Below are positions 1 through 40,520 of a DNA stretch of 40,520 nt, piece by piece. Position 1 is the stretch's first letter. Every line of letters begins with the position of its first letter. The DNA lies in the IMG/VR virus record IMGVR_UViG_3300048033_000730, positions 1 through 40,520 of that record, one strand, 5' to 3'. Under the pieces are notes generated by a model. The model worked only from the letters and a program-made list of their open reading frames with translations. It ran no database searches and was not told where the DNA came from. The position numbers were made by a program, and so were the translations under genes. Source of the stretch: a virus.

Positions 1-1
1 C

Positions 2-781
2 GTAGTCATTAGAGGGTATGGACACGTGCACAACGAGGAGCGGACGTTGGATGATTTCCGCGTCGCTCCAACGCTAAAGGAGTTTATTAAGCGCGTTGCC
101 CCCTCGTACCCAGAGTTTACGTTCGACGTTATTGGGAGTGGGCGAGTAGATGTGAGTGACTTCGCCGAAGAGCTAGGCACAATTAAAGTTGATATACGTG
201 GGCGTGGGTTGAGTTTTGAAGATGTGCTCGAGCTGCATTCACCAAAGATGGTGGATAAGCGCAACCAAAAAACGCGGACGGCTAGCATGGATAACGCGGT
301 TAAAGTATTCGCCAGATATTTTAAGTCTACACCCATGGAGAAAGTGTTGTGGGATAGACTCCAAAAAATAGCGTGGCGGGAAACAAGACTCGCACAAAAC
401 GCTGACGCAGAAATTATAAACTTGCTTCGTAGTAGGGTGTTAGATGTCGTCAAAGCGGGCAGCGAAAGAGTCGGCACTTTGCCCGAGCTTCTTGAAGTTT
501 CGCAGGATCAACAAGAACAACTACTAAAGCTAATAGCGAGAGCTGCTTACGTAGACACAGATTCTTTTGTGGAAGAACACACACTAGTAGCTAAAACCCC
601 CAAGGGCTACGCTAGGTTAGTCGATGATGCGGTGGCGTTTTCTGATGCAGTGCCCGAAGAACTTAAGCAGCCTGTGGCGCTGCTAAAGATAGCAAAATCT
701 GAAGAGTATATCGAAGGCGTGGGTGTGCTGCGCAACTTACCGTTCCCCACCTATGTATGCAAAAACCCTCCCCCAGTTTAG
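2..781 (+). CDS. Hypothetical phage protein, 5' end cut by window edge
   Basis: I do not recognise this protein. The frame is open to the left edge (codons before position 26 read VVIRGYGH), so the gene probably starts outside the window; a GTG at 26 with AGAGGG upstream is an alternative start giving 251 aa. The visible part is soluble and mixed alpha/beta, with no signal peptide, membrane segment or cysteine cluster; it ends in a short Pro-rich tail (KNPPPV). It is the last gene of its transcription unit, because an intrinsic terminator follows 24 nt after the stop codon. Coding status is supported by length and by the same compact arrangement as the downstream genes. Function unknown. Confidence 0.75.
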   Translation, partial: VVIRGYGHVHNEERTLDDFRVAPTLKEFIKRVAPSYPEFTFDVIGSGRVDVSDFAEELGTIKVDIRGRGLSFEDVLELHSPKMVDKRNQKTRTASMDNAVKVFARYFKSTPMEKVLWDRLQKIAWRETRLAQNADAEIINLLRSRVLDVVKAGSERVGTLPELLEVSQDQQEQLLKLIARAAYVDTDSFVEEHTLVAKTPKGYARLVDDAVAFSDAVPEELKQPVALLKIAKSEEYIEGVGVLRNLPFPTYVCKNPPPV

Positions 782-804
782 GTTCAACCTAAACTCCTCC
801 CTCA

Positions 805-831
805 AGCCTCGCCTAGTGCGGGGCTTTTTTT
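805..831 (+). terminator. Rho-independent terminator
   Basis: An 8-bp stem (AGCCTCGC at 805-812 against GCGGGGCT at 818-825, one G-T wobble), a 5-nt loop and a run of seven T (825-831). It lies between the stop of the first gene and the promoter at 848, so it insulates the replication operon from the transcription unit on its left. Confidence 0.88.
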
Positions 832-847
832 CGCCTCGAAAAAGTGG

Positions 848-876
848 TTGACATTGTTAACCCTCCCGCCCATACT
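848..876 (+). promoter_or_regulatory. Sigma70-like promoter for the replication operon
   Basis: A perfect -35 box TTGACA (848-853), a 17-bp spacer and a -10 box CATACT (871-876, 4 of 6 to consensus), directly after a terminator. The core GTTGACATTGT is repeated exactly in the promoter at 9071. The expected start of transcription (~882-884) coincides with the ATG at 883, so the first mRNA may be leaderless. Confidence 0.8.
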
Positions 877-882
877 AGCCGC

Positions 883-1167
883 ATGGCAAATACCCCAGAG
901 AAGAAAGTCAAAGACAAAGTTGTGAAGCTGCTCAAGGCTCACGGCATCTATTATTTTTTCCCCGCCACTTTCGGCATGGGTCGCAGCGGAGTTCCCGATG
1001 TGGTCTGTTGTTGGCGCGGTAAGTTTCTTGCGGTTGAGTGCAAGGCAGGGAAGAATACAACCACCGCTTTGCAGGATAGAGAGATCGCCGCTATTCGTTC
1101 CGCAGGAGGCACTGCGCTCATTATAAACGAGAACAACTTAGACGAACTAGAGGCCCTGCTAAAATGA
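883..1167 (+). CDS. VRR-NUC domain endonuclease
   Basis: A 94-aa single-domain VRR-NUC nuclease of the PD-(D/E)XK superfamily. The motif GVPDVVCCW gives the PD motif, and AVECKAG gives the E-x-K motif; the following helix contains the conserved LQDREIAAI. In phages these small nucleases usually sit beside replication genes and are thought to cut branched or structured DNA. I chose the ATG at 883 rather than the GTG at 844, because the earlier start would overlap the promoter and adds non-conserved residues. No Shine-Dalgarno sequence is visible before this ATG. The gene overlaps the polymerase start by 4 nt (ATGA), indicating translational coupling. Confidence 0.9.
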   Translation: MANTPEKKVKDKVVKLLKAHGIYYFFPATFGMGRSGVPDVVCCWRGKFLAVECKAGKNTTTALQDREIAAIRSAGGTALIINENNLDELEALLK

Positions 1168-3002
1168 ACTTTATAACGCTAGACTTCGAGACCTACTACG
1201 ACAGGCAGTACAGCCTGTCTAAACTCACAACGGAAGAATACATACGCAGTGAAAACTTTGAAGTCGTCGGCGTCTCCGTTCAGGTTGATGATAGTAGTGT
1301 TAGTTCTAACACATGGTTTTCTGGAACTCATGCAGAGACGCAGAAATTTTTAGACCAGTTTGACTGGGATAACTCTTTAGCTATCGCGCATAACGCTATG
1401 TTTGACATGGCTATTTTAAGTTGGCGCTTTGGTATAAAACCCGCTCGCATAGCCGACACGCTTTCGATGGCTAGGGCTATTCACGGCACGCAAGTAGGGG
1501 GCAGCCTCAAAGTATTGTCTGAGCACTACGGCATAGGACGCAAAGGAACCGAGGTGCTCGACGCACTGGGCAAACGACGCGAGGACTTCGATGAAGATGA
1601 CCTTGAGGCGTACGCAGGCTACTGCAAGAACGACACCGCTCTGACTTACAAGTTGTTCAAGTGTCTTATGGCAGAAGGTTTCCCTGTACAAGAACTCAAG
1701 CTCATAGACTTAACCCTGCGTATGTTCACCGAGCCGGTCTTGCAGGTAGGGTCTTTTCTGCTAGAGGGGCACTTGGAAGAGCTGAAAGAAAAGAAGGCGG
1801 CGTGGCTAGGCAAGGCGGGGGTTACACGCGAGCAGATAATGAGTAACCCACAGTTTGCAGAGCTGCTTATAGAGCAGGGCGTAGTACCCCCCGTTAAGGT
1901 CAGTCCAACCACTGGCAAGGAAACCTTGGCTTTCGCCAAAACAGATGAGGCTTTTCAAGCACTTAAGGAGCACCCCAACCCCATAGTGCAGATACTGGTG
2001 GGCGCTCGGCTTGGGGTAAAGTCCACGATCGACGAGACCCGCACGGCACGGTTCATTGCCATTGGTAACAGAGGCACACTGCCTATCCCGCTACGATACT
2101 ACGCTGCTCATACAGGGCGTTGGGGCGGGGACGACAAGATAAACATGCAGAATCTGCCCCGTGGGTCGATACTTAAAAACGCTATGTTAGCCCCCCAAGG
2201 GTACGTATTTTTAGACTGCGACTCCTCACAGATCGAGGCTAGGACCTTGGCTTGGCTCGCAGAACAGGATAATCTGGTCGATACGTTTGCGGCAGGGGAC
2301 GATGTGTACAAGGTGATGGCGTCTTCTATATACGGCAAACCCGAAGAAGAAATAGACAAGGGTGAGCGGTTCATAGGTAAGACGACGATACTCGGGTGCG
2401 GCTACGGCATGGGAGCTGCTAAGTTTAAAGCGCAGCTAAAGTCCATGGGTGTGGAGCTAGAGCAGGACGAGTGCGACAGGATCATACAGATATACCGTAA
2501 AGAGAACCCCTCTATTACTAAGCTGTGGCGCACTTGCAACGACGCGCTTGACGCCATGGTGAAAGACAAAACGGTGAAGTTAGGTAGGGGCGACCTGCTC
2601 GAAGTGCAGGGTAAAGACGGTATAAAACTCCCCAATGGGTTGTATATACAGTACCCCAACCTACGAGAGCAGACAGACGAAGAGACCAAGCGTAAAGAAT
2701 ACGTGTACGACACTAAGCGCGGCAGGTCAGTCATACCCAACCGAATATACGGTGGAAAAGTTGTGGAGAACTTGTGCCAAGCCTTAGCGAGGTTAATAAT
2801 CGGGCACCACTTACTGCTTATAGCCAAGAAGTACAAGGTTGTTATGACCGTGCATGATGCCGTGGGTGCGGTCGCTAAGGAGGAAGAAGCGGAGGAGGCG
2901 ATGGAGTTTATCTACGCCTGCATGAAGCAAACCCCTGATTGGGCAGAAGAGCTGCCTTTGGATTGTGAAGGTGGTTTTGGAGCCTCTTACGGAGAGTGTT
3001 AG
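1164..3002 (+). CDS. polA: DNA polymerase I-type (family A) replicative polymerase with 3'-5' exonuclease
   Basis: Template-directed DNA synthesis with proofreading. The N-terminal DnaQ-like exonuclease shows Exo I DFETY (D7, E9), Exo II HNAMFD (D81) and Exo III NDT (D157). The family A polymerase domain has TGRW (317-320), motif A DCDSSQIEAR (D351), motif B with R402, K406, L410, Y414 spaced by four as in Pol I R754/K758/F762/Y766, and motif C VHD (D565). The residue matching E. coli F762 is leucine, a variant known from marine viral PolA and linked in the literature to slower or less error-tolerant synthesis and to particular phage lifestyles. No 5'-3' exonuclease domain is present, as is usual for phage polymerases. 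At 612 aa it is compact. Confidence 0.96.
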   Translation: MNFITLDFETYYDRQYSLSKLTTEEYIRSENFEVVGVSVQVDDSSVSSNTWFSGTHAETQKFLDQFDWDNSLAIAHNAMFDMAILSWRFGIKPARIADTLSMARAIHGTQVGGSLKVLSEHYGIGRKGTEVLDALGKRREDFDEDDLEAYAGYCKNDTALTYKLFKCLMAEGFPVQELKLIDLTLRMFTEPVLQVGSFLLEGHLEELKEKKAAWLGKAGVTREQIMSNPQFAELLIEQGVVPPVKVSPTTGKETLAFAKTDEAFQALKEHPNPIVQILVGARLGVKSTIDETRTARFIAIGNRGTLPIPLRYYAAHTGRWGGDDKINMQNLPRGSILKNAMLAPQGYVFLDCDSSQIEARTLAWLAEQDNLVDTFAAGDDVYKVMASSIYGKPEEEIDKGERFIGKTTILGCGYGMGAAKFKAQLKSMGVELEQDECDRIIQIYRKENPSITKLWRTCNDALDAMVKDKTVKLGRGDLLEVQGKDGIKLPNGLYIQYPNLREQTDEETKRKEYVYDTKRGRSVIPNRIYGGKVVENLCQALARLIIGHHLLLIAKKYKVVMTVHDAVGAVAKEEEAEEAMEFIYACMKQTPDWAEELPLDCEGGFGASYGEC

Positions 3003-3024
3003 ATGGGTTGGGGGTACCCGACCG

Positions 3025-3138
3025 ATGTCCCAGTGGGCGGTGGACATGTTCAATAAAACACCCACAGTGTACAACAAACTCCTTGTCTTACCCTCGCACA
3101 GAAAGGGGGGTTCTCCAGATTGTGTGTACACCGGTTAG
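3025..3138 (+). CDS. Possible 37-aa small ORF in the gap after the polymerase
   Basis: The 174 bases between the polymerase stop and the next gene contain this ATG frame (begins MSQWAVDMFNKTP). No clear ribosome binding site precedes it and no family is recognised. It is the best candidate in an otherwise empty gap that may simply be intergenic. Low confidence. Confidence 0.2.
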   Translation: MSQWAVDMFNKTPTVYNKLLVLPSHRKGGSPDCVYTG

Positions 3139-3176
3139 CCCACGCTACGGGCCTTTACTAATATTGGAGAATATCT

Positions 3177-3428
3177 ATGAGCATTGTTAAAGATGTTGAG
3201 TGGTCACTAAAGCACGTTGCCCACGATAAATTGGAAAGTTACTTGGACAAAATGTATGCCGATGGTTATGAGTTGCATCAAGCGGTGGACACCCCCGACT
3301 CGACTATTGTGGTTATGAGCAAGGACATCAGCGTCAAAAGTGATTGGAAAACAGCCGTCGGCTTAACAACCAACAGCGCAGTAATAAATAAGCTGCGTCA
3401 AAAAAGTAAGGGGCATGCAAATGAATGA
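3177..3428 (+). CDS. Small hypothetical protein (83 aa)
   Basis: Unrecognised soluble protein. The sequence begins with an amphipathic helical half (LKHVAHDKLESYLDKMYADG) followed by a strand-rich segment (STIVVMSKD); this resembles the plan of small phage proteins similar to DUF4177, in which an N-terminal helix handles 'YLDKMYADGYELHQ'-like text, but the match is weak. The start is set by GGAG about 8 nt upstream of ATG. It overlaps the next gene by 8 nt and follows the polymerase after a 174-nt gap. Confidence 0.7.
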   Translation: MSIVKDVEWSLKHVAHDKLESYLDKMYADGYELHQAVDTPDSTIVVMSKDISVKSDWKTAVGLTTNSAVINKLRQKSKGHANE

Positions 3429-3558
3429 TAAAGACCCAGTAATGGTTGACCTAGATCGGTTTTTGACAAGAACCGAAGAAGATTATGTTGACCCGTACGA
3501 CAGAGAGCAAGCGCGGCAAGAGTATCTAGCCGACCAGATGGAGCAAGAGGAAGAGTAA
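3421..3558 (+). CDS. Small acidic hypothetical protein (45 aa)
   Basis: An ATG with AAGGGG about 8 nt upstream opens a 45-codon frame rich in Asp, Glu and Gln (ends DQMEQEEE). It overlaps the preceding gene by 8 nt and shares one base with the following ATG (TAATG), the usual arrangement in this operon, which supports it being translated. Strong negative charge without membrane segments. Function unknown. Confidence 0.6.
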   Translation: MNDKDPVMVDLDRFLTRTEEDYVDPYDREQARQEYLADQMEQEEE

Positions 3559-3746
3559 TGAGTGGAAAAGGTAGCAGGCGTAGACCCACGTTCGTCCCCC
3601 TGCACGAGTTCGGGGAGAACTGGGCAAAAATCTTTAAGAAACCAGAACAGGAGAAGGAAGCGGATGATAACAGCACAGATGGCAAAGCCGACCGACCCAG
3701 TGACGGAGACGCCACTACAGAAACAGACGGGCGGGACACACTATAA
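3558..3746 (+). CDS. Small conserved phage protein with KGSxRRPT motif
   Basis: A 62-aa protein starting MSGKGSRRRPTF and containing ENWAKIFKK, the signature of a widespread but uncharacterised family of short phage proteins (a basic RRPT start followed by F..NW..IF). The C-terminal 30 residues are Asp/Thr-rich and disordered. That tail overlaps, in another frame, the start of the DUF3310 gene by 83 nt, so the two proteins use the same DNA in two frames. Start set by GAGGAAGAG just upstream. Function unknown; found in phage replication operons. Confidence 0.72.
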   Translation: MSGKGSRRRPTFVPLHEFGENWAKIFKKPEQEKEADDNSTDGKADRPSDGDATTETDGRDTL

Positions 3747-3918
3747 GAACATGGCGATCCAACCTGCGGAGTATGCAGAGAAGAACGGCTTGTCTCTACT
3801 AGAGGGTAACGTGGTTAAGTACATTACTCGTTGGAAACTTAAGGGGCAGCCGCTGTCTGACTTAGAAAAAGCCAAGCACTGCATCGACCTGCTGATCGAG
3901 ATACACAACGTAAAATGA
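3664..3918 (+). CDS. DUF3310 protein
   Basis: An 84-aa protein with the full DUF3310 signature: GGTHYKNMAIQP, then EGNVVKYITRW, then LEKAKHCIDLLIE. Members are common in dsDNA phages next to polymerase or nucleotide-metabolism genes and are sometimes annotated as nucleotide kinases, without strong evidence. The longer frame starting at 3562 is rejected because a good ribosome binding site (GGAGAAGGAAG) precedes the ATG at 3664 and the conserved region begins downstream of it. It overlaps the previous gene in another frame and couples to the next by a 4-nt overlap. Confidence 0.85.
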   Translation: MITAQMAKPTDPVTETPLQKQTGGTHYKNMAIQPAEYAEKNGLSLLEGNVVKYITRWKLKGQPLSDLEKAKHCIDLLIEIHNVK

Positions 3919-4037
3919 AGATAACAATAGAAGTAGATGGCGAAGATGCCGAAGAGCTTATGGCTATGGTGCAGCGGGCAACCGAAGCGGTAGAAAAACT
4001 GGAAGCTATACTTCAGGAGTTCGAAGATGCTGATTAA
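3915..4037 (+). CDS. Very small acidic helical protein (40 aa)
   Basis: A 40-codon frame beginning MKITIEVDGEDAEELMAM, with one beta strand then a long amphipathic helix (residues ~13-37). ATGA overlap with the DUF3310 gene at its start and an 11-nt overlap with the GNAT-like gene at its end argue that it is translated in the operon. No known family. Confidence 0.6.
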   Translation: MKITIEVDGEDAEELMAMVQRATEAVEKLEAILQEFEDAD

Positions 4038-4536
4038 GTGCAACGCGTACGATCACTTGTACCTTATAGAAGATGACCCCGTGCGCAAAACTTTGTTCAG
4101 CGACAACCGTATACGCTTCGACGAACCCTTTGCCGTGTTTGCAGAGATCAACGAAGAGACAGGCGAGATAGCCGCAGTGGTCTGTGTGGTAGTGTGTAAG
4201 TTCATTCCACAGGACGAGTACCAACTAAAGCTAATCGCCTCCGGCTCTACACAAGAACTAGAAGATACGCTAGAGGAAGTATCCGAAGGAGAGCTGGGTA
4301 CGGTTGTTTGCCCTTACACTATTTGGTCTTACCAGAGAGGACACGGGCGCAACCTAATTAACAACCTACTGGAGGCAGTTCCCATAATGTACCCAGAGGC
4401 TGACGCAGTAATCACAATGTCCCCGCACACTAGAACGGCTCTTAAGTTCCACGTCAGCAACGGCGCGGTAATGATTGACCGAGGCGAAGGCGCGGTTAAC
4501 TACGAATACGAGGTGCCTGATGTCGTACTTCACTGA
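4027..4536 (+). CDS. GNAT-like acetyltransferase fold protein
   Basis: A 169-aa protein whose C-terminal half has the features of the acetyl-CoA binding core of GNAT enzymes: a beta strand (TVVCPYTIW, ~92-100), a pyrophosphate-binding-like turn and helix (RGHGRNLINNLL, ~104-115), then MSPHTRTALKFHVSNGA (~131-147), which resembles the late helix-strand where side chains of GNATs contact CoA. The N-terminal half is acidic and not recognised. Substrate unknown; phage GNATs can modify host proteins or phage DNA. An unrelated phage fold with the same RGHG motif cannot be excluded. Confidence 0.6.
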   Translation: MLIKCNAYDHLYLIEDDPVRKTLFSDNRIRFDEPFAVFAEINEETGEIAAVVCVVVCKFIPQDEYQLKLIASGSTQELEDTLEEVSEGELGTVVCPYTIWSYQRGHGRNLINNLLEAVPIMYPEADAVITMSPHTRTALKFHVSNGAVMIDRGEGAVNYEYEVPDVVLH

Positions 4537-4780
4537 TCCACTTGCTGCCATAGAAGAGGCAGAGTTTTTAGCTAAACGCCAGAACCGAAAAATACATGTG
4601 GTAGAGACAGAGCCTAACCGAATAGAGCTTTTAACTGCCAAGCAAGTAGAGAAAACCTCCGGTGTTTTGCTAGAGGTAGTCTCCCCCACTAATCCGGCAT
4701 GTAGCAAACCCTTTTACGACGCCTTCGACCTGTGTTTGGTTTGCAACAAAGAAAAAGCAGCCCACGACTTGGGTGACTAG
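4520..4780 (+). CDS. Hypothetical protein with CxxC motif (86 aa)
   Basis: Unrecognised. The ATG at 4520 (MSYFTDPLAAIEEAEF) is preferred over the in-frame ATG at 4475, because the longer version lies inside the preceding gene and GAGGTG sits just before 4520. The C-terminal third has Cys residues in DLCLVCNKEKAAH, with another Cys in PACSKP, a plausible zinc-binding knuckle (C...C-x2-C...H). It overlaps the GNAT-like gene by 17 nt. Confidence 0.7.
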   Translation: MSYFTDPLAAIEEAEFLAKRQNRKIHVVETEPNRIELLTAKQVEKTSGVLLEVVSPTNPACSKPFYDAFDLCLVCNKEKAAHDLGD

Positions 4781-4789
4781 GAGAACCCT

Positions 4790-5143
4790 ATGCCAACAGC
4801 GTATGCAAGAACGGATGGGTCAGGGCGCAGGCTCACAGCGACTAACTCGTTTAGGCCGCTATCCAGAGAGGAAATACACGGCGAGCGCTTAGACCCATGG
4901 GATTTGGTAAAAAATATGGGGGCCGAACGCATAGCTGGATATAAGTTTTTTATGGAGGAGGCAAGCGGAGAATTGGTTCACCGCGAGCTAGATAAATACA
5001 ACTTGCTATTGTGTCATGCACTTAGAGAATTAAATATAACAACTCCAAAGTGGGTTTATGTGCGCTGCCACCAAGGGGCGAAACAAGTCAGTATAGACGA
5101 TAATCATTTCCTCATTTTTGGTGGAAGAATATATAGAAAATAA
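4790..5143 (+). CDS. Hypothetical protein (117 aa)
   Basis: Unrecognised soluble protein. The start is supported by TAGGAG 6 nt before the ATG. An N-terminal basic, flexible region (to ~residue 35) is followed by a helical middle (HRELDKYNLLLCHALREL) and a C-terminal strand-rich part ending FGGRIYRK. No motif suggests catalysis. It is followed by the SleB-type hydrolase with 13 nt between stop and start. Confidence 0.7.
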   Translation: MPTAYARTDGSGRRLTATNSFRPLSREEIHGERLDPWDLVKNMGAERIAGYKFFMEEASGELVHRELDKYNLLLCHALRELNITTPKWVYVRCHQGAKQVSIDDNHFLIFGGRIYRK

Positions 5144-5156
5144 AAAGGAGGCGACT

Positions 5157-5561
5157 ATGTTCACTTCACTTATGTGCATGGCAGTCGCAGTATACTTTGA
5201 GGCTCGGGGAGAACCGAGCGAGGGGCAGATTGCAGTAGCCCAAGTAATACGAAACCGAATTGAAGACGCACGTTACCCAGACAATGCGTGTGATGTAGTT
5301 AAGCAAGGCTACTACTGGAACGGACACCCAGTAAGAAACAAGTGCCAGTTTAGTTTTTACTGCGACGGCAAGAGCGACACGCCGCGCAACAAGCAAGCAT
5401 GGTACAACGCACTCTACATAGCGTGGCTCAGTGGTAGGGTGGAAGACGAAACTAATAACGCCACGCATTACCATAGCACCAAGGTGTTCCCACAGTGGGC
5501 GTACACCGGAGAAGTTACAACCAAGATACACAAGCATGTGTTCTACAAAGGCGTTAACTGA
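5157..5561 (+). CDS. SleB-type cell wall hydrolase
   Basis: A 134-aa protein matching the Hydrolase_2 (SleB/CwlJ) family: an N-terminal helix into FEARGEP (E15, E19; an Arg-Gly-Glu motif containing the catalytic Glu in the family), IAVAQVIRNRI, then KCQFSFYCDG (63-71) and a late HKHVFY. These enzymes cleave peptidoglycan glycan strands as lytic transglycosylases. The start at 5157 follows a strong AAGGAGG; the ORF can be read from 5118, but that is inside the previous gene. The first ~14 residues are hydrophobic but are part of the domain, so there is no clear cleavable signal. Its place in the replication operon, far from the holin-M15 cassette, is unusual. Confidence 0.9.
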   Translation: MFTSLMCMAVAVYFEARGEPSEGQIAVAQVIRNRIEDARYPDNACDVVKQGYYWNGHPVRNKCQFSFYCDGKSDTPRNKQAWYNALYIAWLSGRVEDETNNATHYHSTKVFPQWAYTGEVTTKIHKHVFYKGVN

Positions 5562-5818
5562 TGACCACGACAAAAATCGACGTGCTGACCCCCGAGCAAA
5601 AAGAGCAAGAACGGGAAAGAATAGCGGAAGATATTAAGCAGTACCTAGCCAAAGGTGGCAAGATAACCCAGTGCCCGAGGAATGCCTACACAACGGTTAA
5701 CCCTGACGGCAAGCCCACTTACAAACGAAAGTTCGATAAGATTTATAGCCACGACTCGATCACTGACCCTACAAAAAGAACACTAGGTGGGTTCATACCG
5801 AGCAAGGGGGGAAAGTAG
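5561..5818 (+). CDS. Small charged protein, weakly SutA-like
   Basis: An 85-aa hydrophilic protein with a helix (TPEQKEQERERIAEDIKQYL, ~9-28) followed by AKGGKITQ. This helix plus FLxxGGxΦ pattern resembles the core of the RNA polymerase-binding regulator SutA and similar phage proteins, but the similarity is short and based on memory. The C-terminal half is basic and Tyr/Thr-rich. The start shares one base with the SleB stop (TGATG), and the stop overlaps the next GTG. Confidence 0.68.
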   Translation: MTTTKIDVLTPEQKEQERERIAEDIKQYLAKGGKITQCPRNAYTTVNPDGKPTYKRKFDKIYSHDSITDPTKRTLGGFIPSKGGK

Positions 5819-5979
5819 TGTACAACCCAGAAGCTACCGTGCCGCGCAAACCACACAACGTATTACGCCGCTGCGAAGTCTGCGGTAAAGGCAAAGAAAA
5901 AGAAAAAGACGGGCTATGCTCTTCATGCCAGAGCACTGTGCATCTAATCAACCACGCTTGGAAGATAGCAAAATCATGA
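5818..5979 (+). CDS. Small zinc-ribbon protein (53 aa)
   Basis: A GTG start overlaps the previous stop (TAGTG) and is preceded by GGGGGGAAAG. The protein has two CxxC pairs (RRCEVCGK at residues ~19-22 and LCSSCQS at ~34-37), separated by a Lys/Glu-rich turn, then a short C-terminal helix (HLINHAWKIAKS). This is the form of a treble-clef or zinc-ribbon. Binding partner unknown; nucleic acid or protein contact is likely. Confidence 0.72.
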   Translation: MYNPEATVPRKPHNVLRRCEVCGKGKEKEKDGLCSSCQSTVHLINHAWKIAKS

Positions 5980-6149
5980 CCCTACCAGACGAAAGACGCA
6001 GGGCTATCCTGTACACCAAGGACTTCTTGCTAGACCTATGCAACCCGAGAGCCACACCAAGAGTACCAAAAAAGGTACGCGAAGAAGCAAGGCGGCTACT
6101 CAAGCATTACCCAATAAGCGAAAACGAACTAGAAAAACTGGGAGTTTAA
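5976..6149 (+). CDS. BPSL0761-like small protein
   Basis: A 57-aa protein beginning MTLPDERRRAILYTKDFLLD, followed by TPRVPKKVREEARRLLKHYP. The order PDER-RA-L-T--FL, TPRVP, R--A--LL-HYP matches the BPSL0761 family of short uncharacterised proteobacterial proteins. The ATG at 5976 overlaps the previous stop by 4 nt and is chosen over the in-frame ATG at 5916, because the conserved region begins exactly here. Its presence suggests acquisition from a proteobacterial host, or the reverse. Confidence 0.75.
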   Translation: MTLPDERRRAILYTKDFLLDLCNPRATPRVPKKVREEARRLLKHYPISENELEKLGV

Positions 6150-6557
6150 ATGTACGAGTACAACTGCAAGATAAGGAGAGTGGTCGATGGCGACACCGTG
6201 GATGTGGATATTGATCTTGGCTTTGGTACTTGGCGTGTTGACGAGCGCATTCGTTTGTACGGTGTCGATACTCCAGAGTGCCGCACGAGAGATGATGAAG
6301 AGAAAGCTGCCGGACTCTTGGCAAAGAAATTCGTCGAGAACATGTTACACGTCGATGGAAGCTACAAGCTCAACACCCGAGAGAAAGATAAGTTCGGACG
6401 ATACCTCGGCACGATAAAGATAGCAGGCGACTTAACCATTAACACGGCACTAGTATCCGAACACCTTGCCGTACCTTACATGGGGCAGAACAAACAAGAA
6501 ATAGACGACGCCCACAAAGCAAACTACGAAATACTCAAAGAGAAGGGTTTACTATGA
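6150..6557 (+). CDS. Staphylococcal-type (thermonuclease) nuclease
   Basis: A 135-aa SNase domain on its own. Visible catalytic and calcium-binding elements: DGDTVDVDID (13-22), RLYGVDTPE (R35, D40, E43) and KFGRYLG (R84), which correspond to D21, R35, D40, E43 and R87 of staphylococcal nuclease. The expected reaction is Ca2+-dependent cleavage of DNA or RNA. There is no signal peptide, so it should act inside the cell, for example in degradation of host DNA. The start directly follows the preceding stop with GGGAG upstream; the stop overlaps the next gene by 4 nt. Confidence 0.93.
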   Translation: MYEYNCKIRRVVDGDTVDVDIDLGFGTWRVDERIRLYGVDTPECRTRDDEEKAAGLLAKKFVENMLHVDGSYKLNTREKDKFGRYLGTIKIAGDLTINTALVSEHLAVPYMGQNKQEIDDAHKANYEILKEKGLL

Positions 6558-7222
6558 CAGCGTGGTCTTACAGTAGCATCAGTACATTTAAGCAGTGCCC
6601 TAAAAAGTACTACCATTTAAAAGTAGCTAAGGATATTAAGGACTCCGGTAGCGAAGCGACGGTGTATGGGCAAGAGGTGCACACTGCTGCGGAAGAGTTT
6701 ATAAGAGACGGCGTGGAAGTACCTAAAAAGTTTGCCTTTATGAACAACGTGCTAGACGCCCTAAATAAAATAGAAGGCGAGAAACATTGTGAACTTAAGT
6801 TGGGCGTCGCCAAAAGCGACAAGGGGTATACACCTACTACCTTCTTTGCAAAGGATGTGTGGTGGCGCGGTGTGGCGGACTTAGTAATTATAAACGGGGA
6901 CACCGCCCACTCTGTAGACTATAAGACCAGCAAAAATGCGAGGTACGCGGATACTAAGCAACTAGACTTAGTTGCCGCTGCAATCTTCACGCACTTCCCC
7001 GAGGTTAAGAAAATAAAATCCGCCTTGGTTTTTGTGGTAAGTAAAGAGTTTGTGCAGAAAGAGCATACCGTAGAGAACAGGGACGAGTACTTTGCTACCT
7101 TCGACTCCGAGCTTGAGCGGTTAGACTGCGCACAGGAAAACGATGTATGGAATGCAATCAGTGGGCCGCTGTGTGGTTGGTGCCCAGTAACTTCATGTGA
7201 ACACCATAGGACAAGACGATGA
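6554..7222 (+). CDS. PD-(D/E)XK nuclease of the Cas4/RecB type with probable Fe-S cluster
   Basis: 222 aa. N-terminal SYSSISTFKQCPKKYY is the characteristic start of Cas4/RecB-like nucleases and carries Cys15. H43 (GQEVHTAAEEF), D109 (RGVADLVI) and D122-x-K124 (VDYKTS) form the active site, with Q136 as motif QxxxL/Y. The C-terminus has CGWCPVTSC (C207, C210, C215). One N-terminal and three C-terminal Cys is the pattern that binds a 4Fe-4S cluster in Cas4 and AddB. Likely a DNA exonuclease used in recombination or end processing. Overlaps both neighbours by 4 nt. No CRISPR genes are near. Confidence 0.9.
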   Translation: MTAWSYSSISTFKQCPKKYYHLKVAKDIKDSGSEATVYGQEVHTAAEEFIRDGVEVPKKFAFMNNVLDALNKIEGEKHCELKLGVAKSDKGYTPTTFFAKDVWWRGVADLVIINGDTAHSVDYKTSKNARYADTKQLDLVAAAIFTHFPEVKKIKSALVFVVSKEFVQKEHTVENRDEYFATFDSELERLDCAQENDVWNAISGPLCGWCPVTSCEHHRTRR

Positions 7223-7518
7223 CCAAAAAACGAGACTACAAAGCTGAGTATGCCAAGTACCAAGGCACGGAAGAGCAGAAGAAAAAGCGTGCTGCGCGCA
7301 ACGCGGCTCGACGCAAAGCTGAGCGGGAAGGCAAGGTGTCCAAGGGCGACGGTAACGACGTAGCCCACAAGAAAGCTATGGATAAAGGCGGCAAGAACTC
7401 TGACGGCACTAAGGTAGAGACTGCAAGCCGCAACCGTTCTTTTAAGCGCGACTCTAAGGGCAACCTAGTGTCTGAGACTAGCACGCGCGAGCGAAAGAAG
7501 AAGCCGAGCAAAGCATGA
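7219..7518 (+). CDS. Basic HNH-like phage protein
   Basis: A 99-aa very basic protein. N-terminal RDYKAEYAKYQGTEEQ and KKKRAARNAARRKAE form a positively charged helix; then KVSKGDGNDVAHKKA (D47, H50) and TASRNRSFKRD follow. This is the layout of a widespread phage family similar to small HNH proteins (DxxH then N-R). The finger is incomplete: no zinc Cys pairs and the final HNH His is not obvious, so it may bind rather than cut DNA. Overlaps by 4 nt with both neighbours. Confidence 0.72.
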   Translation: MTKKRDYKAEYAKYQGTEEQKKKRAARNAARRKAEREGKVSKGDGNDVAHKKAMDKGGKNSDGTKVETASRNRSFKRDSKGNLVSETSTRERKKKPSKA

Positions 7519-9065
7519 AGATAGTCAACGAGAAGTCGCTAGTGTTAAAAACCCGTCGCCCAGAGTTGGTAACGAGCAAGATACAAAACTGTAAGACACT
7601 AAGCACAGACGGTGAACTGGTAGAGCTTTCTGTGGACTGGGAGTTTGAAGAGGCAGCCGCCCTTGCTGAGATAGGCGCTAAAGACGTGCCGTCTCCGATG
7701 ATTAGGGACTACCAGTGGACGGGCAAACTTACGCCCTTCGACCACCAAAAAACTACCGCTGCGTTCTTAAGCCTGTACAAAAAAGCTTTTTGCTTTAACG
7801 AAGCAGGTACTGGTAAAACCGCCTCTGTTATCTGGGCAGTTGATTACCTTATGAAACTCGGGTTGGTAAAGCGCGTGTTAGTTATATGCCCGCTGTCTAT
7901 TATGAAGTCGGCGTGGCAGGAAGACCTGTTTAAGTTTGCTATGCACCGTAGCTGCTCGGTAGCCCACGGCTCTGCCGATAGGCGCAGGAAAATAATAAAC
8001 GCTGGTTGTGATTTCGTAATAATAAACTTCGATGGTGTGGCTGTAGTAGAGGACACCATTACGAAGGGTGGCTTTGACTTGATCGTAGTGGACGAGGCCA
8101 ACGCATACAAGAACTCGCAGACCAACAGGTGGAAGACACTAAGGGACTTAGTGAAAGGCGTCGAAAGACTCTGGATGCTGACAGGTACTCCCGCAGCGCA
8201 GTCCCCACTCGATGCTTACGGGCTGGCTAAACTGGTAAGTCCACACAGGGTGCCCAAGTACTACACCCCTTATAGAGATGCAGTCATGTATAAGGTCTCG
8301 CAATATATATGGCGACCAAAGCCGGGAGCGGACAAGGTAGTTCATAACGTGTTGCAGCCCGCTATACGCTTCGAGAAAGACCAGTGCCTAGACCTTCCGT
8401 CCGTAGTCGCTGTAGACAGAGAGGCACCGCTGACACCGCAGCAAGATAAATACTACAAGCTGCTTAAGAAACAAATGACTATGCAGGCAGCGGGAGAGCA
8501 GGTCACCTCGGTAAATGCGGCGACTAACCTGAACAAGCTCTTGCAAATATCAGGGGGTGCGGTCTACACGGATGATGGGGAGGTTATACAGTTCGATGTG
8601 AAAAACAGACTTAATGTAGTACTTGAGGTTATTAACGAATCCTCAAATAAAGTATTGGTTTTTGTACCGTTCACTCACACCATAGACTTGCTAAAAGAGT
8701 TCCTAGACAAGAACAAAATACCGTCGGAAATTATCTCTGGTAAAGTCTCCTTGAATAACAGAAGCAAGATATTCCAAGACTTCCAGACAACGCCGAACCC
8801 GCAGGTGCTAATCATCCAACCACAGGCCGCATCTCACGGTCTGACCCTTACCGCCGCCGATACTATTATTTGGTACGCGCCGGTTACAAGCGTGGAGACT
8901 TACCTCCAAGCGAACGCCCGTATAGACAGGCCGGGCCAAAAGCACAGCATGACTATCGTGCACATACAGGGCAGTGAGGTTGAGGCTAAGATATATTCTA
9001 TGCTCAAGACCAACGTGCTCAACCACACTAAAATTGTGGAGCTGTATAGAAAAGAAGTCGAATAA
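7515..9065 (+). CDS. SNF2-type (SF2) DNA helicase/translocase
   Basis: 516 aa. ATP-driven duplex DNA translocase or helicase of the SNF2 group. Motifs in order: Q-like FDHQKTTAAF (~75-84), Walker A NEAGTGKTASV (~95-105), motif Ia VICPLSIMKSAW (~123-134), DEAN box VVDEANAYKNS (~191-201), motif III MLTGTPAAQSP (~221-231), then in the second RecA domain VLVFVPFTHT, HGLTLTAADTIIWY and motif VI QANARIDRPGQ. The family A polymerase, SNF2 helicase and DUF927-like primase in one operon suggest a self-contained replisome. ATGA overlap with the gene before. Nearly 50 residues before the Q motif are not recognised. Confidence 0.93.
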   Translation: MKIVNEKSLVLKTRRPELVTSKIQNCKTLSTDGELVELSVDWEFEEAAALAEIGAKDVPSPMIRDYQWTGKLTPFDHQKTTAAFLSLYKKAFCFNEAGTGKTASVIWAVDYLMKLGLVKRVLVICPLSIMKSAWQEDLFKFAMHRSCSVAHGSADRRRKIINAGCDFVIINFDGVAVVEDTITKGGFDLIVVDEANAYKNSQTNRWKTLRDLVKGVERLWMLTGTPAAQSPLDAYGLAKLVSPHRVPKYYTPYRDAVMYKVSQYIWRPKPGADKVVHNVLQPAIRFEKDQCLDLPSVVAVDREAPLTPQQDKYYKLLKKQMTMQAAGEQVTSVNAATNLNKLLQISGGAVYTDDGEVIQFDVKNRLNVVLEVINESSNKVLVFVPFTHTIDLLKEFLDKNKIPSEIISGKVSLNNRSKIFQDFQTTPNPQVLIIQPQAASHGLTLTAADTIIWYAPVTSVETYLQANARIDRPGQKHSMTIVHIQGSEVEAKIYSMLKTNVLNHTKIVELYRKEVE

Positions 9066-9070
9066 AAAAG

Positions 9071-9098
9071 TTGACATTGTCTATACAGGTGCTAGACT
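9071..9098 (+). promoter_or_regulatory. Sigma70-like promoter, second in the replication arm
   Basis: -35 TTGACA (9071-9076), 16-bp spacer and extended -10 TGCTAGACT (-10 hexamer 9093-9098). The 11 nt GTTGACATTGT match the promoter at 848 exactly. It lies in the 63-nt gap before the gene at 9129, whose ribosome site is AAGGAAGGAG. Confidence 0.78.
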
Positions 9099-9128
9099 CG
9101 TTGTCCCTCTTACAAAAAGGAAGGAGCA

Positions 9129-9518
9129 ATGGAAGACAGCACAGCGGGAAAGATGGTGGCTGCGTACATAAAGCTACGAAACACCATCCAAGAAAAAGAC
9201 GACGAAATAAAAGAGCTTAAAGCGAAGCAGGAGCTCATCTCCAATAAGCTACTAGAAATGTGTGCCGAAGAAGACTTAGACGGCATCAAGACCCCGTTTG
9301 GTACAGTAACTCGTAGGGTGTATTCCTCTTACTGGACCAGTGACTGGGACCGTATGTATAAGTTCATTGCCGAAAATGACGCTTATCATCTGCTAGAAAA
9401 AAGAATCCATAACGGAAACATGCGAGAGTTCCTCGAAGAAAACCCAGACGCGCTGCCCATCGGACTGCAATCCGACCGTAAGTATGCCGTCTCTATACGT
9501 AAACCAACTAAGAAATAG
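9129..9518 (+). CDS. Coiled-coil phage protein (Gam-like layout)
   Basis: 129 aa. Residues ~10-48 form a coiled coil (YIKLRNTIQEKDDEIKELKA onward), followed by a compact domain with TPFGTVTRRVYSSYW, DWDRMYKFI and KRIHNGNMREFLEENPDA. A helical pair followed by a small strand domain is the general plan of phage Gam-like host-nuclease inhibitors, but the identity is low and based on layout only. First gene after the promoter at 9071, so it may be abundant early. Start defined by AAGGAAGGAG 4-9 nt upstream. Confidence 0.8.
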   Translation: MEDSTAGKMVAAYIKLRNTIQEKDDEIKELKAKQELISNKLLEMCAEEDLDGIKTPFGTVTRRVYSSYWTSDWDRMYKFIAENDAYHLLEKRIHNGNMREFLEENPDALPIGLQSDRKYAVSIRKPTKK

Positions 9519-9528
9519 GAAGATAATA

Positions 9529-10443
9529 ATGAGTACCGACGTTTCGATTTTTACACAACAAACTGGCGTAGCCACCAGCAACCGACAAAGCGCGCTCTCT
9601 CAGAAGCTAGCCAAGTCCTCAAGCAACAGCCGAAGAATCCAAGCCAATATCAACGGCACGTTTAAGAAGATGGTGAACGGCGAGCAGGTAGGTAATGCTA
9701 TCCGCGGCGAGTTTAACGCTGTCGTAGTTGGTATGCTGACTGACGTGTCACGTATCTTCTACAAAGAAAAGTTCGACCCTAACAAGGAAGCCACGCTGCC
9801 TAACTGCTGGTCTAACAACGGCGATAAGCCCGAGCAAGGTGCGGCTGACCCGCAGCATAGCAACTGCGCAGACTGCCCGAATAACGTAAAAGGCTCTGGT
9901 GAGAACGGTGGTAAGGCTTGCCGGTATCAGCGCCGCGTTTCTTTGCTGTTAGAAGGCGACGACTCAGGCACGGTGTACCAGTTCAATATCCCTGCTAAGT
10001 CTTTGTTTGGCAAGGGCGTAGGCAACGTGCATCCGTTCGAGAGCTACGTTAAGTTTCTAGTAAACAACAACATGTCGCCTGATCTGGTGGTAACAAACAT
10101 AAGCTTCGACAGCAACGCAGAGACTATGGAATTAGTGTTCTCCCCAGTACGCGAAGTAAGCGACGCTGAGTACGAACTGGTCTTGGCCGCGCAAGAAAAG
10201 CCAGAGACAGAGATGTACACCAAGCTTACTGTTGCCCAGACAGACGGCGTAGCTAAAACACCTAAGCTCGAGAACAAGCCTGCCCCTGCCATAAAGCGCT
10301 CCGAAGAGCCTGAAGACGAAGATGAGGTAGAGGAAGTTGCTGAGCCGGTCAAGCGCACTAAGAAAAAGCCAGCCCCAGCGGACAGCGACGACAAAGACCC
10401 GCTAGCGGATATTGTTAACGAGTGGGGGAGTGACGACGCCTAA
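9529..10443 (+). CDS. Putative zinc-containing ssDNA-binding protein
   Basis: 304 aa. Three features suggest a single-stranded DNA-binding protein: a central strand-rich domain (~60-200); a four-cysteine site inside it (C93, C113, C116, C131; NCWSN, NCADCPNN, ACRYQRR) like the zinc site of T4 gp32; and a long acidic, disordered tail (~235-304; EDEDEVEEVAEP, ending GSDDA), the common protein-interaction tail of phage SSBs. It lies just upstream of HTH and primase genes. The ATG at 9529 with AGGAAG upstream is chosen over 9484, which lies in the previous gene. Family not recognised with certainty. Confidence 0.75.
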   Translation: MSTDVSIFTQQTGVATSNRQSALSQKLAKSSSNSRRIQANINGTFKKMVNGEQVGNAIRGEFNAVVVGMLTDVSRIFYKEKFDPNKEATLPNCWSNNGDKPEQGAADPQHSNCADCPNNVKGSGENGGKACRYQRRVSLLLEGDDSGTVYQFNIPAKSLFGKGVGNVHPFESYVKFLVNNNMSPDLVVTNISFDSNAETMELVFSPVREVSDAEYELVLAAQEKPETEMYTKLTVAQTDGVAKTPKLENKPAPAIKRSEEPEDEDEVEEVAEPVKRTKKKPAPADSDDKDPLADIVNEWGSDDA

Positions 10444-10676
10444 TGACTTACGGATATAGCCTAAAACTTTCAGAGTTAAACAGGGCTGCCGATAAGAAAC
10501 TTCTTGGCGTTTACCTTGGCACGGTGTGCATTAGAAATGATGTGCCCGTTGCTGAGGTAGCTAAGAAATTAAGCGTCAGTCGTCAAACTGTCTATAACTG
10601 GTTTGCGGGTATTTCTACCCCTAAAGCCCCAGTAGCGAAGAAGATAGAAAAACTAATAGCTAAGCTGGAGCAATAG
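10443..10676 (+). CDS. Helix-turn-helix DNA-binding protein
   Basis: A 77-aa protein with a Cro/CI-type HTH: VPVAEVAKKLSVSRQTVYNW (~34-53), where AKKLSVS forms the first helix and turn and RQTVYNWFAGIS the recognition helix. Basic C-terminus (KKIEKLIAKLEQ). The start overlaps the previous stop (TAATG). Probably binds operator or origin DNA; its place directly before the primase gene points to control of replication or of this transcription unit. No opposing repressor gene is present. Confidence 0.87.
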   Translation: MTYGYSLKLSELNRAADKKLLGVYLGTVCIRNDVPVAEVAKKLSVSRQTVYNWFAGISTPKAPVAKKIEKLIAKLEQ

Positions 10677-10680
10677 GCGC

Positions 10681-13560
10681 ATGGAAAACGCAGACCTCAT
10701 AGACCTAGTTCGCCCGCAAGGTGGGTGGTACGGTTTTCTTGCGGTCAAAGATAAAATTAGATCGCGTCAGTTAATGGTGGAGACCAGAGAAGAACTAGAC
10801 GCGCTCATAGCAGACTATGTGGCTAAAAGGTGGTGCGTGTTTTTTGGCCTCGGTAAATTCAAAGACGGCAAGAGCCGTACACAAGAAAATGTCGAGTCTC
10901 TTAAGTCCTATTGGCTAGACATAGACTGCGGCCCAAACAAGTCTTTATCTGACGAGACAACCGGCAGACCTAGTGGGTACGAGACACAGCAAGATGGGTT
11001 AGTCGCCCTTCGCAAGTTCTGTGTGGATGTTGGGCTCCCTAAGCCGATGCTAGTTAACTCAGGCAACGGACTACACGCATACTGGCCTTTAACTGAGGAT
11101 GTACCCAGAGATGAATGGACACCCGTGGTTAAAAGACTCAGGCAGCTGTGTATAGAAAAAAAGTTTTACATAGACACTAAGGTGTTGGAAAGCTCTCGCG
11201 TACTGCGCCCGCTTAACTCGTTTAATTTTAAAGGCGACATAGATGGCGTAGAACCGAAGCCCGTTAAGATAATCTCGACGATAGACCCGATACCCTTCGA
11301 GAAGATACGAGACATATTGGGTGTGGTTGAAGGGCATACCATAAAGCCTAGGCGTCCCATGTCCGCAATGGGTAAGTCGCTTATGCGGAATACCGAGTCG
11401 GTTTTCTCCAAGATAATGCAGCTTAGTGGGGAGGGCAAAGGGTGCGCCCAATTAGCATCCTGCTATACGGATAGGGCTACGCTTGCTGAACCGCGTTGGT
11501 TCGACGCACTGTCTGTCGCTGCCTTCTGCTCGGACCGTAATGTGGCTATACACAAGCTGTCTGAGGGGCACCCAGACTACGACCACGGTCTGGTGGAGAA
11601 GAAAGTATCGGGCATAAAAGGTCCGCATTCTTGCTCGGAGTTCGAGGCTAATAACCCCGACGGGTGTGCAGGCTGCCCGCATAAAGGCAAGATAAAATCC
11701 CCTATTTCTTTAGGGAGGACAATTGCTAGGGCGAAGAGTCCGCCGGTTTTTGAAGAGCCTGAAGTTGGACTAGAAACTCAGACGACCCCGACGGCTACTC
11801 CAGCGTTAGTAATGCCTGATGGTTACTTCCTTGCCGCTAAAGGTGGGGTGTATTTAGAGACAGACTCTGAAGACGACGAAGAAGCTACTGGGCCTAAGCT
11901 GGTTTACGACAAGGACCTGTACATAATAAAACTTATGAAGGACCCAGTTCAGGGCTACGTGGCAGTACTTAAACACCACCTGCCTATGGACGGGGTAGAA
12001 GAGTTTGTTTTAACGAATATGCAGATTACTGATCGCAGTGAACTACGTAAGGCGCTTGCCAAGCACGGCGTTATCGGCAACGAGACGCGCTACAAATACA
12101 TATCTGAGTACTTGTTAAGAGCCATACAAGAACATCAAATTTTAGAGAAGGCAAAAGCTATGAGAACACAGTTTGGATGGGCTGATAACGACAGCTCTTT
12201 TATTGTAGGCGACAGAGAAATAACAGCGACGGGCGTTTACCACAGCCCCCCTGCCAGTTCCCTAGCCAATATGGTGCCGTACTTCCAGCCAAAGGGCACG
12301 TTAGAAAACTGGATAAAAGTTTTCTCCCTATACGGACGCCCGGGGCTAGAGATACAAGCGTTTGGCGCACTGTCTGGTTTTGGTGCGCCACTACTAAAGT
12401 TTACCGGTCAGAAGGGTGCGGTTATAAACTTCATCCACCCTGACTCTGGAACAGGTAAGACCACCATCTTGCGCATGGCTAATAGCGTGTTCGGTGATCC
12501 TGAAATGCTGCTCGGTACGCCAGAAGATACTGACGTAGGTAAGATATTAAAGGTAGGTTTTCTAAATAACATAGTTAACAGCCTAGACGAAATAACAAAC
12601 ATGAGCCCGATCGACGCGTCTAGGACGCTGTATGCCTACTCGCAGGGCAGAGGCAAAGACAAAGCAAAGGCTAATGCTAACGAGCTGCGTGAGAACACCG
12701 TGACTTGGCGTACTATTTCTATCGCTAGTTCCAACGCATCCTTTTACGAAAAGTTAGGGCAAATTAAAAACAACGCTGACGGCGAGATGATGCGCCTGCT
12801 GGAGTTTAAAGTTCCTCGGCTGGCGGAGCCTGTTATATCCACACAGGAGGGTAAAGATTTGCTAGACCACATGCTGGTTAATAATTACGGGGTTGCTGGG
12901 GAGAAGTTTATACAATACGTATTGGCTAACTTAGAAGAGGTAATAGACTTAGTGCTTACGCTACAGGCAAAGATAGATAAGGAGCTACGCCTTAGCCAAA
13001 GAGAGCGCAACTGGTCAGCAGTTTTCGCAGTTAACATGGCGGCTGGCACGGTAGCAAACAGAATTGGACTACTACAAGACTGGAACCTCAACAACATCTA
13101 CAAAGAAGTCTCTAAGGTAATGTTAGACATGAGGAAAGACACGCAGGCCCCAGTAAGTAACCCAAGCGCAATCATAGGCGACTTCATAAACAGGCACCAC
13201 AATAACCTACTGGTAGTAGAAGACGGTGTTGATAAGCGCACCAACAAGAGCAAGTACCCAGAGCTTTTGCCTAAGGGCGCACTGCTTATGCGTTACGAGC
13301 CTGACACCCACAAAATGTATATAGCGTCTAAGGCGTTTAAAGCTGACTGCGTGGATATACAGATAAACTACAAAGATACTCTGACCCAGCTAGAAACTTG
13401 CGGCATCATGCTAAAATCAGACAACAAACGTTTAGGTAAGGGTAGCAGCATTATGTCGCCCGCTACTCGGTGCCTAGTGTTTAATACTTCTCACCCAGAT
13501 TTTGTGGATATGGAAGTAATGGTGGAAGCGAGCGCAGACGATGCAAGTGGAGAAGATTAG
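10681..13560 (+). CDS. Primase-helicase (AEP-like primase, zinc site, DUF927-type ATPase)
   Basis: 959 aa. The N-terminal part resembles archaeo-eukaryotic primases: YWLDIDCG (D80, D82), NSGNGLHAYWPL (G128-H132) and ESSRVLRPLNSF (~170-181). Residues 318-334 (SCSEFE...GCAGCPH) form a probable zinc site. From ~490, GWADNDSSFIVGDREI begins a DUF927-like module followed by Walker A HPDSGTGKTT (586-595) and Walker B NSLDEITN (633-640). It would make primers and unwind DNA for the PolA polymerase. The ATG at 10681 has GGAG upstream. The last ~200 residues are unrecognised. The next gene's start lies inside its 3' end. Confidence 0.92.
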   Translation: MENADLIDLVRPQGGWYGFLAVKDKIRSRQLMVETREELDALIADYVAKRWCVFFGLGKFKDGKSRTQENVESLKSYWLDIDCGPNKSLSDETTGRPSGYETQQDGLVALRKFCVDVGLPKPMLVNSGNGLHAYWPLTEDVPRDEWTPVVKRLRQLCIEKKFYIDTKVLESSRVLRPLNSFNFKGDIDGVEPKPVKIISTIDPIPFEKIRDILGVVEGHTIKPRRPMSAMGKSLMRNTESVFSKIMQLSGEGKGCAQLASCYTDRATLAEPRWFDALSVAAFCSDRNVAIHKLSEGHPDYDHGLVEKKVSGIKGPHSCSEFEANNPDGCAGCPHKGKIKSPISLGRTIARAKSPPVFEEPEVGLETQTTPTATPALVMPDGYFLAAKGGVYLETDSEDDEEATGPKLVYDKDLYIIKLMKDPVQGYVAVLKHHLPMDGVEEFVLTNMQITDRSELRKALAKHGVIGNETRYKYISEYLLRAIQEHQILEKAKAMRTQFGWADNDSSFIVGDREITATGVYHSPPASSLANMVPYFQPKGTLENWIKVFSLYGRPGLEIQAFGALSGFGAPLLKFTGQKGAVINFIHPDSGTGKTTILRMANSVFGDPEMLLGTPEDTDVGKILKVGFLNNIVNSLDEITNMSPIDASRTLYAYSQGRGKDKAKANANELRENTVTWRTISIASSNASFYEKLGQIKNNADGEMMRLLEFKVPRLAEPVISTQEGKDLLDHMLVNNYGVAGEKFIQYVLANLEEVIDLVLTLQAKIDKELRLSQRERNWSAVFAVNMAAGTVANRIGLLQDWNLNNIYKEVSKVMLDMRKDTQAPVSNPSAIIGDFINRHHNNLLVVEDGVDKRTNKSKYPELLPKGALLMRYEPDTHKMYIASKAFKADCVDIQINYKDTLTQLETCGIMLKSDNKRLGKGSSIMSPATRCLVFNTSHPDFVDMEVMVEASADDASGED

Positions 13561-13735
13561 GTACGAGGTAGACTGGAAAAAGTTTAAGGTGGGGTACTCG
13601 TTTTTTATACCCTGCCGAGAACCATACGGTGCTTGGAAAGAAATAGCCCCGACCCTAAAACGACTAAAATACAAAACTGTACGTAAGGTCGTTATAGAGG
13701 ACGGGGTCCAAGGCATCCGCATCTGGCGGATGTAA
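13541..13735 (+). CDS. Small conserved phage protein, last gene of the operon
   Basis: 64 aa, basic and Tyr/Trp-rich, starting MQVEKIRYEVDWKKFKVGYS and containing SFFIPCREP. Its start overlaps the primase gene by 20 nt. The stop codon is one base from the stop of the opposing 2276-aa gene, and a hairpin lies inside its final codons. Such short proteins with a YEVDW..F..G.SFF motif are seen in marine phages, function unknown. Confidence 0.78.
   Translation: MQVEKIRYEVDWKKFKVGYSFFIPCREPYGAWKEIAPTLKRLKYKTVRKVVIEDGVQGIRIWRM
13714..13732. terminator. Hairpin at the convergent junction, possible bidirectional terminator
   Basis: A perfect 7-bp stem CATCCGC/GCGGATG with a 5-nt loop just before the 1-nt gap between two opposing operons. 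There is no T-run on either strand, so it is not a classic intrinsic terminator; it lies inside the coding end of the small gene. Could slow polymerase or stabilise the 3' ends. Confidence 0.45.
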
Positions 13736-13736
13736 T

Positions 13737-16700
13737 CTATTCGAAGAAGTCGTCAGTCATGTAGCGTAGGCCCTTAGTGAAGGTAATACCCGCAACGGTA
13801 TCTTCTCGGTCTACGCGAACACTGGCATTCCACGAACGCTCTAACGTCCTGTCGTCCATAAGAGTGGGGAACTGCTTCCTAAACTCTCTAGCCTCCCGCA
13901 CCGCCTCCTGCTGCAACTGTGTGTTGCCCATTTTCTTAGCCGCTTTGTACTTATTAAGTATGCGCTGTTTTCTTGCCAGCACCTTATTCTCAAAGTTTTT
14001 AGCCGCCGAACGCTGCTCGTAAGTATTAGACAAATCAGCAGGGGTAAAGCCAATAGCTTGTGTTACCAAGTTCCATGTGTTGATGTCGGTGTCTATCGGG
14101 TCACCGTCCCTGTTGCGTGCACCATCTACCATATAACGCCAAGACTTCAACCCGTTGCGAACAAACGTAGGCGACACGTTTTCAAATCCCCGCATATACC
14201 TGCCCGCAGGGAAGTCTTCTGTGACCGCACGTTCGACGCCTAGTGCGTATGACCCCATAGGCCCAGCCAAATTAAACAGCATAGTACGCACATAGCCATA
14301 ATCTTCTATGCTCTTAGGGTCATCCCGCCACAGTATGTCGTTGGCCAACGCTGCTCGCGTGCTTACGTCTACGTTTAACAAGGAGCCAATAACGCCTTGG
14401 TAGAAGAAGTCGCCGAAAGTATCTTGCATTTGCACTCGTGGGTTGTACGGCTCATCGTCATCGTCGGGTATTAACATCTCGATTATGTGCATTAGCGTCG
14501 TAGTCAACCCAAAGAACGGCAGACCTTTAGCGCCTAGGATGGCAAAGCTTAGCCCGTAAGTACCAATTACTTGTCGGATTGCCGCGCGCTTTACTTCTGG
14601 GGGCAAGTCAGAGTCTATAAACGCCTGTTTCATAGCTGTGCCCAAGACGTAGGCTTGCTGGAACACGATGTTTTTAAACGTCCAAATTACACGCCCGAAA
14701 TCGTTTTGCATCCACCTAGGCATTGTTTCTGCCATACCACCGGTGTGCGCGTCACGCACCATCTTAGCTGCGAAATCAATTGCTGCTTGCTCGTTGTTAG
14801 CAGGTACATTCTCTGAGGGTATACCGTATTGCAAGGCTAAGTCATACGCGGCTATAGCGGTGGCTGACCGCATGTACTGCTCACTCTTAGCGAACGGAGT
14901 AGAAAGAAACTCCACCGTCTTGTAGAACACGCCGTCAAAGTCTTTGGCTTTTGTTTTGCCCCGCTCCAACGCTTCCCTCGCAACCGTGTGCTTTAGCAGT
15001 CCGCGATTATCTAGCGCGGTGTACATGTTTTTGTACTTAGCTATAGTGCCCCAGTCTTTTGTCGCCGTTATACCCGCAGCTTGCAACGCGCTGGTAGCAG
15101 CAGGGTAAGTGGTCCGTGCACCCAACATAGGTGTTACCATAAACACCAAACCAGTAAGGTTGACCACCGCGGACGATACGCTACCAACTATGTACTCAAG
15201 GTAGCTGGCAAAAGTAAGTTTAGCGGCAAGAGGAGAAACTCTCGGGTTAAGGAAGAAGTCTTCTTGCATAGTCAACGCTTTAGCAGCGGCAGTCATGTTC
15301 TTATCTTTGCCGTGGTACTCCTTGGCCACCCTGCGTATTTCGCTCATAGCATTTTCTATTTGCGGGTTGAAACGGGTGTTAGCTATTTTATTAGCCCACT
15401 TAATAGCGACGTTGGAGTAAGCCGTAATGATGTCAGCATCCATACCCGGCAGGTTCATGGACTTTTTAAACTGCTGCATTAACGACTTTTCTGGGAACAT
15501 AGAGATGTACTGCTGGTACACTTGCTCGACTACTTTCTCATCCACGCCGTTGTTGCGCATTTCTCCTACGAGCTTAGTGACAAACTGCCCTTCTGGAAGC
15601 CCCTTAGGTACGCTCATAGAGTTTATGTTGTCGTACTGCTGAATTTCAAAGTTTGCCCCGTGCTTAGCCCGCAGCTCTGCGATGGCCTGCTCTCTTTCTC
15701 TAGGACTAGCCAACGCCCTTGGCGTTCTTTTTGGTTCGCCTTTGGCGTTAAGGTTGTCTGGGTCTAGGTAGTCAATCCAGTATTCGCCGTCGCGTTCAAA
15801 GGGCACATAGGCAGTAACCCCTTCCAGCTGGGCAAAATCTTTCATTAAGTTAGACGCAGCTGTTGCGGGGAGTAGCTCGCTAATAAGCTCCACGTACTCG
15901 GTAAGGAAAGCGTCGAGTTCTCCGCGTAAAGTTTTGTATGCGTCTTGTAGGCCCTTAGGCAAGTTGTTGTATCGGTTTTTTAGCTTCCTGTAACTTTCCT
16001 TGCCCTTAGCGTTTTTAGGCTCGGGTTTAAATATGTCAACGCCCTCGAGTCGAGAATCTATAGCGAGGTTGTTAAATGCTTTGCGCTGCGCAGGGGTAGC
16101 TTCACGCTCGGCTTTAGACATGGTCCGAATGTTCTTGCTTGTACGGTCTATGGCCGTGTTGACCTCACCGCGTTTCCTTTCTATGCCTGCCAGCAGGGTG
16201 CCTATGGGCAGGGGGTTTTTGCCTCTGTAACGAGCCGCAGTTTCGCCGAACATATTTTGCATGTTGCCAAGGCTGGAAGTGCCTAGCGCCCATACCCTTG
16301 CCTTGTCGTCTTTGACGCGGGAAAGCTTGTTTAGTGCATCGTCAGTGTTACGGTCGAGGAAGGACTTAGATATGTCGTCCATAACCTCGTCTACTTTGCC
16401 ACTGCCTAGATACAAAGTTTCGGCAAGAGTGGGCTCTATACCTTGAGATACATCCAGAAGATCATTTAAGAACTTAAGCGCTGTGTCGTACGCAGTGTCA
16501 CTTTTACGCAGACCGAAGAACTCAGCAATAACCTCGAGAATACGCACGAACATATTCTCACTCTTAGGCGCTTTAATTTCTTTTAGCAGTGCTTGAAATT
16601 CGCCGTTGCTTACAACCTCAGCAGCAAACTCCTGTATGTCTCTACCACCATAAGCACCACCCATTCGAGTCTTTATCTCGTCGAAGAACTCGATGAACTT

Positions 16701-19700
16701 TTTAGTTGTGGGGTGCTCTCGGTTATTCAGCACCTGCGCAAGCGCCGCGTGCCCAGACTCGTGCAGCAGGGTGTGCTCGTTTAGACCGGTAGTGGTTTTA
16801 AGGACCACCGTGTTCAGGCCCGGGATGTATGCACCGCTAGCCATGTTGGGTAAGGTAGTGGCCGAGTAACCTGCACCTTCTACTTTTTGTGCTGTCCGCA
16901 TAGCGGCGGCAACGGCCTTCTTACCTAGCAAGACTTCGGTAACTTTTATTACCTCAGTAAGCGCTGTGTTCTGTGTTGTTTCTAGTCCGAACAACTTGCG
17001 CATTGCCCGCACAAAGGCTGTAAGGGCAGTGGTATTTTCATAAGGTATTGTATCTAGGTATTCCGCAGCACCGCGGTTTGTCATGGCCCAAGTAGCAAAC
17101 TCTCGAGGGTTATCTAAAAAGTTATTGCGCCCTTCAAACGCGCTTTGCTCCATAGGGGATAACTTTCTTTTACCTTTTACTTTTTTGTTGTAGTTATCTA
17201 CTACGAAGTTTCTAACTGCGTTCAACTCTGACACAGCTTGGTTTGTCTCTGGGCTATTAAGCTCGCCTATGTTCCTTATGTTGAGGGTAGTTACGGCATG
17301 AAATAACTCGTGCGTTACTACTTCGTACGACGTGCCAACTTTACCAGTTACGTCAGCCCCGTTTACCCTTACAAATAAAGACACGTCCTTTGGACTAACT
17401 TGAGTTTCTTGGAAGCCCCTAACGCCACCCATGCTTGCTGGAATTTTGTCCCCTAAGTGGATCACCTTAAAGTCTACTGGCATGCCAGCTTTTTCGTAAG
17501 CACTAAGCCGGTTCTGTATTGCGGCGGCAATAACTCGTAGGTCTTTACTTGGTGCGTTCTTAGCTATGAACTTAGCTACTTCAACAGCGCTCTTACCTTC
17601 AACGCCTGCTTGGACCTCAAGGGCTTCTGCGGGCAACGGATCAAGGTTCTGCGTTCTTACACCGGGGCCGTCTAGTGCAACTGACGTGCTGCCTAGCTTG
17701 CTGTTTATGCGGGCTATTAGGTTAGTAATTGCTTTGTCGTCACCACGCTTGTTTCGGGCGGTAATAACCGCCTTGACCGCACCTTGCAAGTCACCCTCTG
17801 AAACCAGCTCTATTGTTTCTGGCGCTAAATCAGGGCCTTGGTACTCAGGCGTTTCTAACAGGAACTTCTCCCCAAACTTTATTGCGCGCTTTTGATCTTT
17901 CTTCGAAAGAATCTTATTGTTCTCGGCAAGGACTCTCGCCCGAATAGACTCGGGGATTAAGTTAGGGTTTTCTTTGGCTATGCGTGTGTAGCTGTCTAAG
18001 AAGGTCTTCTGCTTTGTCTGTGGTAGGCTAGCAATAAAGTTCACCCACTCGCTGCTTCGCGCTGCTGGGCCTAGCTCCGCTTCCGCTTTTTCTGCGATAG
18101 TTTGTGCGTTTCTTATAACCGCCGCAACGTAACCAACAGTTCCTTCTTGCTCTGCCTGCTCCTCTAAGTCCGCAACGGCTTCAGCTTCTTCGTCCAGCCT
18201 TGCTTTTTCTTCGTCCTTTATGCGCTTAGCTGTTTGCTCAGGAGTTTCGCCAACCAGTTTCTTTTTTTCTTGTTTTAGCTTACGATCAACTTTTAATGCG
18301 TCTTTGTTTACCGCCTTGCTAAGTTCTTTTTCTGTTTTGCTACGCCCAAGCTCGCTTACCTTGCGCACTTCGGCGTCTTTCTTTTCCTTGGCGTTTCTAC
18401 GCTTTATAGAAGCAAGCTCGGTCGCCACCAAGTCTTCGTTTGCTTTGAACGCTTTTTTCACGGGCGCGCCCATGTTGTTATTTATATACGTCCTAGCTTT
18501 TTGTACGTCTGCTAAGGTCGCAGCTAACTTTTCATTTTCGCGTACCGTATAGCCAACATTAGATTCAGCAGCTATAGCGGCAATAGCACCTTCAGGAGTT
18601 GAATAGGCGTGTAAGTAGTTAGCCAATACTTGTCTACCAGAAGTAGCTTCTTCTTGTGGTGACGTGGCCGCTTTAAGTGCAGCTAACTCTTGATATACTT
18701 TGTCGGGCAGCGGTTTGTTTCTAAAGGCTAGTTTGTCCTCAACAAACTTTTTAACCTCAGGTGGTTTTTTCTTTGTTACAGGGGCAGCTTTTTTGGCAGC
18801 GGGAGCAACGGGCTCAACAGGGGCAACGGGCTCAACAGGGGCAGCGGGCTCAACAACAGGAGCGGCAACTTCTTCGGTTGGCTGTGTAGCTTTCTCTGCT
18901 CGCTGTGCCTGTGCTGTGCGCACCAAGTTATCAAACTCTTCGTCGGGCAAGTTAAAGCTTTGCTCTTCATTAACACCAAGTTCGTCAAAAACTATTTTCG
19001 CTTGCTCAGGGTCTTTAAGCTGGCCTACGCCCTCAGCTTGTGTTTCTGCTACAGGTTCAGCAGCCGGTGCCGCAGGCTCTTGAGGTACTATCATCTCTTC
19101 TTGGACAAGAGGACCGTCAAAAACTAAATTATCCCGCGCTTCAACTTCCGCTAAGAAATCGCGCATCTCCGGCTCAGAAAAGTTCTGTACCTGTGTAAGT
19201 TCCGCTTCAGTAAATTCGTACTCGTCAGTAAGGAAACCAAGCAGGTCTTTAGACCACAGCGGACGGTCCACAGGTATATCTTCTTCTGCGGCAGCCATTA
19301 CTTCATCTTGGGTTTCTTCTGTCTGGAAGGGCCGCCTCGCAAGTTCTTCGTCTATTACAGGCGCAGCTTCCTTAACTACAGGCGCAGCTTCCTTAACTAC
19401 AGGCGCAGCTGCTGCTGTTACGAGCGGTTTTTTACCTACCACAGTTGGTTCTGGTATATCTTCAGGCGCTGGCGGCTCTTCAACTACTGGCGCTGCTTCT
19501 TGGGCTACTTCTGGTGCGGCCTCTTCGGTTACTGGCGCTGCTTCTGGGGCTACCGCTGGTGCGGCTTTTTCTGCTACTACCGGCTCGTCTATAACAGGAG
19601 CAGCTTGTTCGGCGGCAGCGGCTTCGGCCTGTGCGCGCTCTCTTCTGAACTGGGCTCTTTCGGTAAACCCGCGTCCTGTGCCACCTATACCACCAAGAGG

Positions 19701-20567
19701 CAGACCAACAGCAAGACCGGCAACGCCCGACTCTAGCACTCGGCTGACGTTTTCTGGTGTAAAGATGTCAGCGTTTTCGGCAACAAAACTTTCTGCTGCG
19801 ATATTAACCGCTTCTTGCGAACCCTCAGTTAGACCCTCTGTGGCTGCGCCTTTTACTACGCCCTTAGCGGCGTTAGCGGCAATACTGGGCTGCATACCTG
19901 ACTTCTTAAGTGCGGCTTCCACCACAGCTTTTCGCATGCTAGGGCTGAAGCTTTTCACTAACTGTACTGGGGCGGCAAGCTCAAGCAACGAGTTAACCCC
20001 ACCGGCTATGGTGGCAGCCACCGGCTCTATTTTCCCAGTTTCCTCATAAATCCCCGCAAAAGATTCTGGGGCCATAAGAGAGAACGAACCCAACGCACCC
20101 GCAAGGGTGGCGCCTGTGCCTGCGGCTAAACCAGCAAGCGGAGCTGCTACTGCACCTGTAACTGCGGACGCGCCTAACCCGCCAAGAATAGGCAGGTTTT
20201 CCATAAACTTTTCTGTGACGTAGCCAGCGGCTCCGCCTAAGGATTCTACGTCTTTAAAGCTCCCGTACTGAGCGGGGTCTTGCATGGCAGCGGCCATACG
20301 ACGTTCATCTGCTTCGGCGAGCTGTTCTTTTGCGTACTCATCCGCCCCGAATATAGAAGCTAAATAAGCGGGCAAGTCGTCCTTTAAAGTCGCTTCTAGG
20401 TTTGTGCTACCACGTCTATAAGCAGCGCTAGCGATGTCGCCTAAGGTGGGGTCTGGTTGTGCATAGGCTCCGGGATAAGCCGCCTCAATACGAGAGCGTA
20501 TTTCTTGCGAAGGCATTTCATCTGGGAAACGAATAAGCTGCCCGTCGGGCGCACGAACTATAGGCAT
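13737..20567 (-). CDS. Giant polyvalent virion protein with two metalloprotease-like motifs
   Basis: 2276 aa. In order: an N-terminal region with glycine/alanine-rich hydrophobic stretches (~115-175, 275-300) that could insert in membrane; an Ala/Pro/Glu/Val-rich disordered zone (~310-640) with near-perfect short repeats; charged coiled-coil stretches (~700-850); HELFH (H1086-H1090) with EFATWAM later; HESGH (H1269-H1273) with QEFAAEVV later; YVPFERDGEYWI (~1585), like the PLxRFG motif of polyvalent proteins; and a C-terminal region (~1750-2276) with hydrophobic helices. This plan fits large phage proteins injected with the DNA (Iyer-type polyvalent proteins). It is the last gene of the late operon, after three putative internal proteins. 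Substrates of the putative proteases unknown. Confidence 0.85.
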   Translation of the reverse strand: MPIVRAPDGQLIRFPDEMPSQEIRSRIEAAYPGAYAQPDPTLGDIASAAYRRGSTNLEATLKDDLPAYLASIFGADEYAKEQLAEADERRMAAAMQDPAQYGSFKDVESLGGAAGYVTEKFMENLPILGGLGASAVTGAVAAPLAGLAAGTGATLAGALGSFSLMAPESFAGIYEETGKIEPVAATIAGGVNSLLELAAPVQLVKSFSPSMRKAVVEAALKKSGMQPSIAANAAKGVVKGAATEGLTEGSQEAVNIAAESFVAENADIFTPENVSRVLESGVAGLAVGLPLGGIGGTGRGFTERAQFRRERAQAEAAAAEQAAPVIDEPVVAEKAAPAVAPEAAPVTEEAAPEVAQEAAPVVEEPPAPEDIPEPTVVGKKPLVTAAAAPVVKEAAPVVKEAAPVIDEELARRPFQTEETQDEVMAAAEEDIPVDRPLWSKDLLGFLTDEYEFTEAELTQVQNFSEPEMRDFLAEVEARDNLVFDGPLVQEEMIVPQEPAAPAAEPVAETQAEGVGQLKDPEQAKIVFDELGVNEEQSFNLPDEEFDNLVRTAQAQRAEKATQPTEEVAAPVVEPAAPVEPVAPVEPVAPAAKKAAPVTKKKPPEVKKFVEDKLAFRNKPLPDKVYQELAALKAATSPQEEATSGRQVLANYLHAYSTPEGAIAAIAAESNVGYTVRENEKLAATLADVQKARTYINNNMGAPVKKAFKANEDLVATELASIKRRNAKEKKDAEVRKVSELGRSKTEKELSKAVNKDALKVDRKLKQEKKKLVGETPEQTAKRIKDEEKARLDEEAEAVADLEEQAEQEGTVGYVAAVIRNAQTIAEKAEAELGPAARSSEWVNFIASLPQTKQKTFLDSYTRIAKENPNLIPESIRARVLAENNKILSKKDQKRAIKFGEKFLLETPEYQGPDLAPETIELVSEGDLQGAVKAVITARNKRGDDKAITNLIARINSKLGSTSVALDGPGVRTQNLDPLPAEALEVQAGVEGKSAVEVAKFIAKNAPSKDLRVIAAAIQNRLSAYEKAGMPVDFKVIHLGDKIPASMGGVRGFQETQVSPKDVSLFVRVNGADVTGKVGTSYEVVTHELFHAVTTLNIRNIGELNSPETNQAVSELNAVRNFVVDNYNKKVKGKRKLSPMEQSAFEGRNNFLDNPREFATWAMTNRGAAEYLDTIPYENTTALTAFVRAMRKLFGLETTQNTALTEVIKVTEVLLGKKAVAAAMRTAQKVEGAGYSATTLPNMASGAYIPGLNTVVLKTTTGLNEHTLLHESGHAALAQVLNNREHPTTKKFIEFFDEIKTRMGGAYGGRDIQEFAAEVVSNGEFQALLKEIKAPKSENMFVRILEVIAEFFGLRKSDTAYDTALKFLNDLLDVSQGIEPTLAETLYLGSGKVDEVMDDISKSFLDRNTDDALNKLSRVKDDKARVWALGTSSLGNMQNMFGETAARYRGKNPLPIGTLLAGIERKRGEVNTAIDRTSKNIRTMSKAEREATPAQRKAFNNLAIDSRLEGVDIFKPEPKNAKGKESYRKLKNRYNNLPKGLQDAYKTLRGELDAFLTEYVELISELLPATAASNLMKDFAQLEGVTAYVPFERDGEYWIDYLDPDNLNAKGEPKRTPRALASPREREQAIAELRAKHGANFEIQQYDNINSMSVPKGLPEGQFVTKLVGEMRNNGVDEKVVEQVYQQYISMFPEKSLMQQFKKSMNLPGMDADIITAYSNVAIKWANKIANTRFNPQIENAMSEIRRVAKEYHGKDKNMTAAAKALTMQEDFFLNPRVSPLAAKLTFASYLEYIVGSVSSAVVNLTGLVFMVTPMLGARTTYPAATSALQAAGITATKDWGTIAKYKNMYTALDNRGLLKHTVAREALERGKTKAKDFDGVFYKTVEFLSTPFAKSEQYMRSATAIAAYDLALQYGIPSENVPANNEQAAIDFAAKMVRDAHTGGMAETMPRWMQNDFGRVIWTFKNIVFQQAYVLGTAMKQAFIDSDLPPEVKRAAIRQVIGTYGLSFAILGAKGLPFFGLTTTLMHIIEMLIPDDDDEPYNPRVQMQDTFGDFFYQGVIGSLLNVDVSTRAALANDILWRDDPKSIEDYGYVRTMLFNLAGPMGSYALGVERAVTEDFPAGRYMRGFENVSPTFVRNGLKSWRYMVDGARNRDGDPIDTDINTWNLVTQAIGFTPADLSNTYEQRSAAKNFENKVLARKQRILNKYKAAKKMGNTQLQQEAVREAREFRKQFPTLMDDRTLERSWNASVRVDREDTVAGITFTKGLRYMTDDFFE
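18781..19415 (-). repeat. Ala/Pro-rich low-complexity repeats within the giant protein
   Basis: Two blocks. At 19367-19415 a 21-bp unit (AGGCGCAGCTTCCTTAACTA plus C on the + strand) is repeated twice in tandem and begins a third time. At about 18803-18860 an 18-bp unit (GGGCTCAACAGGGGCAAC) is repeated with small changes. They encode APVVKEAAPVVKEA- and PVEPVAPVEPVAP-type tracts, a flexible linker likely to vary in length between relatives. Confidence 0.8.
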
Positions 20568-20588
20568 TACGCAGTTCTCATATAAGGT

Positions 20589-22451
20589 TTATTGGTTTGG
20601 TAGCTGAGTATATTCTACTATGCCTTGCGAACCCCCTATTCCAGCCTGCCCGCCTACACCGGAAAACTGATTTAACGCGGTTAGTTCATCCCGCAAAGTT
20701 TTCTTTAGTAGCTCCTCCTTAAATGCTGCTAGTTCAGAGGCTATGTTTTCTTTGTCTCTTGGGCTGCTATAAAGACCACCAAAGCTAGAGTATTTGTCCT
20801 CTAGCTCTTTTTCTTTTCTGGCTATAATTTCTGATAGGTCGCCCACTTCCATGCGCGTCAGTATGTTTTGTCGCGCCTCCATAGCCCTGTCTTGCATAGC
20901 TACGTCAGAAGCAGCCTTTAAGCGGGCGTCCAACTCTTGTTGCTTAGCTTGGCGATCAGCTTCGGCAGAGCGTATTCTGCGCCCTTCCTCTGCGATTTTA
21001 GCGGTTTCAAAGCCTTTAGATGCGCCTCCGCCCCGACCCAAAACTTGGCCCAAGCCTATTAGCCCGTCAAGAATGCCCCCAACTTTGCCTTGTGATTGTG
21101 GGGTCTGTGGAGGCGGAGTGGTTTTAGCCGCCGGTGTTTGCCCTGTTCCCGTGCCTTGTTGGGTTACGCCCGCAGCCGGTGGCTGGCCTGAGGCACCGCC
21201 TTTTATGTCTTGGAGGGTCTGCTCAACTCGAGCGCGCTCGTCAAAAATGCGCTGGAAAATATCTTTAGCTGCTTGTTCACGGGTAGGTGGCATCTTGCCT
21301 GTTTCGTCAGCAAACGCTCTTTCTTGTCGCTCCTGCGCTACCTTTTCTAACCGCTCTCTTAAATCTCTTGCCCCACTCAAAGAATCGGTAGCTAAAGAAC
21401 TAAGGCCGCCCGGTAGGTCCTCTATAAACTGCCCGATAGCGTTTAAAGGCACGTTAATTCCGGCACGCGCTCGGTCGCCAAATTCTTTAAACTGCTCTTC
21501 TCGGTTTTGTCGCCGCGAGTCCTGCTCTATAGCTTGTTGTGCCCTGCGGTCTTCTTTTTCTTGTTCCCTACGTAGTTCTTCAGCTTTTTGTTCCGCAGCG
21601 CGCCTCCTACGCATTTCGTTATATGTTTTGTTTCCGGGGTCTGGGTTAAAGTAATCCAATAAGCTTGATTCTCTTGGCGTTTCGTCCGCTTCTCGCACTA
21701 TGGCACCTTGCGACATTAGAAGACGTACGTCATCCGCCGTGTACTGTTCTCCGTTAGGGCCTCTAGCCACAATGGTAAACTCATCTTCTCCTTCAACTAC
21801 AGACCCATCAAGACCGGCGTAACCCTTAACCCGACCACCCATAGCCATGCCTTCGGAGGGGCCATACATCATATCGTTAACTTTCTGCTTGAACGCATTA
21901 GAAAACTGCTCCTCAAACATCTGCCTGTCTAGCTCAAGAGCCTTTCGGCCTTCGGGGCTTACTTTGTCTGGGTTCTTATCGTAGTAGTCAAACTTCTTAA
22001 GACCTTCTAAGTACTTAAGCATCTGAGCATTTTCTTCGGGCGACAGTTGGGGAATAGGGCCCTTAGACTTCGCACCTACTTTAGGCATGCCCCCTTGTGC
22101 ATAACCCACAATGCCGCCTTGCGCCATGCCTACTCTTCCCATATTGGGAGCGGGAGCCGCAGAAATACCTCGGGCCATTTGTGGTTGGGGGGCAGGCATA
22201 CTGCGCTGTCCTTGCATCTGGACTCCGGGGGCCACGCGCGAAGCTAGGTCTTGCTCCATCTGGCCTACGACGGTGCCCTCTGGGGGCTGCATACCCATGG
22301 CCGCTTGGCGCTCTTTAGCCGCTTCCATCTTCTGCTTTTCTTGCAGTGCTATGGCATAAACCAGCTGAGGGTCTACACTCTGCCTACGCATAAGCTCTTG
22401 AATACTCAAGTCTTTTAGCTGGTCTATTTCTTGCGCGATTCCATAAGCCAT
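20589..22451 (-). CDS. Putative internal/injection virion protein (620 aa)
   Basis: Not recognised by family name. N-terminal helix (YGIAQEIDQLKDLSIQELMR), then a Met/Gln/Pro-rich linker containing MAQGGIVGYAQGGMPK (~132-147), a small domain with DEFTIVARGPNGEQYTADDV (~227-246), a long Arg/Glu-rich helical region (~280-410), a Pro/Gln/Gly linker (PPAAGVTQQGTGTGQTPAA), and a final coiled region. The mix of helices and disordered linkers, and position between other late genes, fit a virion or ejected protein. The AQGG motif is shared with neighbours. 21 nt separate it from the giant gene. Marine phages carry similar proteins of unknown role. Confidence 0.78.
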   Translation of the reverse strand: MAYGIAQEIDQLKDLSIQELMRRQSVDPQLVYAIALQEKQKMEAAKERQAAMGMQPPEGTVVGQMEQDLASRVAPGVQMQGQRSMPAPQPQMARGISAAPAPNMGRVGMAQGGIVGYAQGGMPKVGAKSKGPIPQLSPEENAQMLKYLEGLKKFDYYDKNPDKVSPEGRKALELDRQMFEEQFSNAFKQKVNDMMYGPSEGMAMGGRVKGYAGLDGSVVEGEDEFTIVARGPNGEQYTADDVRLLMSQGAIVREADETPRESSLLDYFNPDPGNKTYNEMRRRRAAEQKAEELRREQEKEDRRAQQAIEQDSRRQNREEQFKEFGDRARAGINVPLNAIGQFIEDLPGGLSSLATDSLSGARDLRERLEKVAQERQERAFADETGKMPPTREQAAKDIFQRIFDERARVEQTLQDIKGGASGQPPAAGVTQQGTGTGQTPAAKTTPPPQTPQSQGKVGGILDGLIGLGQVLGRGGGASKGFETAKIAEEGRRIRSAEADRQAKQQELDARLKAASDVAMQDRAMEARQNILTRMEVGDLSEIIARKEKELEDKYSSFGGLYSSPRDKENIASELAAFKEELLKKTLRDELTALNQFSGVGGQAGIGGSQGIVEYTQLPNQ

Positions 22452-22475
22452 GGTTTTGATCTCTTAGCTAGTATC

Positions 22476-23291
22476 TTAAAATATTTTATCGAAAAGGTCT
22501 TTAAGCTGATCGAGTACGTCAGCACTAGCGCCCGCGTCAGCAAGAAGCTGCGACAACTCACTAGGCCCGATGTACTCTGTTTGCGCAGCGGAAATAGGCA
22601 GGTCTTGCAGTAGTGACTGCTGATATTGCACCTGCTTGTATGGGAAGTCTCGCTCTTCTACAAACTGAGCGTAGTCCGCCGCAATACCCTCTTGCTCGAT
22701 GCCACGTTGCACAGCACCGGCGTTTTGTTGGGCGGCGATAGCCTCTAATCCGTATTTATTAGTCATTTCTTGAGCTTGCCGTGCGCGGTCTTGTTCGAGG
22801 TTGAACTGATCCATACCTTGAGTGTAGGCAGTCTGCATACCCGTACCGTATATGTCGGCAAGGTTTCTAAGTAGGTTGCGCTGACCTTCAGACTCCATAA
22901 TAGCTTGTCTACCACCACCGAAAGCGCCCGCTTTACCTAATCTGGAGGCATTCTGTACGCGCTGTATCGCTGCCTGACGCTGCGCTTCTGCCATCTGGGG
23001 TTCTAAAGCAGCACTAATAAAAGGAGACATGTAGTCCTGCGCCGCAGTACCAGAGGTAAAGCTGGTAGGCGTAAACCCACCCATTTGGTCAGTAGGCACT
23101 GTAAGACCTGCAAGCCCTTGAAATGCTTTAGTTTGCAGTTCAGACTGACCCGCAGTAAGGGGCCCTGAATACGCTTGGTAGGGCATATTAGACAGAGCTT
23201 CGCCTTTAGCGAGCATTCCGGTTACGTAGGGTGCAGCCCAACCGGATAGGGATTCTGTGGTACTTGCGGGTTGACCTATTGGATCACTCAT
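22476..23291 (-). CDS. Putative virion/DNA-injection protein (271 aa)
   Basis: Contains the run YMSPFISAALEPQ, then QRVQNASRLGKAGAFGGGRQ with AIMESEGQRNLLRNLADIYG and a Gln/Ala-rich helical second half. The order YMSPY...AGAFGGSR...E..RNL...DI..G is seen in a widespread family of phage structural proteins, often assigned to tail or internal virion proteins. Predicted mainly helical. Ends in an amphipathic helix (LDQLKDLFDKIF). Preceded by the 308-aa gene with a 10-nt gap; role inferred from the order of genes. Confidence 0.75.
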   Translation of the reverse strand: MSDPIGQPASTTESLSGWAAPYVTGMLAKGEALSNMPYQAYSGPLTAGQSELQTKAFQGLAGLTVPTDQMGGFTPTSFTSGTAAQDYMSPFISAALEPQMAEAQRQAAIQRVQNASRLGKAGAFGGGRQAIMESEGQRNLLRNLADIYGTGMQTAYTQGMDQFNLEQDRARQAQEMTNKYGLEAIAAQQNAGAVQRGIEQEGIAADYAQFVEERDFPYKQVQYQQSLLQDLPISAAQTEYIGPSELSQLLADAGASADVLDQLKDLFDKIF

Positions 23292-23301
23292 GTGTCTTAC
23301 C

Positions 23302-24228
23302 TCACGCTAAAAATTTTTGGGGGTTAATCTGGCGCCCCTGTTCTTTGGTCCCAGTGCGGGCTTTCCGTATCTTATCCATCATACCGTAAAGCTGTTGTGC
23401 ACCGGCATCGGAATTACCGTTACCTAAGTGGCTTACCACGTCAGCAGGAATGACAAACTCGCCGTCGCTTAAGGCAGCGGGCTGGTTATTATCTATCGTT
23501 GCTGGAATCTGGTCTGCCATACCGTCGGTACTTCCGCCTAAGTACATGCCTTTTGGTGCAACACTAGCAAGGCCGCCTTGGGCGTAACCGTACTGATCTA
23601 GCGCTTCTTGTACCTGTTCGGCGGTTAAGCCCGGATACCGGCTTTGGTAGAACTGCGCCGCAGTCTCAGGAGTAAACACACCCATGTTGAGTAGCTTCCC
23701 TATATCTTCGTTAGATAAACTAGACAGAGTCCCCAAAACATTTCTTTGTGCGGGGGCTACCTCCATACCTATAGGAAGGCGTCGGCTCGCTTCAGCTACT
23801 AGATTTTTTTGCGTGTCCAAGAAATCCGCAAGGCCCCCACCACTTTCTGGGCTGAAAAAACGGTTTGCAGAAGAAGTGGGGGGAGTGGAGGGTTGCGAGA
23901 GTACGGGGCGCTGTTGCCTAGCAGGATTAGCTAAGTTAAGTGCTTGCAGTCCGGCTACCTGCTGCCTGTTCGTTGCTCGTGCGGTGTCAATAGCAGCGTC
24001 CATAGAGCGGTCAAAGCGCGCGTCATAGTCGGCTTGTGTCTCATAACGCTCGTCTTCGGGGTCAAAAATTTTAGGCGCCATTTGGGGGTTAGCGTAGATC
24101 ATGTCGCTAAAATAGCGTTGCCCACTACTGCCCGGACGACGATCGGGAGCATACGTGCTCGGCACAGCCTCACGCTCCGCTCTAAATCTTGGAATATATG
24201 CGTCTTTTAAGTCATATACTTCTGCCAT
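23302..24228 (-). CDS. Structural protein with DGEFVIPADVV motif (308 aa)
   Basis: N-terminal half hydrophilic and helical (RFDRSMDAAIDTARATNRQQ), then a Pro/Ser linker and a helical region (LSNEDIGKLLNMGVFTPETA). The C-terminal third carries YAQGGLASVAP, then IPATIDNNQPAALSDGEF and VIPADVVSHLGNG, a motif that recurs in marine phage proteins and precedes GAQQLYGMMDKIRKARTGT. Function unknown; presumably an assembly or virion component. Starts 1 nt after the stop of the 1050-aa gene. Confidence 0.76.
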   Translation of the reverse strand: MAEVYDLKDAYIPRFRAEREAVPSTYAPDRRPGSSGQRYFSDMIYANPQMAPKIFDPEDERYETQADYDARFDRSMDAAIDTARATNRQQVAGLQALNLANPARQQRPVLSQPSTPPTSSANRFFSPESGGGLADFLDTQKNLVAEASRRLPIGMEVAPAQRNVLGTLSSLSNEDIGKLLNMGVFTPETAAQFYQSRYPGLTAEQVQEALDQYGYAQGGLASVAPKGMYLGGSTDGMADQIPATIDNNQPAALSDGEFVIPADVVSHLGNGNSDAGAQQLYGMMDKIRKARTGTKEQGRQINPQKFLA

Positions 24229-24229
24229 A

Positions 24230-27200
24230 TCAGCCTCGTCCGCTCTCTAAGAGCCTAATAAGTTCTTCAATATCATAATCCTGCACTATACCACCTTCTG
24301 CGTAGGGGGAATACATACCTATAGAATTTAGAAACTCGTCGTCTTCGTCGCCCCTAGGTTGTTGGAAAATGCTAGGCCCGCTTATGTCGTACAGAGGGCC
24401 GAGGTCTACTTTCTCACCCGGTTTGGTTCTTACACCGAACAACGGAACCCCACTCGCTTCTTCCTCAATAGGCACACAAACACCGGCAATGTTTTCTGTT
24501 CCTTCTGGGCACTCCCCGCCGCCTGTGCCCACACACTGCCCATCTACGTCCTCGGTACCCTCTGGGCAAACACAATTACCCGCAAAATCTTTAGTCTTGC
24601 CGCCCGTGCACTGGCCGCCACCCGTTCCGGGGCCTTCACAAACGCCTTGGGCGTTCTCGGTTGTACCTTCTGGGCAGACACATTCAGCGGTTATCGGGTC
24701 TTTAGTCTTGCCACCCGTGCAATCACCCGCCCCAGTTCCGGGGCCTACGCCTTCGCAAACACCTAGCGCATTCTCAGCCGTACCTTCTGGGCAGACACAA
24801 TTGCCTAAAATATCTTTCTCTTTGCCCGAGCCAGCTGGGCATTCGCCCGCCCCAGTTCCGGGGCCTACGCCTTCGCAAACACCTAGCGCATTCTCAGCCG
24901 TACCTTCTGGGCAGACACAATTGCCTAAAATATCTTTTTCTTTGCCCGAGCCGGCTGGGCAGTCATCTGTGCCCTCTTCACCGTCACCGTCACCGTCACC
25001 GTCACCGCCACCTATGCCTTCGCAAACACCTAGCTCATTCTCAGCTGTACCTTCTGGGCAGACGCAATTGCCTAAAATATCTTTTTCTTTGCCCGAGCCA
25101 GCTGGGCAGTCGGTCTCGGTTTCGGTTTCGGTCTCGGTTTCGGTCTCGGTTTCGGTCTCTGTGTCTGTACCGCCAGTAAGGATGTCAACTATATCTACTA
25201 TGTCTAAGTCTAAAGATACGTCTATTTCGCAAACACCCTGCGAATTCTCAACCATACCCTCTGGGCAAACACAGTTGCCTGTTCCGTCTTCTACCTTACC
25301 TGAACCAACAGGGCAGCCGGTCTCAGTTTCGGTCTCAGTTTCGGTCTCAGTTTCTGTTTCGGTCTCAGTCTCCGTCTCAGTTTCGGCACCGCCGTCTCCT
25401 CCGACCCCACCGCCTACAGTTTCTAAAACGGCAGCGGCTGCATCCGCAGCGTCTTGTCTATCTTTAAGTTGCTCGTCAGTAAACGGCCCCACCGCATCAG
25501 GCTCTAACCACCATTTATTATCGTCTGTTAATACATCAACCACGTCTAAATCGCCGACGTTTACTACGTTTTCTACCTCTCCTCCGTCGCCGTCTATATT
25601 ACCGCCTAAATCAGCGTCCGAAGTGCCGAGTACAAGAGTGTTTCCGGGGTCCGCTAGTTCTCCCGTGCTAACTAGATCACCTGTACCGTCTCCTCCAGTA
25701 CCGGCATCGGTCGCAGCTTCAGCCGCTCTTTTTGCTTCTGCTTCTAAAGCCTCTATTTCTGCAACGACATCGGCGGGTATATCTAGCTGTCGATAATTAT
25801 ATAATTCTTTTAGCAGCGCTGCTTTTAATCCGGGGTCCGGTTCGGTTGCTATAGCCTCTTCAAGCTGCTCCAGTAATATGTCTCTGTCTTCTGCATCATA
25901 AAAGTCTTCTGCCGTAGCACCCGGCGCTAAATTTCCTGCCCCCGGCAGGTCGAATACGGCGTTAAGAAACTCTTCCCACGTAGCTTGTTCGGCCTCAGCG
26001 GCAGCAGTATCGGCAGCAGCTTGAGCAGGGTCCCCACCGCCACCACCGCCACCACCGCCACCACCGCCACCACCGCCAGCTTCGGTTTGCACTGGGTCTG
26101 GCTTAAAAATAGGAAACAAAGTCCCCATACCTTTGCCAGTAACGGGGTCAAAATCAGGTAACTCTTCCCCAGTGTCGGGGTCATACCATTTGCCCGTAAC
26201 CCCTTGTGAAGACGTAGAGGATTCAAGACCCGCACTCACCAGACTAGCTAAAAGCCGCTCTTTGGTATCGCCAAAAAACTCTAAATCAGAATCTGGGAGC
26301 GCTTTAACAGCGTCATAAGCGTCTAAAAGGTAAAAGTCTGGGGACATGCCTTCCGAATCCCCTCCGCCTAGGTTGGCTTGTTCTGCCAAGCCTAAAGCTC
26401 TGTTTACTTTTGCAGCAGCGTCGTTTAACTCCCTTTCTTCGGGTGTCATGGGGGTTTCTTTTAACCCGCCCCCACCAAACAAGTCCATGGCATCGAGTAT
26501 ACGATAGGCCAAAACAAAAGGGGCTGTAGCGGGGTTTGCCCCGGCAATTTTGGTAAGTAGCGCAAGCCCGGCAGACTCCTCCCAAGATTCTTTACCCCCA
26601 GCCGCAGCAACAATACTGCCTACGCTACCAGCAAATATGTTTTCCCCCGCCGCTGCCATTTTTGTGGCTTCTGCTGTGTCCCCTATAGTTTTAGACGCCT
26701 CTATAAGATCAAGACCTTCTTTAGCCTTAGCTATGTTGTTCGCGGTGTTGTACGCTGCACCCGCAGTGTTAGCCAAATCCCCTGTGCTTTGCCCTTCGTC
26801 GCCCTGTAGGTTGGTTGCATAAGGAGAGGGGGCATTGGGGTTTATGCCGGGGGTTGTGCCGATTGGAGCGCCCGCTGTGTTACCAAAAAGATCAACTACA
26901 GTTTCGCCGATGTACTGTGCGGTGTTTAAGTCCTGTAAAAAAGCTAAGGGGTCATCTTCCTCTTCAGGTTGAGGCGGCGTTGACGCAGGAGCCGGTGGCG
27001 CTACTGTAAGCACGGGGGGTGGCTCGTAGGCAGCGTAAACTTCCTCAACCACGTCTTGGGGCACATTAAATGTTTCTGATACTTCTTCTACGGTAGTTTG
27101 CCCTGAGTTAATAAGCTCAGATACTAAGTCTATTTCTGACTGGTCAAAGCCTCCTTCTTCCGAGACACCACTAAACAAGTCTTCTACCGGCGCAGGTTCG

Positions 27201-27382
27201 GGGCCGTACACAGGGGCAGTAGGGGCAAAAGCCGCCTGAGCCTCCGCCCGTGGAATCCCTGCCATGTCGGCTACGGTATCTAAATCTGCTCCATAGGCAA
27301 CAATCACGTTAGAAATTTCTTCCAGCGATGCGTCGGGATTATTAGCTAAAAACGCTAGTACTTTGTCTTCGGCAGCTGCCAT
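24230..27382 (-). CDS. Repeat-rich virion protein with Cys modules, Thr-Glu and poly-Gly tracts
   Basis: 1050 aa. Two UBA/HTH-like helical hairpins at the N-terminus (LAFLANNPDASLEEISNVIV; SELINSGQTTVEEVSETFNV) are followed by acidic linker, an Ala-rich region (~150-330), a 15-Gly run (~435-449), and another linker. Then two Thr-Glu tracts and a chain of Cys modules (~688-970): six about 28-31-aa modules with a C-x13-C-x-C-x10-C pattern (for example CPAGSGKEKDILGNCVCPEG) and a seventh partial one. The end contains YAEGGIVQDYDIEELIRLLE. The Cys modules look EGF-like or keratin-like; four Cys each could form two disulfides or bind metal. Function unknown; may be exposed on the virion or released into the periplasm. 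Confidence 0.8.
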   Translation of the reverse strand: MAAAEDKVLAFLANNPDASLEEISNVIVAYGADLDTVADMAGIPRAEAQAAFAPTAPVYGPEPAPVEDLFSGVSEEGGFDQSEIDLVSELINSGQTTVEEVSETFNVPQDVVEEVYAAYEPPPVLTVAPPAPASTPPQPEEEDDPLAFLQDLNTAQYIGETVVDLFGNTAGAPIGTTPGINPNAPSPYATNLQGDEGQSTGDLANTAGAAYNTANNIAKAKEGLDLIEASKTIGDTAEATKMAAAGENIFAGSVGSIVAAAGGKESWEESAGLALLTKIAGANPATAPFVLAYRILDAMDLFGGGGLKETPMTPEERELNDAAAKVNRALGLAEQANLGGGDSEGMSPDFYLLDAYDAVKALPDSDLEFFGDTKERLLASLVSAGLESSTSSQGVTGKWYDPDTGEELPDFDPVTGKGMGTLFPIFKPDPVQTEAGGGGGGGGGGGGGGGDPAQAAADTAAAEAEQATWEEFLNAVFDLPGAGNLAPGATAEDFYDAEDRDILLEQLEEAIATEPDPGLKAALLKELYNYRQLDIPADVVAEIEALEAEAKRAAEAATDAGTGGDGTGDLVSTGELADPGNTLVLGTSDADLGGNIDGDGGEVENVVNVGDLDVVDVLTDDNKWWLEPDAVGPFTDEQLKDRQDAADAAAAVLETVGGGVGGDGGAETETETETETETETETETETETGCPVGSGKVEDGTGNCVCPEGMVENSQGVCEIDVSLDLDIVDIVDILTGGTDTETETETETETETETETDCPAGSGKEKDILGNCVCPEGTAENELGVCEGIGGGDGDGDGDGEEGTDDCPAGSGKEKDILGNCVCPEGTAENALGVCEGVGPGTGAGECPAGSGKEKDILGNCVCPEGTAENALGVCEGVGPGTGAGDCTGGKTKDPITAECVCPEGTTENAQGVCEGPGTGGGQCTGGKTKDFAGNCVCPEGTEDVDGQCVGTGGGECPEGTENIAGVCVPIEEEASGVPLFGVRTKPGEKVDLGPLYDISGPSIFQQPRGDEDDEFLNSIGMYSPYAEGGIVQDYDIEELIRLLESGRG
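24725..24960 (-). repeat. Tandem near-identical 120-bp repeat encoding Cys modules
   Basis: Bases 24725-24840 and 24845-24960 are almost identical at a period of exactly 120 bp, with a few synonymous or silent changes (for example TTTCTC against TTTTTC). Partly matching copies follow at about 25000-25110. Near-identity over this length indicates recent duplication or recombination; repeats encode module plus spacer GVGPGTGAG. Confidence 0.9.
25111..25170 (-). repeat. Thr-Glu dipeptide microsatellite, copy 1
   Basis: A run of alternating Thr and Glu/Asp codons (ACC/ACA with GAA/GAG/GAC) in the reading frame of the 1050-aa gene. A 6-bp unit repeated in imperfect form, with frequent synonymous changes. 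Confidence 0.9.
25317..25387 (-). repeat. Thr-Glu dipeptide microsatellite, copy 2
   Basis: A second Thr-Glu codon run of about 11-12 dipeptides, again just N-terminal to a Cys module, separated from the first by one Cys module. Both act as rigid, acidic spacers in the protein. Confidence 0.9.
26033..26077 (-). repeat. Fifteen-glycine codon run with 9-bp unit
   Basis: Fifteen successive Gly codons on the - strand, built from GGC GGT GGT units (GCCACCACC on the + strand). Such an array is prone to slippage, so the length probably varies between isolates. Confidence 0.92.
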
Positions 27383-27389
27383 ATCTACC

Positions 27390-28055
27390 CTACGGAGGTG
27401 TTGGGCGCGTTTCAGGAAGCGCCGAAATAAAGTTAACTGTCAGTACCGCAGACGTTACGCCCGGATGTGGGGTTGCAGGAGACACAGCGGGGGCCACAGT
27501 GGCCATAGTCACATCTATATCATCAGAAACCCACGCCATCTCAACGTATTCACCAGCAGCCAAATCCAGATTAAAGTTCCAAATTACTTCGTCTATCTCG
27601 CCAGAACCCGATAACACAAATTCCCGTGCTGTATACCCCAGATCAGTGCCGTTACGCGTAATCCACAGGTATATATTTTTAGCAGAGGCCGAGCCACTAG
27701 ATAGCTGCCCAATAAACTGAAAGTTGTAAACCCCTGAATACGTTGCAGTTATCTGGCTATTGCTAGCTCCGTTAATAGAAAACCCGCTTTCTAAGTAAGT
27801 CTGGTTAAACGTAACTACCTGCGGCGTGTCTACCACCGCTATAGGCTGATCTGCTGTAGAGAAGTATAGCGCATTAGGCACATCCAAGAACCGCCCACCA
27901 AGCTCCCCAAATACGTTGTTAACCGCGTTAGCCAGCAGGTTAAAAAACAGGCGCAAGATGTTGTTCAGGTCGTCCAGATACTGTTTAAGCGGGCTGTCCT
28001 TGGGTATCGGCAGCGCAGGTACTTGGACCTTCTGTACGAGCCTTTCTTGTGCCAC
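27390..28055 (-). CDS. Virion protein with predicted jelly-roll C-terminal domain
   Basis: 221 aa. Residues ~1-60 are helical (LKQYLDDLNNILRLFFNLLA) and probably anchor or oligomerise; from ~75 a beta-sandwich pattern follows, with YSGVYNFQFIGQL, KNIYLWITRNG and AAGEYVEMAWVSDD. This is the alternating strand pattern of TNF/C1q-like jelly rolls used in phage head or tail adhesins. It overlaps the neighbouring 615-aa gene by 1 nt. Ends in a Pro-rich tail. Assignment to tail or head-decorating role is inference. Confidence 0.75.
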   Translation of the reverse strand: MAQERLVQKVQVPALPIPKDSPLKQYLDDLNNILRLFFNLLANAVNNVFGELGGRFLDVPNALYFSTADQPIAVVDTPQVVTFNQTYLESGFSINGASNSQITATYSGVYNFQFIGQLSSGSASAKNIYLWITRNGTDLGYTAREFVLSGSGEIDEVIWNFNLDLAAGEYVEMAWVSDDIDVTMATVAPAVSPATPHPGVTSAVLTVNFISALPETRPTPP

Positions 28056-29902
28056 TAGCCCCTCCTGCCGTCAGGGCGCATATCCAGTCGGGGAATACCC
28101 AGCTTCCAAGCCACACCAAGCGCAGTGGACTCAATCTTAAACGCCATCTGCCTGCCACGTACTCGCACATAAACCTGCCCTGTGAACTGCTCGATAGGTA
28201 CTGTGGTACTGCGTACGACACTTGCGTTATCTACTCCGCCCTCTGACGTGGGGTTATTGTACCCAGAACCAGAGTTCTCTAAAGGCAGCAGCGTCATAAT
28301 AGCCGCCGGATTATCCGCGGTAGACCCATCAAACGTTACGTCCGGTAACATACGCCTAATAAACATAAACTTATCGCCGTCGTCCAAGTCAAACTCAGAG
28401 GACACAAGAGTCGCTGTAATCGGGAACGGCGTAGTAGTTTCTTGGCAGTCGTAGCCCACTTCGTGGTTAACCAAGTTGTTGCTGTACGTAGCCGCCAGCG
28501 GGTTTTCTCTCAGATCAGCGTCGATCCAAGCACTGCGCGATAGCGTGCCGTAGTACCAAATGTCTTGCATGTAGTTGTACACCACGTAGCGGTCATTCTG
28601 CGTAGACTCCGCAGAACAGTAAAACCACCAAATCTCGTCGAACCGCTCGTTAGTACCCGCAATAACTTGGTTGTACTGAGAGGAGTTAAAGTCATTAAAC
28701 ACGTAGCTGCGCACCGCACAAGGCAGCGTCTTAACCGTACCGTCGTAGATGTAGAACTTATCCGTACCCATCCAATAAGCGATGTTGCCGGAATACACCG
28801 TGGCGTTAGGGCTAGCTAAAGTAATATTGTCGCCTAGTAACTGCGCACCCCACACTTCCGGTGCCCCCAAATATTGCATGCCGTACAGGGCGGTGTCAGT
28901 CCAGATCAGTATTTCTTGACGTGCTTGTGTGGCGGTAATGATCTCACTACCACGGGATAAACGCAGGCTACCTGCTTGGTTAACGGCTTCAGGCGTCCAG
29001 TTAGTTACGTCTTCTTGGTCAGACCAACGGATAAGCATCGGGTCAAGGGCGCTAGAGCCAAAATCGTTTGCACCGAAGCAGAACGCAAACCGGAAGATGT
29101 CCGATACAAACGCCTTGTTAACTACGGTAGGAACGTCTGACGCACCAGCCAGCGAGGACACAGGCACTGCTCGGGCGGTTACCCCACTGCTCGCATCCCA
29201 GTAATAAGGCTCACTGCCCCGATAAGCAAAGAACAAATCCTCACCGAAGTTAGCTTGGCTCCAAAGCCGAATAGGGGAGTCTGTAGTGCCGCCAAAGCCC
29301 CACGTACTTGCACCCCAAGTACCCCCACCCCACCCAGTAAACGGCACAGCAATCTCAGAGCCTGTGTTTACTTGGTAGGCAGCAGTGACACTACCCCCAC
29401 CGGTTGCGCTTGAAGAGGCCGTAGTCTCGGCAGTAATGTTGTAGGAGTCCGAGTCAATCAGACTGATCTGGTACTCGTTGTTCAGGGTAAGCCCCCCAAC
29501 CGCAGTAGCCCCACTAAACGTAACAAAGTCGCCCTCAAGCGCTCCGTGGGCGGTATCAGTAACAAGCACAGTGGCAGAGCCGGAGGTGGTAGTAAAAGGA
29601 TCGGTCAGAGCAACAGTTGAGCGGATAGGCGTTATGTCATAGTACGCTCCACCGCGCTCTAAATAGTACTTTAGGTTTGTACCCACAGAGACGAGGTTTT
29701 GCCCGCCGAGCGTAATCCAGTTGAGCATAGACCGGCATATACCAAGGAAAGACTGGTTAGACAGGCGCACCCACCCACCGATCTTCTGAGGCATACCCCG
29801 TCTGAACCGCACTTTGTCGGTCTCGTACCAACTGCCTTCGGCTGCGTAGCGTGTATTCTCGCGGTCAACGCCCGGCTTGAGCTGTAGCTTTTGTAGTGGC
29901 AT
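28055..29902 (-). CDS. Structural protein, probably P22 gp10-like (tail/stabilisation)
   Basis: 615 aa. Begins MPLQKLQLKPGVDRENTRYA, with KIGGW and a repeated strand pattern: FICRSMLNWI-type, QEILIWTDTALYGMQYLG (~325-342), NIAYWMGTDKFYIYDG (~370-386), DEIWWFYCSAESTQND (~420-436), RYVVYNYMQDIWYYG (~437-451). Repeated aromatic-rich blade-like segments suggest a beta-propeller, as in P22 gp10. C-terminal VYVRVRGRQMAFKIES also resembles the last strand of gp10-type proteins. It follows the endolysin gene without a gap (TAA then ATG). It probably closes or lines the tail tube. Confidence 0.72.
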   Translation of the reverse strand: MPLQKLQLKPGVDRENTRYAAEGSWYETDKVRFRRGMPQKIGGWVRLSNQSFLGICRSMLNWITLGGQNLVSVGTNLKYYLERGGAYYDITPIRSTVALTDPFTTTSGSATVLVTDTAHGALEGDFVTFSGATAVGGLTLNNEYQISLIDSDSYNITAETTASSSATGGGSVTAAYQVNTGSEIAVPFTGWGGGTWGASTWGFGGTTDSPIRLWSQANFGEDLFFAYRGSEPYYWDASSGVTARAVPVSSLAGASDVPTVVNKAFVSDIFRFAFCFGANDFGSSALDPMLIRWSDQEDVTNWTPEAVNQAGSLRLSRGSEIITATQARQEILIWTDTALYGMQYLGAPEVWGAQLLGDNITLASPNATVYSGNIAYWMGTDKFYIYDGTVKTLPCAVRSYVFNDFNSSQYNQVIAGTNERFDEIWWFYCSAESTQNDRYVVYNYMQDIWYYGTLSRSAWIDADLRENPLAATYSNNLVNHEVGYDCQETTTPFPITATLVSSEFDLDDGDKFMFIRRMLPDVTFDGSTADNPAAIMTLLPLENSGSGYNNPTSEGGVDNASVVRSTTVPIEQFTGQVYVRVRGRQMAFKIESTALGVAWKLGIPRLDMRPDGRRG

Positions 29903-30256
29903 TTAGTACGTCCATAGCACGGGTGTAGTATCCCGAAGGTCCACATGCACGAAGGTCTTCGCTACCCCGATGCCTGTAAATCCCAGTAAGAGGGCTTCTT
30001 GGACAATCTTGTGCCTGTCCGCCCCGTTAGTTATCTGTATGTCCGCAGCGATGCCTTGAGAGTGGGTTCCCGGCTTGGCCTTCTTGGCTTCCTCGGGGTG
30101 GCTTGGATCGCGGTAGCCACTAGTAATTGTAAACGAAAACCCGCACTTAGCACGCAGTATATCAAGCCTTTCGATAAAACGCAGGTCCATCTCGTTCTTG
30201 CCGGTATGGCGGCAACTGAACTCTTCTAGCTTAAAATACTTAAATGATATTGCCAT
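29903..30256 (-). CDS. M15-type peptidase endolysin
   Basis: 117 aa, Peptidase_M15 (VanY/L-alanyl-D-glutamate endopeptidase type). Metal site H65 (GTHSQGIAADI), D72 and H104 (FVHVDLR), with SGYR (46-49) as the substrate motif. The reaction is cleavage of peptide cross-bridges of peptidoglycan. No signal peptide: it is released by the holin encoded directly before it in transcription order (1-nt overlap). It is small, but single-domain phage M15 enzymes have this size. Confidence 0.94.
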   Translation of the reverse strand: MAISFKYFKLEEFSCRHTGKNEMDLRFIERLDILRAKCGFSFTITSGYRDPSHPEEAKKAKPGTHSQGIAADIQITNGADRHKIVQEALLLGFTGIGVAKTFVHVDLRDTTPVLWTY

Positions 30257-30663
30257 TAGTGATTCTTCTGTGCGCCTTTTACCTTTTCGAGCGTACGTAA
30301 CCCGCCCAACCCCAGCATGCCCATAAGCACCGGTAGCATAGTGGCGAGGTCAATCATAGGGACCACCACTCCGGTTTCTAGCAACTCTAACGTCATGTTT
30401 GCTAAAGGAATTACCAGAAAATTACCCGCCATGCCAAGCACGCACACCCATCCACAAGCGGGGCGCCACCCCGCCACAAACAGATTTTTATGCGCCGCCT
30501 CGGTTTTGTTGATCTCGAGTTGGGCCTGTACTTGTTCGTGGGTGTGCCGCTCCGCCATAGTGGCTATGTCATGCGCTAGCTTTTCCTTAAGGTCTCTATC
30601 AGGAATCGCTTTATCCAGCAGCTCAGAAATTGGTCCTACCAAAGAACCTAACATGGCTAACAT
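30256..30663 (-). CDS. Holin of the 3-TM type (GTA_holin_3TM-like)
   Basis: 135 aa. N-terminal amphipathic part (GPISELLDKAIPDRDLKEKL) followed by the diagnostic FVAGWRPACGWVC (~62-74) and hydrophobic segments at ~68-90 and ~96-118. This matches the holin of 3TMs family (PF11351) known from gene transfer agents and phages. It forms the membrane lesion by which the M15 endolysin next to it reaches the wall. Coupled by 1 nt to the endolysin gene. Confidence 0.88.
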   Translation of the reverse strand: MLAMLGSLVGPISELLDKAIPDRDLKEKLAHDIATMAERHTHEQVQAQLEINKTEAAHKNLFVAGWRPACGWVCVLGMAGNFLVIPLANMTLELLETGVVVPMIDLATMLPVLMGMLGLGGLRTLEKVKGAQKNH

Positions 30664-30786
30664 TTACGTTGCCGCCAAAACAATGATAGCGAAGAGAAGC
30701 ACAACAGTTACCCACCCCGCCTGCACTTCAGTTAAGTCCATTACTTTAGACTTTGCTATTTTCCCTACGGTTTTAAATAAATTCAT
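30664..30786 (-). CDS. Small single-TM protein (40 aa)
   Basis: A 40-codon frame with a basic N-terminus (MNLFKTVGKIAKSKVM) and one membrane segment at the C-terminus (GWVTVVLLFAIIVLAAT). It follows directly on the 157-aa gene (TAATG, with ATAGGAG upstream) and is immediately before the holin, so it likely belongs to the lysis cassette; it could be an antiholin or a pore-modulating peptide, but this is inference. Confidence 0.72.
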   Translation of the reverse strand: MNLFKTVGKIAKSKVMDLTEVQAGWVTVVLLFAIIVLAAT

Positions 30787-31259
30787 TATCTAGCTCCTAT
30801 AACTAAGTTAATCGACCACCCTACAAACGCCGCGGTAACTGCAAACATGCTTAGCATTAAACTACCGTCTATTAACATACGTTTTTTCTTTGCCCTAGCT
30901 TCTGCTGCGGCTAGGCGCTGTGCGCGTATCGTGCGCCGTGTCTTCATCATCTCGTTGTAGAATGCTTCGCCCGGTCCATACAGTACAATGATTTCCCTAA
31001 GCTGCGCCTCCATCTGGGCCGTCTTGTGCTTAGCCATCTGTATTTCTAAGGCTTGGGCCTCTACCGACGAGCCGCGCAGAAACTTAGGTCCGTGCTGGTT
31101 TTCTTTCTCAATCTCTAGGATTTTCTCCTTAGAGTCGAAGAACTTACCTATATACTGGGCCGTGTCTTCTATTTCGCGCCCTGCATTAACTGCCTTGGCG
31201 ACCATGTTATAGGCACGGCTTGCGCCTGCTATGCAAGCGCTTATAGTCATTGGGTCCAT
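30786..31259 (-). CDS. Membrane-anchored helical protein (157 aa)
   Basis: A long helical protein: residues ~10-125 contain Ala/Lys/Glu-rich coiled regions (KEKILEIEKENQ; MAKHKTAQMEAQLREI), followed by a basic patch (AEARAKKKR) and a C-terminal membrane segment (LSMFAVTAAFVGWSINLVI). Similar proteins occur near holins in marine phages. It could act in lysis (for example spanin-like or scaffold) or in the tail; unknown. ATG shares one base with the stop of the previous gene. Confidence 0.75.
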   Translation of the reverse strand: MDPMTISACIAGASRAYNMVAKAVNAGREIEDTAQYIGKFFDSKEKILEIEKENQHGPKFLRGSSVEAQALEIQMAKHKTAQMEAQLREIIVLYGPGEAFYNEMMKTRRTIRAQRLAAAEARAKKKRMLIDGSLMLSMFAVTAAFVGWSINLVIGAR

Positions 31260-31471
31260 CAGTACACCCTCACTTTGTCTGGGTCCGCTACCCTAGGTAA
31301 ACAGTAAGCAGCGAGGGCAATTTTTCTAGGCTCGTAGTTGAGCGTTCGTTCTGCCTTGCCTTTAACTATTGCGTTTGCAAAATAATTACACCGGTGTACG
31401 TCATAGAAGTACATGTCTTGCGACTGCACCTGCCCGTTGACTAGGACCATAAGTAAGAACAAGTGCGTCAT
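31259..31471 (-). CDS. Small exported protein (70 aa)
   Basis: Starts with a signal-like hydrophobic segment (MTHLFLLMVLVNG) followed by a mature part with two Cys (HRCNYF, AYCLPR), which could form a disulfide in the periplasm. Predicted secreted or lipid-free periplasmic protein. Placed in the lysis cluster, so a role in outer membrane disruption is possible; no lipobox or clear family. Weak ribosome site (AAAGAG). Confidence 0.68.
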   Translation of the reverse strand: MTHLFLLMVLVNGQVQSQDMYFYDVHRCNYFANAIVKGKAERTLNYEPRKIALAAYCLPRVADPDKVRVY

Positions 31472-31490
31472 TTACCATACTCTTTAGGCC

Positions 31491-31739
31491 CTATTCCCCG
31501 TTGCCGGTAAGCTTAAGATAAGACCCCGCGATCAACGCGCCAAGCAGTAGGGTAGTGAAGGTCTGTACGATCGTTTTACCCACCGTACGCTTCGCATTCC
31601 GCCAAGAGTCAAGAAGACCGCGCAGCTCATGCACATCGGACATCGCGCCGTCATCGTGTAAGCCTATGTCTCGCAAGGCTTTTCGGGCACCCAGTTCAGC
31701 AGCTTGCTGCACAAGTATCTTGATCTCTGCTTCGGTCAT
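31491..31739 (-). CDS. DUF6127-like small membrane protein
   Basis: 82 aa: helix with AAELGARKALRDIGLHDD, then MSDVHELRGLLDSWRNAKRT and a C-terminal membrane segment (TFTTLLLGALIAGSYLKL). The run LHDD...DV-ELR-LL--WR-AKRT before a TM helix is the form of the DUF6127-type family from alphaproteobacteria and their phages (from memory, moderate certainty). AGGAG upstream supports the start. Associated with the lysis genes. Confidence 0.78.
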   Translation of the reverse strand: MTEAEIKILVQQAAELGARKALRDIGLHDDGAMSDVHELRGLLDSWRNAKRTVGKTIVQTFTTLLLGALIAGSYLKLTGNGE

Positions 31740-31768
31740 CTCATCGTCACTCCTACTGCTTTATTAAA

Positions 31769-31999
31769 CTACTCTTCCACAGCCTCTACAGTCTCTACAG
31801 TCTCTAAAGAGTCTTTCAAGAGCTTAAAGAACGAGTCCTTACCCACCTGTAACTGCTGTAACTGAAAGTTCATGTTAGCTATCTTCCTGTCCAAATCTAA
31901 ACAGTGGTTGGTTATGACTACTTGCTGCTCCGTGAAATCAGCGGTGTCGTACTCTACTTCGTCAATCGTAATCATCTGAGCTTTGTTGTCTTTACTCAT
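31769..31999 (-). CDS. DUF6447-like small protein
   Basis: 76 aa after choosing the ATG at 31999 (MSKDNKAQMITIDEVEY), which is preceded by AGGAG; a longer in-frame start at 32143 lies inside the glycosyltransferase gene and is rejected. ITIDEVEYDTADFTEQQ then helical coil NFQLQQLQVGKDSFF, similar to the DUF6447 family of marine phage proteins (from memory). The C-terminus is acidic (ETVETVEAVEE) with a short tandem VETVE repeat. Role unknown. Confidence 0.72.
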   Translation of the reverse strand: MSKDNKAQMITIDEVEYDTADFTEQQVVITNHCLDLDRKIANMNFQLQQLQVGKDSFFKLLKDSLETVETVEAVEE

Positions 32000-32009
32000 T
32001 AGATTTCTC

Positions 32010-32867
32010 CTATAGGTTTTTGTATGCGTCAACCACAACATCGGGGTCAACAAGCAGGTTTCTAGGGTCTTGCGGTTTAAATTTACTTTCGTCCCACTCA
32101 CTACCCATGTGGTATTGCAAGTTAGTATTTTGCTCGTAACCAAACTGAGTCCACCTTGTAGACCCCCATAGCACTACGCCTTTAGTCTTAGCACTCGGTG
32201 AAAAGTGATTTACGCAAGAATCTATACCAATAAACCCTTCTGCGTTCTTTAAGACCTCGTGTATTACGGCCCAGTGCTCTTCAAATTTTACAGTGCCTTC
32301 GTAGGCGGGTTCGTTAGGCAAAGTAGTGTCGATTATCGTGACATCTGGAAACTCTGCCTTTAATTTGTTTATAACTTCCTGCGCCATGTAGTGCGGGTAG
32401 TTTCGGCTAGGGTCTATGCTGGTGTACGGGTTTTGGGGGTTAAACCCAATGGGCGCTTGCCCTCCCGAAAACTGCACTAGCATGTACTTTCCTGTGATAC
32501 CTAGCTTTTTTAGCATTGCTGCGGCACGGTCTTTTAGATGGTCCGTATACATTTTTGGCTTCATGCTAGGGTCATACTCAACCCCAAAGTGTTCGCAGAA
32601 CGACTCAATAATATGCTGCTTACCGAGAATAAAATTGCTCTTATACGGCTCGCAATAAAGAATATTGTCCGAAGCTAGTATTCTTTCGTCATGAAGAGGT
32701 ATGGTCTGTTCATACCCCATCGCTATATCCGGGTTGAAAGCACAAGTGTCGATATATGGCGTGTATACCTGTATACCTTGCCCTGCTTTCTCTTTAAGTT
32801 TTGGCACTAAAGCTGTAAAAGCCGTACATTTGCCTATCCCACCTTCGACAACGTATGTATTGAGCAT
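32010..32867 (-). CDS. GT9/heptosyltransferase-like glycosyltransferase
   Basis: 285 aa. The N-terminus TYVVEGGIGKCTAFTALVP has the glycine-rich strand-turn-helix start of heptosyltransferases; the second Rossmann half has ADRAA-like LVQFSGGQAPIGFN (~130-143) and FIGIDSCVNHFSP (~212-224), followed by VVLWGSTRWTQFG (~231-243), which matches the DSG..H...A.....V.LFG.T pattern of GT9 enzymes. It would transfer a sugar from a nucleotide donor. In this site, between fibre and lysis genes, possible roles are modification of host LPS or of fibres. It is coding for no membrane segment. Confidence 0.8.
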   Translation of the reverse strand: MLNTYVVEGGIGKCTAFTALVPKLKEKAGQGIQVYTPYIDTCAFNPDIAMGYEQTIPLHDERILASDNILYCEPYKSNFILGKQHIIESFCEHFGVEYDPSMKPKMYTDHLKDRAAAMLKKLGITGKYMLVQFSGGQAPIGFNPQNPYTSIDPSRNYPHYMAQEVINKLKAEFPDVTIIDTTLPNEPAYEGTVKFEEHWAVIHEVLKNAEGFIGIDSCVNHFSPSAKTKGVVLWGSTRWTQFGYEQNTNLQYHMGSEWDESKFKPQDPRNLLVDPDVVVDAYKNL

Positions 32868-32883
32868 TTATATTTTTACCTTT

Positions 32884-33114
32884 TTAATTTTGGTTAGCGG
32901 CAATAGCGGCTTCAATAGGAGTCAAATCAAACTCTTCAGGCCAATCATAATCCGTTAAAAAAAGATTAAGAGCGCTTACGTTACGTTGAACGAGGTCTAA
33001 CCAGTAGTCATCTGGTAAGTCCCGTTGCCCCGCGTTCAATAGGTTTACGACGTCCATTGCCCGACTATAGTGCGTATCTATAGTTGGCTCGGTATGTTCT
33101 ACTCCAATTGACAT
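32884..33114 (-). CDS. Small fibre-partner protein B (76 aa)
   Basis: Directly downstream of the second tail fibre (9-nt gap). The C-terminal segment WPEEFDLTPIEAAIAANQN is nearly the same as the end of the 72-aa protein downstream of the first fibre; the middle parts also match (NLLNAGQ...DDYWLDLVQRNV). Acidic, all-helical, no membrane segment. Repeated association with fibres suggests a fibre assembly chaperone or attachment protein. RBS GTGAGGAAAG. Function not known. Confidence 0.82.
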   Translation of the reverse strand: MSIGVEHTEPTIDTHYSRAMDVVNLLNAGQRDLPDDYWLDLVQRNVSALNLFLTDYDWPEEFDLTPIEAAIAANQN

Positions 33115-33123
33115 AAACTTTCC

Positions 33124-35583
33124 TCACATTTTATTTATAAGGTCTTTTATTTTCTCAACCTCGTCGGCTAAATCTTTAATTGCGTTAACCAAAATAGGTA
33201 CCATATGTGCTTCTATGTATTTCAACTTATCTGGGTCATCGGCACTTGCCACAACAGGGTCTTCTCCCTCTAACGCCATTATATCTTGAGCTAAAAAGCC
33301 ATAACGCTTTACCCCATCAGGCTCGTCAAGGTCTCGCTTTTTCTTAAATTGGTATTCTGTTGGTTTTAACGCTCGAACAAAGTCTATGCCGTGAGGTACT
33401 TCTTTAAAGCACGTTTTATCGCGGCAATCAGACACTACAGTCCACGCGATTTTAATAAGGGCGCAGTCATGTGAGTCATTGCCCATAGTAATTCGGTTGC
33501 ATTCAGTAGTTATACAATTAAAACCGAGTGGGGCAGAGGGGATCGCAGTAGTTGACCCGGAGTTCTCTCCTATAGCGATATTGTTGCAACCGCAAGTGGC
33601 GCTCTGAAGTGCATTATCGCCTAGAGCAACATTGTGAGAACCAATAGAGTTTCGGCTGAGTGCCGAGTTCCCAACCGCTGTGTTACGTTCGCCTGTAGTT
33701 GTAGTGCAAGCAGCTTGCCCCCCAACTGCTGTATTTGCGATGGGGGAAACAACATTCCTCAAAGCTCCGTAACCAAAAGCAGAATTGTAGCTGACACCCG
33801 ACGCATTACCAAGAGCGTTACTACCAAACGCCGCGTTAGAAATACCAGAGTTTCCCTTCGAAAAAGCGCAGTACCCAAAGGCTGCACTACTCGCCCCGGT
33901 AGCACGGGCCATAGCACAAAAACCAAACGCCGTCAGCCCAGCGGTAGTGTCGACAAGACAAAACAACGAACAAGCTCCAACCGCCGTGTTCGAAGAGGTG
34001 TTGGTAGCGGCACAAAGCGCTTCATAGCCTATAGCTACGTTATTTGTACCAGTAATGTTACTACCCGCACTGCTACCCAAAGCCGTTAAGAACGGAGTCG
34101 CAGAATCTGTTACCCCGGTAAGTCCGCCTGCCGCGGCCGCAGAAGTCCAAGTGGTGCCGTTAGAAGTAAGGACGTTACCCGAAGTGCCGGGCGCTACTTC
34201 TTGTAGTGCGGAAGTGCCGTTGCCTAAAAGAACATTATTAGCAGTAAGAGTAGCGGCTCCTGTACCGCCGTTAGTAACAGCAAGTGTGCCCGCCAGTGTT
34301 ATTGTGCCAGAGCTTGTTATAGGGCCACCAGAAGTAGTTAAACCCGTAGTCCCGCCAGAAACTGCCACACTAGTAACCGTACCGTTGTTTGTAGCAGAAA
34401 TAGTAGTTCCTGATATGCTCAGGCCCGTGCCTGCGGTTAGCCAAGTTACTGCATTCGCCGAGTCATCCCAGAATAGAATACGGTCCGCAGCAGGGTCAGT
34501 AAGTGAAGCCCCCGTACCACCGTTAGCTAAGGATAGATCAGCACCGGACCAGTCGGCGTTGTTTATAGCTAGAGTGCCGCCTAGAGTTAGGTTGCCAGAA
34601 CTAGTAACAGTGCCGCTAAGAGACAGCCCGTTAACCGTACCTGTGCCCCCTACACTTGTTACAGAGCCTACGCCTTTAGCATCTAGCTGCGTTTGGATGT
34701 TGCTAGTAACGCCGTCGGTGTAGTTAAGCTCGGTAGTGGTAGCAGTTATACCATCCAGAGTGTTTATTTCTGCGGCTGTGGCTGTAAGACCAAGACTCGT
34801 CAACGCGCCTTCGGCGGTCGTAGCGTTAGTACCGCCTCGGTTTATAGGCAGTGTGCCGGTAGTTCCAGCGACTATGGGAAGCCCTGTAGCGTTGGTTAGC
34901 GTTGCCGCAGAAGGAGTACCTAAATCCGGTGTAGTAAGAGCAGGGCTGGTGCTTAGCACAACGTCGCCTGTGCCTGTAGAAGTAGTTACCCCCGTACCAC
35001 CGTTGGCGACTGGAAGAGTGCCCGTGACTTGCGAAGTGAGGTCTACGTCAGACAGCGAGCCGCCAAGAGTGAGATCGCCAGAGGTAGTTACCGTGCCGGT
35101 TAGGGTTAAGCCCTGTACTGTGCCCGTACCACCTACACTTGTTACCGTACCGCCGACTTCGGTTGGGTTAGCGTTAAGAACCGCAGCTCCTGCGCCCGCA
35201 CCGTCGGTTACAATCATGACTTTACTGCCATTGGCAACATCTACCGTAGCACCAGAACCCTGCTTGATCGTAATGATCTGACTGCCGCTGGTGGCGTTTT
35301 CAATGATCCACGTCTTAGATACCGTGTTTGGCCCAAGTGTGATCTCACGAGTTGCTGTTAGGTCCACCGCCGAAGTGAATTTAAGGTACAGTGAGCGCGT
35401 GGCATCTGCTGTGGCGTCTGGCATGGTAAAGGTTTCGTTGGCGTCAGCGGCGATTTCCTTTGTGCCGTAACTAAAACCGTCGGCGATAAGCTCAAGGTTA
35501 GTATTGGTACTGGTGCCCCAAGTGCCGTCCTCGTCACCCGTGGTGATCTCTTTGAGCCGGAGATTGTTTACATAAGTCGCCAT
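33124..35583 (-). CDS. Tail fibre with S74 chaperone domain (fibre B)
   Basis: 819 aa. N-terminal anchor LRLKEITTGDEDGTWGTSTN (~9-28) as in marine phage fibres; then a long Gly/Thr/Ser shaft with repeated VGGTGTV..GL.L.GTVT.SG.LTLGG elements and LTANNVLLGNGTSALQEVAP (~465-484); a YadA-like beta-roll made of NTAVG..AL type repeats (~510-700), which holds almost all of the 13 Cys; and a C-terminal Peptidase_S74 domain from WTVVSDCRDKTCFKEV (SDxRxK) to the end, with GFLAQDIMALEG. S74 domains assist trimerisation and then cut themselves off. Forms a host-binding fibre. A zinc-ribbon gene lies upstream and the small partner downstream. Confidence 0.93.
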   Translation of the reverse strand: MATYVNNLRLKEITTGDEDGTWGTSTNTNLELIADGFSYGTKEIAADANETFTMPDATADATRSLYLKFTSAVDLTATREITLGPNTVSKTWIIENATSGSQIITIKQGSGATVDVANGSKVMIVTDGAGAGAAVLNANPTEVGGTVTSVGGTGTVQGLTLTGTVTTSGDLTLGGSLSDVDLTSQVTGTLPVANGGTGVTTSTGTGDVVLSTSPALTTPDLGTPSAATLTNATGLPIVAGTTGTLPINRGGTNATTAEGALTSLGLTATAAEINTLDGITATTTELNYTDGVTSNIQTQLDAKGVGSVTSVGGTGTVNGLSLSGTVTSSGNLTLGGTLAINNADWSGADLSLANGGTGASLTDPAADRILFWDDSANAVTWLTAGTGLSISGTTISATNNGTVTSVAVSGGTTGLTTSGGPITSSGTITLAGTLAVTNGGTGAATLTANNVLLGNGTSALQEVAPGTSGNVLTSNGTTWTSAAAAGGLTGVTDSATPFLTALGSSAGSNITGTNNVAIGYEALCAATNTSSNTAVGACSLFCLVDTTAGLTAFGFCAMARATGASSAAFGYCAFSKGNSGISNAAFGSNALGNASGVSYNSAFGYGALRNVVSPIANTAVGGQAACTTTTGERNTAVGNSALSRNSIGSHNVALGDNALQSATCGCNNIAIGENSGSTTAIPSAPLGFNCITTECNRITMGNDSHDCALIKIAWTVVSDCRDKTCFKEVPHGIDFVRALKPTEYQFKKKRDLDEPDGVKRYGFLAQDIMALEGEDPVVASADDPDKLKYIEAHMVPILVNAIKDLADEVEKIKDLINKM

Positions 35584-35599
35584 CGGGCTTCTCCAATAT

Positions 35600-35812
35600 T
35601 TATACTAGTGTGCTGCCGCCAGCAGCAGGGACAGTTGTGGCGTAAATGGTTGTATTCTGGCGTAAATTTAGTGGTTCACCGCAATCAGAACAAGTATCGG
35701 CTGATAGCTCAGATTCGTCAAGATCGTAACCGCAATTACCACAGACAACCTCAATTTCGTGCTTTGGGTCGATGGCGTCTAAATTTTCTACTGCTTCGTT
35801 TACTATTTTCAT
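35600..35812 (-). CDS. Zinc-ribbon protein (70 aa)
   Basis: ATGA overlap with the repeat protein supports the start at 35812 (MKIVNEAVENL), rather than a longer frame. Two Cys pairs, VCGNCGYDLDESELSADTCS (first CxxC) and DTCSDCGEP, make a classical zinc-ribbon. A strand-rich tail (RQNTTIYATTVPAAGGSTLV) follows. It sits between two fibre-region genes and could be a small structural or assembly protein. Unrecognised family. Confidence 0.82.
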   Translation of the reverse strand: MKIVNEAVENLDAIDPKHEIEVVCGNCGYDLDESELSADTCSDCGEPLNLRQNTTIYATTVPAAGGSTLV

Positions 35813-37098
35813 GCTGCTATTTCCGTCCAATTAGGAGTTTGGCTGGCGTCTACTTCGGACCAACCCGGTGTTTGGCTATCGTCTACATCTACCCAGCCTG
35901 CGTTTTGATCCGGTACAATCTGGCCCCATACTAACACATTACCCACTAAGCCTGTGCCCTGTACGCCTAGTGGGTATACTTTAGCTGTGCCCGTTTGGGT
36001 AGTATTGCCTATTGCTGTGGTGGCCTGTACACCCGTAACATTTACGTTTGCATCGGCTTTTACCGTAGGCGTACCGAGTTGGGCAGTGGCTTGGAGGCCG
36101 GTAACGTCGATTATGTTGTTCGTTATTAGGCTTACTGTGCCTAATTGAGCAGTACCCTCAACCCCCGTAACATTTACATTAGCGTCAGCTTCTACTGCGG
36201 CAGTGCCTAGTGCGGTAGTGCCCGCCACTCCACTAACAAGGAAGGCAACGCTTTCTTCTACAGTAACCGAACCAACACTTGCTGTAGCTTCTACGCCAGT
36301 AACAGAGGCGTTAGCATCGGCTTCTACTGCGGCAGTGCCTAGAGCGGTGGTGCCCTGTACGCCATTGGCGTATACCGTAGCGTCTGCACTTACCGTTTCT
36401 TCACCCAGTGCAGTAGTGCCCGCTACACCGGTAACATTGACAACGGCGGCGGCTTGGATCTCTACCGTACCTACTGCGCCCGTGGCTTCTAGGCCCGTGG
36501 TGGCTACGTCGGCATCTGCTTCTACCGTAACGCTTCCCGTAGCGCCCGTGGCTTCTACCCCAGTAACAGGGACAATAGCGTCGGCTTCTACGGCGGCAGT
36601 GCCCAGCTCAGTAGTACCTTGGACCCCCGTAACGGCAACGACCGCTTCGCCTATTACAGCAACAGTACCTGTTTCGCCTGTGGCGGCATTACCTAGAGCT
36701 TCAACCGACCCGTCCGCTTCGGCGGCTACATTGCCAAGGACCGCTGTGCCTTCTACCCCGGTTACGTCAACCAGTGCGGCAGCGGCAGTGACGACAGTGC
36801 CTACCTGACCCGTACCCTCTACGCCGGTAACATCCACTAGGGTACGTAGATCAATTATTACGGAGCCAGTATTACCCGTGGCCTGAACGCCTGTAACCGA
36901 AGTAGTGGCACCGGCTTCTACTGCAATACTGCCTACCGCGCCTGCGCCTTGGACGCCCGTGGTTGAGACTATGGCTTCTGCGTATACAGCCGCCGTACCA
37001 AGCGCGCCTGCGCCCTGAACTCCAGTTACGCTAATGCTTACATTAACATTTCCGTCGTCAGCTAGGGGGGCTGAAGCTAAAGGATTAAAACCTAGCAC
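35809..37098 (-). CDS. Repeat protein of seventeen 22-aa units, tail-associated
   Basis: 429 aa. A 24-aa head (MLGFNPLASAPLADDGN...) is followed by seventeen consecutive 22-residue units (residues 25-398) with the pattern TGV(Q/E)(G/A)T..LGT..VEADA.V.V, then a 31-aa tail in 11-aa steps (GWVDVDDSQTP, GWSEVDASQTP, NWTEIAA). GTG start preceded by GGGAGGAGC. Alternating small hydrophobic residues and turns suggest a beta-solenoid or beta-sandwich fibre. The head and tail segments (FNPLASAPLADDG; SQTP-W) are typical of marine phage virion proteins. Next to fibres: probably a fibre-associated or spike component. Confidence 0.88.
   Translation of the reverse strand: MLGFNPLASAPLADDGNVNVSISVTGVQGAGALGTAAVYAEAIVSTTGVQGAGAVGSIAVEAGATTSVTGVQATGNTGSVIIDLRTLVDVTGVEGTGQVGTVVTAAAALVDVTGVEGTAVLGNVAAEADGSVEALGNAATGETGTVAVIGEAVVAVTGVQGTTELGTAAVEADAIVPVTGVEATGATGSVTVEADADVATTGLEATGAVGTVEIQAAAVVNVTGVAGTTALGEETVSADATVYANGVQGTTALGTAAVEADANASVTGVEATASVGSVTVEESVAFLVSGVAGTTALGTAAVEADANVNVTGVEGTAQLGTVSLITNNIIDVTGLQATAQLGTPTVKADANVNVTGVQATTAIGNTTQTGTAKVYPLGVQGTGLVGNVLVWGQIVPDQNAGWVDVDDSQTPGWSEVDASQTPNWTEIAA
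35905..37026 (-). repeat. Seventeen 66-bp coding repeats
   Basis: The exact length 1122 = 17 x 66 is accounted for by units of 22 codons, without gaps or insertions, between the N-terminal and C-terminal segments of the 429-aa protein. Units vary in sequence but keep TGV/TGL at the start and G at the tenth position. Confidence 0.92.
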
Positions 37099-37163
37099 GA
37101 CGCTCCTCCCTTACACACTCCAGCCTATGGTGGCGTCAACATAGGTTACGATTAAATGTTACG

Positions 37164-37382
37164 TTAGCTTTCGTTAGCCGCAATAGCTGCGTGAATAGGC
37201 GTTAAATCAAATTCTTCCGGCCACTCTCGTTCTACTTCTACAATCAAATGTTCAAGATTGGCTTGTATACGTCTTTGCCAGTCTTCATCGGAGCAATCCT
37301 CGGGCTGCGTATTGCTTAAAAAATTCACAGAAGCTATAGCATTATCGTATGTGCTTGCGTAGTCTATTACGTCTTCTTCCAT
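37164..37382 (-). CDS. Small fibre-partner protein A (72 aa)
   Basis: Directly downstream of the first fibre (12-nt gap, AGGAGAAAG ribosome site). Begins MEEDVIDYASTYDNAIASVN and ends WPEEFDLTPIHAAIAANES, nearly the same end as protein B. Together they show that each S74 fibre has its own partner protein. Acidic, helical, unrecognised. A 65-nt gap containing CCTATG/CATAGG inverted repeat (37124-37145) separates it from the repeat protein. Confidence 0.82.
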   Translation of the reverse strand: MEEDVIDYASTYDNAIASVNFLSNTQPEDCSDEDWQRRIQANLEHLIVEVEREWPEEFDLTPIHAAIAANES

Positions 37383-37394
37383 TACTTTCTCCTT

Positions 37395-40300
37395 TTAGCT
37401 TTCTTTTAGACGTTTTACTTCCGCTGACAGCTCTTGAATCGCTTTAACCAAAATGGGAACCATATGCGCTTCTGTATATTTTAGTTTATCGGGGTCAGTC
37501 GCACTCGCCACAACAGGAGAATCGCCCTCTAATGCAATTACATCTTGGGCTAAAAATCCGTAGCGTGTTACGCCGTCGGTTTCTTCAGAATCTCTTGATT
37601 TTTTAAACTGGTACTCTGTAGGTTTTAATGCGTTTACAAAATCTAAACCGTGGGGAACTTCTTTAAAACAAGACTTGTCACGGCAGTCGGACACTGTGGT
37701 CCAACCTATTTGGATCATCGCGCAAGTATGGGCTACATTCCCCATTATAATGTGGTGACACAAAGTAGTGGGGGTGCCCATGTCTACAAACCCACGACAA
37801 GAAAACATCGGCGAGGTCACAGACCAGCACCTGCCAGCGTTCAACCCGATTGCGACATTATTGCAGCCCGACCTAACCGAGGTGATACAGCTAGACCCCG
37901 CGTACACACCTACACCAACATTATAACAGCCACTGCAATTGCCACTGCCCATAGCACGGACGCCAATTGCAGTATTATTGCAGCCTGCTTGAATGCCGCA
38001 ACCGGCAGCGCCGCCTACCATGGTGTTGCTACCACCAGATGAAACCTTCATCCCCGCAAAGTAACCTATGGCAACGTTATAGCTATTAGGAGATAAGCTT
38101 GTACAGCCTAGAGCAAGTCTACCTATTCCTATATTATCATTTCCCGTTGTCATTTTGCAGAGAGCAGAGGAGCCGATTCCAACGTTGTAGTCGCCGGTAG
38201 TGTTGCACTGTAGCGCATTACTGCCAATTGCGACGTTACTGTGCCCACTAGTAGTGCAAAACAAAGTACAATAACCGATAGATACACTACCAAACGCGCT
38301 ACTCATGCACCTTGCAGACATAAACCCAATAGCTACATTACATGATCCCACATAAGAGGATGCGCGAGACATTGCGTACGAACCTACGGCGACGTTACGG
38401 ATAGATGAAGTAGTTACCCCGTTGAATATCGCGCAAAGACCGATACCAACGTTCTGACAGCCAAAAGCGCAAAAACCGGCTTTGTTGCCTACAAGAACAC
38501 TATTCGAATTTGTTGTTCCTGTAGTGCCCCCCGACGCTGAAAAACCTACGGACGTAACCCCCGTAGCCGTGCTGGCTCCGCCTGCCAGATTGCCAAGCGC
38601 TGTTGAACAATTTGGAGCGGTAACTGCGTCGTTTGTGTATCCGTCTAAACTACTTCCCCCGCCCGAAGCTGGCGCAGAAGTCCACGTTGTACCATCTGAA
38701 GTAAGTACGTTACCTGAAGTGCCGGGTGCTACTGCTTGTACCGCAGAAGTTCCGTTACCTAGCAGTACGTTGTTGGCAGTAAGTGTAGTAGCTCCTGTAC
38801 CCCCACTAGCTACCGCGAGAGTTGCGCTTAGTCCGGTAGCAGTAGTAGCGTTACCAGACAGAGCGCCCGAGAACGTAGTGGCTGTCGCTGTGCCTGTTAT
38901 GGTTACGCCCGTACTGCTAGTAGCTAACTTGACGCTTCCGTTATGGTAAAGATTAAGGCTGCTATTTTCATTGTAAAAAAGTATCCACTCATTATTAACA
39001 TCGTCATAAAGGCCGAAGTCATCTTGGTCGCCCATGATTGACCAATGAGAAGTCCCTGTTGGGGCGATAGCAAAGCCTTCCCATGTGCCTCCAGAGGAAA
39101 CCTCAAGCAAACCAGAGCGGTTTGTGCTGTCTCGCAGAAGAATCCCGTCGATAGTGGCTGAAGTGCTAAAGTTGGCTGTTGTTCCGGTTAAACCACCCGT
39201 CAACGTACCGCCAGTCAGAGGCAGCTTAGTCGCGTCAGCTACGGTAATATTTGCGGAGCCGTCAAAAGAAACACCGTTGATTGTACGGGCTGTTTGTAGA
39301 GTAGTAGCAGTTGTGGCGTTACCGACGAAACCTCCATCTGCTCTTATACTAGATGGGGTATAGACCCCATTGGTAAACTCTGAAAGCTGATTTAACCGCA
39401 GCCAACCATCATTATAGTCGGCGCTAAGAGCAGTGCGACTATTAAAAGCTATACCGCGAGCATCATTAGTGTCATTTGCAGAAAAGTTTAATACATCCTG
39501 CCCATCCTGCGACATAGTGAGCGTGCCAGAAATTGTACCGCCAGTGAGAGGCAGCTTAGTCGCGTCCGCTACGGTGATATTCGCAGAGCCATTAAATGAC
39601 ACGCCGTTGATTGTGCGGGCGGTTTGCAGAACAGTGGCAGTAGCGGCGTTTCCTGTGGTGGAGCTTGAGCTGCCCACAATGTTCATTGTAGAACCAGACA
39701 AAAGGGTCGCGGCAGCTTGAGCCGAGTATGAGCGACCGTAAGTGTCCGAGCCGTTGGTGCCCGTAAATCGAGCCATTCCAGAAGTAAGGCCGGTAGTAGA
39801 GAATGTTCCGGCAGAGTTGTAGTACGTAGCAAACACATATCCGCTGCTGTTACGCGCAACAATCTTACTTGCGGTGGCTGTTGTTGTGGCGTCAACAGCT
39901 AGAGTTCCAGTAGTTGTTATTGTGCCGCCCGTTAAGTAAGAACCACCTGTAACGCTTGTTACTGTTCCCGTTTGAGCGCCAGCAGCAATACCGTCAAGTT
40001 TAGTGCCGTCAGCAGCAACGTCGCGCCCATCTACAGTTCCGGTAACACTTATATTTCCTGCAACAGTTATATCGCTTTTAAAACGGACGGTAGAATTGTT
40101 GTAGTTGTAGTCGAAAACTACGGTTTTAGCCCCCGCAGACATTCTATAAAAGCCAACATAATCGGCTGTTTCCCCACTAGCAAAGGCAGGTGAGCCGTCG
40201 CCGTTATAGAACATGCCCCCGCCATAACCACTACTAAACGCGCTTTGGCCAACATAAGTGTATCCAGTGCCTTGTGAAGCTCCGTAAGCCTCAAAGCCTG

Positions 40301-40520
40301 TTATATAGCTGTCCCCAGCTAATGCTGCAATAACTGTATTTGAAGTTTTTGATGTACTACCTGCAACTAAATTACCACTCAACGTCCCGCCAGTGAGAGG
40401 CAGCTTAGTCGCGTCAGCTACAGTAATATTTGCACTACCATTAAACGACACGCCGTTGATTGTACGGGCGGTTTGCAGAACGGTAGCTGTTGAAGCATTC
40501 CCTGTAAGAGCCGCAGTAAT
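37395..40520 (-). CDS. Tail fibre with S74 domain (fibre A), 5' end cut by window edge
   Basis: The frame stays open from 40,520 to the stop at 37395; the nominal GTG at 40451 lies inside a repeat and is not the true start. The visible part (~1041 aa) has a Cys-free shaft with three copies of TINGVSFNGSANITVADATK, glycine-rich linker and LTANNVLLGNGTSAVQAVAP, then a YadA-like beta-roll of N-AIG--AL repeats holding 23 Cys, then the S74 domain beginning TVSDCRDKSCFKEVPHG. It shares end sequence with fibre B: both have the same SDCRDK-x-C, GFLAQD and MVPILV. Adhesive host-recognition fibre; the N-terminal anchor is outside the window. Confidence 0.93.
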   Translation of the reverse strand: MTAALTGNASTATVLQTARTINGVSFNGSANITVADATKLPLTGGTLSGNLVAGSTSKTSNTVIAALAGDSYITGFEAYGASQGTGYTYVGQSAFSSGYGGGMFYNGDGSPAFASGETADYVGFYRMSAGAKTVVFDYNYNNSTVRFKSDITVAGNISVTGTVDGRDVAADGTKLDGIAAGAQTGTVTSVTGGSYLTGGTITTTGTLAVDATTTATASKIVARNSSGYVFATYYNSAGTFSTTGLTSGMARFTGTNGSDTYGRSYSAQAAATLLSGSTMNIVGSSSSTTGNAATATVLQTARTINGVSFNGSANITVADATKLPLTGGTISGTLTMSQDGQDVLNFSANDTNDARGIAFNSRTALSADYNDGWLRLNQLSEFTNGVYTPSSIRADGGFVGNATTATTLQTARTINGVSFDGSANITVADATKLPLTGGTLTGGLTGTTANFSTSATIDGILLRDSTNRSGLLEVSSGGTWEGFAIAPTGTSHWSIMGDQDDFGLYDDVNNEWILFYNENSSLNLYHNGSVKLATSSTGVTITGTATATTFSGALSGNATTATGLSATLAVASGGTGATTLTANNVLLGNGTSAVQAVAPGTSGNVLTSDGTTWTSAPASGGGSSLDGYTNDAVTAPNCSTALGNLAGGASTATGVTSVGFSASGGTTGTTNSNSVLVGNKAGFCAFGCQNVGIGLCAIFNGVTTSSIRNVAVGSYAMSRASSYVGSCNVAIGFMSARCMSSAFGSVSIGYCTLFCTTSGHSNVAIGSNALQCNTTGDYNVGIGSSALCKMTTGNDNIGIGRLALGCTSLSPNSYNVAIGYFAGMKVSSGGSNTMVGGAAGCGIQAGCNNTAIGVRAMGSGNCSGCYNVGVGVYAGSSCITSVRSGCNNVAIGLNAGRCWSVTSPMFSCRGFVDMGTPTTLCHHIIMGNVAHTCAMIQIGWTTVSDCRDKSCFKEVPHGLDFVNALKPTEYQFKKSRDSEETDGVTRYGFLAQDVIALEGDSPVVASATDPDKLKYTEAHMVPILVKAIQELSAEVKRLKES
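39208..39302 (-). repeat. 95-bp direct repeat in fibre A, copy 3
   Basis: One of three equally spaced-in-frame 95-bp repeats (others at 39538-39632 and 40387-40481), each encoding ARTINGVSF-DGSANITVADA plus TKLPLTGGT. This copy is the most diverged (GTCAAAAGAAACACC). Confidence 0.9.
39538..39632 (-). repeat. 95-bp direct repeat in fibre A, copy 2
   Basis: Same unit and frame as the copies at 39208 and 40387. Begins CCGCCAGTGAGAGGCAGC on the + strand and ends GGTTTGCAGAAC; a few synonymous changes separate it from copy 1. Such repeats allow length change or exchange between fibre genes. Confidence 0.9.
40387..40481 (-). repeat. 95-bp direct repeat in fibre A, copy 1
   Basis: The rightmost copy, in the coding frame, close to the window edge. 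More copies may exist outside the window. It closely matches the copy at 39538. Confidence 0.88.

Follow-up and report, generated by a model that had tools for sequence, protein, structure and literature searches.

Polyvalent proteins are giant co-injected phage proteins in which zincin domains of the MPTase family, recognised by an HExxH motif and a distal Glu, are embedded; each protein carries one to five of them, about 8% carry more than one, and two zincins in one polyvalent protein are thus a published theme rather than a new one (PMC5512222). An HExxH domain is also found in the vRNAP of phage N4, as domain C1 of gp50 (PMC12633501; 9pnr), and this is the only statement that we found in the literature on a zincin in T7-like ejection proteins. 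In T7-like phages the ejection genes follow the order gp14, gp15 and then the larger gp16 (PMC8954989). In the related ejection protein of PhiM1, the segment Asp268-Asp528 was called endolysin/exotransglycosidase-like by its authors (PMC11440229).

Here we describe P0001, a protein of 2276 aa encoded on the minus strand of a viral window (the whole stretch of DNA analysed, 40,520 nucleotides). Like the polyvalent MPTase proteins (PMC5512222), P0001 is a giant in which HExxH motifs with a distal Glu are embedded; it differs in that its two copies are adjacent, the motifs being 183 residues apart, and fall into two distinct family clades. We think it rather likely that P0001 comes from a short-tailed phage and is a giant ejection protein of the gp16 type that carries two zincins. 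New here are a pair of adjacent zincins from two lineages, the interpretation of the ejectosome 'endolysin' domain as a zincin, and a link between PLxRFG proteins and gp16-type ejection proteins (TEPs); our literature search found neither of the latter two, either of which may be published.

The P0001 gene and its neighbourhood

P0001 stands at the end of a minus-strand operon, at window positions 13737-20567, and plus-strand replication genes converge on it. The operon that it closes also has tail fibre/spike, holin, endolysin and virion genes, and this gene order bears out the sequence-only reading, which had placed P0001 last in the late operon. The features of the gene, its product and its upstream neighbours are as follows.

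13737..20567, minus strand: gene for P0001, 2276 aa (ORF call)
19599..20429, minus strand: N-terminal region, residues 47-323, matching the virion structural protein family phrog_6958 (E=4e-7)
Residues 127-145, 183-201 and 277-295: three hydrophobic Gly/Ala-rich stretches of the N-terminal region
17700..19640, minus strand: Ala/Pro/Lys-rich linker-like region, residues 310-956, differing between relatives in the alignment
16854..17699, minus strand: cassette, residues 957-1238, cleanly missing from relatives L009 and L011
16893..17645, minus strand: putative zincin domain 1, residues about 975-1225, homologous to residues 328-557 of 9sfn chain G
17298..17312, minus strand: HELFH, residues 1086-1090 (motif scan)
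17100..17102, minus strand: E1156, distal Glu of domain 1, within REFATWAM, which starts at 1155 (alignment)
16368..16850, minus strand: putative zincin domain 2, residues about 1240-1400, present in every relative aligned
16749..16763, minus strand: HESGH, residues 1269-1273 (motif scan)
16629..16631, minus strand: E1313, distal Glu of domain 2, within QEFAAEVV, which starts at 1312 (alignment)
13833..15812, minus strand: PLxRFG family domain (NF032893 'tail-700'), residues 1586-2245 (NF032893 match)
Residues 1793-1811 and 2015-2033: TM-like segments within the PLxRFG domain
15786..15803, minus strand: degenerate PLxRFG motif PFERDG, residues 1589-1594 (sequence)
14169..14798, minus strand: residues 1924-2133, the part of the PLxRFG domain that aligns to the TEP C-terminus (profile comparison)
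20589..22451, minus strand: 620-aa neighbour upstream of P0001, assigned to no family; homologous genes at 26 fetched loci, many of them overlapping
22476..23291, minus strand: 271-aa neighbour, matching the DNA ejection protein family phrog_4287 (E=1.6e-7)
23302..24228, minus strand: 308-aa neighbour

Like gp16-type TEPs, P0001 is the last and largest member of a cluster that contains a DNA-ejection-like gene, a family being assigned only for the 271-aa gene. Of the fetched loci, 57 have a homologue of the 271-aa neighbour and 52 one of the 308-aa neighbour near such a giant gene, many of these loci overlapping. Unlike gp16-type TEPs, P0001 is much longer, at 2276 aa, and has a second zincin, a long low-complexity linker and a PLxRFG-type middle. 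The 620-aa and 308-aa neighbours (20589-24228, minus strand) contain Gly-rich 'AQGGIVGYAQGG' / 'YLGGSTDGMADQ' stretches, and the latter also has a C-terminal 'LSDGEFVIPADVVSHLGNGNSDAG' stretch. Farther along, a 475-aa ORF at 24369-25796 on the plus strand lies antisense to a 1050-aa gene at 24230-27382 and is probably mechanical.

Window positions 1-40520 contain no recognised gene for a terminase, portal or major capsid protein, and no gene in the window proves a short tail; because the record is classed as linear, the window may be a fragment. One relative, on contig L105, has TerL (phrog_38), portal (phrog_1216) and major head protein (phrog_371) genes; a phrog_2 terminase was found in none of ten records, the TerL of the relative belonging instead to phrog_38. 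A search of GTDB genomes with profile A4 returned no prophage relatives.

Two zincin-type domains and their history

The sequence-only reading had pointed to HELFH at residues 1086-1090 and HESGH at 1269-1273, 183 residues apart, each with a distal Glu downstream, and had proposed two separate peptidase domains. Both motifs are where it put them, each followed by its own distal Glu (E1156 in domain 1 and E1313 in domain 2), and the proposal of two zincin-type domains holds up on three grounds: relatives that lack domain 1, profile homology, and a separate HExxH and Glu for each domain. We found neither a single shared fold nor a missing third ligand, the model of domain 2 being of moderate confidence. 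Chance motifs are ruled out by the number of HExxH motifs expected from the composition of P0001 (0.0066, with 2 observed) together with conservation in relatives, both motifs and their distal Glu being kept in the two-zincin relatives L002, L003, L004, L087 and L088.

In a profile comparison with hhalign, the two domains align to each other at E=1.8e-8 (probability 95%) across the HExxH, the Glu helix and later helices. Limnohabitans phage YIMV22061 and Vibrio phage 1.205.O each have a single zincin, which matches domains 1 and 2 alike. Judged by sequence, the two domains are paralogous and both belong to the MPTase zincin family of polyvalent proteins. The distal Glu is identical in 88 of the 88 aligned domains, which were found by HMM in the fetched loci and selected for His, Glu and His, with no requirement for the distal Glu. 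Both domains are under purifying selection: in pairs with the window, domain 1 has a dN/dS of 0.10-0.17 and domain 2 one of 0.10-0.11; identity to L003 is 72% and 89%, respectively. Each domain probably binds zinc through HExxH and Glu, and each probably acts as a peptidase during or after ejection. Two candidate assignments for domain 2 were rejected: a Pfam SprT-like match scored 15.1 bits, below the cut-off of 25.6, and matches to 4wxo/4wxw (E 0.3-0.9) are at chance level.

An AlphaFold2 model of residues 957-1420, made from 17 sequences, had a mean pLDDT of 68, with about 80-96 over domain 1 and about 60-70 over domain 2. In domain 1 the model has helices, three strands, an HExxH helix (H125-141, with HELFH) and a Glu helix (H198-207, with E1156); in domain 2, at pLDDT of about 60-70, two strands and both helices are predicted. 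Domain 2 is thus classed as a zincin by its motif and by its sequence homology to domain 1 and to the zincins of TEPs, with a model of moderate confidence. With VIA, in which a Z below 8 can be chance, domain 1 matched zinc peptidases at Z 5-8 over 140-172 aligned residues, among them anthrax lethal factor (Z 7.9, rmsd 5.2, 168 aligned), Certhrax (Z 6.6, rmsd 5.2, 155 aligned) and PPEP-2 (Z 6.0, rmsd 4.2, 140 aligned), PPEP-1 and PPEP-3 also being matched, and it matched the C1 region of N4 vRNAP at Z 7.0 (rmsd 19.1, 271 aligned). A Foldseek search of the PDB with the model of domains 1 and 2 gave no match at E<=0.001, the best rows being zinc peptidases (best E 0.08). Among viral models, the best match to domain 1 (E=4.7e-11) was to a Pseudomonas phage protein named 'internal (core) protein', followed by polyvalent proteins and virion RNA polymerases.

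Relatives of P0001 offer a view of how the pair came about. L009 and L011, at about 50% overall identity, are colinear with P0001 except that they lack residues 957-1238, which is exactly domain 1, while domain 2 is retained in both as HETTH...QEFAAE. Because these relatives keep domain 2, the two motifs would belong to separate folds, and a single zincin with a duplicated motif is ruled out. The domain-2 type also stands alone ahead of the PLxRFG domain in L093, L095 and L097-L103, and both domains are present in six contigs of the close clade, the window included. The tree places domain 1 with the zincins of ejection proteins and with L023-L029, and domain 2 with those of L090, L093, L095 and L097-L103, which have one zincin each. 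Forcing the two domains of this clade into one joint clade cost 128 log units, and a recent in-place tandem duplication of the P0001 zincins is rejected (AU p=3e-81). From the tree and this rejection, the pair would have arisen via recombination or through an old duplication with loss. Most likely, domain 2 is the constant module and domain 1 an optional cassette, of a kind that phiKMV/LUZ19-like ejection proteins also have.

Elsewhere among the relatives, L024 and L048 acquired two zincins by other routes. The polyvalent-type protein at 4617-11450 of L048 has sister zincins, with HELIH and HEAIH, 300 residues apart (SH-aLRT 92), a pair that on its sequences is an independent tandem duplication. 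A further HE[ML]AH motif of SprT/WLM-like appearance (HEMAHFRVRNHGGSF), from a different family, occurs about 700-1000 residues past the first zincin in 18 PLxRFG relatives (L034, L036-L038, L040, L045, L046, L051, L052, L060, L061, L064-L067, L071, L076 and L077).

Probable kinship with gp16-type ejection proteins

Two solved ejection proteins contain an insert homologous to domain 1: the 'Internal virion protein' of 9sfn (chain G, 1337 aa; phmmer E=6e-17, profile A7 E=5.7e-60) and the 'Tetrameric ejection protein' gp48 of PhiM1 (8vb2; profile A7 E=2.2e-9). The HExxH and distal Glu of domain 1 align with their counterparts. The LUZ19v protein has the same length as 9sfn, 1337 aa, and nearly the same zincin match, and we infer from length and match position that the source phage of 9sfn is LUZ19/phiKMV. 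On the strength of this homology to solved ejection proteins, the co-injection suggested by the sequence-only reading is probable.

The C-terminal half of P0001 appears to be remotely homologous to the same proteins, 9sfn and PhiM1 gp48 (8vb2), and to T7 gp16 (7eyb). Its domain of about 660 residues is the one shared by the PLxRFG or 'DarB-like antirestriction' proteins (NF032893, phrog_10089): the NF032893 match scores 306 bits against a cut-off of 100 (E=5.5e-91), and it upholds the earlier description of P0001 as a polyvalent, PLxRFG-type protein. The literal motif itself is not present, PFERDG standing at its place, compared with FPLSRFGDFF in Serratia phage Parlo, whose PLxRFG protein carries a zincin as P0001 does, and FPLARFGDYW in Vibrio phage douglas 12A4. 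Unlike DarB, P0001 has no fusion of adenine methylase and SNF2 helicase in the Pfam, PHROGs and NCBIfam scans, and its phrog_10089 match is C-terminal only. The same scans found no ART, methylase, helicase or lysozyme; the zincin type is the only kind of enzyme domain detected, and the label 'multi-enzyme' given to P0001 from sequence was overstated.

Aligned by hhalign, 31 PLxRFG domains match ten TEP C-termini at E=4.6e-7 (probability 93%, 157 columns), and locally built profiles of the two match at E=1.7e-6; the controls, a reversed TEP profile and six families that are unrelated but come from the same contigs, gave E>=0.12. The TEP C-terminal profile recovers T7 gp16 (7eyb) at E=1.9e-16. 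The PLxRFG profile gave nothing significant against PDB sequences, so the link to TEPs comes from profile-profile comparison, which is suggestive of a remote and partial homology between the PLxRFG C-terminal domain and the TEP C-terminus. A model of residues 1226-2276 (1051 residues) was poor (pLDDT 59.5, pTM 0.36), and its top VIA row was 8vb2, at a Z of 7.3 that can be chance (rmsd 14.9, 327 aligned); in this low-confidence alignment, residues 51-555 of the model face 391-908 of the chain, with zincin and hub in the same order.

HExxH is kept in eight of the ten TEP-type ejection proteins that we read. Proteins of phiNV3 (L014 7128-11060), LUZ19v (L118 3001-7014), KpV74 (L120 1821-5519), Phoria (L121 1864-5655) and PM75 (L122 1744-5625) retain the zincin-type domain with HExxH, and several of these are annotated 'endolysin domain' or 'lytic exotransglycosylase'. 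HExxH is absent from those of LIMEzero (L119 2038-5133, 1031 aa) and Stm18 (L124 2204-6286), the former looking like a natural ejection protein without a zincin.

The annotations of phiNV3, LUZ19v, KpV74 and others, together with the DALI/BLASTP reading of the PhiM1 protein (PMC11440229), would favour a peptidoglycan hydrolase, with the label correct and the domain cutting the cell wall. Against this, the HMM match of the 'endolysin' region is to a zincin family with HExxH and distal Glu, and the fold search with domain 1 returns zinc peptidases; we consider a wall hydrolase very unlikely. In P0001 itself, no endolysin or lytic transglycosylase family match was found with Pfam, PHROGs or NCBIfam. 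Some zinc enzymes cleave peptide bonds of peptidoglycan, and a wall substrate could be accommodated in that way. Our joint proposal, which we hold to be evenly poised between right and wrong, is that the whole class of PLxRFG polyvalent proteins consists of enlarged gp16-type ejection proteins with inserted enzyme modules and that the 'endolysin' domain of phiKMV/KP34/PhiM1-type ejectosomes is a zincin metallopeptidase.

Possible roles of the zincin pair

If P0001 is a gp16-type ejection protein, it would lie in the capsid above the portal and exit before the DNA, with its C-terminal PLxRFG half and TM-like segments helping to form or anchor a passage for DNA at the inner membrane. Domain 2 would sit directly ahead of the hub and C-terminal half, and the zincins would most simply clip the ejected P0001 or a nearby envelope protein, during or after ejection. 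The packaging, ejection, zinc binding, catalysis, timing and substrates of P0001 are thus all proposals drawn from comparison. N4 gp50 offers a parallel, being likewise a giant ejected protein with a zincin-like HExxH domain ahead of a large helical C-terminus; unlike gp50, P0001 shows no RNA polymerase domain in the Pfam, PHROGs and NCBIfam scans, and no significant sequence match between P0001 and N4 was found.

Self-processing, in which the zincins cleave P0001 before packaging or on ejection and free its N- and C-terminal parts, is a tentative possibility. In phage P1, DdrB is trimmed to about 76 kDa ahead of packaging, and its own MPTase has been proposed to make the cut (PMC5512222); the Ala/Pro/Lys-rich linker at residues 310-956 would be a plausible region for the cut, and a zincin is the constant part of the P0001 clade. 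Yet self-processing would need just one zincin, and N4 vRNAP, ArdC and TraC1, which also contain domains of this kind, are packaged or transferred intact (PMC5512222); the case of N4 vRNAP cautions against taking peptidase activity for granted.

The sequence-only reading had the peptidases acting on host targets after injection, a claim that our results do not support, self-processing or a structural role fitting equally. Injected zincins that cleave host envelope or defence proteins seem somewhat doubtful to us. Domains of this kind are enriched in polyvalent proteins, and action on the host is one of the options proposed for them (PMC5512222); moreover, domain 1 has been gained or lost among relatives in the manner of an accessory weapon and evolves faster than domain 2. 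However, many phiKMV/KP34-type ejection proteins have this domain as a regular component, which points to a general role in ejection, and no partner immunity or antidote gene was recognised.

The PhiM1 homologue of the insert lies beside coiled DNA and has been suggested to shape the DNA path (PMC11440229), which raises a further alternative, that the zincin fold and its metal are kept for structure, for example in core stacking or guidance of the DNA coil. That some TEPs manage without a zincin, as in LIMEzero and Stm18, which have no HExxH, also fits a non-catalytic role, but the invariance of HExxH and distal Glu wherever the domain exists (88 of 88) would be needless for pure structure, and we regard this alternative as unlikely.

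Our preferred reading of P0001 as a gp16-type ejection protein with two zincins has consequences beyond this window. Many phage records label the homologous domain as endolysin or transglycosylase, and a zinc peptidase in the ejection core would alter the choice of assay. The role of the zincins would be directly testable in well-studied laboratory phages such as LUZ19 and phiKMV, and relatives that naturally have or lack domain 1 provide matched pairs to compare. If the joint proposal is true, the structural literature on podophage ejectosomes would meet the comparative genomics of polyvalent proteins, and P0001 would be a linking form with one zincin from each lineage.
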